48,919 bases of DNA from Cryomorphaceae bacterium (lineage in GTDB: Bacteria > Bacteroidota > Bacteroidia > Flavobacteriales > Schleiferiaceae). Below are positions 1-48,919 of this stretch, piece after piece. The stretch's first letter is position 1. Each line of letters starts with the position of its first letter. The stretch covers positions 1 through 48,919 of the forward strand of contig JAFIEY010000144.1 in assembly GCA_020832345.1 (NCBI GenBank), written 5' to 3'. The notes beneath the pieces are model-generated. The model did no database searches, was not told the DNA's origin, and worked only from the letters and a program-made list of their open reading frames with translations. A program made the position numbers and the translations under genes.

Positions 1-106
1 GTTTTCGACGAAACTCGGCTGCCCTTATTGCATCTTCATCAAAATACACACGCTTACCTTCTTTATTTACAATGCAGTACTTCTCATATTTCTTATCTTT
101 TGCCAC
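1..106 (-). CDS. Partial hypothetical protein, N-terminal 35 codons
   Basis: An open frame runs off the left edge of the window on the minus strand. A GTG at 104-106 is the only usual start codon after the upstream in-frame TAA; reading from it gives a charged peptide (starting M-A-K-D-K-K-Y-E-K-Y) that continues to base 1. The composition, rich in Lys, Glu and Asp with aromatic residues, looks like real protein, but no family is recognised. It could equally be a chance open frame, because only 35 codons are visible. Confidence 0.3.
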   Translation of the reverse strand, partial: MAKDKKYEKYCIVNKEGKRVYFDEDAIRAAEFRRK

Positions 107-359
107 TTTAGTTAGGTTCGCTATATGTGTAATATTGTTTATTACTAAATATTTTTATATTCCTACTTATTAATTACCTTAAATAAAATGCTTATTAACA
201 TGGAATTGTGGAATAAGAACTGAAAATGTGACTTCAGTAATCTTTCTAGTTCCTTGGGTTTTTACAAATTTTTTGAAAACACCAATAGCATTGCAAAGAT
301 AAACATTTCAAACGATACTTTTAGGTCATTCAGGTGATAAAATTTTAGGCAACTGTATA

Positions 360-450
360 TTTAAACCGAAGCTAACCATTTGTTAGTGAAAACCCAAAAA
401 TCTTCCTTGTTGAAAAATTTTGGCAAAAAGGGACTTTTTGGAGTGGACTC
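360..450 (+). repeat. Truncated family-1 palindromic repeat (copy E)
   Basis: The right two thirds of the 142-bp family-1 element are recognisable: the CTAAC/GTTAG central hairpin, the run ending in CAAAAATCT, TTTTGGCA and the terminal stretch ending GACTC. The left end expected near 309 has no clear similarity to other copies, so the copy is truncated or strongly diverged. Its right terminus carries the TTTTTGGAG variant shared with the copy at 30939. No target duplication can be assigned because the left border is lost. Confidence 0.7.
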
Positions 451-459
451 AATAATTTA

Positions 460-617
460 GAGCTTGTCCATAAAGTGAAAGTGGCTAGGCTAGAAAGTTC
501 AAGAGCAAGACTTGCAGCCCCAATAGATATCGGGGAATTATCAAGGAGTTTACTAAAGTAAATGACTGGATATTCAACTGAGAATAACGAGGCTATCGGA
601 CCTTTATAGACAGACAC
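460..617 (-). repeat. Family-2 palindromic repeat (copy 1, 158 bp)
   Basis: Read on the minus strand it starts GTGTCTGTCTATAAAG and ends GACAAGCTC, matching the copies at 31572, 35885 and 42507. It lacks the internal module of about 26 bp found in the two longer copies. The flanking hexamers (AATTTA and TTATTA) do not match, unlike the other three copies, so this one may be rearranged or old. It lies about 60 bp beyond the stop codon of the receptor pseudogene and 9 bp from the truncated family-1 copy. Apart from these two repeats, 107-677 shows nothing recognisable. Confidence 0.85.
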
Positions 618-677
618 TTATTACGAAAAACACACCTCTAAAACTATAAGCATTATCGTAATTTCCCAAAAAACCCC

Positions 678-3133
678 CTAAAAATCATCCCCACCATTTA
701 AATCCATCTTTATTTTTTCCCTTTGCTCTTTAAAATTACGGAAACGGTAGGTGAAAGACAGGGTAGCGATTCGGGTTTCGCGATTAAACAACCTTCGCTG
801 GTCAAATCCAGGGGTCTCCGTATTGATGATAAATCGCTGGGTATTGAATAGGTCGCTAATGTTTAAACTTACTGTTCCATTTTTCTTCAACACTTCTCGG
901 CGGAATCCCAGATTAAAACTAAATATAGGATCTATGGTGCCCTGGGGCAAAACTATTGGCCCTCGGTAATTGCTCATGATTTGTAACGAAAACCACTTTG
1001 GAATGGTTATGTTGCTGAGTAAATTGATGGTCCAACTAAAAGTCTCATTCGAGAAATCTTCGTTTTCCGCATTGCTGCCGCGAATTCGGGATTGAAAAAA
1101 ACTCGTGGTCAGGGTCAAATCCATCCGGGGATTAACATTGACTTGATTGACCACCTCCAATCCGCCATTTTCTTGTCTATTGGCATTTGTCCATGTCACA
1201 ATCGCTGCCTCAGGCGTCAGTGTACCGGTGGGATCGGTGAGACCGGTTTACCCAAACATACTGTAAACCCGGGTCATGGCATTGGTGGTGTTTCGATAAA
1301 AAATGGTGCCCGTAAAATTCCACTTACTGTTATCGCGGTTGAGGGCCACCTCAAAATTATCGGTATATTCAGGTTGCACATAAGGACTCCCAATTCTGAG
1401 GTTAAACAAATCTTGTGCATTGATAAATGGCGCCAATCGCCAAACATTTGGCCGATTAATGCGACGACTATACCCGGAGGTTATTTCGTGGTTTTCGTTG
1501 AGCTTATAGGAGACATAAGCACTGGGAAAAAAGTCGAGGTAGTTGTTGACAAAGGTGCAGTCAATTTTCGGCTGGTGGCTATTGGTAAGCGACCATTCAG
1601 CTCTAACCCCTGCCTGATAACTCCATCGATTCCAAGCATTTTTTAAAGTAAAATACGCTGCGTGAACGTGTTCGTTAAAGGTGAATTCATCGGCAATGAG
1701 TAGATTAGATTCATATTCGTTAGTCGCAAAATTAAACTCATCAAAAATCTGTTCGCGATATTCGCGCAACAAGGTGGATTTTAATCCGGTTTCCAATTTG
1801 AAGTTTTTACCCAATTTTCTTTCGTAATCTCCCTGAAATATGGCCAGGGTTGACTCTGTTGGTCTTCCGTAAATTTGATCTCTGCGATTGGAAATCACCT
1901 CGGCATTCTGATCGTCAAAAACTGTTCTTCAAAAAATTCCGTACGGTCACGGTTGTCGTAACTCATACAAACCATCCCATAAAACTGGTCCTTTTCTTCC
2001 TTTCCCTCCCAATTTACGGTAACTCCGCCCTCCACATTGGTTCTGAACTGATCTTCGTTTAGACCTCTCACATAGGAGCTGTCGGGTTGGCGATTTAAGT
2101 TTTCGTGGGCAATATTGTATGTGCGGTCACGGGTGCGCGTGCGGGCGTTAAAGGTGGAAAACACCCCAAGGGTAAATCGATTGTGAATATCATAATCGAG
2201 TTGAATCCTGACGAGATGATTGGGATCGTAGTTTTCGGTATAATAATCTTGATTGAGGAATGCCGACTGTCCGCCCATTCTGTTGGTACGAAAAGATTCA
2301 CTCTCCATAAATAGCTGACGATATTGATAAGAGTAGCCCACATTTAGGTTAAACCGTCCTTTGCGATAGTTGGCATTCACACCCGCAGTATATTTATTTC
2401 GGGTTCCGATAGAGGTATTTACCTGCCCATTAAACCCCTGCATCTGGCTCTTTTTCAGAATAATATTGATAATACCGCCCACACCTTGCGCATCGTATCG
2501 CGAGGAAGGATTGGTGATAAGTTCCACTTTTTCAATAGCATCTGCGGGAAATTGCTGAAGGATGGATTCCGTATCGTCTCCTGAGAGATTGGTGGGACGG
2601 CCATTGATGTAAATAAGAATGTCCCCGCTACCCCGCATCGACAAATTTCCCTCTTCATCAACTTGCACGGATGGCAAAGTATTTAACACTTCTAATGCAG
2701 TTCCGCCTTCACTTAAAATGGTCTTTTGCACATCAAAAGTTCGCTTTTCTCCATCGGATTGTAAAAGTTTTGCCGCACCGTAAACGGTTACCTCATCGAG
2801 ACCTTCGGTGGATGGTTCCATGGAAATTTTCCCAAGATTTACGGATTTAGACCCAATATTTATACGTTCAAAAGTAGTTGCAAATCCAACAAAAGACATT
2901 TCCAAAACATAATTTCCAGCAGCAAGTGAAAATTGAAATTTGCCTTCCACATCGCTCAACATTCCATCAACCCTATTGCTATCAGGTAGGGCGAAAACAG
3001 AAATATGTGCAAAAGAAACGGGTTCATTATTTTGTTTGTCCCACAGCTGACCTTTCACCGAAACCTGCCCAAAAAGAAATGAAGAACCGAAACTTGCGAA
3101 AAGCAAAAATAAAAATCGGTAAAACTGGGTCAA
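678..3133 (-). pseudogene. Outer-membrane beta-barrel (TonB-receptor-like) protein, decayed
   Basis: Three consecutive minus-strand open frames make one receptor of roughly 820 residues. The first (3133 to 1895; TTG start, signal peptide ending near FLFGQ) has a carboxypeptidase-regulatory-like domain and a TonB-plug-like region (SGDILIYINGRPTNLSGD). The second and third are barrel strands, ending in an acidic GGDDF tail typical of the OMP_b-brl_3 type. Two lesions break it. The frame shifts at an A5 run (1917-1921 on the + strand), where one more base would restore the reading through QNAEVIS. An in-frame TAA near 1248 then follows the residues VYSMFG, and the same frame continues with TGLTDPTG. 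A family-1 repeat also sits 13 bp upstream of the start codon. The frameshift alone could be a sequencing error; with the nonsense codon, a pseudogene is the simpler reading. Confidence 0.85.
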
Positions 3134-3145
3134 AATAGAAAAATT

Positions 3146-3287
3146 GAGTCAACTCTAAAAAGGATGATTTCAATCAAAATCGACGCGGAGGGGATTTTTG
3201 AACCGGAGCTAACCAGCTGTTAGTGAGGATTCAAAAATCTACCGACAAGGAAGATTTTGGCAGAAAGGGACTTTTTAGAGCAGACTC
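3146..3287 (+). repeat. Family-1 palindromic repeat (copy C, 142 bp)
   Basis: Complete 142-bp copy running from GAGTCAACTCTAAAAAGG to TTTTTAGAGCAGACTC, flanked by exact 6-bp duplications AAAATT at 3140-3145 and 3288-3293. It differs from the copy at 20720 at only about two positions, so it is recent. It is inserted 13 bp upstream of the TTG start of the receptor pseudogene and separates that gene from its upstream sequence. Confidence 0.93.
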
Positions 3288-3445
3288 AAAATTTGTGCTT
3301 TAGTCATTTGGCAAAAGTAGATTATTAAACAACAACAATAGGAAGTATGAAAAATTTTAACCCAAAAATAATAACCTTTCCTTAGACAGCAAGTGTCTTG
3401 TAATTTGACTTGAGATGCGTATATTTGGCAGTGATAAAAATTTCT

Positions 3446-4012
3446 ATGCGCTTTCTTACACACATATTGGTATTGTTTATAGTTGCGGGTTGTCAACCAA
3501 AAACCCAATTTATCAAAGACATTGAACGCGGAAGATTTGATAGGGTAAAAAAACAAGTTGAAGCTGGCGAAAATTTGAACCATGTTTATATGGTTCATGG
3601 AGCGCCATTGAGTATTGCATCGAGAAAAGGGCAATATGAAATTGCAAAATACTTGGTGGAAAACGGAGCGGATATACACCTCGATTGTCCGCTTACAAGT
3701 GCTGTTCTCGGAGGAAATACAAAGTTGGTCGGATACTTTATTGACCGTGGGCTTTCACCGGATAGCTTGTGTGAAAGCCACAATACCTTGCCATTAAACA
3801 TTGCTTCACGCGGCGGAAATGTTGCTATGGTGCGATTTTTATTGGAACGCGGTGCCGATCCAAATCCGGATGTACGCTTTCCTCCTTTGTATCACGCCCA
3901 ACAAAAAGCGTTATTTGAACCAAAAGAAAAAGATGTGTACGAAAAAATAGCCCAATTGCTTATTGACGCCGGGGCAGATCCGCAAAATGGATACCCATCA
4001 GCCGAAAATTAA
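3446..4012 (+). CDS. Ankyrin-repeat lipoprotein
   Basis: 188-residue protein with a lipoprotein signal: a hydrophobic stretch followed by the lipobox IVAGC, so it is probably anchored to a membrane after Lsp processing. The body is ankyrin repeats, recognisable from helix-turn motifs such as AKYLVENGADIHLD, VRFLLERGADPNPD and AQLLIDAGADPQ. Ankyrin repeats normally bind protein partners; no partner can be named. The frame opens 12 codons earlier, but the ATG at 3446 places the signal peptide at the N-terminus. It is followed 4 bp later by the next co-directional gene. Confidence 0.8.
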   Translation: MRFLTHILVLFIVAGCQPKTQFIKDIERGRFDRVKKQVEAGENLNHVYMVHGAPLSIASRKGQYEIAKYLVENGADIHLDCPLTSAVLGGNTKLVGYFIDRGLSPDSLCESHNTLPLNIASRGGNVAMVRFLLERGADPNPDVRFPPLYHAQQKALFEPKEKDVYEKIAQLLIDAGADPQNGYPSAEN

Positions 4013-4016
4013 GCAC

Positions 4017-4424
4017 ATGAAAAAGCTAAACCCATTTATGACTGAGCGACTTTTTATTTATTTGCGCTATTGCCTTTTTGGCTTAGTTTTCATTTTTCTG
4101 AGTTCGGAAATGTTAACCGCAGAAACAAATGACACCCTATATTTGGAGGGACAAGTTGGGGTGGCCTTAACAAAGGATTACAAAGTTAATTCCGCGACCC
4201 CTATATCTACGGCAAACCTCTTTAACGGGAAGATGCCCGAGGGGGTAAAAATTTACCGGGAAGTCTGCGAACGTACGCCCTGCCCCGATTTACCGGATTA
4301 TCAAATCAGCGGGATACCAAAAAAAGCAGGAACTTATAAATTTACCATCATTTTGAATACCTTTGGCACCTCCAAAAGCGGAGATCGAATCCTCCAACAT
4401 TTCGTCATTATTATTAAACCTTGA
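4017..4424 (+). CDS. Small secreted protein with Ig-like fold
   Basis: 135 residues. A hydrophobic N-terminal segment (around YLRYCLFGLVFIFL) acts as a signal or membrane anchor. The rest resembles a putative immunoglobulin-like domain: residues such as LPDYQISGIPKKAGTYKF match the strand pattern of He_PIG-type domains, where a conserved G.P..AGTY motif precedes the last strands. Two cysteines (CERTPC) may form a disulphide. The ATG at 4017 begins 4 bp after the ankyrin gene's stop, and the next gene starts 2 bp after this one ends, so the three are probably co-transcribed. Function unknown. Confidence 0.65.
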   Translation: MKKLNPFMTERLFIYLRYCLFGLVFIFLSSEMLTAETNDTLYLEGQVGVALTKDYKVNSATPISTANLFNGKMPEGVKIYREVCERTPCPDLPDYQISGIPKKAGTYKFTIILNTFGTSKSGDRILQHFVIIIKP

Positions 4425-4426
4425 TT

Positions 4427-4972
4427 ATGCAAAGAAAACCCGTTTTAATCGCCATTTTAAGTAGTGGATTGTTTTTCACCCAATGCAGTTCCCCCACCTC
4501 ACCTCAATTAGATATAGAAATTGAAGAGCGAGTGATGAAGGAAAAAAAGGCCGGAGAAAATAAAAATGACGAAGCCCTTAAAAGCCCGATAGAACTTCCT
4601 TCCTTTGAAAGTTGGGAAGAAGAAAAATCTTGGTATGCTGAATTTACGGATGAAGCCATCATTTCACAGATTCAAATGAGATGCTCAGAGGATAATGGCG
4701 AAATGTTTCATTATAATGTCGGTGGTTTTTTTGGCGAGGCATCCAGACGGTTGAGCGAATCCTGGAATGAAGAATTGGTAAAAACCATGTTAACCTGTTT
4801 ATCATTTCCAATTTCGGCAGATGACGCCATGACCTTTGTGGCCAACCTACATTATATAGAAGGATTTCATTCGGATAAATTTACCGCTCTTCTTAAAAAC
4901 CAACTTAAAGAATCTGAGGTAAAAGCGTATTATGAAACCGTCGAAAATTTGGACACGGGAGGCAACAATTGA
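4427..4972 (+). CDS. Hypothetical lipoprotein
   Basis: 181-residue protein beginning at the ATG at 4427, 2 bp after the previous stop; a TTG two codons earlier is less likely. The N-terminus has a lipoprotein signal with lipobox-like FFTQC. A Glu/Lys-rich linker then leads to a mostly helical, acidic domain with no recognised family. It is the last of three small co-directional envelope genes (ankyrin, Ig-like, this one) and may act with them, but the only evidence is spacing. No terminator hairpin of note follows it. Confidence 0.6.
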   Translation: MQRKPVLIAILSSGLFFTQCSSPTSPQLDIEIEERVMKEKKAGENKNDEALKSPIELPSFESWEEEKSWYAEFTDEAIISQIQMRCSEDNGEMFHYNVGGFFGEASRRLSESWNEELVKTMLTCLSFPISADDAMTFVANLHYIEGFHSDKFTALLKNQLKESEVKAYYETVENLDTGGNN

Positions 4973-5104
4973 CGATTTGAGCCATCAGAAAATTGATTTT
5001 ACCACCCTAAAAAAACCCAACCTTGTAAAATAACCAAAAAAAAGTGCCCAAATAGTTTTATTTCTCAGCTATTTGAAATATTTTTGGCTAATCGTTTTTA
5101 AAGG

Positions 5105-5135
5105 TTGCCCAATCGGATAAATGTTATTTTATTTG
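5105..5135 (+). promoter_or_regulatory. Predicted acpP promoter
   Basis: TTG at 5105-5107 and TTTATTTG at 5128-5135, one mismatch from the Bacteroidota -7 consensus TAnnTTTG, are separated by 20 bp, the expected distance. Transcription would start near 5142, leaving a leader of about 24 nt before the acpP ATG. Prediction from motif and spacing only. Confidence 0.45.
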
Positions 5136-5165
5136 CAGCTTGAAAATTAATTTAAATTTTTCGTT

Positions 5166-5408
5166 ATGTCTGACATCACATCACGTGTTAAAGCCATCAT
5201 CGTCGAGAAGCTCGGTGTTGATGAAAATGAAGTTGTAACCGAAGCGAGTTTCACTGCCGATCTAGGTGCTGACTCACTCGATACGGTTGAGCTAATCATG
5301 GAGTTTGAAAAGGAATTTGACATCCAGATTCCGGATGATCAAGCCGAAAACATTGCCACTGTTGGGCAAGCTGTTACTTACATAGAAAACGAGTTGGCCA
5401 GCAAGTAA
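5166..5408 (+). CDS. acpP: Acyl carrier protein
   Basis: 80-residue acidic helical protein that carries growing acyl chains in fatty acid synthesis. Ser37, in the invariant GADSLD motif, receives the 4'-phosphopantetheine arm; a PPTase that could do this is encoded at 44051. The following [11 protein letters not shown] helix II, which docks with partner enzymes, is fully conserved. Length is normal for bacterial ACP. The downstream gene is fabF, the usual partner, and 177 bp holding a large inverted repeat separates them. A clear -33/-7 promoter candidate lies directly upstream. Confidence 0.97.
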
Positions 5409-5487
5409 TTTGCGCTTTACGGCAAACGCACCTTATTAGGTTAGGAGTATTCTCAGTCTCTTCCGGGGTTTTTGCCGTTTGTGCAAA
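5409..5487 (+). other. Inverted repeat between acpP and fabF
   Basis: TTTGC (5409-5413) and ACGGCAAA (5419-5426) pair perfectly with TTTGCCGT (5471-5478) and GCAAA (5483-5487). This gives a 13-bp two-part stem, interrupted by a 5x4 internal loop, around a 44-nt apical region. It begins directly after the acpP stop codon. It could stabilise the short acpP message or attenuate read-through into fabF. It lacks a clean T-run, so it is not a standard intrinsic terminator. Confidence 0.5.
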
Positions 5488-5585
5488 TGCGTCGGAGTGA
5501 TTCATTGGGAATGACTTAATCGTTGAAAACAAGTTTTTGACGGGCGTAATGGTATCGTTATAATATTCACTTTAGCTGTTATCCT

Positions 5586-6839
5586 ATGGAGTTAAAACGT
5601 GTTGTTGTTACTGGCTTGGGGGCACTTACCCCTATTGGTAATACCCTTGAAGCATTTTGGAGCGCACTCATTACCGGAAAATCCGGGGCTGCCCCCATTA
5701 CGCTATTTGACCCCGAGAAATTCAAAACACGTTTTGCCTGCGAGGTCAAAAATTTTGATGCAAACGATTATATCGATCGCAAGGAAGCTCGACGAATGGA
5801 TCGATTTACACATTTCGCCATGGTAGCGGCTGAAGAAGGCATGAAGGACGCCGGGCTTACTGAGCCCGGCACCTTTGATCCCGACAGAGCAGGTGTTATT
5901 TGGGGTTCGGGCATTGGCGGTTTGGATACGTTCCTTACTGAATCCAAAAATTACCACTCCGGCGACGGAACTCCTAGGTTTAATCCCTTCTTTATTCCAA
6001 AAATGATTGCCGATATTTCCCCCGGTCATATCTCAATCAAATACGGACTACGGGGACCCAACTTCACTACCGTATCTGCTTGTGCTTCGGCAACCAACGC
6101 GCTGATTGATGCGGCTACTTACATCCGCTTGGGCAAAGCCGACATCATTGTTTCGGGTGGTTCTGAGGCTGCCGTTACCGAAGCCGGTATTGGCGGTTTT
6201 AATGCCATGCATGCACTCTCCATTCGCAACGACTCACCGGAAACGGCTTCCCGACCTTTCGACAAAGATCGCGATGGATTCGTCATGGGTGAAGGCGCTG
6301 CTTGTATCATTCTTGAAGAATATGAACATGCCAAAAGACGCGGTGCTAAAATTTACGCAGAACTCGTGGGATACGGACTTTCCGCAGATGCGAGCCACAT
6401 TACTGCCCCACATCCCGATGGCCTTGGCGCATCCAAAGTAATGATCAATGCGCTTGAAGACGCCGAACTCACACCCAGCGACATCGACTACATCAATGTG
6501 CACGGCACAAGTACACCACTTGGCGATATCGCCGAAACCAAAGCCATCCTTAAGGTATTTGGTGAAAAAGCTTATGATTTAAATATCTCTTCGACCAAAT
6601 CAATGACCGGCCACCTGCTCGGTGCTGCGGGCGCAGTTGAAAGTATTGCCGCCATTATGGCCGTTCGCGAAGGAATTGTTCCTCCCACCATCAATCACGA
6701 AACCGAAGATCCCGAAATAGACAATAAACTGAACTTTACTTTTGGAAAAGCGCAAAAGCGAAATGTTCGTGCCGCTTTGAGTAATACATTTGGTTTTGGT
6801 GGGCACAATGCCTCGGTAATCTTTAAAAAAGTTGACTAG
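5586..6839 (+). CDS. fabF: Beta-ketoacyl-ACP synthase II
   Basis: 417 residues, the normal length for FabF. It condenses malonyl-ACP with acyl-ACP in the elongation cycle of type II fatty acid synthesis in the cytoplasm. The nucleophile Cys166 sits in VSACASATNALI. The two catalytic histidines lie in NVHGTSTPLGD and in SMTGHLLGAAG, with the Lys of STKSMTGH just before. The glycine-rich C-terminus NTFGFGGHNAS is intact. It follows acpP and is followed 6 bp later by rnc, the common Bacteroidota order. Confidence 0.97.
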   Translation: MELKRVVVTGLGALTPIGNTLEAFWSALITGKSGAAPITLFDPEKFKTRFACEVKNFDANDYIDRKEARRMDRFTHFAMVAAEEGMKDAGLTEPGTFDPDRAGVIWGSGIGGLDTFLTESKNYHSGDGTPRFNPFFIPKMIADISPGHISIKYGLRGPNFTTVSACASATNALIDAATYIRLGKADIIVSGGSEAAVTEAGIGGFNAMHALSIRNDSPETASRPFDKDRDGFVMGEGAACIILEEYEHAKRRGAKIYAELVGYGLSADASHITAPHPDGLGASKVMINALEDAELTPSDIDYINVHGTSTPLGDIAETKAILKVFGEKAYDLNISSTKSMTGHLLGAAGAVESIAAIMAVREGIVPPTINHETEDPEIDNKLNFTFGKAQKRNVRAALSNTFGFGGHNASVIFKKVD

Positions 6840-6845
6840 CCGACT

Positions 6846-7619
6846 ATGGTCGCGCTTTTATCAGGACTTTTAGGACCCCGCTCTACTTTTTCCAAAAAAT
6901 TGGAATCTATTTTGGGCTTTAGACCCGGAAACGAATTTTTATATGAAGTGGCGCTTCGTCATTCTTCCATGCCCGAAACTGAAAGGTTTAGCGATGAAAT
7001 GGGCAATAGAAACAATCAAAGGCTGGAATTCTTAGGCGATGCATTTCTGGGCAGCATTTGTGCCGAAATTCTCTATCGACATTTTCCCGAAAAAGACGAG
7101 GGCTTTCTCTCGTCCATGCGATCGAAAATGGTGAATCGGAAACACCTCAACCATATTGCGAAAGAACTGGAATTACCCGAATTATTATCGGTAAACAGTG
7201 CCGGTATGAAAACGCCTCCGCGCTCCATATACGGCGATGCACTAGAAGCCCTAATCGGCGCAGTATTTCTCGACAAAGGATACAAAACTTGTGATACCTT
7301 TGTCAGGCAGAAAATAGTTTCGCCTTACGTCAACCTGAATACATTAAGCGAGGAGGTAATCAGTTATAAATCGCTGCTTTTTGAATGGGCGCAAAAAAAC
7401 CGAAAGAAATTGGTTTTTTCGTTGGTTCATGAGGAAAGGAAACGCAATGCCCCCAAGTTTGATGTCATTGTCATTTTGGATGAAAAACAAATGGCTAGAG
7501 GTTCTGGTGCATCAAAAAAACATGCGGAAGAAAATGCCTCTGAAAAGGTTTGTAAGGTATTAAAATTAACCCGAAGAGATGGCCGGAAAAACGCAACTGT
7601 GGGAAGAGGAAGAAATTGA
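6846..7619 (+). CDS. rnc: Ribonuclease III
   Basis: 257-residue endonuclease that cleaves double-stranded RNA in rRNA and mRNA maturation. The RNase III signature NQRLEFLGDAFLG and the second metal-binding motif GDALEALIGAVFLDKG are both intact, so all catalytic acidic residues are present. A double-stranded RNA-binding domain follows, ending with the GSGASKKHAEENAS helix. It starts 6 bp after fabF. Its last 41 bases overlap the next gene in another frame; the tail beyond the dsRBD (RRDGRKNATVGRGRN) is a basic extension lying in that overlap. Confidence 0.96.
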   Translation: MVALLSGLLGPRSTFSKKLESILGFRPGNEFLYEVALRHSSMPETERFSDEMGNRNNQRLEFLGDAFLGSICAEILYRHFPEKDEGFLSSMRSKMVNRKHLNHIAKELELPELLSVNSAGMKTPPRSIYGDALEALIGAVFLDKGYKTCDTFVRQKIVSPYVNLNTLSEEVISYKSLLFEWAQKNRKKLVFSLVHEERKRNAPKFDVIVILDEKQMARGSGASKKHAEENASEKVCKVLKLTRRDGRKNATVGRGRN

Positions 7620-8043
7620 AATCAACCTGCTTGGGTTGCGGTCTCCCTATTCTATCGTTCAATTGGCTTTCTATTTAAACAAAAATGCCGGATTTCGGTT
7701 TTCTAAAGTAATAGATGATTTGGGTGTATTGGTAAAGCCTGACACCCATACTTCTTTTGTGCTTTTTAGTCAAAAGGAAGAACACCAACAATTTTTTTTG
7801 GTCAGCAATATTTCACTCGAAAAAAACCCGGCAAACACAACTCATACGCTATTTGATGTACCCGAGGTTTTTCCGCTTATACCTTCACATAAAAAGATAA
7901 ATGCATGGCTCTGTTGGGAAAGCGAAGGCAGTAGCCATGAAGTGATTTTAAACAGAATAAAACCCCTGCAAAATATTTTAAATGCAGAAAAAATATTGCC
8001 TTCACAATGTAAAAATAACAAAAGATTGGTTTGGTTATTTTGA
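7579..8043 (+). CDS. IPExxxVDY-like family protein
   Basis: 154-residue protein placed between rnc and pyk, where Bacteroidota commonly carry a small protein of the IPExxxVDY family. The N-terminal region fits that family: an LLGL motif, then a helix with LAFYLNKNAGFRF, then an aspartate pair and beta strands. The naming motif is degenerate, however: the aligned segment reads IPSHKKINA instead of IPE...VDY. The assignment therefore rests mainly on position, length and the N-terminal half. The ATG at 7579 makes a 41-bp overlap with rnc. Molecular function of the family is unknown. Confidence 0.7.
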   Translation: MAGKTQLWEEEEIEINLLGLRSPYSIVQLAFYLNKNAGFRFSKVIDDLGVLVKPDTHTSFVLFSQKEEHQQFFLVSNISLEKNPANTTHTLFDVPEVFPLIPSHKKINAWLCWESEGSSHEVILNRIKPLQNILNAEKILPSQCKNNKRLVWLF

Positions 8044-8138
8044 CCGATTAATTTTTAAACACGTAGATTTGCTAAAATTTTTGAGAAAATACTTTCTCCG
8101 TTAAAATGAATTTTACCCATTAAAGGATACATTAAATT

Positions 8139-9569
8139 ATGATTACCGATAAAAAAACTAAAATAGTTGCAACGCTCGGCCCGGCTTCGGCCAACTTCGA
8201 CACCATGACGGATATGGTAAAATCCGGCGTAAATGTTTTTAGGGTAAATTGTTCCCACAGCAACCCCGAGGGCATTAGAGAAACCATCCGTCTCGTACGT
8301 GAAGTCAATGAAAAAAACAACTTTTCCGTTGCCGTTTTAGCCGATCTTCAAGGCCCAAAACTTAGGGTTGGAGAAATCGAAGATGGCGCAATGCTCACCA
8401 CGGGAAACACTTTTATTCTTACCAGTAAACCTTGTGTTGGAAATTCTGAAAGAGCATATCTTACCTACGAGACCTTTGCACGTGATGTAAAGCCCGGGGA
8501 GCGAATTCTCTTAGACGACGGGAAATTAATGCTGGAAGTTGAAGAGTCAAACCAGGTGGATACCGTAAAAACCCGAGTCATTCAGGGAGGCTCACTAAAG
8601 TCGAGAAAGGGGGTCAATTTGCCCAACACCAAAATATCACTGCCCTGCTTGACCAAAAAGGATTTGGAAGATTTAGAAGCGGCATTGCAAGAAGAGGTCG
8701 AATGGGTTGGACTTTCCTTTGTCCGTTCAGGTGAAGACATCCGGCAGCTTCGGGGAGAGATTAACGCCCGGAAAAGTTTGGCAAAAATCATTTCAAAAAT
8801 TGAGAAGCCCGAAGCGGTTGAAGATATTGACGACATCCTAACCGAAACCGACGCCGTAATGGTAGCGCGTGGAGATCTCGGTGTAGAAGTGCCCATGGAA
8901 CGCGTGCCGGTGATCCAAAAAATGATTGTCAAAAAAGCTTTGGCGAAGAGTGTTCCCATCATTATTGCAACCCAGATGATGGAAACCATGATGGAAAACC
9001 TCAGTCCTACCCGCGCAGAAGTAAACGATGTAGCCAACTCCATGCTCGACGGCGCTGATGCGGTCATGCTCTCAGGAGAAACCTCCGTGGGGAAATATCC
9101 CGTTCAGGTAGTCCAAATGATGCGCAATATTATTGTTTATGTGGAAGAAAATGCCAATTTCCATTTCTTAGATGAACACCCCCCAACCAAAGACGCCGGA
9201 GACCGTTATATCACAGACTCCATTTGCTATAATGCAAGTAAAATTGCCGATCAAATTGGTGCAAAGGCCATTCTTACCATGACCCACTCCGGCTATACCG
9301 GTTTTAAAATATCCAGTCACAGACCACGCACTACGGTTGCGGTTTTTACCGCCAATCGCTCCATTCTCAATATGTTGAGTTTGGTGTGGGGTGTGCAGAC
9401 CTTTTATTACGATAAACTCGGCTCAACGGATCAAAGTTTTGCCGACATTAAGGAAATGGTCGTCCAGGCCGGACTCGCCAAAAAAGGGGATAGAGTGATA
9501 AAAATTGCCAGCATGCCCATCAAGGAATTGGGCATGACGAATACGTTGAAAATTTCTGAAGTTGAATAG
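8139..9569 (+). CDS. pyk: Pyruvate kinase
   Basis: 476 residues, full length. Transfers phosphate from phosphoenolpyruvate to ADP, the last step of glycolysis. The N-terminal KIVATLGPAS strand, the substrate-binding FRVNCSH region (with Asn and Ser), and the active-site segment ISKIEKPEAVEDIDD with its catalytic Lys are all present. So are the metal-binding MVARGDLGVE motif and the ATQMMETM loop. The C-terminal regulatory domain is present (AILTMTHSGYTGFKIS). It is the end of the acpP-fabF-rnc block; 95 bp separate it from the preceding gene. Confidence 0.97.
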   Translation: MITDKKTKIVATLGPASANFDTMTDMVKSGVNVFRVNCSHSNPEGIRETIRLVREVNEKNNFSVAVLADLQGPKLRVGEIEDGAMLTTGNTFILTSKPCVGNSERAYLTYETFARDVKPGERILLDDGKLMLEVEESNQVDTVKTRVIQGGSLKSRKGVNLPNTKISLPCLTKKDLEDLEAALQEEVEWVGLSFVRSGEDIRQLRGEINARKSLAKIISKIEKPEAVEDIDDILTETDAVMVARGDLGVEVPMERVPVIQKMIVKKALAKSVPIIIATQMMETMMENLSPTRAEVNDVANSMLDGADAVMLSGETSVGKYPVQVVQMMRNIIVYVEENANFHFLDEHPPTKDAGDRYITDSICYNASKIADQIGAKAILTMTHSGYTGFKISSHRPRTTVAVFTANRSILNMLSLVWGVQTFYYDKLGSTDQSFADIKEMVVQAGLAKKGDRVIKIASMPIKELGMTNTLKISEVE

Positions 9570-9571
9570 AA

Positions 9572-10409
9572 ATGAAAATTTGTAAGCAATTAAAAAACTC
9601 CCTGATTCCTGGTATTGTTTTTTTAACTTTAATAACCACCGGCTGCCGTGAACCCGAAACATTTTCCGGAGTGGTTGCCGTAACCGGACAAGTGGTAGAT
9701 GATGTTTCCGGTAGTCCTGTGCCGGGGACAAAAATTTTTCTCACGCCAAGGTTTACGAAATACTTTAGTGGCACATATTCATTTCACGATGACCAGCCAG
9801 TAATGGCCCTGACCGATAGCTTGGGGTATTTTTCAATTCAAGTTGAGGTTGTGGATGTAGCCCAGGTTATGCTTTCAACACAATTAATTTATGAGTCCAC
9901 TCTAAAAAGGATGATTTCAATCAAAATCGACGCGGAGGGGATTTTTGAACCGCAGCTAACCCGTTGTTAGTGAGGATTCAAAAATCTACCGACAAGGAAG
10001 ATTTTGGCAGAAAGGGACTTTTTAGAGCAGACTCATTTATAGTGACCCATTACATAGAAAATACCTAACAAGAACGTTTGAGCACCCCTATTATGATGCG
10101 GGCAACTACAATACAAAAATAAGGTTAGCTCGCAGTGGCGTAGTTAAAGTAAACATCAAAAATCCAGGTTCTCCCCTGCCACTACTTAGAGTTCGAAGTT
10201 TAAGAAGTTCTGTGGTATCTAATAACTTTGTATCCACCGATACTACTGTTTATCTAATCATAGGTGAAATTAACCATAGAAACGGAAACAACGATGGGGG
10301 TGAGGTGAGTGTTACTTGGCGAAATGATGCAGGAGCGGTAAATAAATTAACCGAGGTAGCCCAATATATAGAATGGGACACGACCAATTTAAATTTCATC
10401 CTGCATTAA
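9572..10409 (+). pseudogene. Lipoprotein with CarboxypepD-like domain, interrupted by repeat
   Basis: The gene begins 2 bp after pyk with a lipoprotein signal (lipobox ITTGC), followed by a segment like the carboxypeptidase regulatory fold (VTGQVVDDVSGSPVPGTKIFL). After residue 107 (Tyr, codon 9890-9892) a 142-bp family-1 repeat is inserted and the frame ends in it. Removing 9893-10040 (element plus one ATTTAT copy) joins codon 107 directly to AGT at 10041. It then reads on without interruption to the stop at 10409, giving a 229-residue protein. Base 10212 is a GTG inside this second half, not a separate gene. The function of the intact form is unknown. Confidence 0.88.
9893..10034 (+). repeat. 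Family-1 palindromic repeat (copy A, 142 bp) inside a gene
   Basis: Complete element with ends GAGTCCACTCTAAAAAGG and TTTTTAGAGCAGACTC. Exact 6-bp target duplications ATTTAT lie at 9887-9892 and 10035-10040. The central hairpin loop (CCGTT between CTAAC and GTTAG) differs from the copies at 3146 and 20720; the rest is almost identical. It interrupts the lipoprotein gene. Confidence 0.95.
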
Positions 10410-10528
10410 TTTCATTTGAAAATTAATGTAAAACACATTGTTTTAACTACAACATTCATATCCTGTAAGACATAATAATGTAAGTTCCATTTGACTGTTA
10501 AAAAGGAAATTTCAAACAAGTGAAATTA

Positions 10529-10552
10529 TTTGACGTAATCGACCTATATTTG
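10529..10552 (+). promoter_or_regulatory. Candidate promoter of the pterin dehydratase gene
   Basis: TATATTTG at 10545-10552 is a perfect match to the Bacteroidota -7 consensus TAnnTTTG. A TTTG at 10529-10532 precedes it, but the 12-bp spacing is shorter than the usual 19-21, so only the -7 box is convincing. The implied start site is about 27 nt before the ATG. The rest of 10410-10528 shows nothing recognisable. Confidence 0.4.
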
Positions 10553-10584
10553 TGACCGCAAAAACCAATGCTAATTAAAAAATA

Positions 10585-10830
10585 ATGGAAATCTCCACTT
10601 GGAAAAAAGAAAATGGTATTTTAAAAAAATCTTTTTCCGCTGAAAATTACCGCGAGCATTTGGCTATCGTAAATCGGATTGGTCAATTGGCTATTGAGGA
10701 AAACCATCATCCGGAGATTATTCTTCGCTACGACGGCGTCGAAGTTTCCATTACTACCCACGATGCTGGAAACACCATTACGGAAAAAGATATCAAATTG
10801 GCCAAAAGAATTGATGATATTCTAACCTAA
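10585..10830 (+). CDS. phhB: 4a-hydroxytetrahydrobiopterin dehydratase (PCD/DCoH family)
   Basis: 81-residue protein of the pterin carbinolamine dehydratase family, which dehydrates 4a-hydroxytetrahydropterin to regenerate the cofactor of aromatic amino acid hydroxylases. The signature ENHHPEI, with paired active-site histidines, is present. So is the following VEVSITTHDAGNTITEKD strand-helix, in which the third His and the Asp are typical. The protein is compact, lacking the longer N-terminus seen in some homologues. No aromatic amino acid hydroxylase gene is visible in this window, so the pathway link is from family knowledge only. Confidence 0.9.
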   Translation: MEISTWKKENGILKKSFSAENYREHLAIVNRIGQLAIEENHHPEIILRYDGVEVSITTHDAGNTITEKDIKLAKRIDDILT

Positions 10831-11174
10831 ATATACGCACAGCTAAACGACCAAAATGCTTTCGGATTGCCCTTTTTGATCCACGCCAAAACACCTAAAG
10901 CTTTGCAAAATAAAATAAATTTTCGGGTCTAAATTAAACTTGGTATCAAAATTGGCTATTCACCCCCTTGGTTTGAGATTTTCGTGCAAAGACTACGTAA
11001 ACCTTACCGTATATTAGCCGCCGGATTTTTATCCCGTTATTCGCGGGGGTTAGAAACTGTTTTTTGTTTAAAAATAAATTTCGCACAAATCCGACGCAAA
11101 TGACCACGAATGGTTGTTGTATATCAACAAAAATTGATTGCCTCCATTCAAATTTATAATTTAAAACAAATCCA
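10831..11174. other. Intergenic region without recognised feature
   Basis: 344 bp between the pterin dehydratase gene and the S46 peptidase gene. It is AT-rich with a few short inverted repeats but no convincing terminator, RNA gene or dispersed-repeat copy. A minus-strand frame that runs from it into the peptidase gene has no protein-like features. Confidence 0.6.
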
Positions 11175-13325
11175 ATGAAATTGATCAGAACTATCATTTG
11201 TGCAATACTCCTCATTCCGAGTATGGGTATTGCCGACGAGGGCATGTGGTTCCTCATGCACATCGAGCGATTAAATCACCGCGACATGCAGAAAATGGGG
11301 CTTCAACTTACCCCGGAAGAAATTTACAGCGTCAACAATTCCAGTTTGAAGGACGCCATTGTGCAATTTAACGGAGGCTGTACCGCTGAGTTAATTTCCG
11401 ATAAGGGACTTTTACTTACCAATCACCACTGCGGATATGGTGCAATTGCTGAACTTTCAACGACTGAAGACAATATCCTTCGCGATGGATTTTGGGCGAA
11501 GAATTTTGAAGAAGAGCGAAAACCAAAAAAATTGTTTGTTCGCTTTTTCGTAAGAATGGACGATGTGACTGAGCGTATTCTCAATCAGGTGAATGACGAA
11601 ATGGATGAAGAAGAAAGAAGTCGAATCATCAATCAGGAAATTTCTGAAATTCAAAAAGAAAACAACGAAGGTGGAAAATACACTGTTTCCGTTCGTTCTT
11701 TTTATCAAGGAAACGAATTCTATTACTTTGTTTACGAAGACTTCCACGATGTTCGTCTCGTGGGTACTCCAACCTTAAGCATTGGAAAATTTGGAAAAGA
11801 CACCGACAATTGGGAGTGGCCCAGACACACCGGTGATTTTGCCATGTTTCGCGTATATGCTGACAAAAACAATAACCCCGCAGCTTACAGTAAAGAAAAC
11901 GTGCCCTATAAGCCAAAGCATCACCTACCCATTAGTTTAAATGGCATCAAAAAAGGAGATTTCTCTATGATATTGGGTTATCCCGGAAGCACCAATCGCT
12001 GGTTGCCCAGTATGGGTGTGTCGCAAAACATTGAGTATGGCTACCCTGCCTGGGTAGAAGGCTCTAAAAATGCAATGGATGCCATGAAAAAATTCATGAA
12101 TGACGACGAAAAAGTAAATCTTGATTATACATCCAAATATGCAAGTATTGCCAACTACTGGAAAAATCGTCAAGGCATGATCGACGCATTGCAGCAACAC
12201 AAAACGGTGAAAAAGAAGCAAAAAGTCGAAAAGAAATTTGACAAATGGGCCAACAAAAAAGAAAACAAAGAACAATATGGCGAGGTAATGACCATCATTA
12301 ATGAATATTACGCAGCGACAAACGATAAATCGCGACACGATAAATACTTCCTATTACTTATTAACTCAAGCGCATTTGCGGATGTTTCAAAAACGAGTGT
12401 TCCCAAACTAAAAGCCTTTGCGGCCATGGATGAAGGTGAAGAAAAAGATGCAATGCGGGAAAAATTGACAAATGAGGTAAACGAATTTTTTGATAAATAC
12501 CACATGCCATTGGAACAACATGTATTGGCGTCTCAACTTGAACTGTACTACAAAAAAGCCAATTTTGAACTATCAGAAATGATTCAAGAAATTGGGGATA
12601 AAAATAATGGAAACTTCTCCACCTGGGTAAAAAATGCCTTTACATTGAGCATGTTTACTTCAAAAGACCAAATGCTTGCCTATCTAGAATCACCGGAACC
12701 CGAGATGTTGGAGTCTGACCCACTCAACAATTTATCCGAAAATCTATACGCACATTACATTAGACTCAATTCTGAAATAAAAGATCAACAATTGGCTTTC
12801 ATGGGTGCATACAGAAAATATGTGGCCGGCCTGCGCGAATCTAAATTGAGTCCCATCCTCTATCCGGATGCAAACTCTACCTTACGTTTAACCTACGGAA
12901 AAGTAAATCCACTACCTAAAGACAAGCGCAATGATGCAAAGGTGAATTACTATACAACCCTAAAAGGTATGGTCGCAAAACACCAGCCGGGAGATTTTGA
13001 ATTTGACCTAACACAGGAACTCATCGACCTATACAACAAAGGAGATTTTGGCCCATACGCTGACCCAGCTGGTCACATGCCCGTTTGTTTCCTTACCGAC
13101 CACGACATTACCGGAGGAAATTCAGGTTCACCTGTCCTCAACGGAAAAGGTGAACTCATCGGATTGGCCTTTGACGGAAACATCGAAGGGATCGCTGGAG
13201 ACGTGATTTTTGACCCCAAACTCCAACGCACCATCAATGTGGATGTTCGGTTTATTCTCCTCATCGTTGATAAACTTGCCGGGGCACAGAATATTATAGA
13301 TGAGCTTACCATTGTAAAAGACTAA
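11175..13325 (+). CDS. S46 family dipeptidyl-peptidase, DPP7 type
   Basis: 716-residue exported serine peptidase that removes dipeptides from peptide N-termini, normally in the periplasm of peptide-using Bacteroidota. A signal peptide (about residues 1-20) precedes the chymotrypsin-like catalytic fold. The catalytic His lies in TNHHCGYGA (His85) and the nucleophile in GGNSGSPVLN (Ser650); an Asp in HTGDFAMFR is the likely third member. The residue 18 after the serine is Gly668 (AFDGNIEG). In this family Gly there marks DPP7-like hydrophobic P1 preference, whereas DPP11 has Arg and prefers acidic residues. A 56-bp palindromic terminator follows. Confidence 0.95.
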   Translation: MKLIRTIICAILLIPSMGIADEGMWFLMHIERLNHRDMQKMGLQLTPEEIYSVNNSSLKDAIVQFNGGCTAELISDKGLLLTNHHCGYGAIAELSTTEDNILRDGFWAKNFEEERKPKKLFVRFFVRMDDVTERILNQVNDEMDEEERSRIINQEISEIQKENNEGGKYTVSVRSFYQGNEFYYFVYEDFHDVRLVGTPTLSIGKFGKDTDNWEWPRHTGDFAMFRVYADKNNNPAAYSKENVPYKPKHHLPISLNGIKKGDFSMILGYPGSTNRWLPSMGVSQNIEYGYPAWVEGSKNAMDAMKKFMNDDEKVNLDYTSKYASIANYWKNRQGMIDALQQHKTVKKKQKVEKKFDKWANKKENKEQYGEVMTIINEYYAATNDKSRHDKYFLLLINSSAFADVSKTSVPKLKAFAAMDEGEEKDAMREKLTNEVNEFFDKYHMPLEQHVLASQLELYYKKANFELSEMIQEIGDKNNGNFSTWVKNAFTLSMFTSKDQMLAYLESPEPEMLESDPLNNLSENLYAHYIRLNSEIKDQQLAFMGAYRKYVAGLRESKLSPILYPDANSTLRLTYGKVNPLPKDKRNDAKVNYYTTLKGMVAKHQPGDFEFDLTQELIDLYNKGDFGPYADPAGHMPVCFLTDHDITGGNSGSPVLNGKGELIGLAFDGNIEGIAGDVIFDPKLQRTINVDVRFILLIVDKLAGAQNIIDELTIVKD

Positions 13326-13334
13326 AAAAACTTT

Positions 13335-13390
13335 CCTTTTAAAATTAAAAAAGCCGGACGAATTCGTCCGGCTTTTTTAATTTTAAAAGG
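13335..13390. terminator. 56-bp perfect palindrome, bidirectional terminator
   Basis: The two 28-base halves are exact reverse complements, centred on GAATTC. The GC-rich core GCCGGACG/CGTCCGGC is flanked by A-runs and T-runs on both sides, so it would act as an intrinsic terminator in both directions. It lies between the convergent peptidase gene (stop at 13325) and the minus-strand gene ending at 13398. Confidence 0.9.
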
Positions 13391-13397
13391 GTAAAAT

Positions 13398-13967
13398 TTA
13401 GCACCCTTCCAATTCAAAACGCGCTTCAGCTGCTTCGCGATTTAGCTCATCTTCACTTAGAATGATGCTTTGGTTTTCATCGAGAATAAATTCAAGCATA
13501 TTACCTTCTTCACCTTGAATAAAGTTGATAAGGGCTGTTTCGTTGCCATCGGCATCAACGTGATTCCAAACAGTTGCCTCCGGATCAAAGCGCAAATAGG
13601 TGGTCACTTTTTCACCTTCCAAAGAAGTAACGGCAAATTGATTTTGGGTAGCGGTTACCTCAAACTTCTTGCCTTCATGAGCTATTACTTGCGTTTCCTT
13701 TTCACCAGGAGCCATGGCTACTGGATTGCTACCTGTCCAAAATTCCACCAAATTTAACACTATAAAATCACCTAAAAACGCTATTGAATAAACTTGAACA
13801 GCAGTAAAAACATAAAATATAAATGATTTTACAAACTTATTGTCGTGCAAAGTATCATTCCATCCATACACCATTCTGGTCAATGCAAATTCTCCATAAC
13901 ATGAACTTAGCATTGAAGTTCCGGTAATCATTAATGCTAAGGACGCTGAAATAAATCTCTTTTTCAT
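13398..13967 (-). CDS. DUF3332-like lipoprotein
   Basis: 189 residues with a lipoprotein signal (MLSSC) and then a hydrophobic segment around SFIFYVFTAVQVYSIAFLGDFIVLNLVEFW. A beta-rich soluble domain with paired strands follows (KFEVTATQNQFAVTS and TTYLRFDPEATVW). The combination YGEFALTRMVYGWNDTL plus the membrane stretch matches DUF3332 proteins of Bacteroidota, whose function is unknown. It is a single gene, convergent with the peptidase gene and divergent from the FISUMP gene. Confidence 0.8.
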   Translation of the reverse strand: MKKRFISASLALMITGTSMLSSCYGEFALTRMVYGWNDTLHDNKFVKSFIFYVFTAVQVYSIAFLGDFIVLNLVEFWTGSNPVAMAPGEKETQVIAHEGKKFEVTATQNQFAVTSLEGEKVTTYLRFDPEATVWNHVDADGNETALINFIQGEEGNMLEFILDENQSIILSEDELNREAAEARFELEGC

Positions 13968-13993
13968 AACAAAAAATTTTATTGGTTAGATGG

Positions 13994-14027
13994 CTAAATT
14001 AATTAAATATATTTTTTTACAATCAAA
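13994..14027 (-). promoter_or_regulatory. Predicted promoter of the DUF3332-like gene
   Basis: On the minus strand, TTTG (14027-14024) and TAATTTAG (14001-13994; one mismatch to TAnnTTTG) are separated by 22 bp. The implied start lies roughly 20 bp before the ATG at 13967. Motif-based prediction. Confidence 0.4.
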
Positions 14028-14060
14028 TTTTTTAATTAACTTGCATTAAAATTTTTCGAC

Positions 14061-14978
14061 ATGAGATACTTAATACTAAATATTGTAGTTGTAATTCTTT
14101 TGTTTTTACACCAAGTCAATGCTCAGATAACAGACATTGATGGCAATGTATATCCAACGGTGATTATTGGCACCCAAGAATGGATGGCGGAAAATTTACG
14201 CACATCTCGCTTGAGAAATGGGGTAGAAATCCCCAACATCACGAATGCACGGCACTGGACCGACACCCTTGTACCGGCATTTTGTTGGTATAATAATGAT
14301 TCTGCTACACATCATGTGCCTTACGGGAAAATGTATAATGGTTATGCCGCTCTCGACACACTTATTTGTCCGCCGGGTTGGTATGTGCCCACCACTGCAA
14401 ACTGGGATCAAATGGTTCAAGAGCTTGGAGGCACAGCAGTAGCGGGAGGGAAATTAAAGCAAGCCGGCTTCCAACACTGGGATCAGCCCAATACCGGCGC
14501 CGATAATTCGAGCGGCTTTACCGCATTGCCCATCGGATTTCGCAGCAATGTTGATGGAACATTCAATTTTAAGGGTGCTCGTGCCGGTTGGTTTGTGCGC
14601 AGCGGACAACGCGATGTGGAGTTTAGGTGGGTAAGTTGGTCTCTGGCCTCAGCGGGTAGTGGTCCGATGGCACCAAATGCCGGATTGGCCATTCGCTGTT
14701 TTCGCAATCTTAGGATATCTGTGCCCGATAATCCTTCTCCCGAAATTATCGAGGTTTATCCCAATCCCTCCAAAGGAGTTTTTCAAATTCGCCTGCCAAA
14801 CGATCAAAAAACCACTGAAGTTAGGGTTCATAACTTAGAAGGCAAAATGGTTTTCCAAACGCAAACCAACGACAAATCCGTTCTGGAAATTGATTTGGGA
14901 AATTTATCTGCCGGAAATTACGTTTTAGAAATCATTTCAGAGGGCAATTCCGTAATAAAAAGATTGATCTTAAACTAA
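14061..14978 (+). CDS. FISUMP-domain protein with T9SS tail
   Basis: 305 residues. After a signal peptide (to about VNAQ) comes a Fibrobacter succinogenes major paralogous (FISUMP) domain, recognised from IGTQEWMAENLRTSRLRNG, the WYNND segment, LICPPGWYVPT near the middle and LAIRCFRN at its end. The last 75 residues form a type IX secretion type A domain: VYPNPSKGVFQI, a beta-sandwich and the closing LSAGNYVLEI plus KRLILN. The protein should be exported through the T9SS and attached to or released from the surface. The role of FISUMP domains is not established, though many are surface proteins. Confidence 0.93.
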   Translation: MRYLILNIVVVILLFLHQVNAQITDIDGNVYPTVIIGTQEWMAENLRTSRLRNGVEIPNITNARHWTDTLVPAFCWYNNDSATHHVPYGKMYNGYAALDTLICPPGWYVPTTANWDQMVQELGGTAVAGGKLKQAGFQHWDQPNTGADNSSGFTALPIGFRSNVDGTFNFKGARAGWFVRSGQRDVEFRWVSWSLASAGSGPMAPNAGLAIRCFRNLRISVPDNPSPEIIEVYPNPSKGVFQIRLPNDQKTTEVRVHNLEGKMVFQTQTNDKSVLEIDLGNLSAGNYVLEIISEGNSVIKRLILN

Positions 14979-14997
14979 TTTGAAACCTTTTCAGATG

Positions 14998-17880
14998 TTA
15001 ATGCACAATCACCACGCTGCTTTCAGAGTGGCCGTTTTCAAACATTAACCGCAAAACATATCTGCCGGGCTTTAACTGGGAAATATCTCTTTTAAAGTCA
15101 AAATATTTAGGCGTTTCAGAAAAAATTTCCTGACCTAGAAGATTAAATAGCCATACCCGACTAATTCGGTGCTCGCTTGCAACAAAAAGCATGTTTTGGG
15201 TTGGATTGGGATAGACGACATAGGGGAAGGATTGTTTTTCAAAAACTTTGCTGAGGGTGTCCGTTGGATTAAGGATGGGACGACCCTGCACGGCTATATT
15301 GTTAAACGTTATCCGCTTTCCATCATCAGCGAATGGTTTGTGCTCTCGAAACCGGAAACGGACTTGTAATGTGTCTGCATTTGTTGCATTCGACACATGG
15401 GAAAAATCAATTTTCACACGATTATACGTCGAGGACTCTCCAAACGTAATGATCGAATCAAAAAGATTCGCATTTGAAAACCTTCCATTTACCAGATCAA
15501 AATAATCTACTTTAATACTTTCAATTATCTCTTCATCCAACACCGCCAGGGAAAGAGATATTTCCTTGAACAGTTTCGTGGAAAAATTAAAAATTAAAGT
15601 GTTTTCAGCAAGATGAGTTGAAAAAGGTTGGCGGATTTGAATTCCCCTCATATCTTGTCCATCATAAGGTAAATCACTATTTCCTTCAGGGAAGTAATTT
15701 AAAGGGGTAGGGGCGTTCCTCCGCTCCATCGACGCCTTTCTCCACAATGGATGACCGAAATGATAGGGATATTCAGGTAAACAAGACTCAAACGAAATAT
15801 TTCCCCACTGCCGATTAAAAGAGTAACTCGTATGCATACTTTTTAATGGTGTATTATTGGGCACTTCTGCATTAAAATACCAAAAATGAAGCAGTTGAAC
15901 CGTATCTATAAATTCAAAATGGGCTTTAATGTTTTTCACATTTTTTGGCAAAACCGTGATTTGAGGGTTCACACCATTTACATCGCCGGACCAACGAATA
16001 AACTGACAACCCGGTAAAGGCTTTGCCGTTAAGGCAATAGGAACATCCTGAAAATACTTGCCCTTCCAAGGATAACCCTCCACACCGACCGTTTCCGCAC
16101 AAATATCCAAAGTATTTAGATGAATATATCCCAAACGTTCATCGGAAACATCTAATCTTACCTCCTGCAAATTTTCCAGATTAAAAAAATCTTTTAGGTG
16201 CGCCCACTGCGCTTCAGGGCGATTTCTTGCAAAATCGCGTAGCACTTCAACCCTTCTGTTCCAATGATCAGGATCATGTCCATACCGCAATTTTTGATGA
16301 TGAATATCCCCTGCAATTTGACCTTGCATTTTTTCAATCAGCTGCAAAGTCCTTTCAGTTGTAAAAGTCGTATTAATCAAATCAGAAAATCGATTGATAA
16401 AAAAAAATTTATAGGTCTGATTTTCCAACAGCTTTTTTAATATTAATCTTCTTTCTGTTTCCAAATCGTCACTTGTCAAGTGTTTTATCATGTCATTTTG
16501 ATAATCACGATATAATCCAAATCCAAAATCAGTATCAAAAAGCATCCACCGCCAACGGCCATCATGACCATAAGGGGCATCGGGATCATATTTTGATGTT
16601 CGTTTTCGGTAATAATCAATATTGACCGGCCAATCCCGATTATTGATAAATGCCTGTGAAATCATATAATCTGTGTAATTTTCAATATCGATTAAAGTGT
16701 CCAATGTTTTATAGTTTTCTTCCACAGATAAATCATTATTCTCCACAAAATGAAACATGACGAGGTAATGATTGGTGTCACCTAATTTTACCTCTGCATG
16801 ACTAGTAAGATAGTCAATTTCATCTTCCATTAAATCTAACTTGCGCTCAAAAAAGTGTTTATCGTATCGCGTCCGGATATTGTGTAAGCCCCAAAATTCT
16901 CCATTGATATAAACTATAGAAGGTTGGTACGATTGCGTGAAAAAGGACAAATGGGCCACAAGTTTTTGCATCAAGGCATCACGAAAAAAGGTTCGATCAT
17001 AATCTTGCCCAGAATTTCGCAACATTAATCTTTTAAAAGAATCATCATCATGTTCGCCAAAAAATGGAAAGTTAAAAGTGTTTTGCGTATCGTAGGCATT
17101 TCGCGCATAAAGCCTTAGTGTTTTTTGACGATACGATCTTGACCATCCACCGTGAATTCGGACGCCAATGTTCTGGCCCAACTTCTCCGTTTCATCGTGA
17201 AAAAACTGGAAATACGCAGGCACCTCGGCTTCAGTACCGCGTCGGGCCCAATTGGCCTCAACCTTTCCCCAGGCCACCGCAGTTGGATTATACCTCCGCC
17301 ATCTATCAAAATGCCAGCCCGCAACATAAATTCCATCAAAATAATCAAACAAAGATTCTTCGTTTAAGCTTAAAGAAATCACTGGTAAGCTGTATTGATG
17401 ATTGTTTTCGGATTGTATAAAAAATGTGCGGGTTATTACCTGACTACTATCGTTTCCCAAATATGCACGAGCCCGAATGACTGTAGCTTTTGGCACCTGA
17501 TAAGTTGGTGCGGCAAAAAAGGGGAAATAGGTGGTAGATATATTTGAAATATCATTGTTTTCCAAAGTAGCATCGGCTACAATAATCGGATTTTGGTAGG
17601 CATAAGAATAATATGTTTTGGGAACAAGTGGCCCAGACGGCTGTCCCGGATCCATTTCATATCCATTTTTATAATAGTACTGCTTTCCCTGCAAGTTTGA
17701 TCTGGTCGGGATGGATCCATTTGTCGTATAAATGATTTCTGCCGCCGTATCAGGGTGGGAAATTTCCAGAAAGAATAAAGAATCGTAAAAACCGGAAAAG
17801 TGCGAAAAAGTGGGCGGTGTGACTTGACCCGTCAAAAAAAAACCAATTAAAGACAATACTAGTATGCTTATCAACCGCAT
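14998..17880 (-). CDS. CotH-kinase-family protein with T9SS tail
   Basis: 960 residues. Signal peptide; then a region like the chitobiase/beta-hexosaminidase C-terminal fold (AAEIIYTTNGSIPTRSN); then the CotH domain, seen in VRIHGGWSRSYRQKTLRLYA, KRLMLRNSG, the FWGLHNIRTRYDKHF stretch and the acidic WMLFDTDFGFGL loop. A domain with a Cys-flanked GWSG-like strand region follows. The tail is a T9SS type A domain (VYPNPTQNMLF to LKPGRYVLRL). CotH proteins in spore formers are protein kinases; in Bacteroidota their substrate is unknown, so kinase activity is family inference. The gene is convergent with the FISUMP gene, 19 bp apart. Confidence 0.9.
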   Translation of the reverse strand: MRLISILVLSLIGFFLTGQVTPPTFSHFSGFYDSLFFLEISHPDTAAEIIYTTNGSIPTRSNLQGKQYYYKNGYEMDPGQPSGPLVPKTYYSYAYQNPIIVADATLENNDISNISTTYFPFFAAPTYQVPKATVIRARAYLGNDSSQVITRTFFIQSENNHQYSLPVISLSLNEESLFDYFDGIYVAGWHFDRWRRYNPTAVAWGKVEANWARRGTEAEVPAYFQFFHDETEKLGQNIGVRIHGGWSRSYRQKTLRLYARNAYDTQNTFNFPFFGEHDDDSFKRLMLRNSGQDYDRTFFRDALMQKLVAHLSFFTQSYQPSIVYINGEFWGLHNIRTRYDKHFFERKLDLMEDEIDYLTSHAEVKLGDTNHYLVMFHFVENNDLSVEENYKTLDTLIDIENYTDYMISQAFINNRDWPVNIDYYRKRTSKYDPDAPYGHDGRWRWMLFDTDFGFGLYRDYQNDMIKHLTSDDLETERRLILKKLLENQTYKFFFINRFSDLINTTFTTERTLQLIEKMQGQIAGDIHHQKLRYGHDPDHWNRRVEVLRDFARNRPEAQWAHLKDFFNLENLQEVRLDVSDERLGYIHLNTLDICAETVGVEGYPWKGKYFQDVPIALTAKPLPGCQFIRWSGDVNGVNPQITVLPKNVKNIKAHFEFIDTVQLLHFWYFNAEVPNNTPLKSMHTSYSFNRQWGNISFESCLPEYPYHFGHPLWRKASMERRNAPTPLNYFPEGNSDLPYDGQDMRGIQIRQPFSTHLAENTLIFNFSTKLFKEISLSLAVLDEEIIESIKVDYFDLVNGRFSNANLFDSIITFGESSTYNRVKIDFSHVSNATNADTLQVRFRFREHKPFADDGKRITFNNIAVQGRPILNPTDTLSKVFEKQSFPYVVYPNPTQNMLFVASEHRISRVWLFNLLGQEIFSETPKYFDFKRDISQLKPGRYVLRLMFENGHSESSVVIVH

Positions 17881-18019
17881 GTTGAGAATATTCTTTTTGG
17901 CAAAGATATGACTTAAGGACTATCCTAAAAAGACATGCATTCATCTTATTTTAAAAAACTAAAAAAGAACAAATCACTGATTAACAAATATAATTTTCTA
18001 ACTATCCGTCATTTTTTAC

Positions 18020-19210
18020 TCAATTTAGCAATGTTTTATTCACCGGACATTTTTCTGCAATTTCCAATAATCTGTTTTTTTGCTCTTCGGACAAGTCCCC
18101 ATTTAACACAATGCGTTTTTCATACACATCCAGTTTTGTCTTTTCATCTTCACAATTTTCACTGTCCGTTTTATGAACTTTTTTATGCGAAACAAAAACC
18201 TTAACCTCCTCCAGGGGCCATTTTTTTCTTTCAGAATACAGCTTTAATGTCATCGCCGTGCATGCGCCCAATGCGGCGGTCAATAATTCATAGGGTGAAA
18301 ACCCCAAATCATCTCCGCCAACCTTCTTCGGTTCATCGGCCAAAATGGTTTGTCGGCCATTCGAGATTTGCGTGGTAAATCCCTTTCCGGCTATCCATTG
18401 TGCCACCACCTGATCCTCTTCGGGTGATAAATCATCATCAGAATTGTCACCTAATACATATCGCTCAGCCCAGGTTCCAATGGTTTTTGCCACATAAGTC
18501 GAATCCTTTTGGTTGCTCAATAAGTGATCCGCGCCGTCGAGGGAAACAAAACTCTTCGGATGAAAAGCACGCTCGTAAATAATCGCTGCATTTTCAATAT
18601 TAACGATTTTATCCTGTGGAGCGTGCATGACCAGCAATGGTTTGCGTAGGTTTTTTAAAACAGACTTGCTGTCCTGCGCTTTTAAATCATCCAAAAACTG
18701 CTTTTTCAACATAAATGGACGTCCTCCAATATTTACTTCAGCCATTCCCTCCCTTTCCATAACATCCTTTTTATCACCAAACAAGTGCGTTACATGCTGG
18801 GGATCTGCGGGGGCAGCAATCGCAGCTACTGCCTTAATGTTTTCGAGTTGGGAGGCAGCAATAATGGCTGCTGCACCACCAAGGGAGTGGCCAATGATGA
18901 GTTCGGGCGCCCTATAATTTTCACCCATATAATTACTCACCGTTTCTAAATCCTTAAGGTTATGGGTAAAATTTGTATCTGCAAAAGATCCATCACTTTC
19001 GCCCAACCCAGTAAAATCAAACCGCATTACCCCGAAGCCAAAATTGGTGAGTTCCCGGGTAATTGTTCTTACCGCCCTTAGGTCGCTGTTACAAGTAAAA
19101 CAATGTGCAAATATCGCATACGCTTTAGGCGGCTGGCCTAAAGGTAATTCCAAAACGGCATGAAGGGTTTCACCGTTGACGTTTTCAATTTCGTGATTTT
19201 TTTGTGCCAT
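18020..19210 (-). CDS. Alpha/beta hydrolase fused to OsmC-like domain
   Basis: 396-residue two-domain protein. The first 255 or so residues are an alpha/beta hydrolase with the nucleophile elbow GHSLGG, an HCFTCN oxyanion-region strand and a late GADHLL catalytic His. The rest is an OsmC/Ohr-like domain with the motifs GFSPYELLTAALGACTAMTLK and EKCPVNKTL, whose two cysteines are the usual peroxide-reducing pair. Such fusions are known; the hydrolase half probably accepts esters and the OsmC half peroxides or related thiol substrates. The open frame begins 28 codons earlier, but MAQKNHEIENVNGE gives the family-typical start. Confidence 0.92.
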   Translation of the reverse strand: MAQKNHEIENVNGETLHAVLELPLGQPPKAYAIFAHCFTCNSDLRAVRTITRELTNFGFGVMRFDFTGLGESDGSFADTNFTHNLKDLETVSNYMGENYRAPELIIGHSLGGAAAIIAASQLENIKAVAAIAAPADPQHVTHLFGDKKDVMEREGMAEVNIGGRPFMLKKQFLDDLKAQDSKSVLKNLRKPLLVMHAPQDKIVNIENAAIIYERAFHPKSFVSLDGADHLLSNQKDSTYVAKTIGTWAERYVLGDNSDDDLSPEEDQVVAQWIAGKGFTTQISNGRQTILADEPKKVGGDDLGFSPYELLTAALGACTAMTLKLYSERKKWPLEEVKVFVSHKKVHKTDSENCEDEKTKLDVYEKRIVLNGDLSEEQKNRLLEIAEKCPVNKTLLN

Positions 19211-19394
19211 GGTTCTTTCTTGATATTGCCCAAAGTTAGTGACCTTTTGCATACAAAACAAAAAATGCAGGTGACCGAGGTAATAAATATCCATTTAAAG
19301 AAATACCGTTGAAGGTGATTTTGCGATAACAACCATCTTCCACGAGGAATATTTTGATTACGAAAGCACTACTCTATCTATTTTTTATCACCCT

Positions 19395-19427
19395 TTTGCC
19401 TTTTTAAAATTTTTTTTTATACTTTTA
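19395..19427 (+). promoter_or_regulatory. Predicted promoter of the SRAP gene
   Basis: TTTG at 19395-19398 and TACTTTTA at 19420-19427 (one mismatch to TAnnTTTG) are separated by 21 bp, the expected Bacteroidota spacing. The implied start site lies about 15 nt before the ATG at 19447. Confidence 0.45.
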
Positions 19428-19446
19428 CCGCAAAGTAAGATGCGCA

Positions 19447-20052
19447 ATGTGCTTCCATTCTCAAATATTAAAATCCGCTGCTTCACTTCAAACGCGATTC
19501 GATGCTGATTTTCCAGAAGCCAACCTTTTCCAACCTGCCATTTTTAATGCTTTTCAATACCCCTCAACCCCGGTAATTGCCAACAATGACCCGCGAAAAA
19601 TAAAGCGTTTTCAGTGGGGACTTATACCGCATTGGGCAAAAGATGATGGAATAAAAAAATATACCCTCAACGCTAGGGAAGAAACCATACATGAAAAACC
19701 GTCATTTCGATCGTCTGTAAAACAGCGATGTATGATCCTCTCTGATGGTTTTTTTGAATGGCAATGGCTGGATTCTAAAGGCAAACAAAAACAAAAATAC
19801 AAGGTGGGATTGCCAGAAAATGAAGTCTTTGGTTTTGCGGGCCTGTGGAGCAACTGGACAAACCCGGATTCCGGTGAAGTGATTTCAACTTACACCATAT
19901 TGACTACCGCTGCCAATCCGCTCATGGAAAAAATTCACAACACTAAAAAAAGAATGCCTATAATTTTACATCCCGACAGCGAAAAAAACTGGCTCAACGG
20001 TGGGAATATGGTCATGCAAAATGACCTGCTTATTGCCCAACCGGTGACCTGA
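19447..20052 (+). CDS. SOS response-associated peptidase family protein (YedK/HMCES-like)
   Basis: 201-residue SRAP-domain protein that shields abasic sites in single-stranded DNA by covalent attachment through Cys2. The ATG at 19447 leaves Cys directly after the initiator Met, as the chemistry requires. The other active-site residues are at the expected places: Asn75 in LNAREET, Glu104 in DGFFEWQW, and His164 in MEKIHNTKKRMP. Length is close to E. coli YedK. A plausible promoter lies just upstream; no LexA-type operator was recognised. Confidence 0.94.
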   Translation: MCFHSQILKSAASLQTRFDADFPEANLFQPAIFNAFQYPSTPVIANNDPRKIKRFQWGLIPHWAKDDGIKKYTLNAREETIHEKPSFRSSVKQRCMILSDGFFEWQWLDSKGKQKQKYKVGLPENEVFGFAGLWSNWTNPDSGEVISTYTILTTAANPLMEKIHNTKKRMPIILHPDSEKNWLNGGNMVMQNDLLIAQPVT

Positions 20053-20081
20053 TTTTTTACGAACCCCTTAACCATCAAACC

Positions 20082-21144
20082 ATGAAAAAGTCAATACTTT
20101 ATTTGATATGCTTCATGAGCATAACCGCCATTGTTGTTTCGGCTTGCAAAATGACCTACAAACCAGAACAGGTTCAGTACGCGGTACATCATGACCGTGC
20201 CGACATTCAGGAGGGAAAACGCCTGACAATGATGATGTGTGGCGTTTGCCATTACGACAACGAAACCAAACAGCTAACCGGTGTTCAAATGGTCGATGTT
20301 CCGGATGTATTAGGCACCATAATCGCCAGTAACATTACCCAGCATCCGACAGCTGGTATTGGCAACTACACCGACGCTGAGCTCGCTTACGTGGTTAGAA
20401 CAGGCGTCGCCCGCGATGGAAGATTGATCCCATTCATGCAGAAACCCAATATTGCCGACGAAGATTTGAGAAACATCATTGCCTTTCTGCGCTCCGATGA
20501 CCCACTTGTTCAGCCCTCAGAAATTAACCCGGGAAACACCAAGTATTCCACGGTGGGCAAAATGGCAATAGGTTCTTCAAAACCCTATAGCTGGACAAAT
20601 GGTGAAATAAAAAAACCCAATCCTTCGGATAAATTGGCCTTCGGAAAATACATGGTCGATAACCTGGCCTGTTACGATTGCCATTCCAAAAGCTTTGCCA
20701 AGTTAAACAAGGTAAATATGAGTCCACTCTAAAAAGGATGATTTCAATCAAAATCGACGCGGAGGGGATTTTTGAACCGGAGCTAACCAGCTGTTAGTGA
20801 GGATTCAAAAATCTACCGACAAGGAATATTTTGGCAGAAAGGGACTTTTTAGAGCAGACTCAAATATTGAAAAATCAAAAGGCTTTATGGGCGGTGGAAA
20901 TAAAATGATGGACAAAGCTGGCAATAAAGTCTTAACCCCCAATCTTACCCCGCACGAAACGGGAATCGGGAACTGGACTGAAGCTGAATTTGCCAGAACC
21001 ATAACCAATGGCATTAACAAAGACATGAACCCAGTAACCTACCCCATGCCTTTATATCCGGAACTCACCGAAACAGAAATTTCTGCCATTTTCGCATATT
21101 TGCAGTCCATTCCTCCCATCAAAAACGAAGTGAAAAAGAAGTGA
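20082..21144 (+). pseudogene. Diheme cytochrome c, interrupted by family-1 repeat
   Basis: Intact length would be 304 residues. The N-terminus has a lipoprotein-type signal (VVSAC), then two class I cytochrome domains with heme motifs CGVCH and CYDCH. The axial-ligand region is shown by the LTPNLTPHETGIGNWTEAEFA stretch, cut at this point from the second domain. A 142-bp repeat is inserted at 20720 and breaks the frame inside the second domain. Deleting 20720-20867 (element plus one AAATAT) joins KVN to IEKSKGFMGGG in frame, and the reading then runs to the stop at 21144. Diheme cytochromes of this kind pass electrons in the periplasm from a dehydrogenase; no such dehydrogenase is visible here. 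Confidence 0.92.
20720..20861 (+). repeat. Family-1 palindromic repeat (copy B, 142 bp) inside a gene
   Basis: Complete element, nearly identical to the copy at 3146, flanked by exact AAATAT duplications (20714-20719 and 20862-20867). It interrupts the second heme domain of the diheme cytochrome gene. Element plus duplication adds 148 bp, which is not a multiple of three, so the insertion shifts the frame as well as adding stop codons. Confidence 0.96.
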
Positions 21145-21482
21145 AAACCGCAACCCTAATTACACTGCTCTTTTCCGTTTGGCTAACCCATCGTATTCCA
21201 CAACAAAAGTCACCAACCGAATCGGTTTCGCGAATGGATGCGGGAAAAGCTGTGTATGAAGCTTTTGCTTGTCATAGTTGCCATGGCGATGACGGTGCCA
21301 TGCTCGGTGATTTGACACGTGCAGGTGAAAAATATTCCGATGAAGAAATGATCAAATACATCAAGAATCCTCGCGCTTTTGACAACCGACAAATGCCGGT
21401 TTATGAAGGAGTTATCCCGGATAAAGATTTTGATGATTTGATTTGGTATATTCGGTATTTGGGCGAAAAAACCAAGCAATAA
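21141..21482 (+). CDS. Small monoheme cytochrome c
   Basis: 113-residue exported protein with a short signal peptide and one class I heme motif (CHSCH, after AVYEAFA). The sixth ligand Met is probably in RQMPVYEG. The start is a GTG overlapping the stop of the diheme cytochrome gene (GTGA), which implies translational coupling. Because the upstream gene is broken by a repeat, expression of this gene may be reduced even though its own frame is intact. It probably works in the same periplasmic electron route as the diheme cytochrome. Confidence 0.88.
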   Translation: MKTATLITLLFSVWLTHRIPQQKSPTESVSRMDAGKAVYEAFACHSCHGDDGAMLGDLTRAGEKYSDEEMIKYIKNPRAFDNRQMPVYEGVIPDKDFDDLIWYIRYLGEKTKQ

Positions 21483-21526
21483 GGTTAAAAAATGTTTGGG
21501 TTCAAGAATCCGACAGTTGTTTTCGG

Positions 21527-22561
21527 TTACCCGATCGCCTGGGTATAGATCCGCCATTTATCGATTAACTTTTGCATGTCTTCGGGAAGTGGACTATCGA
21601 AGGACATAAAAGTTTCGGTATTTGGATGGGTAAATCCTAACGTTTTGGCATGAAGTGCTTGACGGGGGCAAAGGGTAAAGCAATTTTGAATAAACTGTTG
21701 ATATTTTGTAAAACGGGTACCGCGAAGAATTTTATCGCCACCGTATTCCGGATCGTTGAAAAGGGGATGACCAATGTGCTTCATGTGCGCACGAATCTGA
21801 TGGGTTCTTCCTGTTTCCAAACGACATTCCACTAGTGTAACATAACCCAAACGCTCCAAAATCCGGTAGTGGGTAACGGCGTGTTTTCCCTGATCGCCTT
21901 CGGGAAAAACCGTCATTATTTTTCGGTTTTGCAAGCTCCTTCCAATATGTCCTTCAATGGTACCCGACTCTTCTTTGGGCTCACCCCACACCAATGCGTG
22001 ATAAGTTCGTTTAGACGTTCGATCAAAAAACTGTCGCGCAAGATGCGCCATGGCGTATTCATTGGTGGCCACCACCATAATGCCGGACGTGTTTTTATCG
22101 AGTCGGTGTACTAACCCCGGACGAGTGGGGTTGTCTTTTGGCTGTGGCAAATCATTAAACCGATACATCAAGGCATTTACGAGGGTACCGGAAAAATTTC
22201 CGTAACCGGGATGTACCACCATGCCCGCAGTTTTATTTACCACCACGACATCTTCATCTTGGTATAAAATTTCGATGGGTATATTCTCCGCAACAATCTC
22301 CTTTTCTCGTGGTGGATATGCCAATACCACTTCGACGATATCGTTGGCTTTTACCTTGTGGTTTTGTTTTACCTCCACGCCATTTACCCGCAGGGAACCC
22401 GCTTTGGCCGCTTGTTGGATTTTATTTCTGGAGGCGTTTTTCAGGTGGATGGTCAGAAATTTATCGATGCGCAGTGGTTGCTGACCGGGATCGGTTTCAA
22501 ATCGATGGTGAACGTGAAGTTCTTCTTCTTCTTCGTGGTTTTGATCTTCTTCTTCGCGCAT
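21527..22561 (-). CDS. rluD: RluD-family 23S rRNA pseudouridine synthase
   Basis: 344 residues. Converts uridines in the large-subunit rRNA helix 69 region to pseudouridine if it is a true RluD. An S4 RNA-binding domain (about residues 30-80) precedes the catalytic domain, which shows the signature RPGLVHRLDKNTSG with catalytic Asp155. Also seen are VVVVNKTAGMVVHPG and the RTHQIRAHMKHIGHPLFND motif. An unusual Glu/His-rich N-terminal extension of about 20 residues precedes the S4 domain. It is the last gene of a minus-strand group with a T9SS protein (2 bp upstream) and a PASTA protein. Confidence 0.94.
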   Translation of the reverse strand: MREEEDQNHEEEEELHVHHRFETDPGQQPLRIDKFLTIHLKNASRNKIQQAAKAGSLRVNGVEVKQNHKVKANDIVEVVLAYPPREKEIVAENIPIEILYQDEDVVVVNKTAGMVVHPGYGNFSGTLVNALMYRFNDLPQPKDNPTRPGLVHRLDKNTSGIMVVATNEYAMAHLARQFFDRTSKRTYHALVWGEPKEESGTIEGHIGRSLQNRKIMTVFPEGDQGKHAVTHYRILERLGYVTLVECRLETGRTHQIRAHMKHIGHPLFNDPEYGGDKILRGTRFTKYQQFIQNCFTLCPRQALHAKTLGFTHPNTETFMSFDSPLPEDMQKLIDKWRIYTQAIG

Positions 22562-22563
22562 GC

Positions 22564-24381
22564 TTATTGTTTACGAATTTTCGCCCGGAAAACATTGGTT
22601 TCCGCATCCATCATTAAATACATTCCCGAGGGGAGATGTTGCAGGGAAATATCATCCGATGGTCCGGCGGTGCCTTCAGCGACCACACGACCCAACAAAT
22701 CCCGAATTTGATAGTGCAACTTTTCGTATGAACCCTTTACCCGAATTACATCTGATGTTGGGTTGGGGTAAACCGTCCATGCGGATGGTTTTTTGTGTTT
22801 ATCTACACTGATTTCCGGCGCTTCAGTTCTAAAGTATGGGCGAATCATTAGAGTCCCGTCGAAAATAGTGGGAAACCAGTTGCTTCCGTCACCGTAAACT
22901 AAGGTCGTCGTGCTATGGTTATTGATATCAAAACCGATATTGAGTTTGGCCGCATCCCGCTGTTTGGTCCCAATGAAATAGGTGCCAGAGGGCATAAAAA
23001 AGGCTTTATCAAGCGAAAAAGGGATAAACTGATTGTGCTCTGAAAAACGGGGGACGTAAAGTGAATCGCTTTCAAAAAGGACATTACCGGGAATACCTGC
23101 GTTGTTTTCATATACCACAATTTGGAAGGCATTGGTGCGCGGATCTACATCAGCCGGCTGAAAATAGATATACATTCCCTTTAGACTATCACTGGCCTGT
23201 ATGGAAAAAGAGCTTAAACTTATGGCGCCTGCCTGATTGGCAATACCGTAAGCCCGCTCCGCCGAACCATCATCGTAGGCGTAATAGTTCCCAAAAAACT
23301 GATTGCGGACCAAGGTGTCATTTTGCCGTAATCCTGCTCCTGATCCAGATAAAAAGCTAGTCATTTTAAGCGTAAAAGATTGGTTTATAGGGTCAAGATC
23401 ATTTGTAAATGATTTATTTATAGGCTGATCCCATTCAATGATTTGATATAATAAGTTTCTGTGCACAGCATTTAGATTTACATCTGGGCCCACGCTTTGA
23501 TTGACTCCTTGGCCAGTAAGATAGTATGCACTAACCCCAAGAGTTCCACTAAATTGTGGATTATTTCTTTTATACGACTGTTTTACACTCGATCTTGTAT
23601 AATTTGATGGGTTATTTCCATAAACCCAGTACGGAATGGCCTCATAACTGCTACTTAAAAGAGAACGGTGGGGGTACACAAATGCTATATCCTCTGGAAG
23701 TGTATCTGGGCTAGATATCCATTGCCGGATTACCACATAATCTACATTCCAAACATCAAAGGCACCGGAGGGATTGCCAAAAGAGGTAAAGCGAAATCGG
23801 AATCCCTTTTGCAAGTAACTCGAATCCGTAATCGGAATCACGACAGATTTAAAATTATGAAACGGACCCGTTGTACCTACAACCCCCCATACGCTTGTCC
23901 ATACGGTATCAAAAGGTGACCAAAACTCCAGTCGAAGGGAGTCGATATTGGAAGGGCTTTCTCCCCGGCCGGTTTCCTGATAGAGAAAACTCAAATACAC
24001 ATTGGATTTACCCTGCAAGTCGATGTGGCGGGAAGTGAGTTTATCGCAGGGTCGTGAAACTTGTCCAGCGGTAATATCGTATGGTCGTCCATTGGAATCG
24101 AGGCCGTCAAAAGTGGCTACACCTATGGTTGGTGGATTTATACCATACGTATTATTGACGTAAACATCGCGATCGGCCCATAGCTTGGGGTTGGGAATGT
24201 TTGAGCGATATGAAAAGTCGTCAACAAAGGGTATGTTTATGGTATCGTCACTTTCGGGCAGATTGATGAACCACTGGTCGGGTTCCAGCGCACGACGAGT
24301 TGGAACGCTTAGTTCTTCCACCATTTGCGCCTGTAATGTAAAGCCAAAAAACAGCCCAATAATCATCAGGAGATGCTTCAT
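22564..24381 (-). CDS. Secreted protein with T9SS type A sorting domain
   Basis: 605 residues. Signal peptide, then a long beta-rich region with no firmly recognised domain (strands and Trp-rich motifs such as DDFSYRSNIPNPKLWADRDV), ending in a T9SS type A domain (TVYPNPTSDVIRV to LPSGMYLMMDAE). It is therefore exported across the outer membrane. Position between PASTA and rluD (18 bp and 2 bp away) suggests co-transcription; similar arrangements are seen in Flavobacteriia but the role of the protein is unknown. Confidence 0.85.
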   Translation of the reverse strand: MKHLLMIIGLFFGFTLQAQMVEELSVPTRRALEPDQWFINLPESDDTINIPFVDDFSYRSNIPNPKLWADRDVYVNNTYGINPPTIGVATFDGLDSNGRPYDITAGQVSRPCDKLTSRHIDLQGKSNVYLSFLYQETGRGESPSNIDSLRLEFWSPFDTVWTSVWGVVGTTGPFHNFKSVVIPITDSSYLQKGFRFRFTSFGNPSGAFDVWNVDYVVIRQWISSPDTLPEDIAFVYPHRSLLSSSYEAIPYWVYGNNPSNYTRSSVKQSYKRNNPQFSGTLGVSAYYLTGQGVNQSVGPDVNLNAVHRNLLYQIIEWDQPINKSFTNDLDPINQSFTLKMTSFLSGSGAGLRQNDTLVRNQFFGNYYAYDDGSAERAYGIANQAGAISLSSFSIQASDSLKGMYIYFQPADVDPRTNAFQIVVYENNAGIPGNVLFESDSLYVPRFSEHNQFIPFSLDKAFFMPSGTYFIGTKQRDAAKLNIGFDINNHSTTTLVYGDGSNWFPTIFDGTLMIRPYFRTEAPEISVDKHKKPSAWTVYPNPTSDVIRVKGSYEKLHYQIRDLLGRVVAEGTAGPSDDISLQHLPSGMYLMMDAETNVFRAKIRKQ

Positions 24382-24399
24382 GTGCCAAATGTGTTTATG

Positions 24400-25263
24400 T
24401 TAATTTCCATCCTGTATGAGAGAAGGATCGTCGGGGTTCAAGGTATCACCTCCAGGATTCTGCTCATAAAAGGATAACGAATCTAAGGCCCGTTTATTTT
24501 CGTCATTGGTCACCCAAACATCCACATTATTTCCCATGCGCAAAACTCGATCCCAATTGGGTACTGGATCCTGTTGATAAATAAAAGCCGAAAGGGTATC
24601 TTTGAGTTCGTCGTCATAGACAACAGCACCGAGATTCAGGGAAAAGGTGTTGAGTTTTTCCCTAGCTTCTTCAATGCTGAGATTTTTTATATAGGGCACC
24701 CGCACCCGTTGACTACTCAGGCCCATACCTACAACCAGATCTATTTTACTGCCCTTGGTGAGATTGGCGGGAAAAACAATTTCCGCACCTTTATGTCGCA
24801 AACCAATAACTACGTCTTTTCCGATATAGGGCACATACATCAATTCCCCCACAACAAACCCTTTGGATTCTAAATCGTAGATGGCGCGACGACGGGTTTT
24901 TTCCAGCACCTCGGGAACGGGAATTTTCTTAGGTCCTGATGCGTTTAGGGTAACGGTAATTCGTCGGTTGGGCTTAACTTTACTTCCTACCGACGGATAT
25001 TGGTCAATAACTGAAGATCGCGGATATTCAGGGAAAAATTCGTTAGAATCCAATACTTCCAGTGTCAGGTCGTATTTAGCCAAAGTCCGCTCTGCCTCTT
25101 CTATGGTAAAAGTTGTCAAATCAGGAATTTCGATGGACACACCCTGTAGGGTAAAGCTCTTTAGCCATTTATAACCGCCCCAGCCAACAGCCACCAAAAC
25201 CACCACCATGATCAGAATATTGATCCAGAAAGTTTTACTAAGGAGAAAGCGGAAAAATGACAT
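24400..25263 (-). CDS. Membrane-anchored PASTA-domain protein
   Basis: 287 residues with one N-terminal membrane span (WINILIMVVVLVAVGW) and three extracytoplasmic PASTA domains, visible from repeated openings IPDLTTFTIEEAERTL, VPEVLEKTRRRAIYDL and VPYIKNLSIEEAREKL. PASTA domains often bind peptidoglycan fragments in wall-sensing kinases and penicillin-binding proteins, but here no kinase or transpeptidase domain is attached. Its role may be structural or regulatory in wall synthesis. The ATG at 25263 is preferred over a codon seven residues earlier because it puts the membrane span at the proper distance. Confidence 0.88.
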   Translation of the reverse strand: MSFFRFLLSKTFWINILIMVVVLVAVGWGGYKWLKSFTLQGVSIEIPDLTTFTIEEAERTLAKYDLTLEVLDSNEFFPEYPRSSVIDQYPSVGSKVKPNRRITVTLNASGPKKIPVPEVLEKTRRRAIYDLESKGFVVGELMYVPYIGKDVVIGLRHKGAEIVFPANLTKGSKIDLVVGMGLSSQRVRVPYIKNLSIEEAREKLNTFSLNLGAVVYDDELKDTLSAFIYQQDPVPNWDRVLRMGNNVDVWVTNDENKRALDSLSFYEQNPGGDTLNPDDPSLIQDGN

Positions 25264-25344
25264 ACAGAAAAAATTTGCCCACAAAGGTAATTATTAGTTG
25301 GCAATACTTAATAAAAAACTATATGGTTCACTACACAGTAAGTG

Positions 25345-27789
25345 CTACCCGGAAAAATTGACCGGATCCTTGACTTTTTGAGCGCTAAGCGCAGCGTCGA
25401 GGACTTCACTCATACGTTTTACATAAAAGAATTTCAACCCTTTGCGATATTCTTCTTTGATTTCCTCAATGTCTTTTCGATTGGCTTCACAAAGGATTAT
25501 TTCCTTCACACCGGATCGTTTGGCCGCAAGGATTTTTTCTTTTATCCCCCCTACAGGTAGAACTTTTCCGCGAAGGGTCATTTCTCCAGTCATTGCGATA
25601 GAGGATTTGACCAATCGCTGGGTGTAAGTGGAGGCCAATGCAGTGAGCATTGTAATACCGGCAGACGGCCCGTCTTTGGGCGTTGCGCCTTCAGGCACGT
25701 GAATGTGCACATCCCACTTGGTAAAGGCTTCCTTCGGAATACCGTAGTCCATGGCTTTTGCCCGCAAATACGCCCGGGCAATGGTAGCTGATTCCTTCAT
25801 CACATCACCGAGATTCCCGGTGATACTGAGTTTCCCGGTTCCCGGACTAATTATACTTTCAATGTATAAGATGTCACCTCCCACGGGTGTCCAGGCCAGG
25901 CCTGCCACTACGCCGGGGGTATCGTGATTTTCGTATTCCTCCGGTGCGTGACGCTGAACCCCTAAATATGCTTTCGCAGTTTCCCAGTTGAGAACCTCCT
26001 CAACTTCTTCACCATTAGCAATTTTTCTGGCGATTTTACGAACCAACTTGGCCATAACCTTGTTTAGTCCCCGCACGCCAGATTCTCGTGTGTATTGTTC
26101 AATTATTTTGGTCATTACCGGTTTGGAGACCTTCAGTTGATTCGGCACTAAACCATGCTCTTTCAATTGATTGGGCAATAAATGTCGCTTGGCAATCTCA
26201 ACCTTTTCCTCCACCGTATAACCTGTAACCTCGATGATTTCCATCCTGTCGCGAAGTGCGGGCTGGATGGTGGAAAGAGAATTGGCGGTTGCGATAAATA
26301 AAACCTTTGAAAGGTCGTATCCCATTTCTAGGTAGTTATCGTAGAAGGAGTTGTTTTGTTCAGGATCCAAAACTTCAAGCATGGCCGATGAGGGATCTCC
26401 GTGACTATCGCGCGTGAGTTTGTCTATTTCGTCCAAAACCAAAACCGGATTGGACGTTCCCGCTTTTTTGATAAGCTGTAATAATCGTCCGGGCATGGCG
26501 CCGATATAGGTTTTTCTGTGTCCGCGGATTTCCGCTTCATCGCGCATGCCACCCAAGGACATCCGCGCGTATTTGCGTCCAACGGCCTCAGCAACGGATT
26601 TTCCCAAGGAGGTTTTTCCAACCCCCGGAGGGCCAACCAAACAAAGAATGGGCGCTTTGAGATCACCCTTCAGTTTGAGAACTGCCAGATGTTCGAGAAT
26701 TCTATCCTTTACATCCTCCAACCCAAAATGGTCGCGATTGAGAATTTTTTCCGCTCTACTGAGGTCAAATCTGTCTTTGCTATAACTTTCCCAAGGAAGA
26801 TCCAGCATAAATTCCAAATAATTTCGCTGAATAGAATGATCCGGAACTTGGGGATTTATTCGTTGTAATTTGAGAATTTCCTTTTCAAAGAGGTTGGCGA
26901 CATCTTTGGGCCATTTTTTCTTTTTGGCCCTCGCCCGCATGTCCTCAATTTCCTTTTCATTGGTGTTTCCACCCAACTCCTCCTGAATGGTTTTCATCTG
27001 CTGCTGCAGGAAATATTCCCGCTGCTGCTGATCAAACTCGGTTTTTACTTTCGACTGAATTTGATTTTTCACCTCAAGCATTTGCATCTCCTGGGTAAGG
27101 TATCGCAAAACGTCCTTGGCCCGCTTACTGAGATTGCTCTCTTCCAGTAAAGCTTGTTTTTCCTTTACATCCAAATTGAGATTGGAAGAAATGAAGTTGA
27201 CTAAAAAGTTATTGCTTTCGATATTTTTTAAGGCAAAAGCCGCTTCGGAAGGGATATTTGGAGATTCCTTCACAATTTCGGTAGCCACGTCGCGGATGGA
27301 ATTTATCAGTGCCCGAAATTTGTGATTTCCCTGGTTGATGTCTTTATCTTCAACCACACGCACCCTGGCTTTTAAATAGGGATCGACGGAGGTAATTTCC
27401 TCTACCTCAAATCGCTTTTTGCCCTGAATGATGACGGTAATGTTTCCGTCTGGCATTTTAAACAAGCGAATAATGCGGGCAACAGTTCCCGTTCTGTGTA
27501 AATCTTTAGCCTCGGGGTTTTCTACGTTTTCATCCGTTTGGGCCACCACTCCGATGATTTTATTTCCGCGATTGGCTTCCTGAATGAGTTGAACAGATTT
27601 ATCGCGACCCGCCGTTATGGGAATTACCACACCAGGAAAAAGCACGGTGTTTTTTAATGGTAAAATGGGAAGTTCGTCGGGCGTGTTTTCTTCGTTCATC
27701 TGTTTTTCATCCTCCGAACTCATAAGGGGAATAAATTCGGTGTCTTCGGAAATAAACTGGTTGAGGCTAAAATTTTCGTCTATTTGCAT
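25345..27789 (-). CDS. lon: ATP-dependent protease Lon
   Basis: 814 residues, full length. Degrades damaged and regulatory proteins in the cytoplasm. An N-terminal substrate-binding domain (about 40-240) precedes a helical linker. The AAA+ module has Walker A GPPGVGKTSLGKS, Walker B VLVLDEIDKL and the sensor/arginine finger region PALRDRMEIIEV. The C-terminal serine-lysine protease has GPSAGITML with the catalytic Ser and GGIKEKILAAKRSG with the catalytic Lys. No HrcA or sigma-32-like operator was found upstream. The 115-bp gap to the next gene holds no other feature. Confidence 0.97.
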   Translation of the reverse strand: MQIDENFSLNQFISEDTEFIPLMSSEDEKQMNEENTPDELPILPLKNTVLFPGVVIPITAGRDKSVQLIQEANRGNKIIGVVAQTDENVENPEAKDLHRTGTVARIIRLFKMPDGNITVIIQGKKRFEVEEITSVDPYLKARVRVVEDKDINQGNHKFRALINSIRDVATEIVKESPNIPSEAAFALKNIESNNFLVNFISSNLNLDVKEKQALLEESNLSKRAKDVLRYLTQEMQMLEVKNQIQSKVKTEFDQQQREYFLQQQMKTIQEELGGNTNEKEIEDMRARAKKKKWPKDVANLFEKEILKLQRINPQVPDHSIQRNYLEFMLDLPWESYSKDRFDLSRAEKILNRDHFGLEDVKDRILEHLAVLKLKGDLKAPILCLVGPPGVGKTSLGKSVAEAVGRKYARMSLGGMRDEAEIRGHRKTYIGAMPGRLLQLIKKAGTSNPVLVLDEIDKLTRDSHGDPSSAMLEVLDPEQNNSFYDNYLEMGYDLSKVLFIATANSLSTIQPALRDRMEIIEVTGYTVEEKVEIAKRHLLPNQLKEHGLVPNQLKVSKPVMTKIIEQYTRESGVRGLNKVMAKLVRKIARKIANGEEVEEVLNWETAKAYLGVQRHAPEEYENHDTPGVVAGLAWTPVGGDILYIESIISPGTGKLSITGNLGDVMKESATIARAYLRAKAMDYGIPKEAFTKWDVHIHVPEGATPKDGPSAGITMLTALASTYTQRLVKSSIAMTGEMTLRGKVLPVGGIKEKILAAKRSGVKEIILCEANRKDIEEIKEEYRKGLKFFYVKRMSEVLDAALSAQKVKDPVNFSG

Positions 27790-27904
27790 GTAGCGGATTT
27801 TCTTTTATTGGAGTGCATTAACATCCCAAAGGATGTGCCATTTCGTTTGATGTGTCAATTTGGTCAAAAGCGCCTTTGTATTACGCCAAAATGACGGACA
27901 ATTT

Positions 27905-30766
27905 TTAAATTATTTGTACCCAATGCTTTGCTTGCTTACCCGTCCCGTCCAGTATCTGGTGACGGCAAGAAGTTCCCGGTGCAACAACTATCTCTCCGGA
28001 GGTAGCATCGCGGATTCGGGGAAACAACACCATTTCACCGATGTCCATGCTGGTTTTGAAATGCTCCTTTTCATACCCAAAACTCCCCGCCATTCCACAA
28101 CAGCCGCTGGGAATTATTTCCGTTTGAAAACCTACGGCATTCAGAACTTCGCGGGTAAAACGCAAACTGCTAAGCGCCTTTTGATGACAATGACCGTGCA
28201 GTAAAACCACGACACTTTGGGGTGCACCAAAATCCTCGGATTGCAATTCACCCTTGCGCAATGCATTGGCCAAAAACTCGTCGATGAGAAAAACGCGCTT
28301 TTGTAAATCTGCTGCCCGATTGCGCAAATCCGGGGAAACCAATCGGGGATATTCATCCCGAAAGCTAAGTATGGCCGAAGGCTCGATACCTATAAGGGGA
28401 ATTTCATCCGAAATACATTCGGAAAACAATCGAACATTCTCGTCTGCACGTTTGCGAGCCGTTTCTAAAAGTCCTTTGGAAATTTGGCTTCGTCCACTGG
28501 AAGGGTGTTTTTTCCAACGCACATCATATCCCAGGCGCCACAATAGTTCGATGGCTGCTTTTCCTACTTTCACATCCTGATAATTGGTGAATTCATCGAG
28601 AAAGATATAGACGGCGCCACGAGGATTTTTAGGGGTTTTGTTTTTTACATTTCGTACAAACCAGCGATGGACAGGGCGGGAAAAAGCGGGTAACTTCCGC
28701 TCCTTTGCCACACCGAGAATTCCTTTTATCAACCTGTCGAGTCCCGGCAATGCGTTGATTCCGTTTACCAACCATGGTATATATCCCGCCGGACGACTAA
28801 CCACATCGATGTGACCGAGGGCGTAATCGCGCAAAGGTCGTCTGTTTTCTCGATAAAACTGATACTGCCATTCGGATTTCATGCCAGCCATGTCCACATT
28901 GCTCGGGCACTCCCGTGTACATCCTTTACAACTCAGACAAAGATCCAATACCTCCTTGAGCTCCGGATGAGCAAAGGCGTTTTTGCCTTCGGAGGCTGCA
29001 CCCACAAATTCGCGCAATGCATTGGCCCTGCCTCTTGTGGTGTGTTTCTCTTCTCGGGTTGCCTGATAGCTCGGACACATGGTGCCTCCTGAGCTACTCA
29101 ATTTTCGACAATCACCGGAACCGTTACACTTTTCCGTGGCGGCCAAAAACCCATCCTTTCCAAAATCAAAAAAGGTGTCAATTTTTTGCAATGGATGATC
29201 GGGATCCTCTCGAAGCTGGGTATCCATTGGAGGTGCATCCACAATTTTTCCCGGATTAAAAATACCCAACGGATCAAAAATCTTTTTTACCTCCAGAAGC
29301 AATTGGGTGTTTTTTTCGCCAATCATCAAGGGAATGAATTCAGCACGAACCCTTCCATCCCCGTGTTCACCGGAAAGTGAGCCATTGTACTTTTTTACCA
29401 ATCGGGCAGATGCCTCACTGATTTCCCTAAATTGTTTTAAATCGTCCCGGTTTCGCAAATCCAAAATGGGGCGAAGGTGTAGCTCTCCGGCACCAGCATG
29501 TGCGTAGTACACAGCCCGCTGATTAAATCCGGCCATGAGGGCTTCAAATTCGACGATGTAATCGGGCAAATCCTTTAGGTCAACGGCGGTATCCTCGATA
29601 CAGGCAAGGGCTTTTTTTGGTCCGGGCAAATTCGCCAACAACCCGAGTCCCGCCGCCCGCAATTGCCACACCCGTACCATGTCCTCACCGCGAATGACCG
29701 GAAAAGCATAACCCTTGTCCCGAATTTCATCTATTAATTTTTTTACTTGATTTTCGAGCACCTCCACATCGTCGTGTCGCAATTCAATGGCAAGAATAGC
29801 TGCGGGATCACCTTCTACAAAAAAGCGGTTTTCGCGCTGTTCGATATTTTCCTTTGTACAATCCAAAATAATTTTATCCATCAACTCACAGGCATACGGC
29901 TCAAAAGTCATGGCTTGTTGAGTTGCTTCGAGGCAGGCGCGAACACTGGTAAAATGTGCCGCCACAATTAACCCATTTTTTGGTGGCAAACGGTCGAGTT
30001 GCAAAGTAATTTCAGTGGAAAATGCCAGCGTACCTTCAGAGCCACAAAGGAGTTTGGCAACATTAAAGGGCTCACCATCAGTTTGAAAAGGTTGCTGATG
30101 AATTAGAACATCGACCGCATATCCGGTATTCCTGCGATGGATGGAGGCTTTGGGGAAATGTTTAATTATTTCGGAGCGAACTTCCTCCGGTGATAAAAGT
30201 TCAAGTAAATTTTGCTCAAAAGGAGAATCTCCATTGCCTTCAAAAAGTCGAACCTCACCGTCTGCAGTAATGGCGCGAATGGATTTTACTTTGTCCCGGG
30301 TTGTCCCGTATCGAATAGAAGTGCTGCCGGAAGAATTATTTCCGACCATTCCCCCAATCATGCAGCGATTGGCAGTAGAAGTATTGGGGCCAAAAAACCA
30401 ACCGTGAGGGCGAAGGTAATCGTTTAGTTCATCGCGAATTACACCGGGCTGCACCCTGACCACACCTTCCTTGGGGTCAAAATCGAGAATCTTCGTCAAG
30501 TGGCGGGAAACATCCACCACCAAACCCCTTCCCACACATTGTCCGGACAAAGAAGTACCAGCGGTACGAGGAATAATAGGTATCTGGTGTTCAGCGCAAA
30601 ACACAACGATTTGGCGGATATCAATTTCATCGACGGGGTAAACGACCCCATCCGGTAATTCTTTATACACCGAAGCATCCGTGGCATAAAGTGTGCGCAT
30701 GAGATCATCGGTGTGGAGTTCCCCCCGAATGTTGTTTTTTAATAGGTGAAAAGGAATATTTGTCAT
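27905..30766 (-). CDS. FAD- and Fe-S-containing oxidoreductase (D-2-hydroxyglutarate/D-lactate dehydrogenase type)
   Basis: 953 residues fusing a GlcD-type flavoprotein to a GlpC-like iron-sulfur protein. An N-terminal FAD-binding domain (IIPRTAGTSLSGQCVG) is followed by a FAD-oxidase C-terminal domain with SGEHGDGRVRAEFI. Two 4Fe-4S ligand clusters follow (CNGSGDC...CPSYQ and CLSCKGCTRECPS), then two CCG-like motifs (HGHCHQ and SGCCGMAGSFGYE). This is the architecture of E. coli YdiJ, which oxidises D-2-hydroxyglutarate, though D-lactate is also possible; the substrate cannot be read from sequence alone. The electron acceptor is presumably quinone or a membrane carrier. Confidence 0.9.
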   Translation of the reverse strand: MTNIPFHLLKNNIRGELHTDDLMRTLYATDASVYKELPDGVVYPVDEIDIRQIVVFCAEHQIPIIPRTAGTSLSGQCVGRGLVVDVSRHLTKILDFDPKEGVVRVQPGVIRDELNDYLRPHGWFFGPNTSTANRCMIGGMVGNNSSGSTSIRYGTTRDKVKSIRAITADGEVRLFEGNGDSPFEQNLLELLSPEEVRSEIIKHFPKASIHRRNTGYAVDVLIHQQPFQTDGEPFNVAKLLCGSEGTLAFSTEITLQLDRLPPKNGLIVAAHFTSVRACLEATQQAMTFEPYACELMDKIILDCTKENIEQRENRFFVEGDPAAILAIELRHDDVEVLENQVKKLIDEIRDKGYAFPVIRGEDMVRVWQLRAAGLGLLANLPGPKKALACIEDTAVDLKDLPDYIVEFEALMAGFNQRAVYYAHAGAGELHLRPILDLRNRDDLKQFREISEASARLVKKYNGSLSGEHGDGRVRAEFIPLMIGEKNTQLLLEVKKIFDPLGIFNPGKIVDAPPMDTQLREDPDHPLQKIDTFFDFGKDGFLAATEKCNGSGDCRKLSSSGGTMCPSYQATREEKHTTRGRANALREFVGAASEGKNAFAHPELKEVLDLCLSCKGCTRECPSNVDMAGMKSEWQYQFYRENRRPLRDYALGHIDVVSRPAGYIPWLVNGINALPGLDRLIKGILGVAKERKLPAFSRPVHRWFVRNVKNKTPKNPRGAVYIFLDEFTNYQDVKVGKAAIELLWRLGYDVRWKKHPSSGRSQISKGLLETARKRADENVRLFSECISDEIPLIGIEPSAILSFRDEYPRLVSPDLRNRAADLQKRVFLIDEFLANALRKGELQSEDFGAPQSVVVLLHGHCHQKALSSLRFTREVLNAVGFQTEIIPSGCCGMAGSFGYEKEHFKTSMDIGEMVLFPRIRDATSGEIVVAPGTSCRHQILDGTGKQAKHWVQII

Positions 30767-30938
30767 GTAATTTTAAGGCGGAATTTAAGATGACGAAATT
30801 ACGAAGACATACACCTTAAAAAAGAAAAATCTTTTTAATCGAAATTTATACCTTCCAATAAATTTTGTTTTAGTATTTTTAGCGCCTTAAAAAATGACAT
30901 GCCTACGATAACTAAGCTGACAAAAAATTACGTATTAT

Positions 30939-31079
30939 GAGTCCAATCCAAAAAGGATGTTTTCAATCAAAATTGACGCGGAGGGGATTTTTGAACCGGA
31001 TCTAACTATTTGTTAGTGAGAATTCAAAAATCTATCGACAAGAAAGATTTTGGCAGAAAGGGACTTTTTGGAGCAGACT
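30939..31079 (+). repeat. Family-1 palindromic repeat (copy D, 141 bp, diverged)
   Basis: Full-length copy with about fifteen differences from the copies at 3146 and 20720 and apparent loss of the final base. Target duplication TATTAT is present at 30933-30938 and 31080-31085. Both termini have TCCAAAAAG instead of TCTAAAAAG, so the inverted repeats stay complementary; the truncated copy at 360 shows the same change in its right end. It lies in the upstream region of the dksA-like gene. Confidence 0.92.
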
Positions 31080-31095
31080 TATTATTAAAAATTGA

Positions 31096-31103
31096 TAAAT
31101 TTG
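31096..31103 (+). promoter_or_regulatory. Perfect -7 box upstream of dksA-like gene
   Basis: TAAATTTG matches the Bacteroidota -7 consensus TAnnTTTG exactly, and transcription would begin around 31110, 76 nt before the ATG. The nearest upstream TTG (31068-31070) lies inside the right end of the family-1 repeat, 25 bp away, slightly beyond the usual distance. A repeat-supplied -33 element is therefore possible but weakly supported. Confidence 0.4.
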
Positions 31104-31185
31104 CGCTTAAGTACTTTTTAAAAACTAATTGACAACAAGTCAATATTTTAGGCTAATATGGCGCTTTGATTTAATTAATTTCATC

Positions 31186-31572
31186 ATGACAGAAGAAAAA
31201 ACCCGGTTCAGTGATGCGGAATTGCAAGATTTTCGCAATTTGATTTTACAAAAAATTGAAAAGGCTGAAAAAGACCTTTCCCTCTTGCGCGAATCGTTTT
31301 CCAACGATAAAAACAACGGCACAGATGATACCTCGCCAACTTTTAAAGCATTTGAGGAAGGTTCAGAAACCATGAATAAAGAAGCCAACGCCCAGCTGGC
31401 CATCCGTCAGGAAAAATTTATTCGCGATTTGAAAAACGCCCTAATCCGCATTGAAAACAAAACCTATGGTATTTGTCGCGTTACGGGAAAACTCATTCGC
31501 AAAGAAAGACTAATGATGGTTCCTCACGCTACTTTGAGCATTGAGGCCAAACAAGGAAAAACAAGTAAATAG
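31186..31572 (+). CDS. DksA/TraR-family regulator
   Basis: 128 residues with a coiled-coil N-terminal half (ILQKIEKAEKDLSLLRESF) and the C-terminal YGICRVTGKL region of the DksA/TraR fold. DksA binds the RNA polymerase secondary channel and alters promoter choice during starvation. Only one of the four usual zinc cysteines remains (Cys97), with the PHATLSIEAK tail found in Bacteroidota members, so the fold is probably zinc-free. The ATG at 31186 is chosen because it begins MTEEKTRFSD; the frame opens 19 codons earlier. A family-1 repeat lies upstream, a family-2 repeat starts at its stop codon, and lspA, its usual neighbour, follows. Confidence 0.88.
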   Translation: MTEEKTRFSDAELQDFRNLILQKIEKAEKDLSLLRESFSNDKNNGTDDTSPTFKAFEEGSETMNKEANAQLAIRQEKFIRDLKNALIRIENKTYGICRVTGKLIRKERLMMVPHATLSIEAKQGKTSK

Positions 31573-31749
31573 TGTCTGTCTATAAAGTTCGATAGCTGCG
31601 TTATGATTGCCCTTCCCGAAGGTTTTAGGGTTCGGTTGAAAAAGGTCATTTACTTCCGTATATTGACTGTTTTTCCCCGAAATCTGACGAGGCCGCAAGT
31701 CTTGCTCTTGAACTATCTAGCCTAGCCACTTGACTTTATGGACAAGCTC
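31572..31749 (+). repeat. Family-2 palindromic repeat (copy 2, 178 bp) at the dksA-like stop codon
   Basis: Runs from GTGTCTGTCTATAAAG to TATGGACAAGCTC, flanked by exact TAAATA duplications (31566-31571 and 31750-31755). The stop TAG of the dksA-like gene is made of the last TA of the left duplication plus the first G of the element. In the uninterrupted sequence the base after TAAATA is also G, so the same stop existed before insertion. It carries the internal module of about 26 bp (including CCCTTCCCGAAGG) absent from the short copies. Confidence 0.95.
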
Positions 31750-31880
31750 TAAATAGTCTTTGCAAGATAACACCATATACGAGGATTTTTCTTATCAAAG
31801 ACTTGGATTTTTGGACTTTTCTTGCAGACACTAAATAGGATCTAACCTCTTTTCATTTTTTCAACCGAAAACCAAACATC

Positions 31881-32468
31881 TTGAAGCGCAATATTCTCAT
31901 TATTATTGGTGTACTCATCATTGATCAATGGTCCAAAATCTGGATTAAGACCAATTTGATGCTACAGGAAAACATCGTGGTTTTCGACTGGTTCATTATT
32001 CATTTTACAGAAAACCCCGGCATGGCCTGGGGAATTACATGGGGTGGTGACATTGGAAAATACTTGCTTACCAGCTTTCGTATTGTGGCCGCTGTTTTGA
32101 TTTTCTATTGGTTGATCAAACTTCATAAAGCCAAAATAAAAATCGCCGCACAAGTAGGGGTGGCATTGATTTTTGCCGGGGCTGTGGGTAATCTGGCCGA
32201 CAGTCTTTTCTACGGTATCATCTTCGACCATAGTTACCACCAAGTGGCCACTGCATTCCCTGAAGGTGGAGGTTATGGTTCCTTTATGTTGGGGCATGTT
32301 GTGGATATGTTGTATTTCCCATTGATTCAAACCACCCTTCCCGAATGGTTTCCCTTTTGGGGCGGACAACCATTCATATTTTTTCGTCCGGTTTTCAATG
32401 TAGCCGATGTTGCTATTAGCACAGGTGTAGGACTCCTAATTATTTTCCAAAAACACGTATTCAATTAG
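31881..32468 (+). CDS. lspA: Lipoprotein signal peptidase
   Basis: 195 residues; a multi-span inner-membrane aspartyl peptidase that removes lipoprotein signal peptides. The two catalytic aspartates are in GNLADSLFYG and FNVADVAISTG, with the DQWSKIWI start motif and the NPGMAWG loop also conserved. The extra loop between the third and fourth spans is typical of Bacteroidota. The TTG at 31881 is the likely start, as it directly gives MKRNILIIIGVLIIDQ. The family-2 repeat at 31572 separates it from its usual dksA-like partner. The many lipoproteins in the window are its substrates. Confidence 0.94.
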   Translation: MKRNILIIIGVLIIDQWSKIWIKTNLMLQENIVVFDWFIIHFTENPGMAWGITWGGDIGKYLLTSFRIVAAVLIFYWLIKLHKAKIKIAAQVGVALIFAGAVGNLADSLFYGIIFDHSYHQVATAFPEGGGYGSFMLGHVVDMLYFPLIQTTLPEWFPFWGGQPFIFFRPVFNVADVAISTGVGLLIIFQKHVFN

Positions 32469-32527
32469 GGTTTGACTTAGAAATAACTTACCTTCGTGCC
32501 ACTTTTTACCCTTAAAAAAATTGAAAT

Positions 32528-33526
32528 ATGTCAACCATAAAAATTGCCATCAATGGCTTTGGCCGCATTGGCCGTCTTACCCTTCGGTATCTACTCGACA
32601 ATGAAAATGTTGAAGTTGTGGCCGTCAATGATTTGGCACCGGTCAAAACCCTAGCCCACCTATTTAAATACGATTCTGTTCAAGGAAAATTTACCGGAAC
32701 ACTGGAAACCAAATCCGATCGAATGATTGTCAACGGAAAGGAGGTTTTTATTTATGAGGAGCGCTCTCCCGAAAATTTGCCTTGGAAAAAGCACGAAATT
32801 GACGTAGTACTCGAATGTACGGGCGTTTTTCGCACGCGGGAAAAAATGGCGCTCCACCAAAAGGCCGGCGCGAAAAAAGTTCTATTATCGGCACCCGGCG
32901 ATAAAGATATTCCCATGTTTGTAATGGGTGTAAATGACGACAAAATCACCGCCGACATGGATTTGCTGAGCAATGCGAGTTGTACCACAAACTGTTTGGC
33001 CCCCATGGCCCTGGTGCTCGATCGGCATTTTGGCATTGAGTCCGGGTTTATGACCACTGTTCATGCCTATACCGCAGACCAACGACTATTGGACGCGCCA
33101 CACAAAGATCTTCGCCGTGCACGTTCGGCTGCCGTTTCCATGATTCCCACCACTACAGGTGCTGCAAAAGCCATGGGTAAAATCATGCCCCACCTCAACG
33201 GCAAACTCAACGGAATGGCCGTTCGGGTGCCTACCGCTAATGTTTCCTTTACCGATCTCACCGTGGTTTTGAAAAAATCAGCAACTGCGGAAGAGGTAAA
33301 TGCCTTTATGCTTGAAGCAGCGGAAGGCGACCTCAAAGGCATCATGACCTACGAAACAGATCCGGTGGTTTCAGTTGACTTAATGGGACATGAAGCTTCT
33401 TGTATTTTCGATGCCGAACTGACAGCGGCCAATGGCAACCTCATTAAGGTTTGCGGCTGGTACGACAACGAATACGGTTATGCCGCAAGATTGGGCGATA
33501 TGGCCATCCTCATTGGTAAAATGTAG
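32528..33526 (+). CDS. gap: Glyceraldehyde-3-phosphate dehydrogenase
   Basis: 332 residues, normal length. Oxidises glyceraldehyde-3-phosphate in glycolysis and gluconeogenesis. An N-terminal Rossmann fold has GFGRIGRLTLR and an Asp at residue 35, which points to NAD rather than NADP use. The catalytic Cys152 lies in SNASCTTNCLAP, and the catalytic His lies in the TTVHAYT segment that follows. It is followed 4 bp later by the BadF-type gene, so the two are probably co-transcribed. Motifs resembling a -33 and a -7 box lie upstream but their spacing is too short to be convincing. Confidence 0.97.
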   Translation: MSTIKIAINGFGRIGRLTLRYLLDNENVEVVAVNDLAPVKTLAHLFKYDSVQGKFTGTLETKSDRMIVNGKEVFIYEERSPENLPWKKHEIDVVLECTGVFRTREKMALHQKAGAKKVLLSAPGDKDIPMFVMGVNDDKITADMDLLSNASCTTNCLAPMALVLDRHFGIESGFMTTVHAYTADQRLLDAPHKDLRRARSAAVSMIPTTTGAAKAMGKIMPHLNGKLNGMAVRVPTANVSFTDLTVVLKKSATAEEVNAFMLEAAEGDLKGIMTYETDPVVSVDLMGHEASCIFDAELTAANGNLIKVCGWYDNEYGYAARLGDMAILIGKM

Positions 33527-33530
33527 GCAA

Positions 33531-34358
33531 ATGATCCTCATTGCCGACAGCGGTTCTACCAAAACACAAGGCGTGTTGATTTCCCCCGAGGGAGATCAAC
33601 GCGCTTTTTTGCTGGATGGCATCAACCCGCTTTTTCACACTACGGAAGAAATCATCGACATTTTTCAGGCAGATGCATCCGTTTTGAAAATCGCCCCATT
33701 CGTTTTGAAAATCCATTTTTTTGGCGCAGGATGTTCCTCGCCTGATCGAAACGCAAGGGTAGAAAAAGCCCTCAAAAGATTATTCGCAAATGCTGAGGTT
33801 TATGTAGATCACGACCTTATGGGCGCAGCCATAGCGCTATACAAAGACCAGCCTTTGGTTTCCTGTATATTGGGAACCGGCGCCAATTCCGCATTTTTTG
33901 ACGGACAAAACCTGATCGATGTAGTTCCATCCCTGGGGTATGTTCTCGGTGATGAAGGATCCGGTGCAGATATTGGCAAGGTGCTCATTCGAGATTTTTT
34001 ATACGGAAACCTACCCTTTGCCATACAAAATGAACTATCGGCACATCACAACAAAGAATCATTGCTCGACCGGGTATATCGCCAAAAAAATCCCAATCGA
34101 TTTTTGGCATCAACCACAAAAATTCTTTCATCCCATATTGAGGAAGCTTATACACAAAACCTCCTCAAATCGAGATTTTCTGCTTTTGAAAAACATCATT
34201 TGCAGCCCTACGCAAAACACACCAAAAATGTAGGTTTTGTGGGCGGAATTGCCTTTCACTTTCAATCCGTATTTAAACCACTGCTCGAACAAAAAGGCTG
34301 GAAAGTAAACCGAATTTTAGAAAAACCGATGGATGGTTTAATAAAAGCGCAATTATAA
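33531..34358 (+). CDS. BadF/BadG/BcrA-type ATPase (N-acetylglucosamine-kinase-like)
   Basis: 275 residues of the actin-like ATPase superfamily: phosphate-1 motif ADSGSTKTQGVL at the N-terminus, a second ATP-binding motif with GTGANSAFFDGQ and the DEGSGADIGK segment, and an adenosine motif FVGGIAFHF near the end. Bacteroidota proteins like this are usually annotated as N-acetylglucosamine kinases in cell-wall sugar recovery; the substrate is not readable here. The ATG at 33531 is chosen because it begins with the phosphate motif, 4 bp after the gap stop. The frame is open upstream into gap in a different reading frame. Confidence 0.85.
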   Translation: MILIADSGSTKTQGVLISPEGDQRAFLLDGINPLFHTTEEIIDIFQADASVLKIAPFVLKIHFFGAGCSSPDRNARVEKALKRLFANAEVYVDHDLMGAAIALYKDQPLVSCILGTGANSAFFDGQNLIDVVPSLGYVLGDEGSGADIGKVLIRDFLYGNLPFAIQNELSAHHNKESLLDRVYRQKNPNRFLASTTKILSSHIEEAYTQNLLKSRFSAFEKHHLQPYAKHTKNVGFVGGIAFHFQSVFKPLLEQKGWKVNRILEKPMDGLIKAQL

Positions 34359-34393
34359 AGTTTCAATTCCGTTTTATTGTCGAATTTTGCCAC

Positions 34394-35881
34394 GTGAAAA
34401 AATTACCCATGTCATCAGTTGTATTTCGGTATTTGCCGGTATTGATTGCCCTTACCTTATCCGTATTGGCTTGCCGAAGAGGAGATAACTTTGCAGAGTC
34501 AGGCGTAAAACTCACTTTCTCTGCCGACACGATATATCTCGACACGGTGTTTTCTACCGTGGGTTCATCTACGCGGGTACTTAAAGTATTTAACCCTTCC
34601 TCGGATGCCGTCAACATCGACCAAATATTTTTGGGAAGGGGACAACAATCCTTTTACCGACTAAACATCAACGGAAACTCTGCCAAATCGGATACCGATG
34701 TGGAAATTTTGCCCCGCGACAGCATGTATATTTTTATCGAAATAACCGGAAATACACAGGCACACCCAGATCCCATTTACGAGGATTCTATCATTTTCAT
34801 CAATAAAGGTGAAACCCAGTGGGTCAACCTGGTTACCCTAGTGCAGGATGCGCACTTTATTTACCCCACCCGATACTTTACCGATTCTGAAATCAATTAC
34901 AGCGTTTTTCCTTGCGACACCACTTTTAACAGTCACAAACCCGTGGTCATTTACGGATATGCCGTAGTAGATGCCAATTGCGAACTCATCATTCAGGATG
35001 GTGCACAATTTCATTTTCACAAAAATTCCGGACTTTGGGTTTTTAATGGTGGTAGTTTAAAAGTAAACCCCGGCGGTGTAATCGATTACGACAATCCGGT
35101 GGTTTTTCAAGGGGATCGTCTCGAACCTTTTTACAAAGAAATTCCCGGTCAATGGGGCGGAGCTTTGGGCGGAATTTATATCATGGGCAATAGCGTCAAT
35201 AATATCATCAATAATGCGGTGATTAAAAACGGTACCATTGGACTAGTTGCAGACAGTACCATAGCCGCAAATCCAAATTTACACATCACCAATACCCGAT
35301 TTTACAATTTTTCCCGAGCTGGGATTTTTGGTGGATACGGCAACTTTGAAGCGGAAAACGTGGTGGCAGCAAATTGCGGTTTATACACCTTTTATGCCTT
35401 GGGCGGAAGGTACTCTTTTATTCATTCAACTTTTGCCAATTACTGGAATCAATCTTCACGAAGCACACCGGCAATCGGATTGTTTAATTTTTTTGAAACG
35501 CCGGACAACACCTTTGAAGTCCGGGACATTTCAAAGGCATATTTTGGCAATTGTATCATTTACGGTTCAAACGTCAATGAGCTGGGGATAAACCAATTTC
35601 CGGGCACAAATCTGGAATACACCTTTAACCGTTGTATATTAAAAATTCATCCCGATACGGCGGAAAGACCTTTTGACATTACCAATAGCCAAAAGTTTCA
35701 ACAACCCATCGTAAATCAGAATCCAGATTTTATCGATCCACTGGTCAACGATTACCAATTGGAATCCACTTCACCGGCCATTGGCACAGGAAATACCGAT
35801 GGCACAAATGTGTTTTTTGATATTAAAGGTGAATCCCGAACACCTTTGCCCGATATAGGCGCTTATCAGTTTAAAAACTAA
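34394..35881 (+). CDS. Large lipoprotein, probably beta-helical
   Basis: 495 residues. A lipoprotein signal (TLSVLAC) precedes a beta-sandwich-like part (FSADTIYLDTVFSTVGSST, a family feature of many Bacteroidota surface lipoproteins). A long repetitive region follows in which short strands with Asn/Gly turns recur (for example INNAVIKNGTIGLV, LHITNTRFYNFSRAG), characteristic of right-handed parallel beta-helix folds. It has no catalytic signature. A GTG at 34394 is the likely start. The stop TAA at 35879-35881 is part of the target duplication of the repeat that follows. Function unknown. Confidence 0.75.
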   Translation: MKKLPMSSVVFRYLPVLIALTLSVLACRRGDNFAESGVKLTFSADTIYLDTVFSTVGSSTRVLKVFNPSSDAVNIDQIFLGRGQQSFYRLNINGNSAKSDTDVEILPRDSMYIFIEITGNTQAHPDPIYEDSIIFINKGETQWVNLVTLVQDAHFIYPTRYFTDSEINYSVFPCDTTFNSHKPVVIYGYAVVDANCELIIQDGAQFHFHKNSGLWVFNGGSLKVNPGGVIDYDNPVVFQGDRLEPFYKEIPGQWGGALGGIYIMGNSVNNIINNAVIKNGTIGLVADSTIAANPNLHITNTRFYNFSRAGIFGGYGNFEAENVVAANCGLYTFYALGGRYSFIHSTFANYWNQSSRSTPAIGLFNFFETPDNTFEVRDISKAYFGNCIIYGSNVNELGINQFPGTNLEYTFNRCILKIHPDTAERPFDITNSQKFQQPIVNQNPDFIDPLVNDYQLESTSPAIGTGNTDGTNVFFDIKGESRTPLPDIGAYQFKN

Positions 35882-35884
35882 TTA

Positions 35885-36065
35885 GTGGCTGTCTATAAAG
35901 TCCGATAGCTTCGTTATGCCTGCCCTTACCGAAGGTTTTAGGGCTCAGTTGAATATCCAGTCATTTACTTTAGTAAACTCCTTGATATTCCCCGTTATCT
36001 ATCGGGTTCGCAAGCCTCGCTCTCGAACTTTCTAGTTCAGCCAATGACACATTATGGATAAATTC
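35885..36065 (+). repeat. Family-2 palindromic repeat (copy 3, 181 bp) between two convergent stops
   Basis: Runs from GTGGCTGTCTATAAAG to TATGGATAAATTC with flanking TAATTA at 35879-35884 and 36066-36071. In the original sequence the single TAATTA plus the preceding C held both the TAA of the lipoprotein gene and the TAG of the enoyl-CoA hydratase gene, which overlapped. The element split them, and both proteins keep their stop. The right inverted repeat is partly decayed. Confidence 0.93.
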
Positions 36066-36841
36066 TAATTACCCTTAAATGCAGGTTTTCTCTTGGCCAA
36101 AAAAGCGGATGTTCCCTCTTTAAAATCTTCAGAACCAAAACACTGTCCAAAATGCGCAATCTCCTTTTTCAAACCTTCAGATTGGGGATGTTCATATCCG
36201 GCACGTACTGCTTCCAGTGCATGGCGAATGGCGGTAGGGGATTGAACAATCATTTTTCCGGCCAATTTCTTTGCCTCTTCGAGTAGGGTTTCCTGGTCAT
36301 AAATGTGGTTTACGAGGCCCCATTTTAAAGCTTCTTCCGCTGACATCATTCCCGCAGTGGTGATGATTTCCATCGCCTTTCCCTTTCCCACAAGCTGGGC
36401 AAGACGCTGAGTGCCGCCATATCCGGGGATTAAACCAAGGCTTACCTCCGGCAAACCCAATCTGGCATTAGGGGATGCAATGCGAACATGACAGCTCATC
36501 GCCAATTCAAGACCACCTCCCAGGGCAAAACCATTTACCGCCGCAATGACGGGTTTGGGCATTTGCTCCACAAAACTAAATAGCAAATCCTGTCCGCGTT
36601 GGGCGAGTTCCCTTCCACCGTTTACATCGAGATTAGCGAGTTCGGCAATATCGGCACCGGCCACAAAGGCTTTGGTTCCACTACCGGTGATGATAACCGC
36701 ACGAATATCTTTATCGTCTTTTACTTCTCTTAATTGAGCATTTAGACTTTCAATGGTTTCACTGTTAAGGGCGTTCAACTTGTCGGGGCGGTTCACTGTA
36801 ATTACCGCAATGTGATTTTCTTTTTCTAAAGTACTAAGCAT
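36065..36841 (-). CDS. Enoyl-CoA hydratase/isomerase family protein
   Basis: 258 residues of the crotonase superfamily. The CoA-binding and oxyanion segments IRAVIITGSGTKAFVAGADI and NGFALGGGLELAMSC are clear. The two glutamates characteristic of hydratases are present, one in GGGLELAM and one in LGLPEVSLGLIP, so it probably hydrates enoyl-CoA thioesters in fatty acid degradation. It lies 9 bp after a sensor kinase gene. Its stop codon TAG uses the last base of the family-2 repeat plus the first two bases of the target duplication. Genes of dissimilar function share this apparent operon. Confidence 0.92.
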   Translation of the reverse strand: MLSTLEKENHIAVITVNRPDKLNALNSETIESLNAQLREVKDDKDIRAVIITGSGTKAFVAGADIAELANLDVNGGRELAQRGQDLLFSFVEQMPKPVIAAVNGFALGGGLELAMSCHVRIASPNARLGLPEVSLGLIPGYGGTQRLAQLVGKGKAMEIITTAGMMSAEEALKWGLVNHIYDQETLLEEAKKLAGKMIVQSPTAIRHALEAVRAGYEHPQSEGLKKEIAHFGQCFGSEDFKEGTSAFLAKRKPAFKGN

Positions 36842-36850
36842 GGCATAAGT

Positions 36851-38290
36851 TTATGATAATTTGGGCAAATGTACATAAAAAACGCTTCCCGTTCCGGGGG
36901 TTGACTCCAAGCTTAAACGTCCATCCAGACCTTCAATAACGGATTTTACGATGGATAATCCAAGACCCATTCCGGCACTTTTGGTGGTAAACCGGGGTTC
37001 AAAAATCTTCTCGTGTTCAGATTTTGGAATTCCTACCCCATCGTCGCAAATGGCGATACAAACTTCATGTCCGGCATCTTCAACAATTATTTCAATATTA
37101 GGCGGCACTCCTTTTTCTCCGGCTTGCTGTGCATTTTTTATGAGGTTGTTTAAGGCTCGAATGAGTTGTTCTTTGTCTCCTTTGATGTAAAGGTCTCTGG
37201 TGGTTCTGTCGTCGAGGTGGAGATTGTCGCCGTGAAACAAGGCACAGGCATTTCGAATCAATGGCTGGATGTGTAGTGGGTCTTTTTTGAGATCTGGCAA
37301 ATTGGCATATCGGGAAAAGGTATCGGCAATTTGTGCCATGGCGTCCACCTGAGCGATAAGACCGGAAATTATTTCTGTGGAAGGATTTTTGTCCCGACGA
37401 AATTTCTGCTCCAGCATTTGAAGGTTGAGTTTCATTGGGGTAAGTGGGTTTTTAATTTCGTGTGCCACTTGCTTGGCCATGTCCTGCCAGGCAGAATGCC
37501 GTTCTTTTTTGGCCAGTTCCAGTGCGGCGTCGTGCAGGGCCTTTAGCATTCGATTATACTCGTTTGCCAGCCTTTGAATTTCCAAAGGAAATGACCCTTC
37601 GATGGGCTGGTTGTTGGCGAGTTGGGTACGGGAAATTTTTTCACGTAAAATGGTTAGCGGTCGCGCAATGCTATTGGATAAAATAAGTGCTATGACCACC
37701 GCAATGAAAAAGACAAGTCCAAAAATCCCAAATAGACTGGCAAAAAACTCACGCAATTCTTCCTGTTCGAAACGCTCATCGGTTTCGTAGGGGAATTTCA
37801 GAATGGCGAGGGGTCGGTTTCGCTCGTCGGTTACCACCGTTCCCGAGAGTATATATTTTCTATTGTTGGGATGATTTTCCACCGTTACGCCTGCCCCATC
37901 TTGTTGAACCAAGCCCAGTAGTACCGAATTTAAAAATGGGGGAAATAAACCGCCGTTACTCGCCGCTGAACTAATAATGTATTTCCCTTCAAAATCGTAG
38001 AATCCAATATCTTGATTGTGAATGTCGGCCAATTCGCAAATTCGATCGTCAAAAACCTCCACCAATCGCTCTGGGTTTTGGTATAAATCCTCTCCCAAAT
38101 TGCGAATAAAGTAATCAATTGTTGCCCGAATGGCATATTCCTTTCGTTTGAGGCGTTCAAGATTATACTCTTCATTTTCTGCCTTAAAGAAATAATACGA
38201 AATGGTGCCCGTCATGAGAAATGACAGAAATATGAGGCCTAGCATGGCCAAAAACATCCTTATGCGCAATGAAGCTTTCACAGTTTCCAA
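36851..38290 (-). CDS. Two-component sensor histidine kinase (NtrY-like)
   Basis: 479 residues. The first membrane span lies at about 12-35, then a periplasmic domain of about 140 residues; the second span (FGLVFFIAVVIALILS) is followed by a HAMP domain. The phosphoacceptor His is in QVAHEIKNPLTPMKLN, and the ATPase domain shows N (NNLIKNAQQAG), G1 (DDGVGIP) and G2 (AGMGLGLSIVKSV) boxes. It resembles NtrY-type kinases. No response-regulator gene is visible nearby, so its partner is unknown. It lies between dprA and the hydratase gene, all co-directional and closely spaced. Confidence 0.93.
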   Translation of the reverse strand: METVKASLRIRMFLAMLGLIFLSFLMTGTISYYFFKAENEEYNLERLKRKEYAIRATIDYFIRNLGEDLYQNPERLVEVFDDRICELADIHNQDIGFYDFEGKYIISSAASNGGLFPPFLNSVLLGLVQQDGAGVTVENHPNNRKYILSGTVVTDERNRPLAILKFPYETDERFEQEELREFFASLFGIFGLVFFIAVVIALILSNSIARPLTILREKISRTQLANNQPIEGSFPLEIQRLANEYNRMLKALHDAALELAKKERHSAWQDMAKQVAHEIKNPLTPMKLNLQMLEQKFRRDKNPSTEIISGLIAQVDAMAQIADTFSRYANLPDLKKDPLHIQPLIRNACALFHGDNLHLDDRTTRDLYIKGDKEQLIRALNNLIKNAQQAGEKGVPPNIEIIVEDAGHEVCIAICDDGVGIPKSEHEKIFEPRFTTKSAGMGLGLSIVKSVIEGLDGRLSLESTPGTGSVFYVHLPKLS

Positions 38291-38311
38291 AGATAAAACA
38301 GCGCGTGCAGT

Positions 38312-39442
38312 TTACATCCTCGAAGCATAACAATTTCCGGGCAGGTTTTTTATAAGGCCTTTGAGCTCCAATTCTAATAACTTCCCCAGCAGCTGTGAAG
38401 GTTTTTGCTGCAAATCCATGCATAATTCATCCAGTGAAATTTGTCGCTTTTTGTTGATGCTCTCCATGAGCTTTTGCTCTGCCGGGCTGAGTTCAATGAA
38501 AAGCTCTGCCTGCCGAACCCTCGGCGCAACGGATTCCTCCACCGACCAATTCAAATCCGAAGGCAATTGCTCTGGGCGATGCAACAAGGTGGCTTTTAAT
38601 TGGTATATTAAATCGTTGCACCCTTCAGAATAGGTTTCTCCGGGTTTCCCCGGCACGGCGTAAACTTCTTTATTGTAATCGAAGGCCATATTGGCAGTGA
38701 TCAAAGCACCACCTTTTTTGGCGGCCTCAACAACTACCAAGGCATCGGAGAGCATGGCGACAATTCGGTTGCGCATGGGAAAGTTGACCCGATCGGGCGG
38801 TGTGCCGGGCGGAAACTCACTTATGAGTCCACCATTTTCGAGCATCTTATTGGCTATTTTTTTGTGGAGATTGGGATAGACAAAATCGAGACCATTGCCC
38901 AAAACGCCGATGGTGGGCAGCCCATTGTCCAGGGCAGCCTGATGGGCAGCCACATCAATGCCGTAGGCCAAACCACTTACAATACAAGGCTTATAAATCC
39001 CCCAATCCCGTACGAGGGTTTCGGTAAAGGTTTTTCCAAAAGCAGTAGCATTTCTCGTCCCCACCACCCCGATGGTGCGATTTTTATTCATGGGAATATT
39101 TTCACCCTTGTAAAACAACACCACCGGACTGTCGTCAAAAACCCGCAATCGATTGGGGAATTTTGGATCGGAAAACAGAAGCATTTTTATGTTTTTCTTC
39201 TTGCACATTCGCAACTCCGCCTCCGCCTGGGGAATATGCGTTTCGGCAGATTTCACCATATTTGCCGTCTTTTCATTAACGCCTTCCAAACGCATTAATT
39301 CCCGAATGGTCATTTTTCGTAGTTGTAATAAACTCCCACTTTCTCGCACCAAATGCCTGATGGAACGATTGCCCAATCCGTTGGCAATTTGTAATGCCCT
39401 GCCATAGAGCACTTCTTCTTCGCTAGCTATCTCGGTTATCAT
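38312..39442 (-). CDS. dprA: DNA-processing protein DprA
   Basis: 376 residues. Loads RecA on incoming single-stranded DNA during natural transformation. N-terminal helical domain, then the Rossmann-like core with VGTRNATAFGK, SGLAYGIDVAAHQAAL, the SEFPPGTPPD segment and the RNRIVAML, KGGALITANMA and AVPGKPGE motifs. A winged-helix C-terminal domain closes it (LLELELKGLIKNLPG). The gene leads a three-gene minus-strand group with the sensor kinase and the hydratase. No competence genes are visible beyond it. Confidence 0.95.
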   Translation of the reverse strand: MITEIASEEEVLYGRALQIANGLGNRSIRHLVRESGSLLQLRKMTIRELMRLEGVNEKTANMVKSAETHIPQAEAELRMCKKKNIKMLLFSDPKFPNRLRVFDDSPVVLFYKGENIPMNKNRTIGVVGTRNATAFGKTFTETLVRDWGIYKPCIVSGLAYGIDVAAHQAALDNGLPTIGVLGNGLDFVYPNLHKKIANKMLENGGLISEFPPGTPPDRVNFPMRNRIVAMLSDALVVVEAAKKGGALITANMAFDYNKEVYAVPGKPGETYSEGCNDLIYQLKATLLHRPEQLPSDLNWSVEESVAPRVRQAELFIELSPAEQKLMESINKKRQISLDELCMDLQQKPSQLLGKLLELELKGLIKNLPGNCYASRM

Positions 39443-39550
39443 CTCAAAAAATATTGTACAATAATGCTGACAAATTTCTAAAACGAAATTGAATTTTCAA
39501 ACTATTTTTTTAGGTTTAGTTTTGCGGCCAAATTTTTTGTTCAAATCAAC

Positions 39551-41554
39551 GTGAGAAAAACAACCAATATTGCGGGTAATTTCAGGCTTAGAATACCATT
39601 TTCATCCTTTATATTTTTGGGTGTTTTTATGCTGATTTTGGGTGATGTGGTGCAAGCTCAACGTCTCGACAGCCTTCGCCAAGTGGAAGTAATTGGCACC
39701 AGAGAAGAAACCGATTTACAAAATGTGCCCCGCCAGGTGATCATTATCGACAGGGAGATGATAGAGGAAAGTGCTTCTCAATCCCTGACCGAAATATTGG
39801 AATATGCCGTTGGTGTGGACGTTCGTCAGCGCGGCCCTATGGATGCACAAACGGACGTAAGCATGCGCGGTGGAACCTTTGACCAAACGCTTATTCTCAT
39901 CGATGGCATTCGATATAATGATCCGCAAACCGGGCATCATCAAATGAATTTGCCCATCAGTCACCACCAAATTGAACGCATTGAAATTTTACCCGGTGGT
40001 GTATCGTCGGTTTTGGGTGCCGGTGCCATGACAGGTGCCATCAATATTGTTACCAAAAAGGAAAGCGGAATACATGGCAGTGGTGAGACGTATTTTGGTC
40101 AAAACAATATGTTTGGCGGAAGATTTTGGCAACAATGGGGTGCAAAAAATTACGGTCTCGCGTTGAACGCGCAGTATATGCAACACGACGGTTATATGGA
40201 AAACACCGATTTTAGGAATACCTCAGTCAACCTAACCGGATACCACAAGGGGAAAAAACATTTGCTTCAGGGTATGGTGGGCATGGTTCAGCGAGATTTT
40301 GGGGCGCAAAATTTTTACACCTTTGCCTTTCCTACACAATTTGAGGCCATTCGTGGTTATAGCGCACAATTTACCTTTAAGTACTACCCCGACAACTCAA
40401 CCAAAATAAGAATTCAGGGCTATGCGCGTCAACATTACGACCGATTTGAATTATACCGCGAAGGACCGGATTATTATCAATACCGCAATGGTCTGTTTAT
40501 CCGCGATAAAGACACCGTTCCAAATTGGTATATGGACCACAATTACCACCGGAGCAGAACCGCGGGGTTGGAAATAAATGCCGTCAGGGAATTGACCAAA
40601 AACCACAGTTTTTCGGCTGGAATTGATTATCGGTATGAGGGCATACATTCCAGTTTGCTGGGGGAGTTTATGGACGAACCTATCCCTGTACCCGGGCATC
40701 CCCGTGGCACGTACCACCGCTTTGCCAATCGGCATAATCTGGCATTATACTCCGAGTATCGGGGCACGATTCAGCGCTTCACATTTCGGGCCGGGGCATT
40801 GGGCAACCTCAATAGCGATTTTGGATTTCACTTTATGCCAGGCGCCGCCCTGAGCTTCAAACTACATTCCGATCACCTCTTATTTACCGGTGTAAACCGA
40901 TCCTTTCGACTTCCCACGTACACCGATTTATATTACAACATTGGAGGTGCACAAGGGAGTGAGGAGCTGCTGCCGGAGGAATCCGATCAAGTTGAACTTG
41001 GATATCGGGGCGGCATTGGCAGTAACAGATTTAGTGCCGTATCCTTTTATCGTCGGGGATTTAACCTAATCGATTGGGTTCGCTTTCCCGGCGAATCAAC
41101 TGTGATGGCGACCAATATCAATCAATTTGATATTTACGGCTTAGAATTGAGTTTTGACAAACAGCTATCCAAATTCCCGGAACTAAAACGCCTGCACTTG
41201 TCGTACAGTTACCAAGAAAGTCCACACGAAAACTTTCCCTTTGTATCCGTTTATGCCTTGGATTTTTTACGTCACAAATTAAACGCAGGAATAATGGGTA
41301 AACTGGGAAAAGTTTTGATTTACAACGCCCGGTTAACCTATCAGGATCGCCGGGGTGATTTCACCAATGCCGACGGATTACAACAAGCGTATCCAGATGT
41401 TTGGCTGGCCTCCCTTCGGCTTACCGCCAGATTTTCTGCCTTTGACGTATATACAGAAGGTTCAAATTTATTTAACCAAAACCCTATTTACGACCGCGGG
41501 GGAATCGTATTGCCCGGACTGTGGATTCGGGGTGGTGTCAGTGTAAAGTGGTAA
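39551..41554 (+). CDS. TonB-dependent outer-membrane receptor
   Basis: 667 residues. GTG start, signal peptide to about QAQ, a TonB-box-like start (RQVEVIGT), a plug domain (VPRQVIIIDREMIEESASQSLTEIL near residues 58-80 and RIEILPGGVSSVLGAGAMTG), then a 22-strand barrel ending in an aromatic-terminated LWIRGGVSVKW. It has no carboxypeptidase-like extra domain, so it resembles BtuB- or siderophore-type receptors rather than SusC. The ligand is not determinable. It converges with the M23 peptidase gene with a gap of 1 bp. Unlike the receptor at 678-3133, its frame is intact. Confidence 0.9.
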   Translation: MRKTTNIAGNFRLRIPFSSFIFLGVFMLILGDVVQAQRLDSLRQVEVIGTREETDLQNVPRQVIIIDREMIEESASQSLTEILEYAVGVDVRQRGPMDAQTDVSMRGGTFDQTLILIDGIRYNDPQTGHHQMNLPISHHQIERIEILPGGVSSVLGAGAMTGAINIVTKKESGIHGSGETYFGQNNMFGGRFWQQWGAKNYGLALNAQYMQHDGYMENTDFRNTSVNLTGYHKGKKHLLQGMVGMVQRDFGAQNFYTFAFPTQFEAIRGYSAQFTFKYYPDNSTKIRIQGYARQHYDRFELYREGPDYYQYRNGLFIRDKDTVPNWYMDHNYHRSRTAGLEINAVRELTKNHSFSAGIDYRYEGIHSSLLGEFMDEPIPVPGHPRGTYHRFANRHNLALYSEYRGTIQRFTFRAGALGNLNSDFGFHFMPGAALSFKLHSDHLLFTGVNRSFRLPTYTDLYYNIGGAQGSEELLPEESDQVELGYRGGIGSNRFSAVSFYRRGFNLIDWVRFPGESTVMATNINQFDIYGLELSFDKQLSKFPELKRLHLSYSYQESPHENFPFVSVYALDFLRHKLNAGIMGKLGKVLIYNARLTYQDRRGDFTNADGLQQAYPDVWLASLRLTARFSAFDVYTEGSNLFNQNPIYDRGGIVLPGLWIRGGVSVKW

Positions 41555-41555
41555 A

Positions 41556-42419
41556 TTAGAAACGGATAAAATCTTGGGGATTTACGGGTTTTCCCTCGTG
41601 CCAGAGTTCAAAATGTAAATGAGGGCCGGTGGTAAATTCTCCGGTACTGCCCACCATGCCGATAACTTCCCCTGCCCGAACAACATCGCCCTGTTTTTTA
41701 AATAATGCCGAATTGTGTTTGTAAACAGAAATTAGGTTGGTGGCGTGTTGAAGCACAATGGTATAACCTGTTTGGGCAGAGAATTCGGAAAAGAGCACCG
41801 TTCCTTTAAGACAGGCCTTAACCGGCTCGTTGGTTCGGGTAACGATATCCACCGCAAAATGACCTTCTTCAGGTAAAAAAGGCTGACTAATCTCGCCCTT
41901 TACCGGAGCAAAAAACGCATAACTGGAAAGCAAACTTTGAGACGCGGTCGTCGAAGTTTGTTGGATATTAAACAACTCTTCCTGTTCTACTTCCGCACGG
42001 AGCATGCTATCGTGAGCACTGGGAAATAAATTGATATTACCCGCAGAGGTGACCCGCATTTCAATACTGTCGTCTAGGTATTCGGGCGGTTCATCGGTGA
42101 TAACGCCCCGCAAGATGTTTACGTATTGTTCGTACTGTGCCAATTTGACCTCCATAGAATCTACCCGAAGGGCATTTTGGTAAGCCTGTCTTTTGAGTGC
42201 CGTAGAGGAATAGCCGGGAATATATTCGCGCAAAGGGGTAAAAGCAATGAGTAAAATGGTGGCGGTAATCAAAAAGATGCTTCCCAGGGTAAATATGACA
42301 AAGACATTGAGCCTCGAAAGTTTCAATGAAAGCTTTTCCTCAAAATCGTGATCGTTGAGGATTACCAATCGGTATTTACTCCGCCACTTTTCAGTGGTCT
42401 TTTTGATTTTGTTGGCCAT
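41556..42419 (-). CDS. M23 (LytM-type) peptidoglycan peptidase
   Basis: 287 residues. One membrane span near residues 38-58, a helical linker, then an M23 domain with both zinc ligands present: the HFAVDI motif (HxxxD) and PHLHFELWH (HxH), plus the WHEGKPVNPQDFI end. It is probably an inner-membrane-anchored endopeptidase that cuts peptide crosslinks during wall growth, or a regulator of an amidase if catalytically idle. Nothing indicates an idle copy. It lies between a terminator hairpin and the convergent receptor gene. Confidence 0.93.
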   Translation of the reverse strand: MANKIKKTTEKWRSKYRLVILNDHDFEEKLSLKLSRLNVFVIFTLGSIFLITATILLIAFTPLREYIPGYSSTALKRQAYQNALRVDSMEVKLAQYEQYVNILRGVITDEPPEYLDDSIEMRVTSAGNINLFPSAHDSMLRAEVEQEELFNIQQTSTTASQSLLSSYAFFAPVKGEISQPFLPEEGHFAVDIVTRTNEPVKACLKGTVLFSEFSAQTGYTIVLQHATNLISVYKHNSALFKKQGDVVRAGEVIGMVGSTGEFTTGPHLHFELWHEGKPVNPQDFIRF

Positions 42420-42444
42420 GGGCGCAGCGGTTCGGTTTCTAGTA

Positions 42445-42478
42445 GAAAAAAAAGCCGGGAGGTGCCCGGCTTTTTTCT
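42445..42478 (-). terminator. Intrinsic terminator, downstream of ahcY
   Basis: The GCCGGG/CCCGGC hairpin at 42454-42470 has an A-run on its left and a T-run on its right on the + strand. On the minus strand the order gives a stem followed by T residues, appropriate for ending ahcY transcripts. The family-2 repeat at 42507 has been inserted between ahcY and this terminator, about 190 bp from the stop codon. Confidence 0.75.
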
Positions 42479-42506
42479 GTGATGGGGCGTATCGACCAAT
42501 TAATTA

Positions 42507-42661
42507 GTGTCTGTCTATAAAGTCCGATAGCTTCGTTATGCTCAGTTGAATATCCAGTCATTTACTTTAGTAAACTCCTTGATATTCCCCGATATTCTCG
42601 GGGTCGCAAGCCTCGCTCTCGAACTTTCTAGCCTAGCCACTATGACTTTATGGACAGGCTC
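42507..42661 (+). repeat. Family-2 palindromic repeat (copy 4, 155 bp) beside the ahcY stop
   Basis: Best preserved short copy, from GTGTCTGTCTATAAAGTC to GACTTTATGGACAGGCTC, with exact TAATTA duplications at 42501-42506 and 42662-42667. The right duplication ends one base before the ahcY stop codon (42671-42669, minus strand). Its two ends can form an 18-position stem with fifteen standard pairs, two wobble pairs and one mismatch. It lacks the internal module of about 26 bp. Internal TTTAC/GTAAA and CCCCG/CGGGG hairpins are also visible. Confidence 0.95.
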
Positions 42662-42668
42662 TAATTAA

Positions 42669-43982
42669 TCAATAACGATAGTATTCTGGTTTGAAAGGTC
42701 CTGTTTGCTCTACACCAATGTATTCAGCTTGCTCTTTGCTCAAAGTTTCGAGTTCAACACCGATTTTGTTCAAGTGCAAGGCAGCCACTTTTTCGTCGAG
42801 ATGTTTGGGCAGGGTGTAAACCTCGTTTTTGTATTTGTCGGTATTGTTCCACAACTCAATTTGTGCCAATACCTGATTGGTAAACGAGTTGCTCATGACA
42901 AACGACGGGTGACCAGTAGCACATCCCAAGTTGACCAATCGGCCTTGGGCAAGCAAGAGGATGTCTTTTCCATCGATGGTATATTTGTCAACCTGGGGCT
43001 TGATTTCCACGTGGCTGTCTGAATGATTGTTCAACCAGGCAACATCTATTTCGTTGTCGAAGTGGCCGATATTACAAACGATGGCTTTATCTTTCATCAT
43101 ACGGAAATGACGTTCGTTTACGATATCGCGGTTTCCGGTAGCGGTAACTACAATGTCTGCCTCCACAACGGCATTGTCCATGCGTTTTACGGCATATCCG
43201 TCCATGGCAGCTTGTAGGGCGCAAATTGGGTCAATTTCGGTTACGATAACCCTTGCGCCAGCTCCGCGAAGGGATGCGGCTGTTCCTTTACCCACATCGC
43301 CATAACCGGCTACAACGGCGACCTTTCCGGCCATCATCACATCGGTTGCACGGCGAATGGCGTCCACAGCAGATTCCTTACATCCGTATTTGTTGTCAAA
43401 TTTAGATTTGGTTACTGAATCGTTTACGTTGATGGCCGGCATGGGAAGCGTTCCCTTTTTCATGCGTTCGTACAAGCGGTGAACCCCTGTCGTCGTTTCT
43501 TCCGAAAGTCCTTTTATTCCTTTTGTCAATTCGGGATAGCGGTCAAACACCATATTGGTCAAGTCGCCACCATCGTCGAGAATCATGTTGAGGGCTTTGC
43601 GTTCCTCGCCAAAGAAAAGCGTTTGTTCGATACACCAATCAAATTCCTCTTCGGTCATGCCTTTCCAGGCGTAAACGGGAATACCCGCAGCGGCGATTGC
43701 AGCGGCAGCCTGATCTTGGGTGGAGTAAATATTGCAGGATGACCAAGTGACGTCGGCACCGAGTTCAACTAAGGTTTCAATCAAAACCGCCGTTTGAATG
43801 GTCATGTGTAAACAACCGGCAATTCGGGCGCCTTTTAAGGGTTTTTCTTTGCCGTATTCTTCGCGCAATGCCATCAGACCGGGCATTTCAGCTTCGGCCA
43901 ATTCAATTTCTTTTCTTCCCCAATCGGCCAAAGAAATATCTTTTACCTTATATGGGATGTAGTTTTCTACTTTTGTGCTCAT
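42669..43982 (-). CDS. ahcY: Adenosylhomocysteinase
   Basis: 437 residues. Splits S-adenosylhomocysteine to homocysteine and adenosine in the methyl cycle. The NAD-binding motif [15 protein letters not shown] is complete, with the active-site stretches [10 protein letters not shown] and [16 protein letters not shown], and the C-terminal [10 protein letters not shown] tail that inserts into the neighbouring subunit. The ATG at 43982 is chosen; a TTG precedes it directly. A divergent PPTase gene lies upstream, 68 bp away, leaving no room for a SAH riboswitch. Confidence 0.97.
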
Positions 43983-44007
43983 CAAATTTTCAATTTATTT
44001 CAGTTTG

Positions 44008-44015
44008 CAAATATA
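44008..44015 (-). promoter_or_regulatory. Predicted -7 box of ahcY
   Basis: On the minus strand TATATTTG, a perfect TAnnTTTG match, lies 26 bp before the ahcY ATG. No clear -33 TTG is found at the expected distance; TTTT occurs in the area. A short 68-bp region is shared with the divergent PPTase gene. Confidence 0.5.
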
Positions 44016-44050
44016 CAATCTATGGACGTGAATGTTTTAAAATTACCCCC

Positions 44051-44665
44051 ATGCCGGAAAAGTTAATGCAAAAAACGGATTTAGGGTTGCAATGGTGTCT
44101 TTGGGAAATTGACCAGGAGGCGGAAAACGGCTCGCGCATTCACGAGGGATTTTTTGATATGGAAAAATTTCGGCGCATCAGTCATCCAGAAATTCGGGCG
44201 CAGTATTTGGCCGCAAGAAAGGCCTTGGCTTGTATCACCGGGCCTCACGGGCAATTGCGTTTTTTACCGAATGGCAAACCGGTTTACGAGCCATCCGGTG
44301 TGGTTTCACTTTCGCACACCATTGGATTGGCCGCCGCCTGTTTTCACCCCGTCCGGGCCTGTGGCATCGACATAGAATGGGTGACGAGAAAATTTCCCGA
44401 CCGCGTAATTCATCGATTTGTTCATACGGAGGAAATGGACACAGCCCAACATCTAGGTCCCGTGCATTATTGGTGTGCCAAAGAGGCGATTTACAAAGCG
44501 CACGGCACCCCGGGATTAATATTCAACACCCATATTCGGGTTTACTGGGAAACCATTTCGGATACCCTAAAAACGGGTTTTGCCCTCACCGAAGGCGGAA
44601 AAAAATGGGCAATAGAAAACCATCTTATCGACGGGATCGTGGTTTCAATAGCGACTGAGACCTGA
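44051..44665 (+). CDS. 4'-phosphopantetheinyl transferase
   Basis: 204 residues of the Sfp/AcpT superfamily, which attach phosphopantetheine to acyl carrier proteins. The magnesium-binding motif GIDIEW and the second motif WCAKEAIYKAHG, with its Glu and Lys, are intact. It could activate the acyl carrier protein at 5166 or another carrier protein. The ATG at 44051 is preferred; the upstream frame lies in the ahcY promoter and gene. It is divergent from ahcY and convergent with the M43-like peptidase gene. Confidence 0.92.
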   Translation: MPEKLMQKTDLGLQWCLWEIDQEAENGSRIHEGFFDMEKFRRISHPEIRAQYLAARKALACITGPHGQLRFLPNGKPVYEPSGVVSLSHTIGLAAACFHPVRACGIDIEWVTRKFPDRVIHRFVHTEEMDTAQHLGPVHYWCAKEAIYKAHGTPGLIFNTHIRVYWETISDTLKTGFALTEGGKKWAIENHLIDGIVVSIATET

Positions 44666-44682
44666 TAGGTTTTGCAAGAAAA

Positions 44683-47600
44683 TCACTGTATAATCACCTT
44701 TTTGGTTTTTATTTGACCATCAGCAACAACCTTCAAAACATAATTTCCGGGGGGAAGATGTTTTACATCTATTCGCTGCACAAAAGAGGCCTCCGCTTGG
44801 TTATTGTAAACTTCAACACCATTTATGCTGTATAGATGAATGTCCAAATTGGTTTCGGGGTCATTTATGCCGGGCGTTTGAAAATACAGAAATTCTGATG
44901 TTGGGTTGGGATACGTTTTTAGGGAAAAAGTTTTGTTATTTTCCAGCGGGACATCTGGATCTTCAAACATTTTAAACATCCTTGGTGCATAACTGGTTAT
45001 ACAAGTCATTAAATCCTGATCAAAAACTTCCTCATCTATTATCCCCTGCATAAATTCAGCCTCTACATTACAAATACAGTCCCAATACAACCACCGATCC
45101 AGTGTTTTTTCGCCTACATGTATTGGTTCATAATTGAAAAGTGTATTTACGGCATCTTGAAGATAACCGCCTTGCCTATAATTATGAACGGTTTGAAGTT
45201 TTAAGGCTGTAGCTCGTTCATATTCTACCGTGTCTGATGGTGTGCCTAATAAGCCCAAAAGTTGATCAATAATATCGTTGAAATCCAAAATTTCCTGCGC
45301 TGCACTTTCAAAATAATCATCATTATAAGGTAGGAGCTCTTGTTTATAAATTTGGTGTAATGCCTTTTCCATCATTCTTAATATCAAGAAGAAAACATGT
45401 TTGTCGGTTGCAGAAAGCGTAGAAAATTGATTGATTAACTCATTGGAAATATCCGTTAAATCCTCAAAAGCTTTATAATCATCCAAAATTTCATTCGGGT
45501 CGTTGGAGTTGGTAATCTGTTCACCTGCCATAACTGTGACATCAATTAGATTTCCCCCGCCTCCGCCGGGCAAGTTTACATAGGTATTGCTGGTAAACAT
45601 TTGCACCTCCATCACTTCATTTATTGAAGGGTATTCTAGGATAGAACCCTCACAGTGATTAAAAGGATGACTTCCATTTGTTGTGGGTGTATATGCTCCT
45701 CCAATATTTGGTGCAGCAACATTTATCCAACCCCATTGAAATACTTGCGCCATGGTATTTTCGGAAAAATCAATTTGGTTGCCATTTAGAGGGCCCGATA
45801 GATTATTACTGGCCGAAATCCAGACATCATGGGACGTATTGTTGAAAAACCCGTTATTACCCGCAAGCATATTAAAATATCCATTTGTTATATTACCATA
45901 TATGGCATTTTTAGCTTCAAAAAAGCGATTACGTTTGTCCTCTGATAAATCTATGGATACATTTACCCCAAAGAATTCAATACCATAGTAGAGATTTGAA
46001 AAATTATTGCAATTTAGAGAAACTGAATAATCTTCAAGCTGCAGGCCTACAGGATTACTATAGGATGCCATCATTTGAGTGGCATCAAATACACTATGTG
46101 CGATTTGGGTTTCTGAACCTCCCTGGCCCGACAAAAAACATCCAACGGTATTTTCTTCAAAATCACAGTTATTGACCAAGCCGGTTCCGTGTAAATCCGT
46201 TCCGTAAAGTCCGTATGCATTGTATTTAAAAGTACTTGCCTGAGCTGTAAACGATTGTCCGATGATGTACAACCCATGGTAGTTGGATTCAAAATGATTG
46301 CCGTGTAGTACAAGAGGTTGGGGATTGGAAATGGACTGATTGGCTTTAATTCCGAAATTACCGTTCAAAAATCGGTTATAGTGAATATAAGACACATCAT
46401 TGTATCTCCCCCAAATTTTTAATCCTCCGTGTCTATCGCTCGTAGAAATTCCACTGGGCAGGTTAAACTCTACCTTGTTAATGAAAGCCGGACTGGTGAT
46501 GCTCGCGTGTTTTCCCGGATGGAGAAGCACTTGCCCTTTATGGATTTTCACCTCAGCAAAGGTGTGATTATCTTCCATCACCGGGCTAAAATTTGATTTA
46601 CATTCCAACAGCACTTGACCGTAGTCTGTTGGGCCCTCAAGAATTAATTTGGCATCTTCGCCAATATCCCAAAAGTTATCTCGTACCCCCTTATAAATAA
46701 ATTGATCGATGATAATGCGCCCATCACCCGAAAAGGTAAATATGGCATTGTCTCCTACCGTGACTTTTCCGCGGATTTCAAGTATGGAATTGGGGCCAAC
46801 TAGTTCAATTTGTGCTCCTTCTAAAAACTCAATACCTCCTCCATCTTCAATAATTAATTTTGAGTTATTATTGATGACCAATTTTCCCTCTGTCAAAAAT
46901 TTTACCACTGAACCAGAATTTATTGTAACCTCCGAAGACAGATTGTCAGTTGGGTCTCCTAACACAAAACTCCCTTTATTTATTACAATTTCCGCATCAT
47001 TACACACATCTACAAATACATGGGAGTTTGGGGTTGGGTTTCCCATGCTGCCACTAGCAATATTTCCACTCCCGATTGGTGATGAGATATTACACCCTAA
47101 AACCCCATTGTTAACTACAGTTAAATCCCTGTCAATTCTTTCAATATTAGCATTTCGATGACCAATATTAAATGGAGAATTTGTCCAAGGGTTAATGAAT
47201 TCAGTTTTTGTCAAAATTGGCTGAAAACAACACTCCTCAGTTCCGCAATCCTCAAGATAAAGCACATATTTTCCAGGTTTATTACCCTCATTTTTTACTA
47301 AGATGTAATAATCTCCCGCAGGCAAACTTATATCCATGATGGAAGAATATTTATCCTGGGGGATATTATTTTCATTAAACGCCAAAGAAGTTGTTGCGTC
47401 ATCGCTAAACAATTCTATGGAAGTATTCACCTCATCAACACCTACTTCAATGGGTTGGGTGCGAATTGATATGGTTTTGGTGCTGGTTAAGGTGAATTTT
47501 ACCCAATCTTGATTGCAGAAATCATAATTTGGATTACTTAAACTGCTATGATCTGGTATCCCATGTAATCCTCTTAACTGTGGCGAACCAATTTGTATTT

Positions 47601-48714
47601 CCGATGCATCCGTATAAACATCATCTGGTTCATATATATCAATGAAGTCGTTTTTGTGGTGGATTTGAAGCCATGAATCAACTAAACCATCTCCACCTGT
47701 TATATAAAATTGCATTACTCCAATTTGTCCGTCCGAAAAAAATTCTCGAATCGACAATGGTGCATAAGACATGTAATTGAACACATTGGGGGTCCATGAG
47801 TCATTCCAATTATCTGTACCTGTGCCAGTGTATGTTGTTCCAGAAACTTGACCTAATAAGCCAGGATCCGCCTCAGTATCACATATAATATCACCTGTTA
47901 TTTCACATTTTTTTTCACCTGAATGATGACATCCAGATCCCTGAAGTCTTGAACGAGAAACAGATTCTTGAAAACAAGGTGTTGCAATTCCGTTATAATC
48001 ATAGTGGTTATTATTAGGATGGTTGGGATCATCAATTGAAGGATAATGATGTGTATGATGTAGCCCTAAGTTATGACCTATTTCGTGTGCAAGGGTAGAA
48101 CTTAAATAGATATCATTACTTGTCACAACTGCCGTAGAAAATGGAGTTAAAGAAGACCATGGAAATTGACCAACTCCTCTCCAAATATCATTCGAACTTT
48201 GAACGTAATGAATATTAATACAACGCCATTCAAAATTATTATTCCAATATGTTTGTAAATGTAAATTGGCATTTAAAGCCATTTCATCAGAATTAATATA
48301 AGAAATATCACACTTTAAATAAAACTGGATATTTGTATGTCCATTGGACTGCGGGTATTTGCTAAATTCACCTTTAAATCTTTCATTGAGAACCTTGATG
48401 GACTGACGAACCTGATTTTCGGAAATACCCCCTTGTCCGTTATCATCATTATATACCCAAGCTTTTACAGGAATCCAAAAATACACATCTTCATCAAATC
48501 CACCTTCATAGTCTTCACCACTTTCCGGGCTATGAGTACTGTACACTATATCTATACTGTCACGGAAGTCGAAAAGAAATTGGTTATTTCCATAATACGG
48601 CAATGTAGTCAGATCAAGTGAATCTTGCAATAAAGATATTCCACATACTGTATCTACTTGGGCATGAGCAAAGAATAATGTTAAAGATAAAGTCAATGCA
48701 TAGAAATTTTTCAT
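44683..48714 (-). CDS. M43-like secreted metalloprotease with beta-helix and T9SS tail
   Basis: 1343 residues. A signal peptide precedes an N-terminal metalloprotease domain with the extended zinc motif HEIGHNLGLHH (HExxHxxGxxH) and a Met-turn NYMSYAP, as in pappalysin-like M43 peptidases. At about 400-490 a pre-peptidase C-terminal (PPC)-like beta domain follows (DWVKFTLTSTKTISI). Then a long region of short repeated strands with Asn/Gly turns, as in parallel beta-helices (for example LHGNHFESNYHGLYI), covers roughly 530-1080. The last stretch is a T9SS type A domain (TYPNPTSEFLYF to LPPGNYVLKV). It is secreted through the T9SS; the substrate is unknown. Confidence 0.9.
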   Translation of the reverse strand: MKNFYALTLSLTLFFAHAQVDTVCGISLLQDSLDLTTLPYYGNNQFLFDFRDSIDIVYSTHSPESGEDYEGGFDEDVYFWIPVKAWVYNDDNGQGGISENQVRQSIKVLNERFKGEFSKYPQSNGHTNIQFYLKCDISYINSDEMALNANLHLQTYWNNNFEWRCINIHYVQSSNDIWRGVGQFPWSSLTPFSTAVVTSNDIYLSSTLAHEIGHNLGLHHTHHYPSIDDPNHPNNNHYDYNGIATPCFQESVSRSRLQGSGCHHSGEKKCEITGDIICDTEADPGLLGQVSGTTYTGTGTDNWNDSWTPNVFNYMSYAPLSIREFFSDGQIGVMQFYITGGDGLVDSWLQIHHKNDFIDIYEPDDVYTDASEIQIGSPQLRGLHGIPDHSSLSNPNYDFCNQDWVKFTLTSTKTISIRTQPIEVGVDEVNTSIELFSDDATTSLAFNENNIPQDKYSSIMDISLPAGDYYILVKNEGNKPGKYVLYLEDCGTEECCFQPILTKTEFINPWTNSPFNIGHRNANIERIDRDLTVVNNGVLGCNISSPIGSGNIASGSMGNPTPNSHVFVDVCNDAEIVINKGSFVLGDPTDNLSSEVTINSGSVVKFLTEGKLVINNNSKLIIEDGGGIEFLEGAQIELVGPNSILEIRGKVTVGDNAIFTFSGDGRIIIDQFIYKGVRDNFWDIGEDAKLILEGPTDYGQVLLECKSNFSPVMEDNHTFAEVKIHKGQVLLHPGKHASITSPAFINKVEFNLPSGISTSDRHGGLKIWGRYNDVSYIHYNRFLNGNFGIKANQSISNPQPLVLHGNHFESNYHGLYIIGQSFTAQASTFKYNAYGLYGTDLHGTGLVNNCDFEENTVGCFLSGQGGSETQIAHSVFDATQMMASYSNPVGLQLEDYSVSLNCNNFSNLYYGIEFFGVNVSIDLSEDKRNRFFEAKNAIYGNITNGYFNMLAGNNGFFNNTSHDVWISASNNLSGPLNGNQIDFSENTMAQVFQWGWINVAAPNIGGAYTPTTNGSHPFNHCEGSILEYPSINEVMEVQMFTSNTYVNLPGGGGGNLIDVTVMAGEQITNSNDPNEILDDYKAFEDLTDISNELINQFSTLSATDKHVFFLILRMMEKALHQIYKQELLPYNDDYFESAAQEILDFNDIIDQLLGLLGTPSDTVEYERATALKLQTVHNYRQGGYLQDAVNTLFNYEPIHVGEKTLDRWLYWDCICNVEAEFMQGIIDEEVFDQDLMTCITSYAPRMFKMFEDPDVPLENNKTFSLKTYPNPTSEFLYFQTPGINDPETNLDIHLYSINGVEVYNNQAEASFVQRIDVKHLPPGNYVLKVVADGQIKTKKVIIQ

Positions 48715-48856
48715 GGTAAAAAAAATTAAAGTAAAACAAAAAGTTATTTCTCCAAATATTCTTTTTAACGAATTTTAAAAAAAATGAACATTGGAAAAAA
48801 TAAAAAAACATGGCGCAAAGTTTCAAATTAATTATAAATTATCGATGGCTTTTTTG

Positions 48857-48876
48857 TGATAAGTAACGTCTTATCA
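48857..48876. other. Small hairpin at right edge
   Basis: TGATAAG and CTTATCA pair around a 6-nt loop, upstream of the metalloprotease gene in an AT-rich edge region (48715-48919) with no other recognised feature. It could be an operator or simply chance in AT-rich sequence; the right edge cuts off context. Confidence 0.3.
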
Positions 48877-48919
48877 TGTCATAAATAGCGCGTATTATGT
48901 CAGCTAATATCATATTATC

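Follow-up and report, generated by a model that had tools for sequence, protein, structure and literature searches.

A diheme cytochrome c gene in a Schleiferiaceae genome very probably interrupted by a 142-bp MITE of a large repeat family

Correia elements of Neisseria are palindromic MITEs of about 100 to 155 bp that occur in hundreds of copies and in size classes; they are flanked by a TA duplication and their ends are different from those of the element described here. REP and REPIN sequences are short palindromic repeats found, as here, in hundreds of mostly extragenic copies, and REPs are associated with a Y1 transposase and are not known to make a target duplication. MITECca01 of Cardinium is about 240 bp long and is present in 169 copies in a genome that also contains its IS982-family parent, according to its description (PMC9769881). 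Our search of the literature found no paper on the element that we report below.

In the window, by which we mean the whole stretch of 48,919 nucleotides that was analysed, a diheme cytochrome c frame opens at position 20082 on the forward strand and encodes 212 residues (20082-20719), including a lipoprotein-type signal and the haem motifs CGVCH and CYDCH, before it enters a 142-bp repeat and terminates at a TAA (20730-20732), giving a product of 216 residues. The 3' part of the gene (20868-21144, forward strand) encodes 92 residues and contains the conserved motif YPMPLYP, which probably corresponds to the region of the second axial methionine. When positions 20720-20867 are omitted, i.e., 148 bp composed of the 142-bp element and one 6-bp duplication, an empty-site frame of 305 codons is obtained, whose only stop is the terminal one; it encodes 304 residues and reads KLNKVN-IEKSKGFMGGGNK across the junction, the codon of the I straddling it. 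A sequence-only reading of this DNA had stated that the frame stops inside the repeat, that deletion of the 148 bp makes KVN meet IEKSKG with no residue lost or gained and reopens 92 codons, and that the gene overlaps the following cytochrome gene as GTGA, and each of these statements agrees with what we observed. The GTGA lies at 21141-21144, where the stop of the diheme gene is combined with the GTG start of a monohaem cytochrome c gene (21141-21482, forward strand), whose translation, according to the sequence-only reading, may suffer as well.

The assignment of the broken gene to the c-type diheme cytochromes is based on two CXXCH motifs, CGVCH and CYDCH, located in cytochrome c domains, and an intact paralogue matches Pfam PF00034 twice. 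The 216-residue product keeps both motifs and its second haem domain stops 11 residues past CYDCH. A Pfam search of the cut-off piece gave no match, whereas two cytochrome c matches are obtained with intact relatives, and an internal GTG frame covering this piece (20797-21144, 115 residues) displays neither a CXXCH motif nor an obvious signal. Annotators should be aware that the frames of 216 and 115 residues are fragments of one gene. The closest solved structures in the PDB, distant and of low similarity, are cytochrome subunits of quinone-type dehydrogenases.

The interrupting element (20720-20861, forward strand) runs from GAGTCCACTCTAAAAAG to CTTTTTAGAGCAGACTC, forms an imperfect palindrome along its whole length, and is bordered on the left (20714-20719) and on the right (20862-20867) by the same 6 bp, AAATAT. 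Since many contigs of the assembly begin or end within copies of this repeat, indicating that such repeats confuse the assembler, a copy could have been misplaced in the gene. However, a false join of this kind would bring together different genes through the repeat and leave no duplication, whereas here one gene supplies both flanks, nothing is lost or gained when they are joined, and a true 6-bp duplication borders the insert; we thus consider an assembly artefact highly unlikely.

The element belongs to a family with many dispersed copies. The end pattern GAGTCYRCTCYAAAAAG, searched in the 4.03-Mb genome with at most two mismatches, gave 1027 matches versus 9 for the reversed control, which amounts to about 500 elements, and a core pattern gave 157 matches with at most three mismatches versus 0 for its control. 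The pattern GAGTCYRCTCYAAAAAG is found at both ends in inverted orientation, as terminal inverted repeats, and the elements with these common ends fall into size classes of 142, 136, 131, 125, 84, and 55 bp, all devoid of a transposase gene. These classes come from 445,835 bases that were walked and from 276,415 more, the latter picked for listed ends so that the density there is biased upwards. Among the unique copies with both flanks, an exact 6-bp duplication was observed in 81 of 161, and one with at most one mismatch in 103 of 161, versus a chance baseline of 1.4% for the flanks of different copies; the 58 of 161 copies with at least two mismatches in the would-be duplication count against a MITE. 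In an earlier set of 78, the 6-bp target site starts with A in 45 of the 50 exact cases and ends with T in 43 of them. Judged by their sequence, the ends, the size classes, and the 6-bp duplications are MITE anatomy, putatively moved by a transposase that duplicates 6 bp. Head-to-tail pairs of elements were also seen in stretches L024, L075, L087, and L096; the 6-bp duplication between them is seemingly shared, and they look as if one element had inserted at the border of another already in place.

Within the window, a 156-nt stretch has five occurrences; together with the core count and the folding scores given below, this shows that the repeat is no product of chance. A second 142-bp copy (9893-10034, forward strand, duplication ATTTAT) splits a lipoprotein-like frame of 229 residues (9572-10409) into 107 and 122 residues, the first part giving a weak CarboxypepD_reg match. 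A homologue search with this frame in 88 genomes returned the frame itself and one weak match, so that its interruption is judged from frame continuity alone. The sequence-only reading mentioned neither this second split frame nor the genome-wide MITE family. Another 142-bp copy (3146-3287, forward strand, duplication AAAATT) is not deep in a frame, a more diverged one (30939-31080, forward strand, 91%) lies outside long frames, and a degenerate copy (303-458, forward strand, 62% to the reference copy) has one intact end at 434-450. Another dispersed repeat family, with ends AGTGKCTGTCTATAAAGT and ACTTTATGGACAGGCTCT, is present in the window at 31560-31749, 35873-36071, 42495-42669, and, in reverse, 452-618; ends like these were also seen in other stretches, e.g., L126, L135, and L170.

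Copies located inside genes are scarce. With frames of 100 codons or more and a minimum depth of 20 codons as the criterion, only 13 of the 161 copies are internal, versus 79-82% of 2000 random positions, and this scarcity is expected if gene-breaking elements are lost. Only 2 of the 161 copies, the one in the cytochrome gene and the one in frame 9572-10409, have an exact duplication and lie in a frame of at least 200 codons with 40 codons or more to the left and to the right; the other eleven in-frame copies are in short frames, close to one of the ends of long frames, or without a clear duplication. Both deep insertions are found in the window, despite the rarity of such insertions in the set of copies examined. 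The genes flanking 114 elements are in tandem for 49, divergent for 25, and convergent for 25, with 2 elements in a frame and 13 at edges; the respective intergenic DNA amounts to 44 kb, 15 kb, and 12 kb for tandem, divergent, and convergent pairs, and we draw no conclusion from this comparison. Many elements appear to follow a stop codon at a distance of 0-30 bp, some of them immediately (L121-L140, L161-L180). A terminator function was considered and rejected, a simple scan having detected no terminator-like site at the element.

The palindrome gives folding z scores of -5.9 as RNA and -4.9 as DNA, and this strong fold prompted us to consider a function at the RNA level. The transcript would fold into a single long hairpin in which the two junctions come close to each other, and the frame is otherwise undamaged, so the insert might be spliced out of the RNA or hopped over by the ribosome, the gene being still expressed. 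Yet at the gathering score the window has no hit to an Rfam family, self-splicing introns and other known structured RNAs included, and among 19 aligned copies changes on both sides concern only 6 of the 43 predicted pairs, the frequent ones being in the terminal repeat; we rejected an RNA-level function on these two results. In addition, the copies avoid genes, which would be needless if they were harmless in RNA, and removal or bypass of the insert at the RNA or translation level appears extremely unlikely.

The same palindrome, placed between 6-bp direct repeats, raises the idea of a reversible switch in which replication slippage would remove it precisely and at a useful rate, the population containing both broken and intact alleles. 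Its loss would restore the frame exactly, and precise loss of palindromes between direct repeats is reported in E. coli in the study PMC5576700. The cases described there combine long inverted repeats with direct repeats of 20-30 bp, and excision rose with repeat length, while the direct repeat measures only 6 bp here. Exact restoration upon excision is shared by all insertions that carry a clean duplication, and since most copies lie outside frames, there is no sign that they are generally used as switches. We therefore regard such a switch as very improbable. If the population were mixed after all, the locus would offer a natural case for measuring precise palindrome loss between very short repeats.

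Intact homologues give the empty site of the insertion and bear on its age. With the N-terminal part of the cytochrome, matches were obtained in 11 of 40 genomes, its own genome counted, and none in the congeners G003 and G004. The empty-site frame is 70% identical to an uninterrupted paralogue of its own genome (contig C31, locus L114), 68% and 61% to homologues of the congeners G001 and G002, and 37% to that of G013, from another genus. In all four comparisons, the alignment is gap-free over the junction with no extra residues, so that the insert is not protein; the reading from sequence had named homologues carrying the 49-residue gap as genuine protein as its refutation, and no such protein is seen in the paralogue, G001, G002, or G013. 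These homologous genes without the insert thus serve as empty sites, although they represent a paralogue and homologues from other species rather than the same allele. A diheme cytochrome gene followed by a monohaem one is also found in C31, G001, and G002; in these homologous pairs the GTGA overlap is absent, the two frames as listed being 8 to 41 bp apart.

Conservation is similar in the two halves of the broken gene, which share 68% and 73% identity with the paralogue, no further stop or frameshift is present, and 135 inner bases of the cytochrome element are identical to another copy. The insertion is probably recent, judged by these three observations, which support the earlier claims of a gene otherwise free of decay and of a recent break, a mixed population having been named there as the other possibility. 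A variant base of the element at window position 20827 is common to other copies and is consequently uninformative on the age of this insertion.

Concerning an autonomous partner, the genome contains six DDE_Tnp_1 genes, none flanked by matching ends, and it is devoid of DDE_Tnp_1_6, these being the two families searched. The copy in L115, tried as a transposase partner, was found to be a MITE of its own, located close to an ISAs1-like gene, and the ends of the IS1634-like gene in L116 are different; ISAs1 and IS1634 are names that we assume from the look of the proteins. A pair of ends 2849 bp apart on contig C29, resembling an autonomous element, was resolved into separate MITEs. Within 722 kb, one contig end excepted, the good ends that have no partner belong to truncated MITEs. 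Contigs C47 (L169:12168-12298) and C97 (L197) have ends made of an identical 131 bases, which start with GAGCCCACTCTAAAAAGTCCCC and show a tip (GAGCCCACTCTAAAAAG) similar to that of the MITE; the sequence flanking these bases differs between the two contigs, and they are not extended into a MITE. From its sequence, this shared contig end may be the end, possibly the left one, of a multi-copy insertion sequence and candidate autonomous partner whose body is unassembled or unbinned; it is our best lead to the partner and not proof. The 131 bp gave a match at E <= 0.01 in 169 of 395 genomes of the order, and those among the matches listed outside the own genome are short, partial, and AT-rich (best 1.4e-6), and were judged to be due to chance.

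The distribution of the element was then considered in other genomes. In the family, 19 of 88 genomes contain ends at one mismatch or less, most of them with one to three matches, which may be chance; at this threshold the own genome has 886, G009 25, G003 10, G004 6, and G001 and G002 none. The own genome measures 4.03 Mb and carries about 500 elements versus none to a handful in the congeners G001-G004, of 2.3-2.6 Mb. The exact 33-base core pattern was found across 84,980 species in 16 stretches, 15 of the Schleiferiaceae MAG PBR18_bin01 and 1 of the Flavobacteriales MAG DLM2.Bin87. In viral contigs, neither the core pattern nor the contig-end pattern had a match, two end-pattern matches being inside a phage gene and without a good partner end, and no match was found in plasmids. 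G009, of another genus of the Schleiferiaceae, contains diverged 142- and 55-bp versions, several of them with 6-bp duplications. We noticed that these (L141-L152) have the same two lengths with altered ends (CCGAAAAG), as if the sizes were fixed across genera. A still-active and very successful hairpin transposon, with 142- and 55-bp forms fixed in length across genera and in-gene copies acting as reversible off-switches, which the hairpin would cause to be lost precisely between the 6-bp repeats and which would make the cytochrome phase-variable, seems very unlikely to us.

We conclude that the cytochrome gene was very probably broken by insertion of a 142-bp non-autonomous MITE by a transposase encoded elsewhere. 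This transposase would have moved the MITE into the AT-rich site AAATAT, and the insertion would have duplicated these 6 bp on either side. The insert of 148 bp (1 mod 3) shifts the frame and leads to the TAA within five codons, leaving a product of 216 residues in which the secretion signal and the two CXXCH motifs are retained, while the remainder of the second haem domain is missing and the last 92 codons are cut off. The short product is presumably non-functional, and the intact paralogue pair of the own genome, 70% identical, could soften the cost. A transposase with matching ends would exist in the cell, its body being missing from the assembly, and the insertion is likely recent. The element family is new and the mechanism is known, making this a clear but ordinary gene breakage.

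The locus provides a clean example of a MITE breaking a cytochrome gene, in which the duplication and uninterrupted homologues are both visible, and the Schleiferiaceae have a new and large MITE family of roughly 500 copies. The clear 6-bp duplications of the element set it apart from REP and REPIN sequences, for which target duplication is not known. Like MITECca01, as far as the latter is described in PMC9769881, it is a short transposase-less element of a Bacteroidota genome that is mostly intergenic and seldom inactivates protein genes, MITECca01 being described as the most abundant mobile element; judged on that description, the element here differs in being shorter, in having about three times more copies, and in that its parent was not found.
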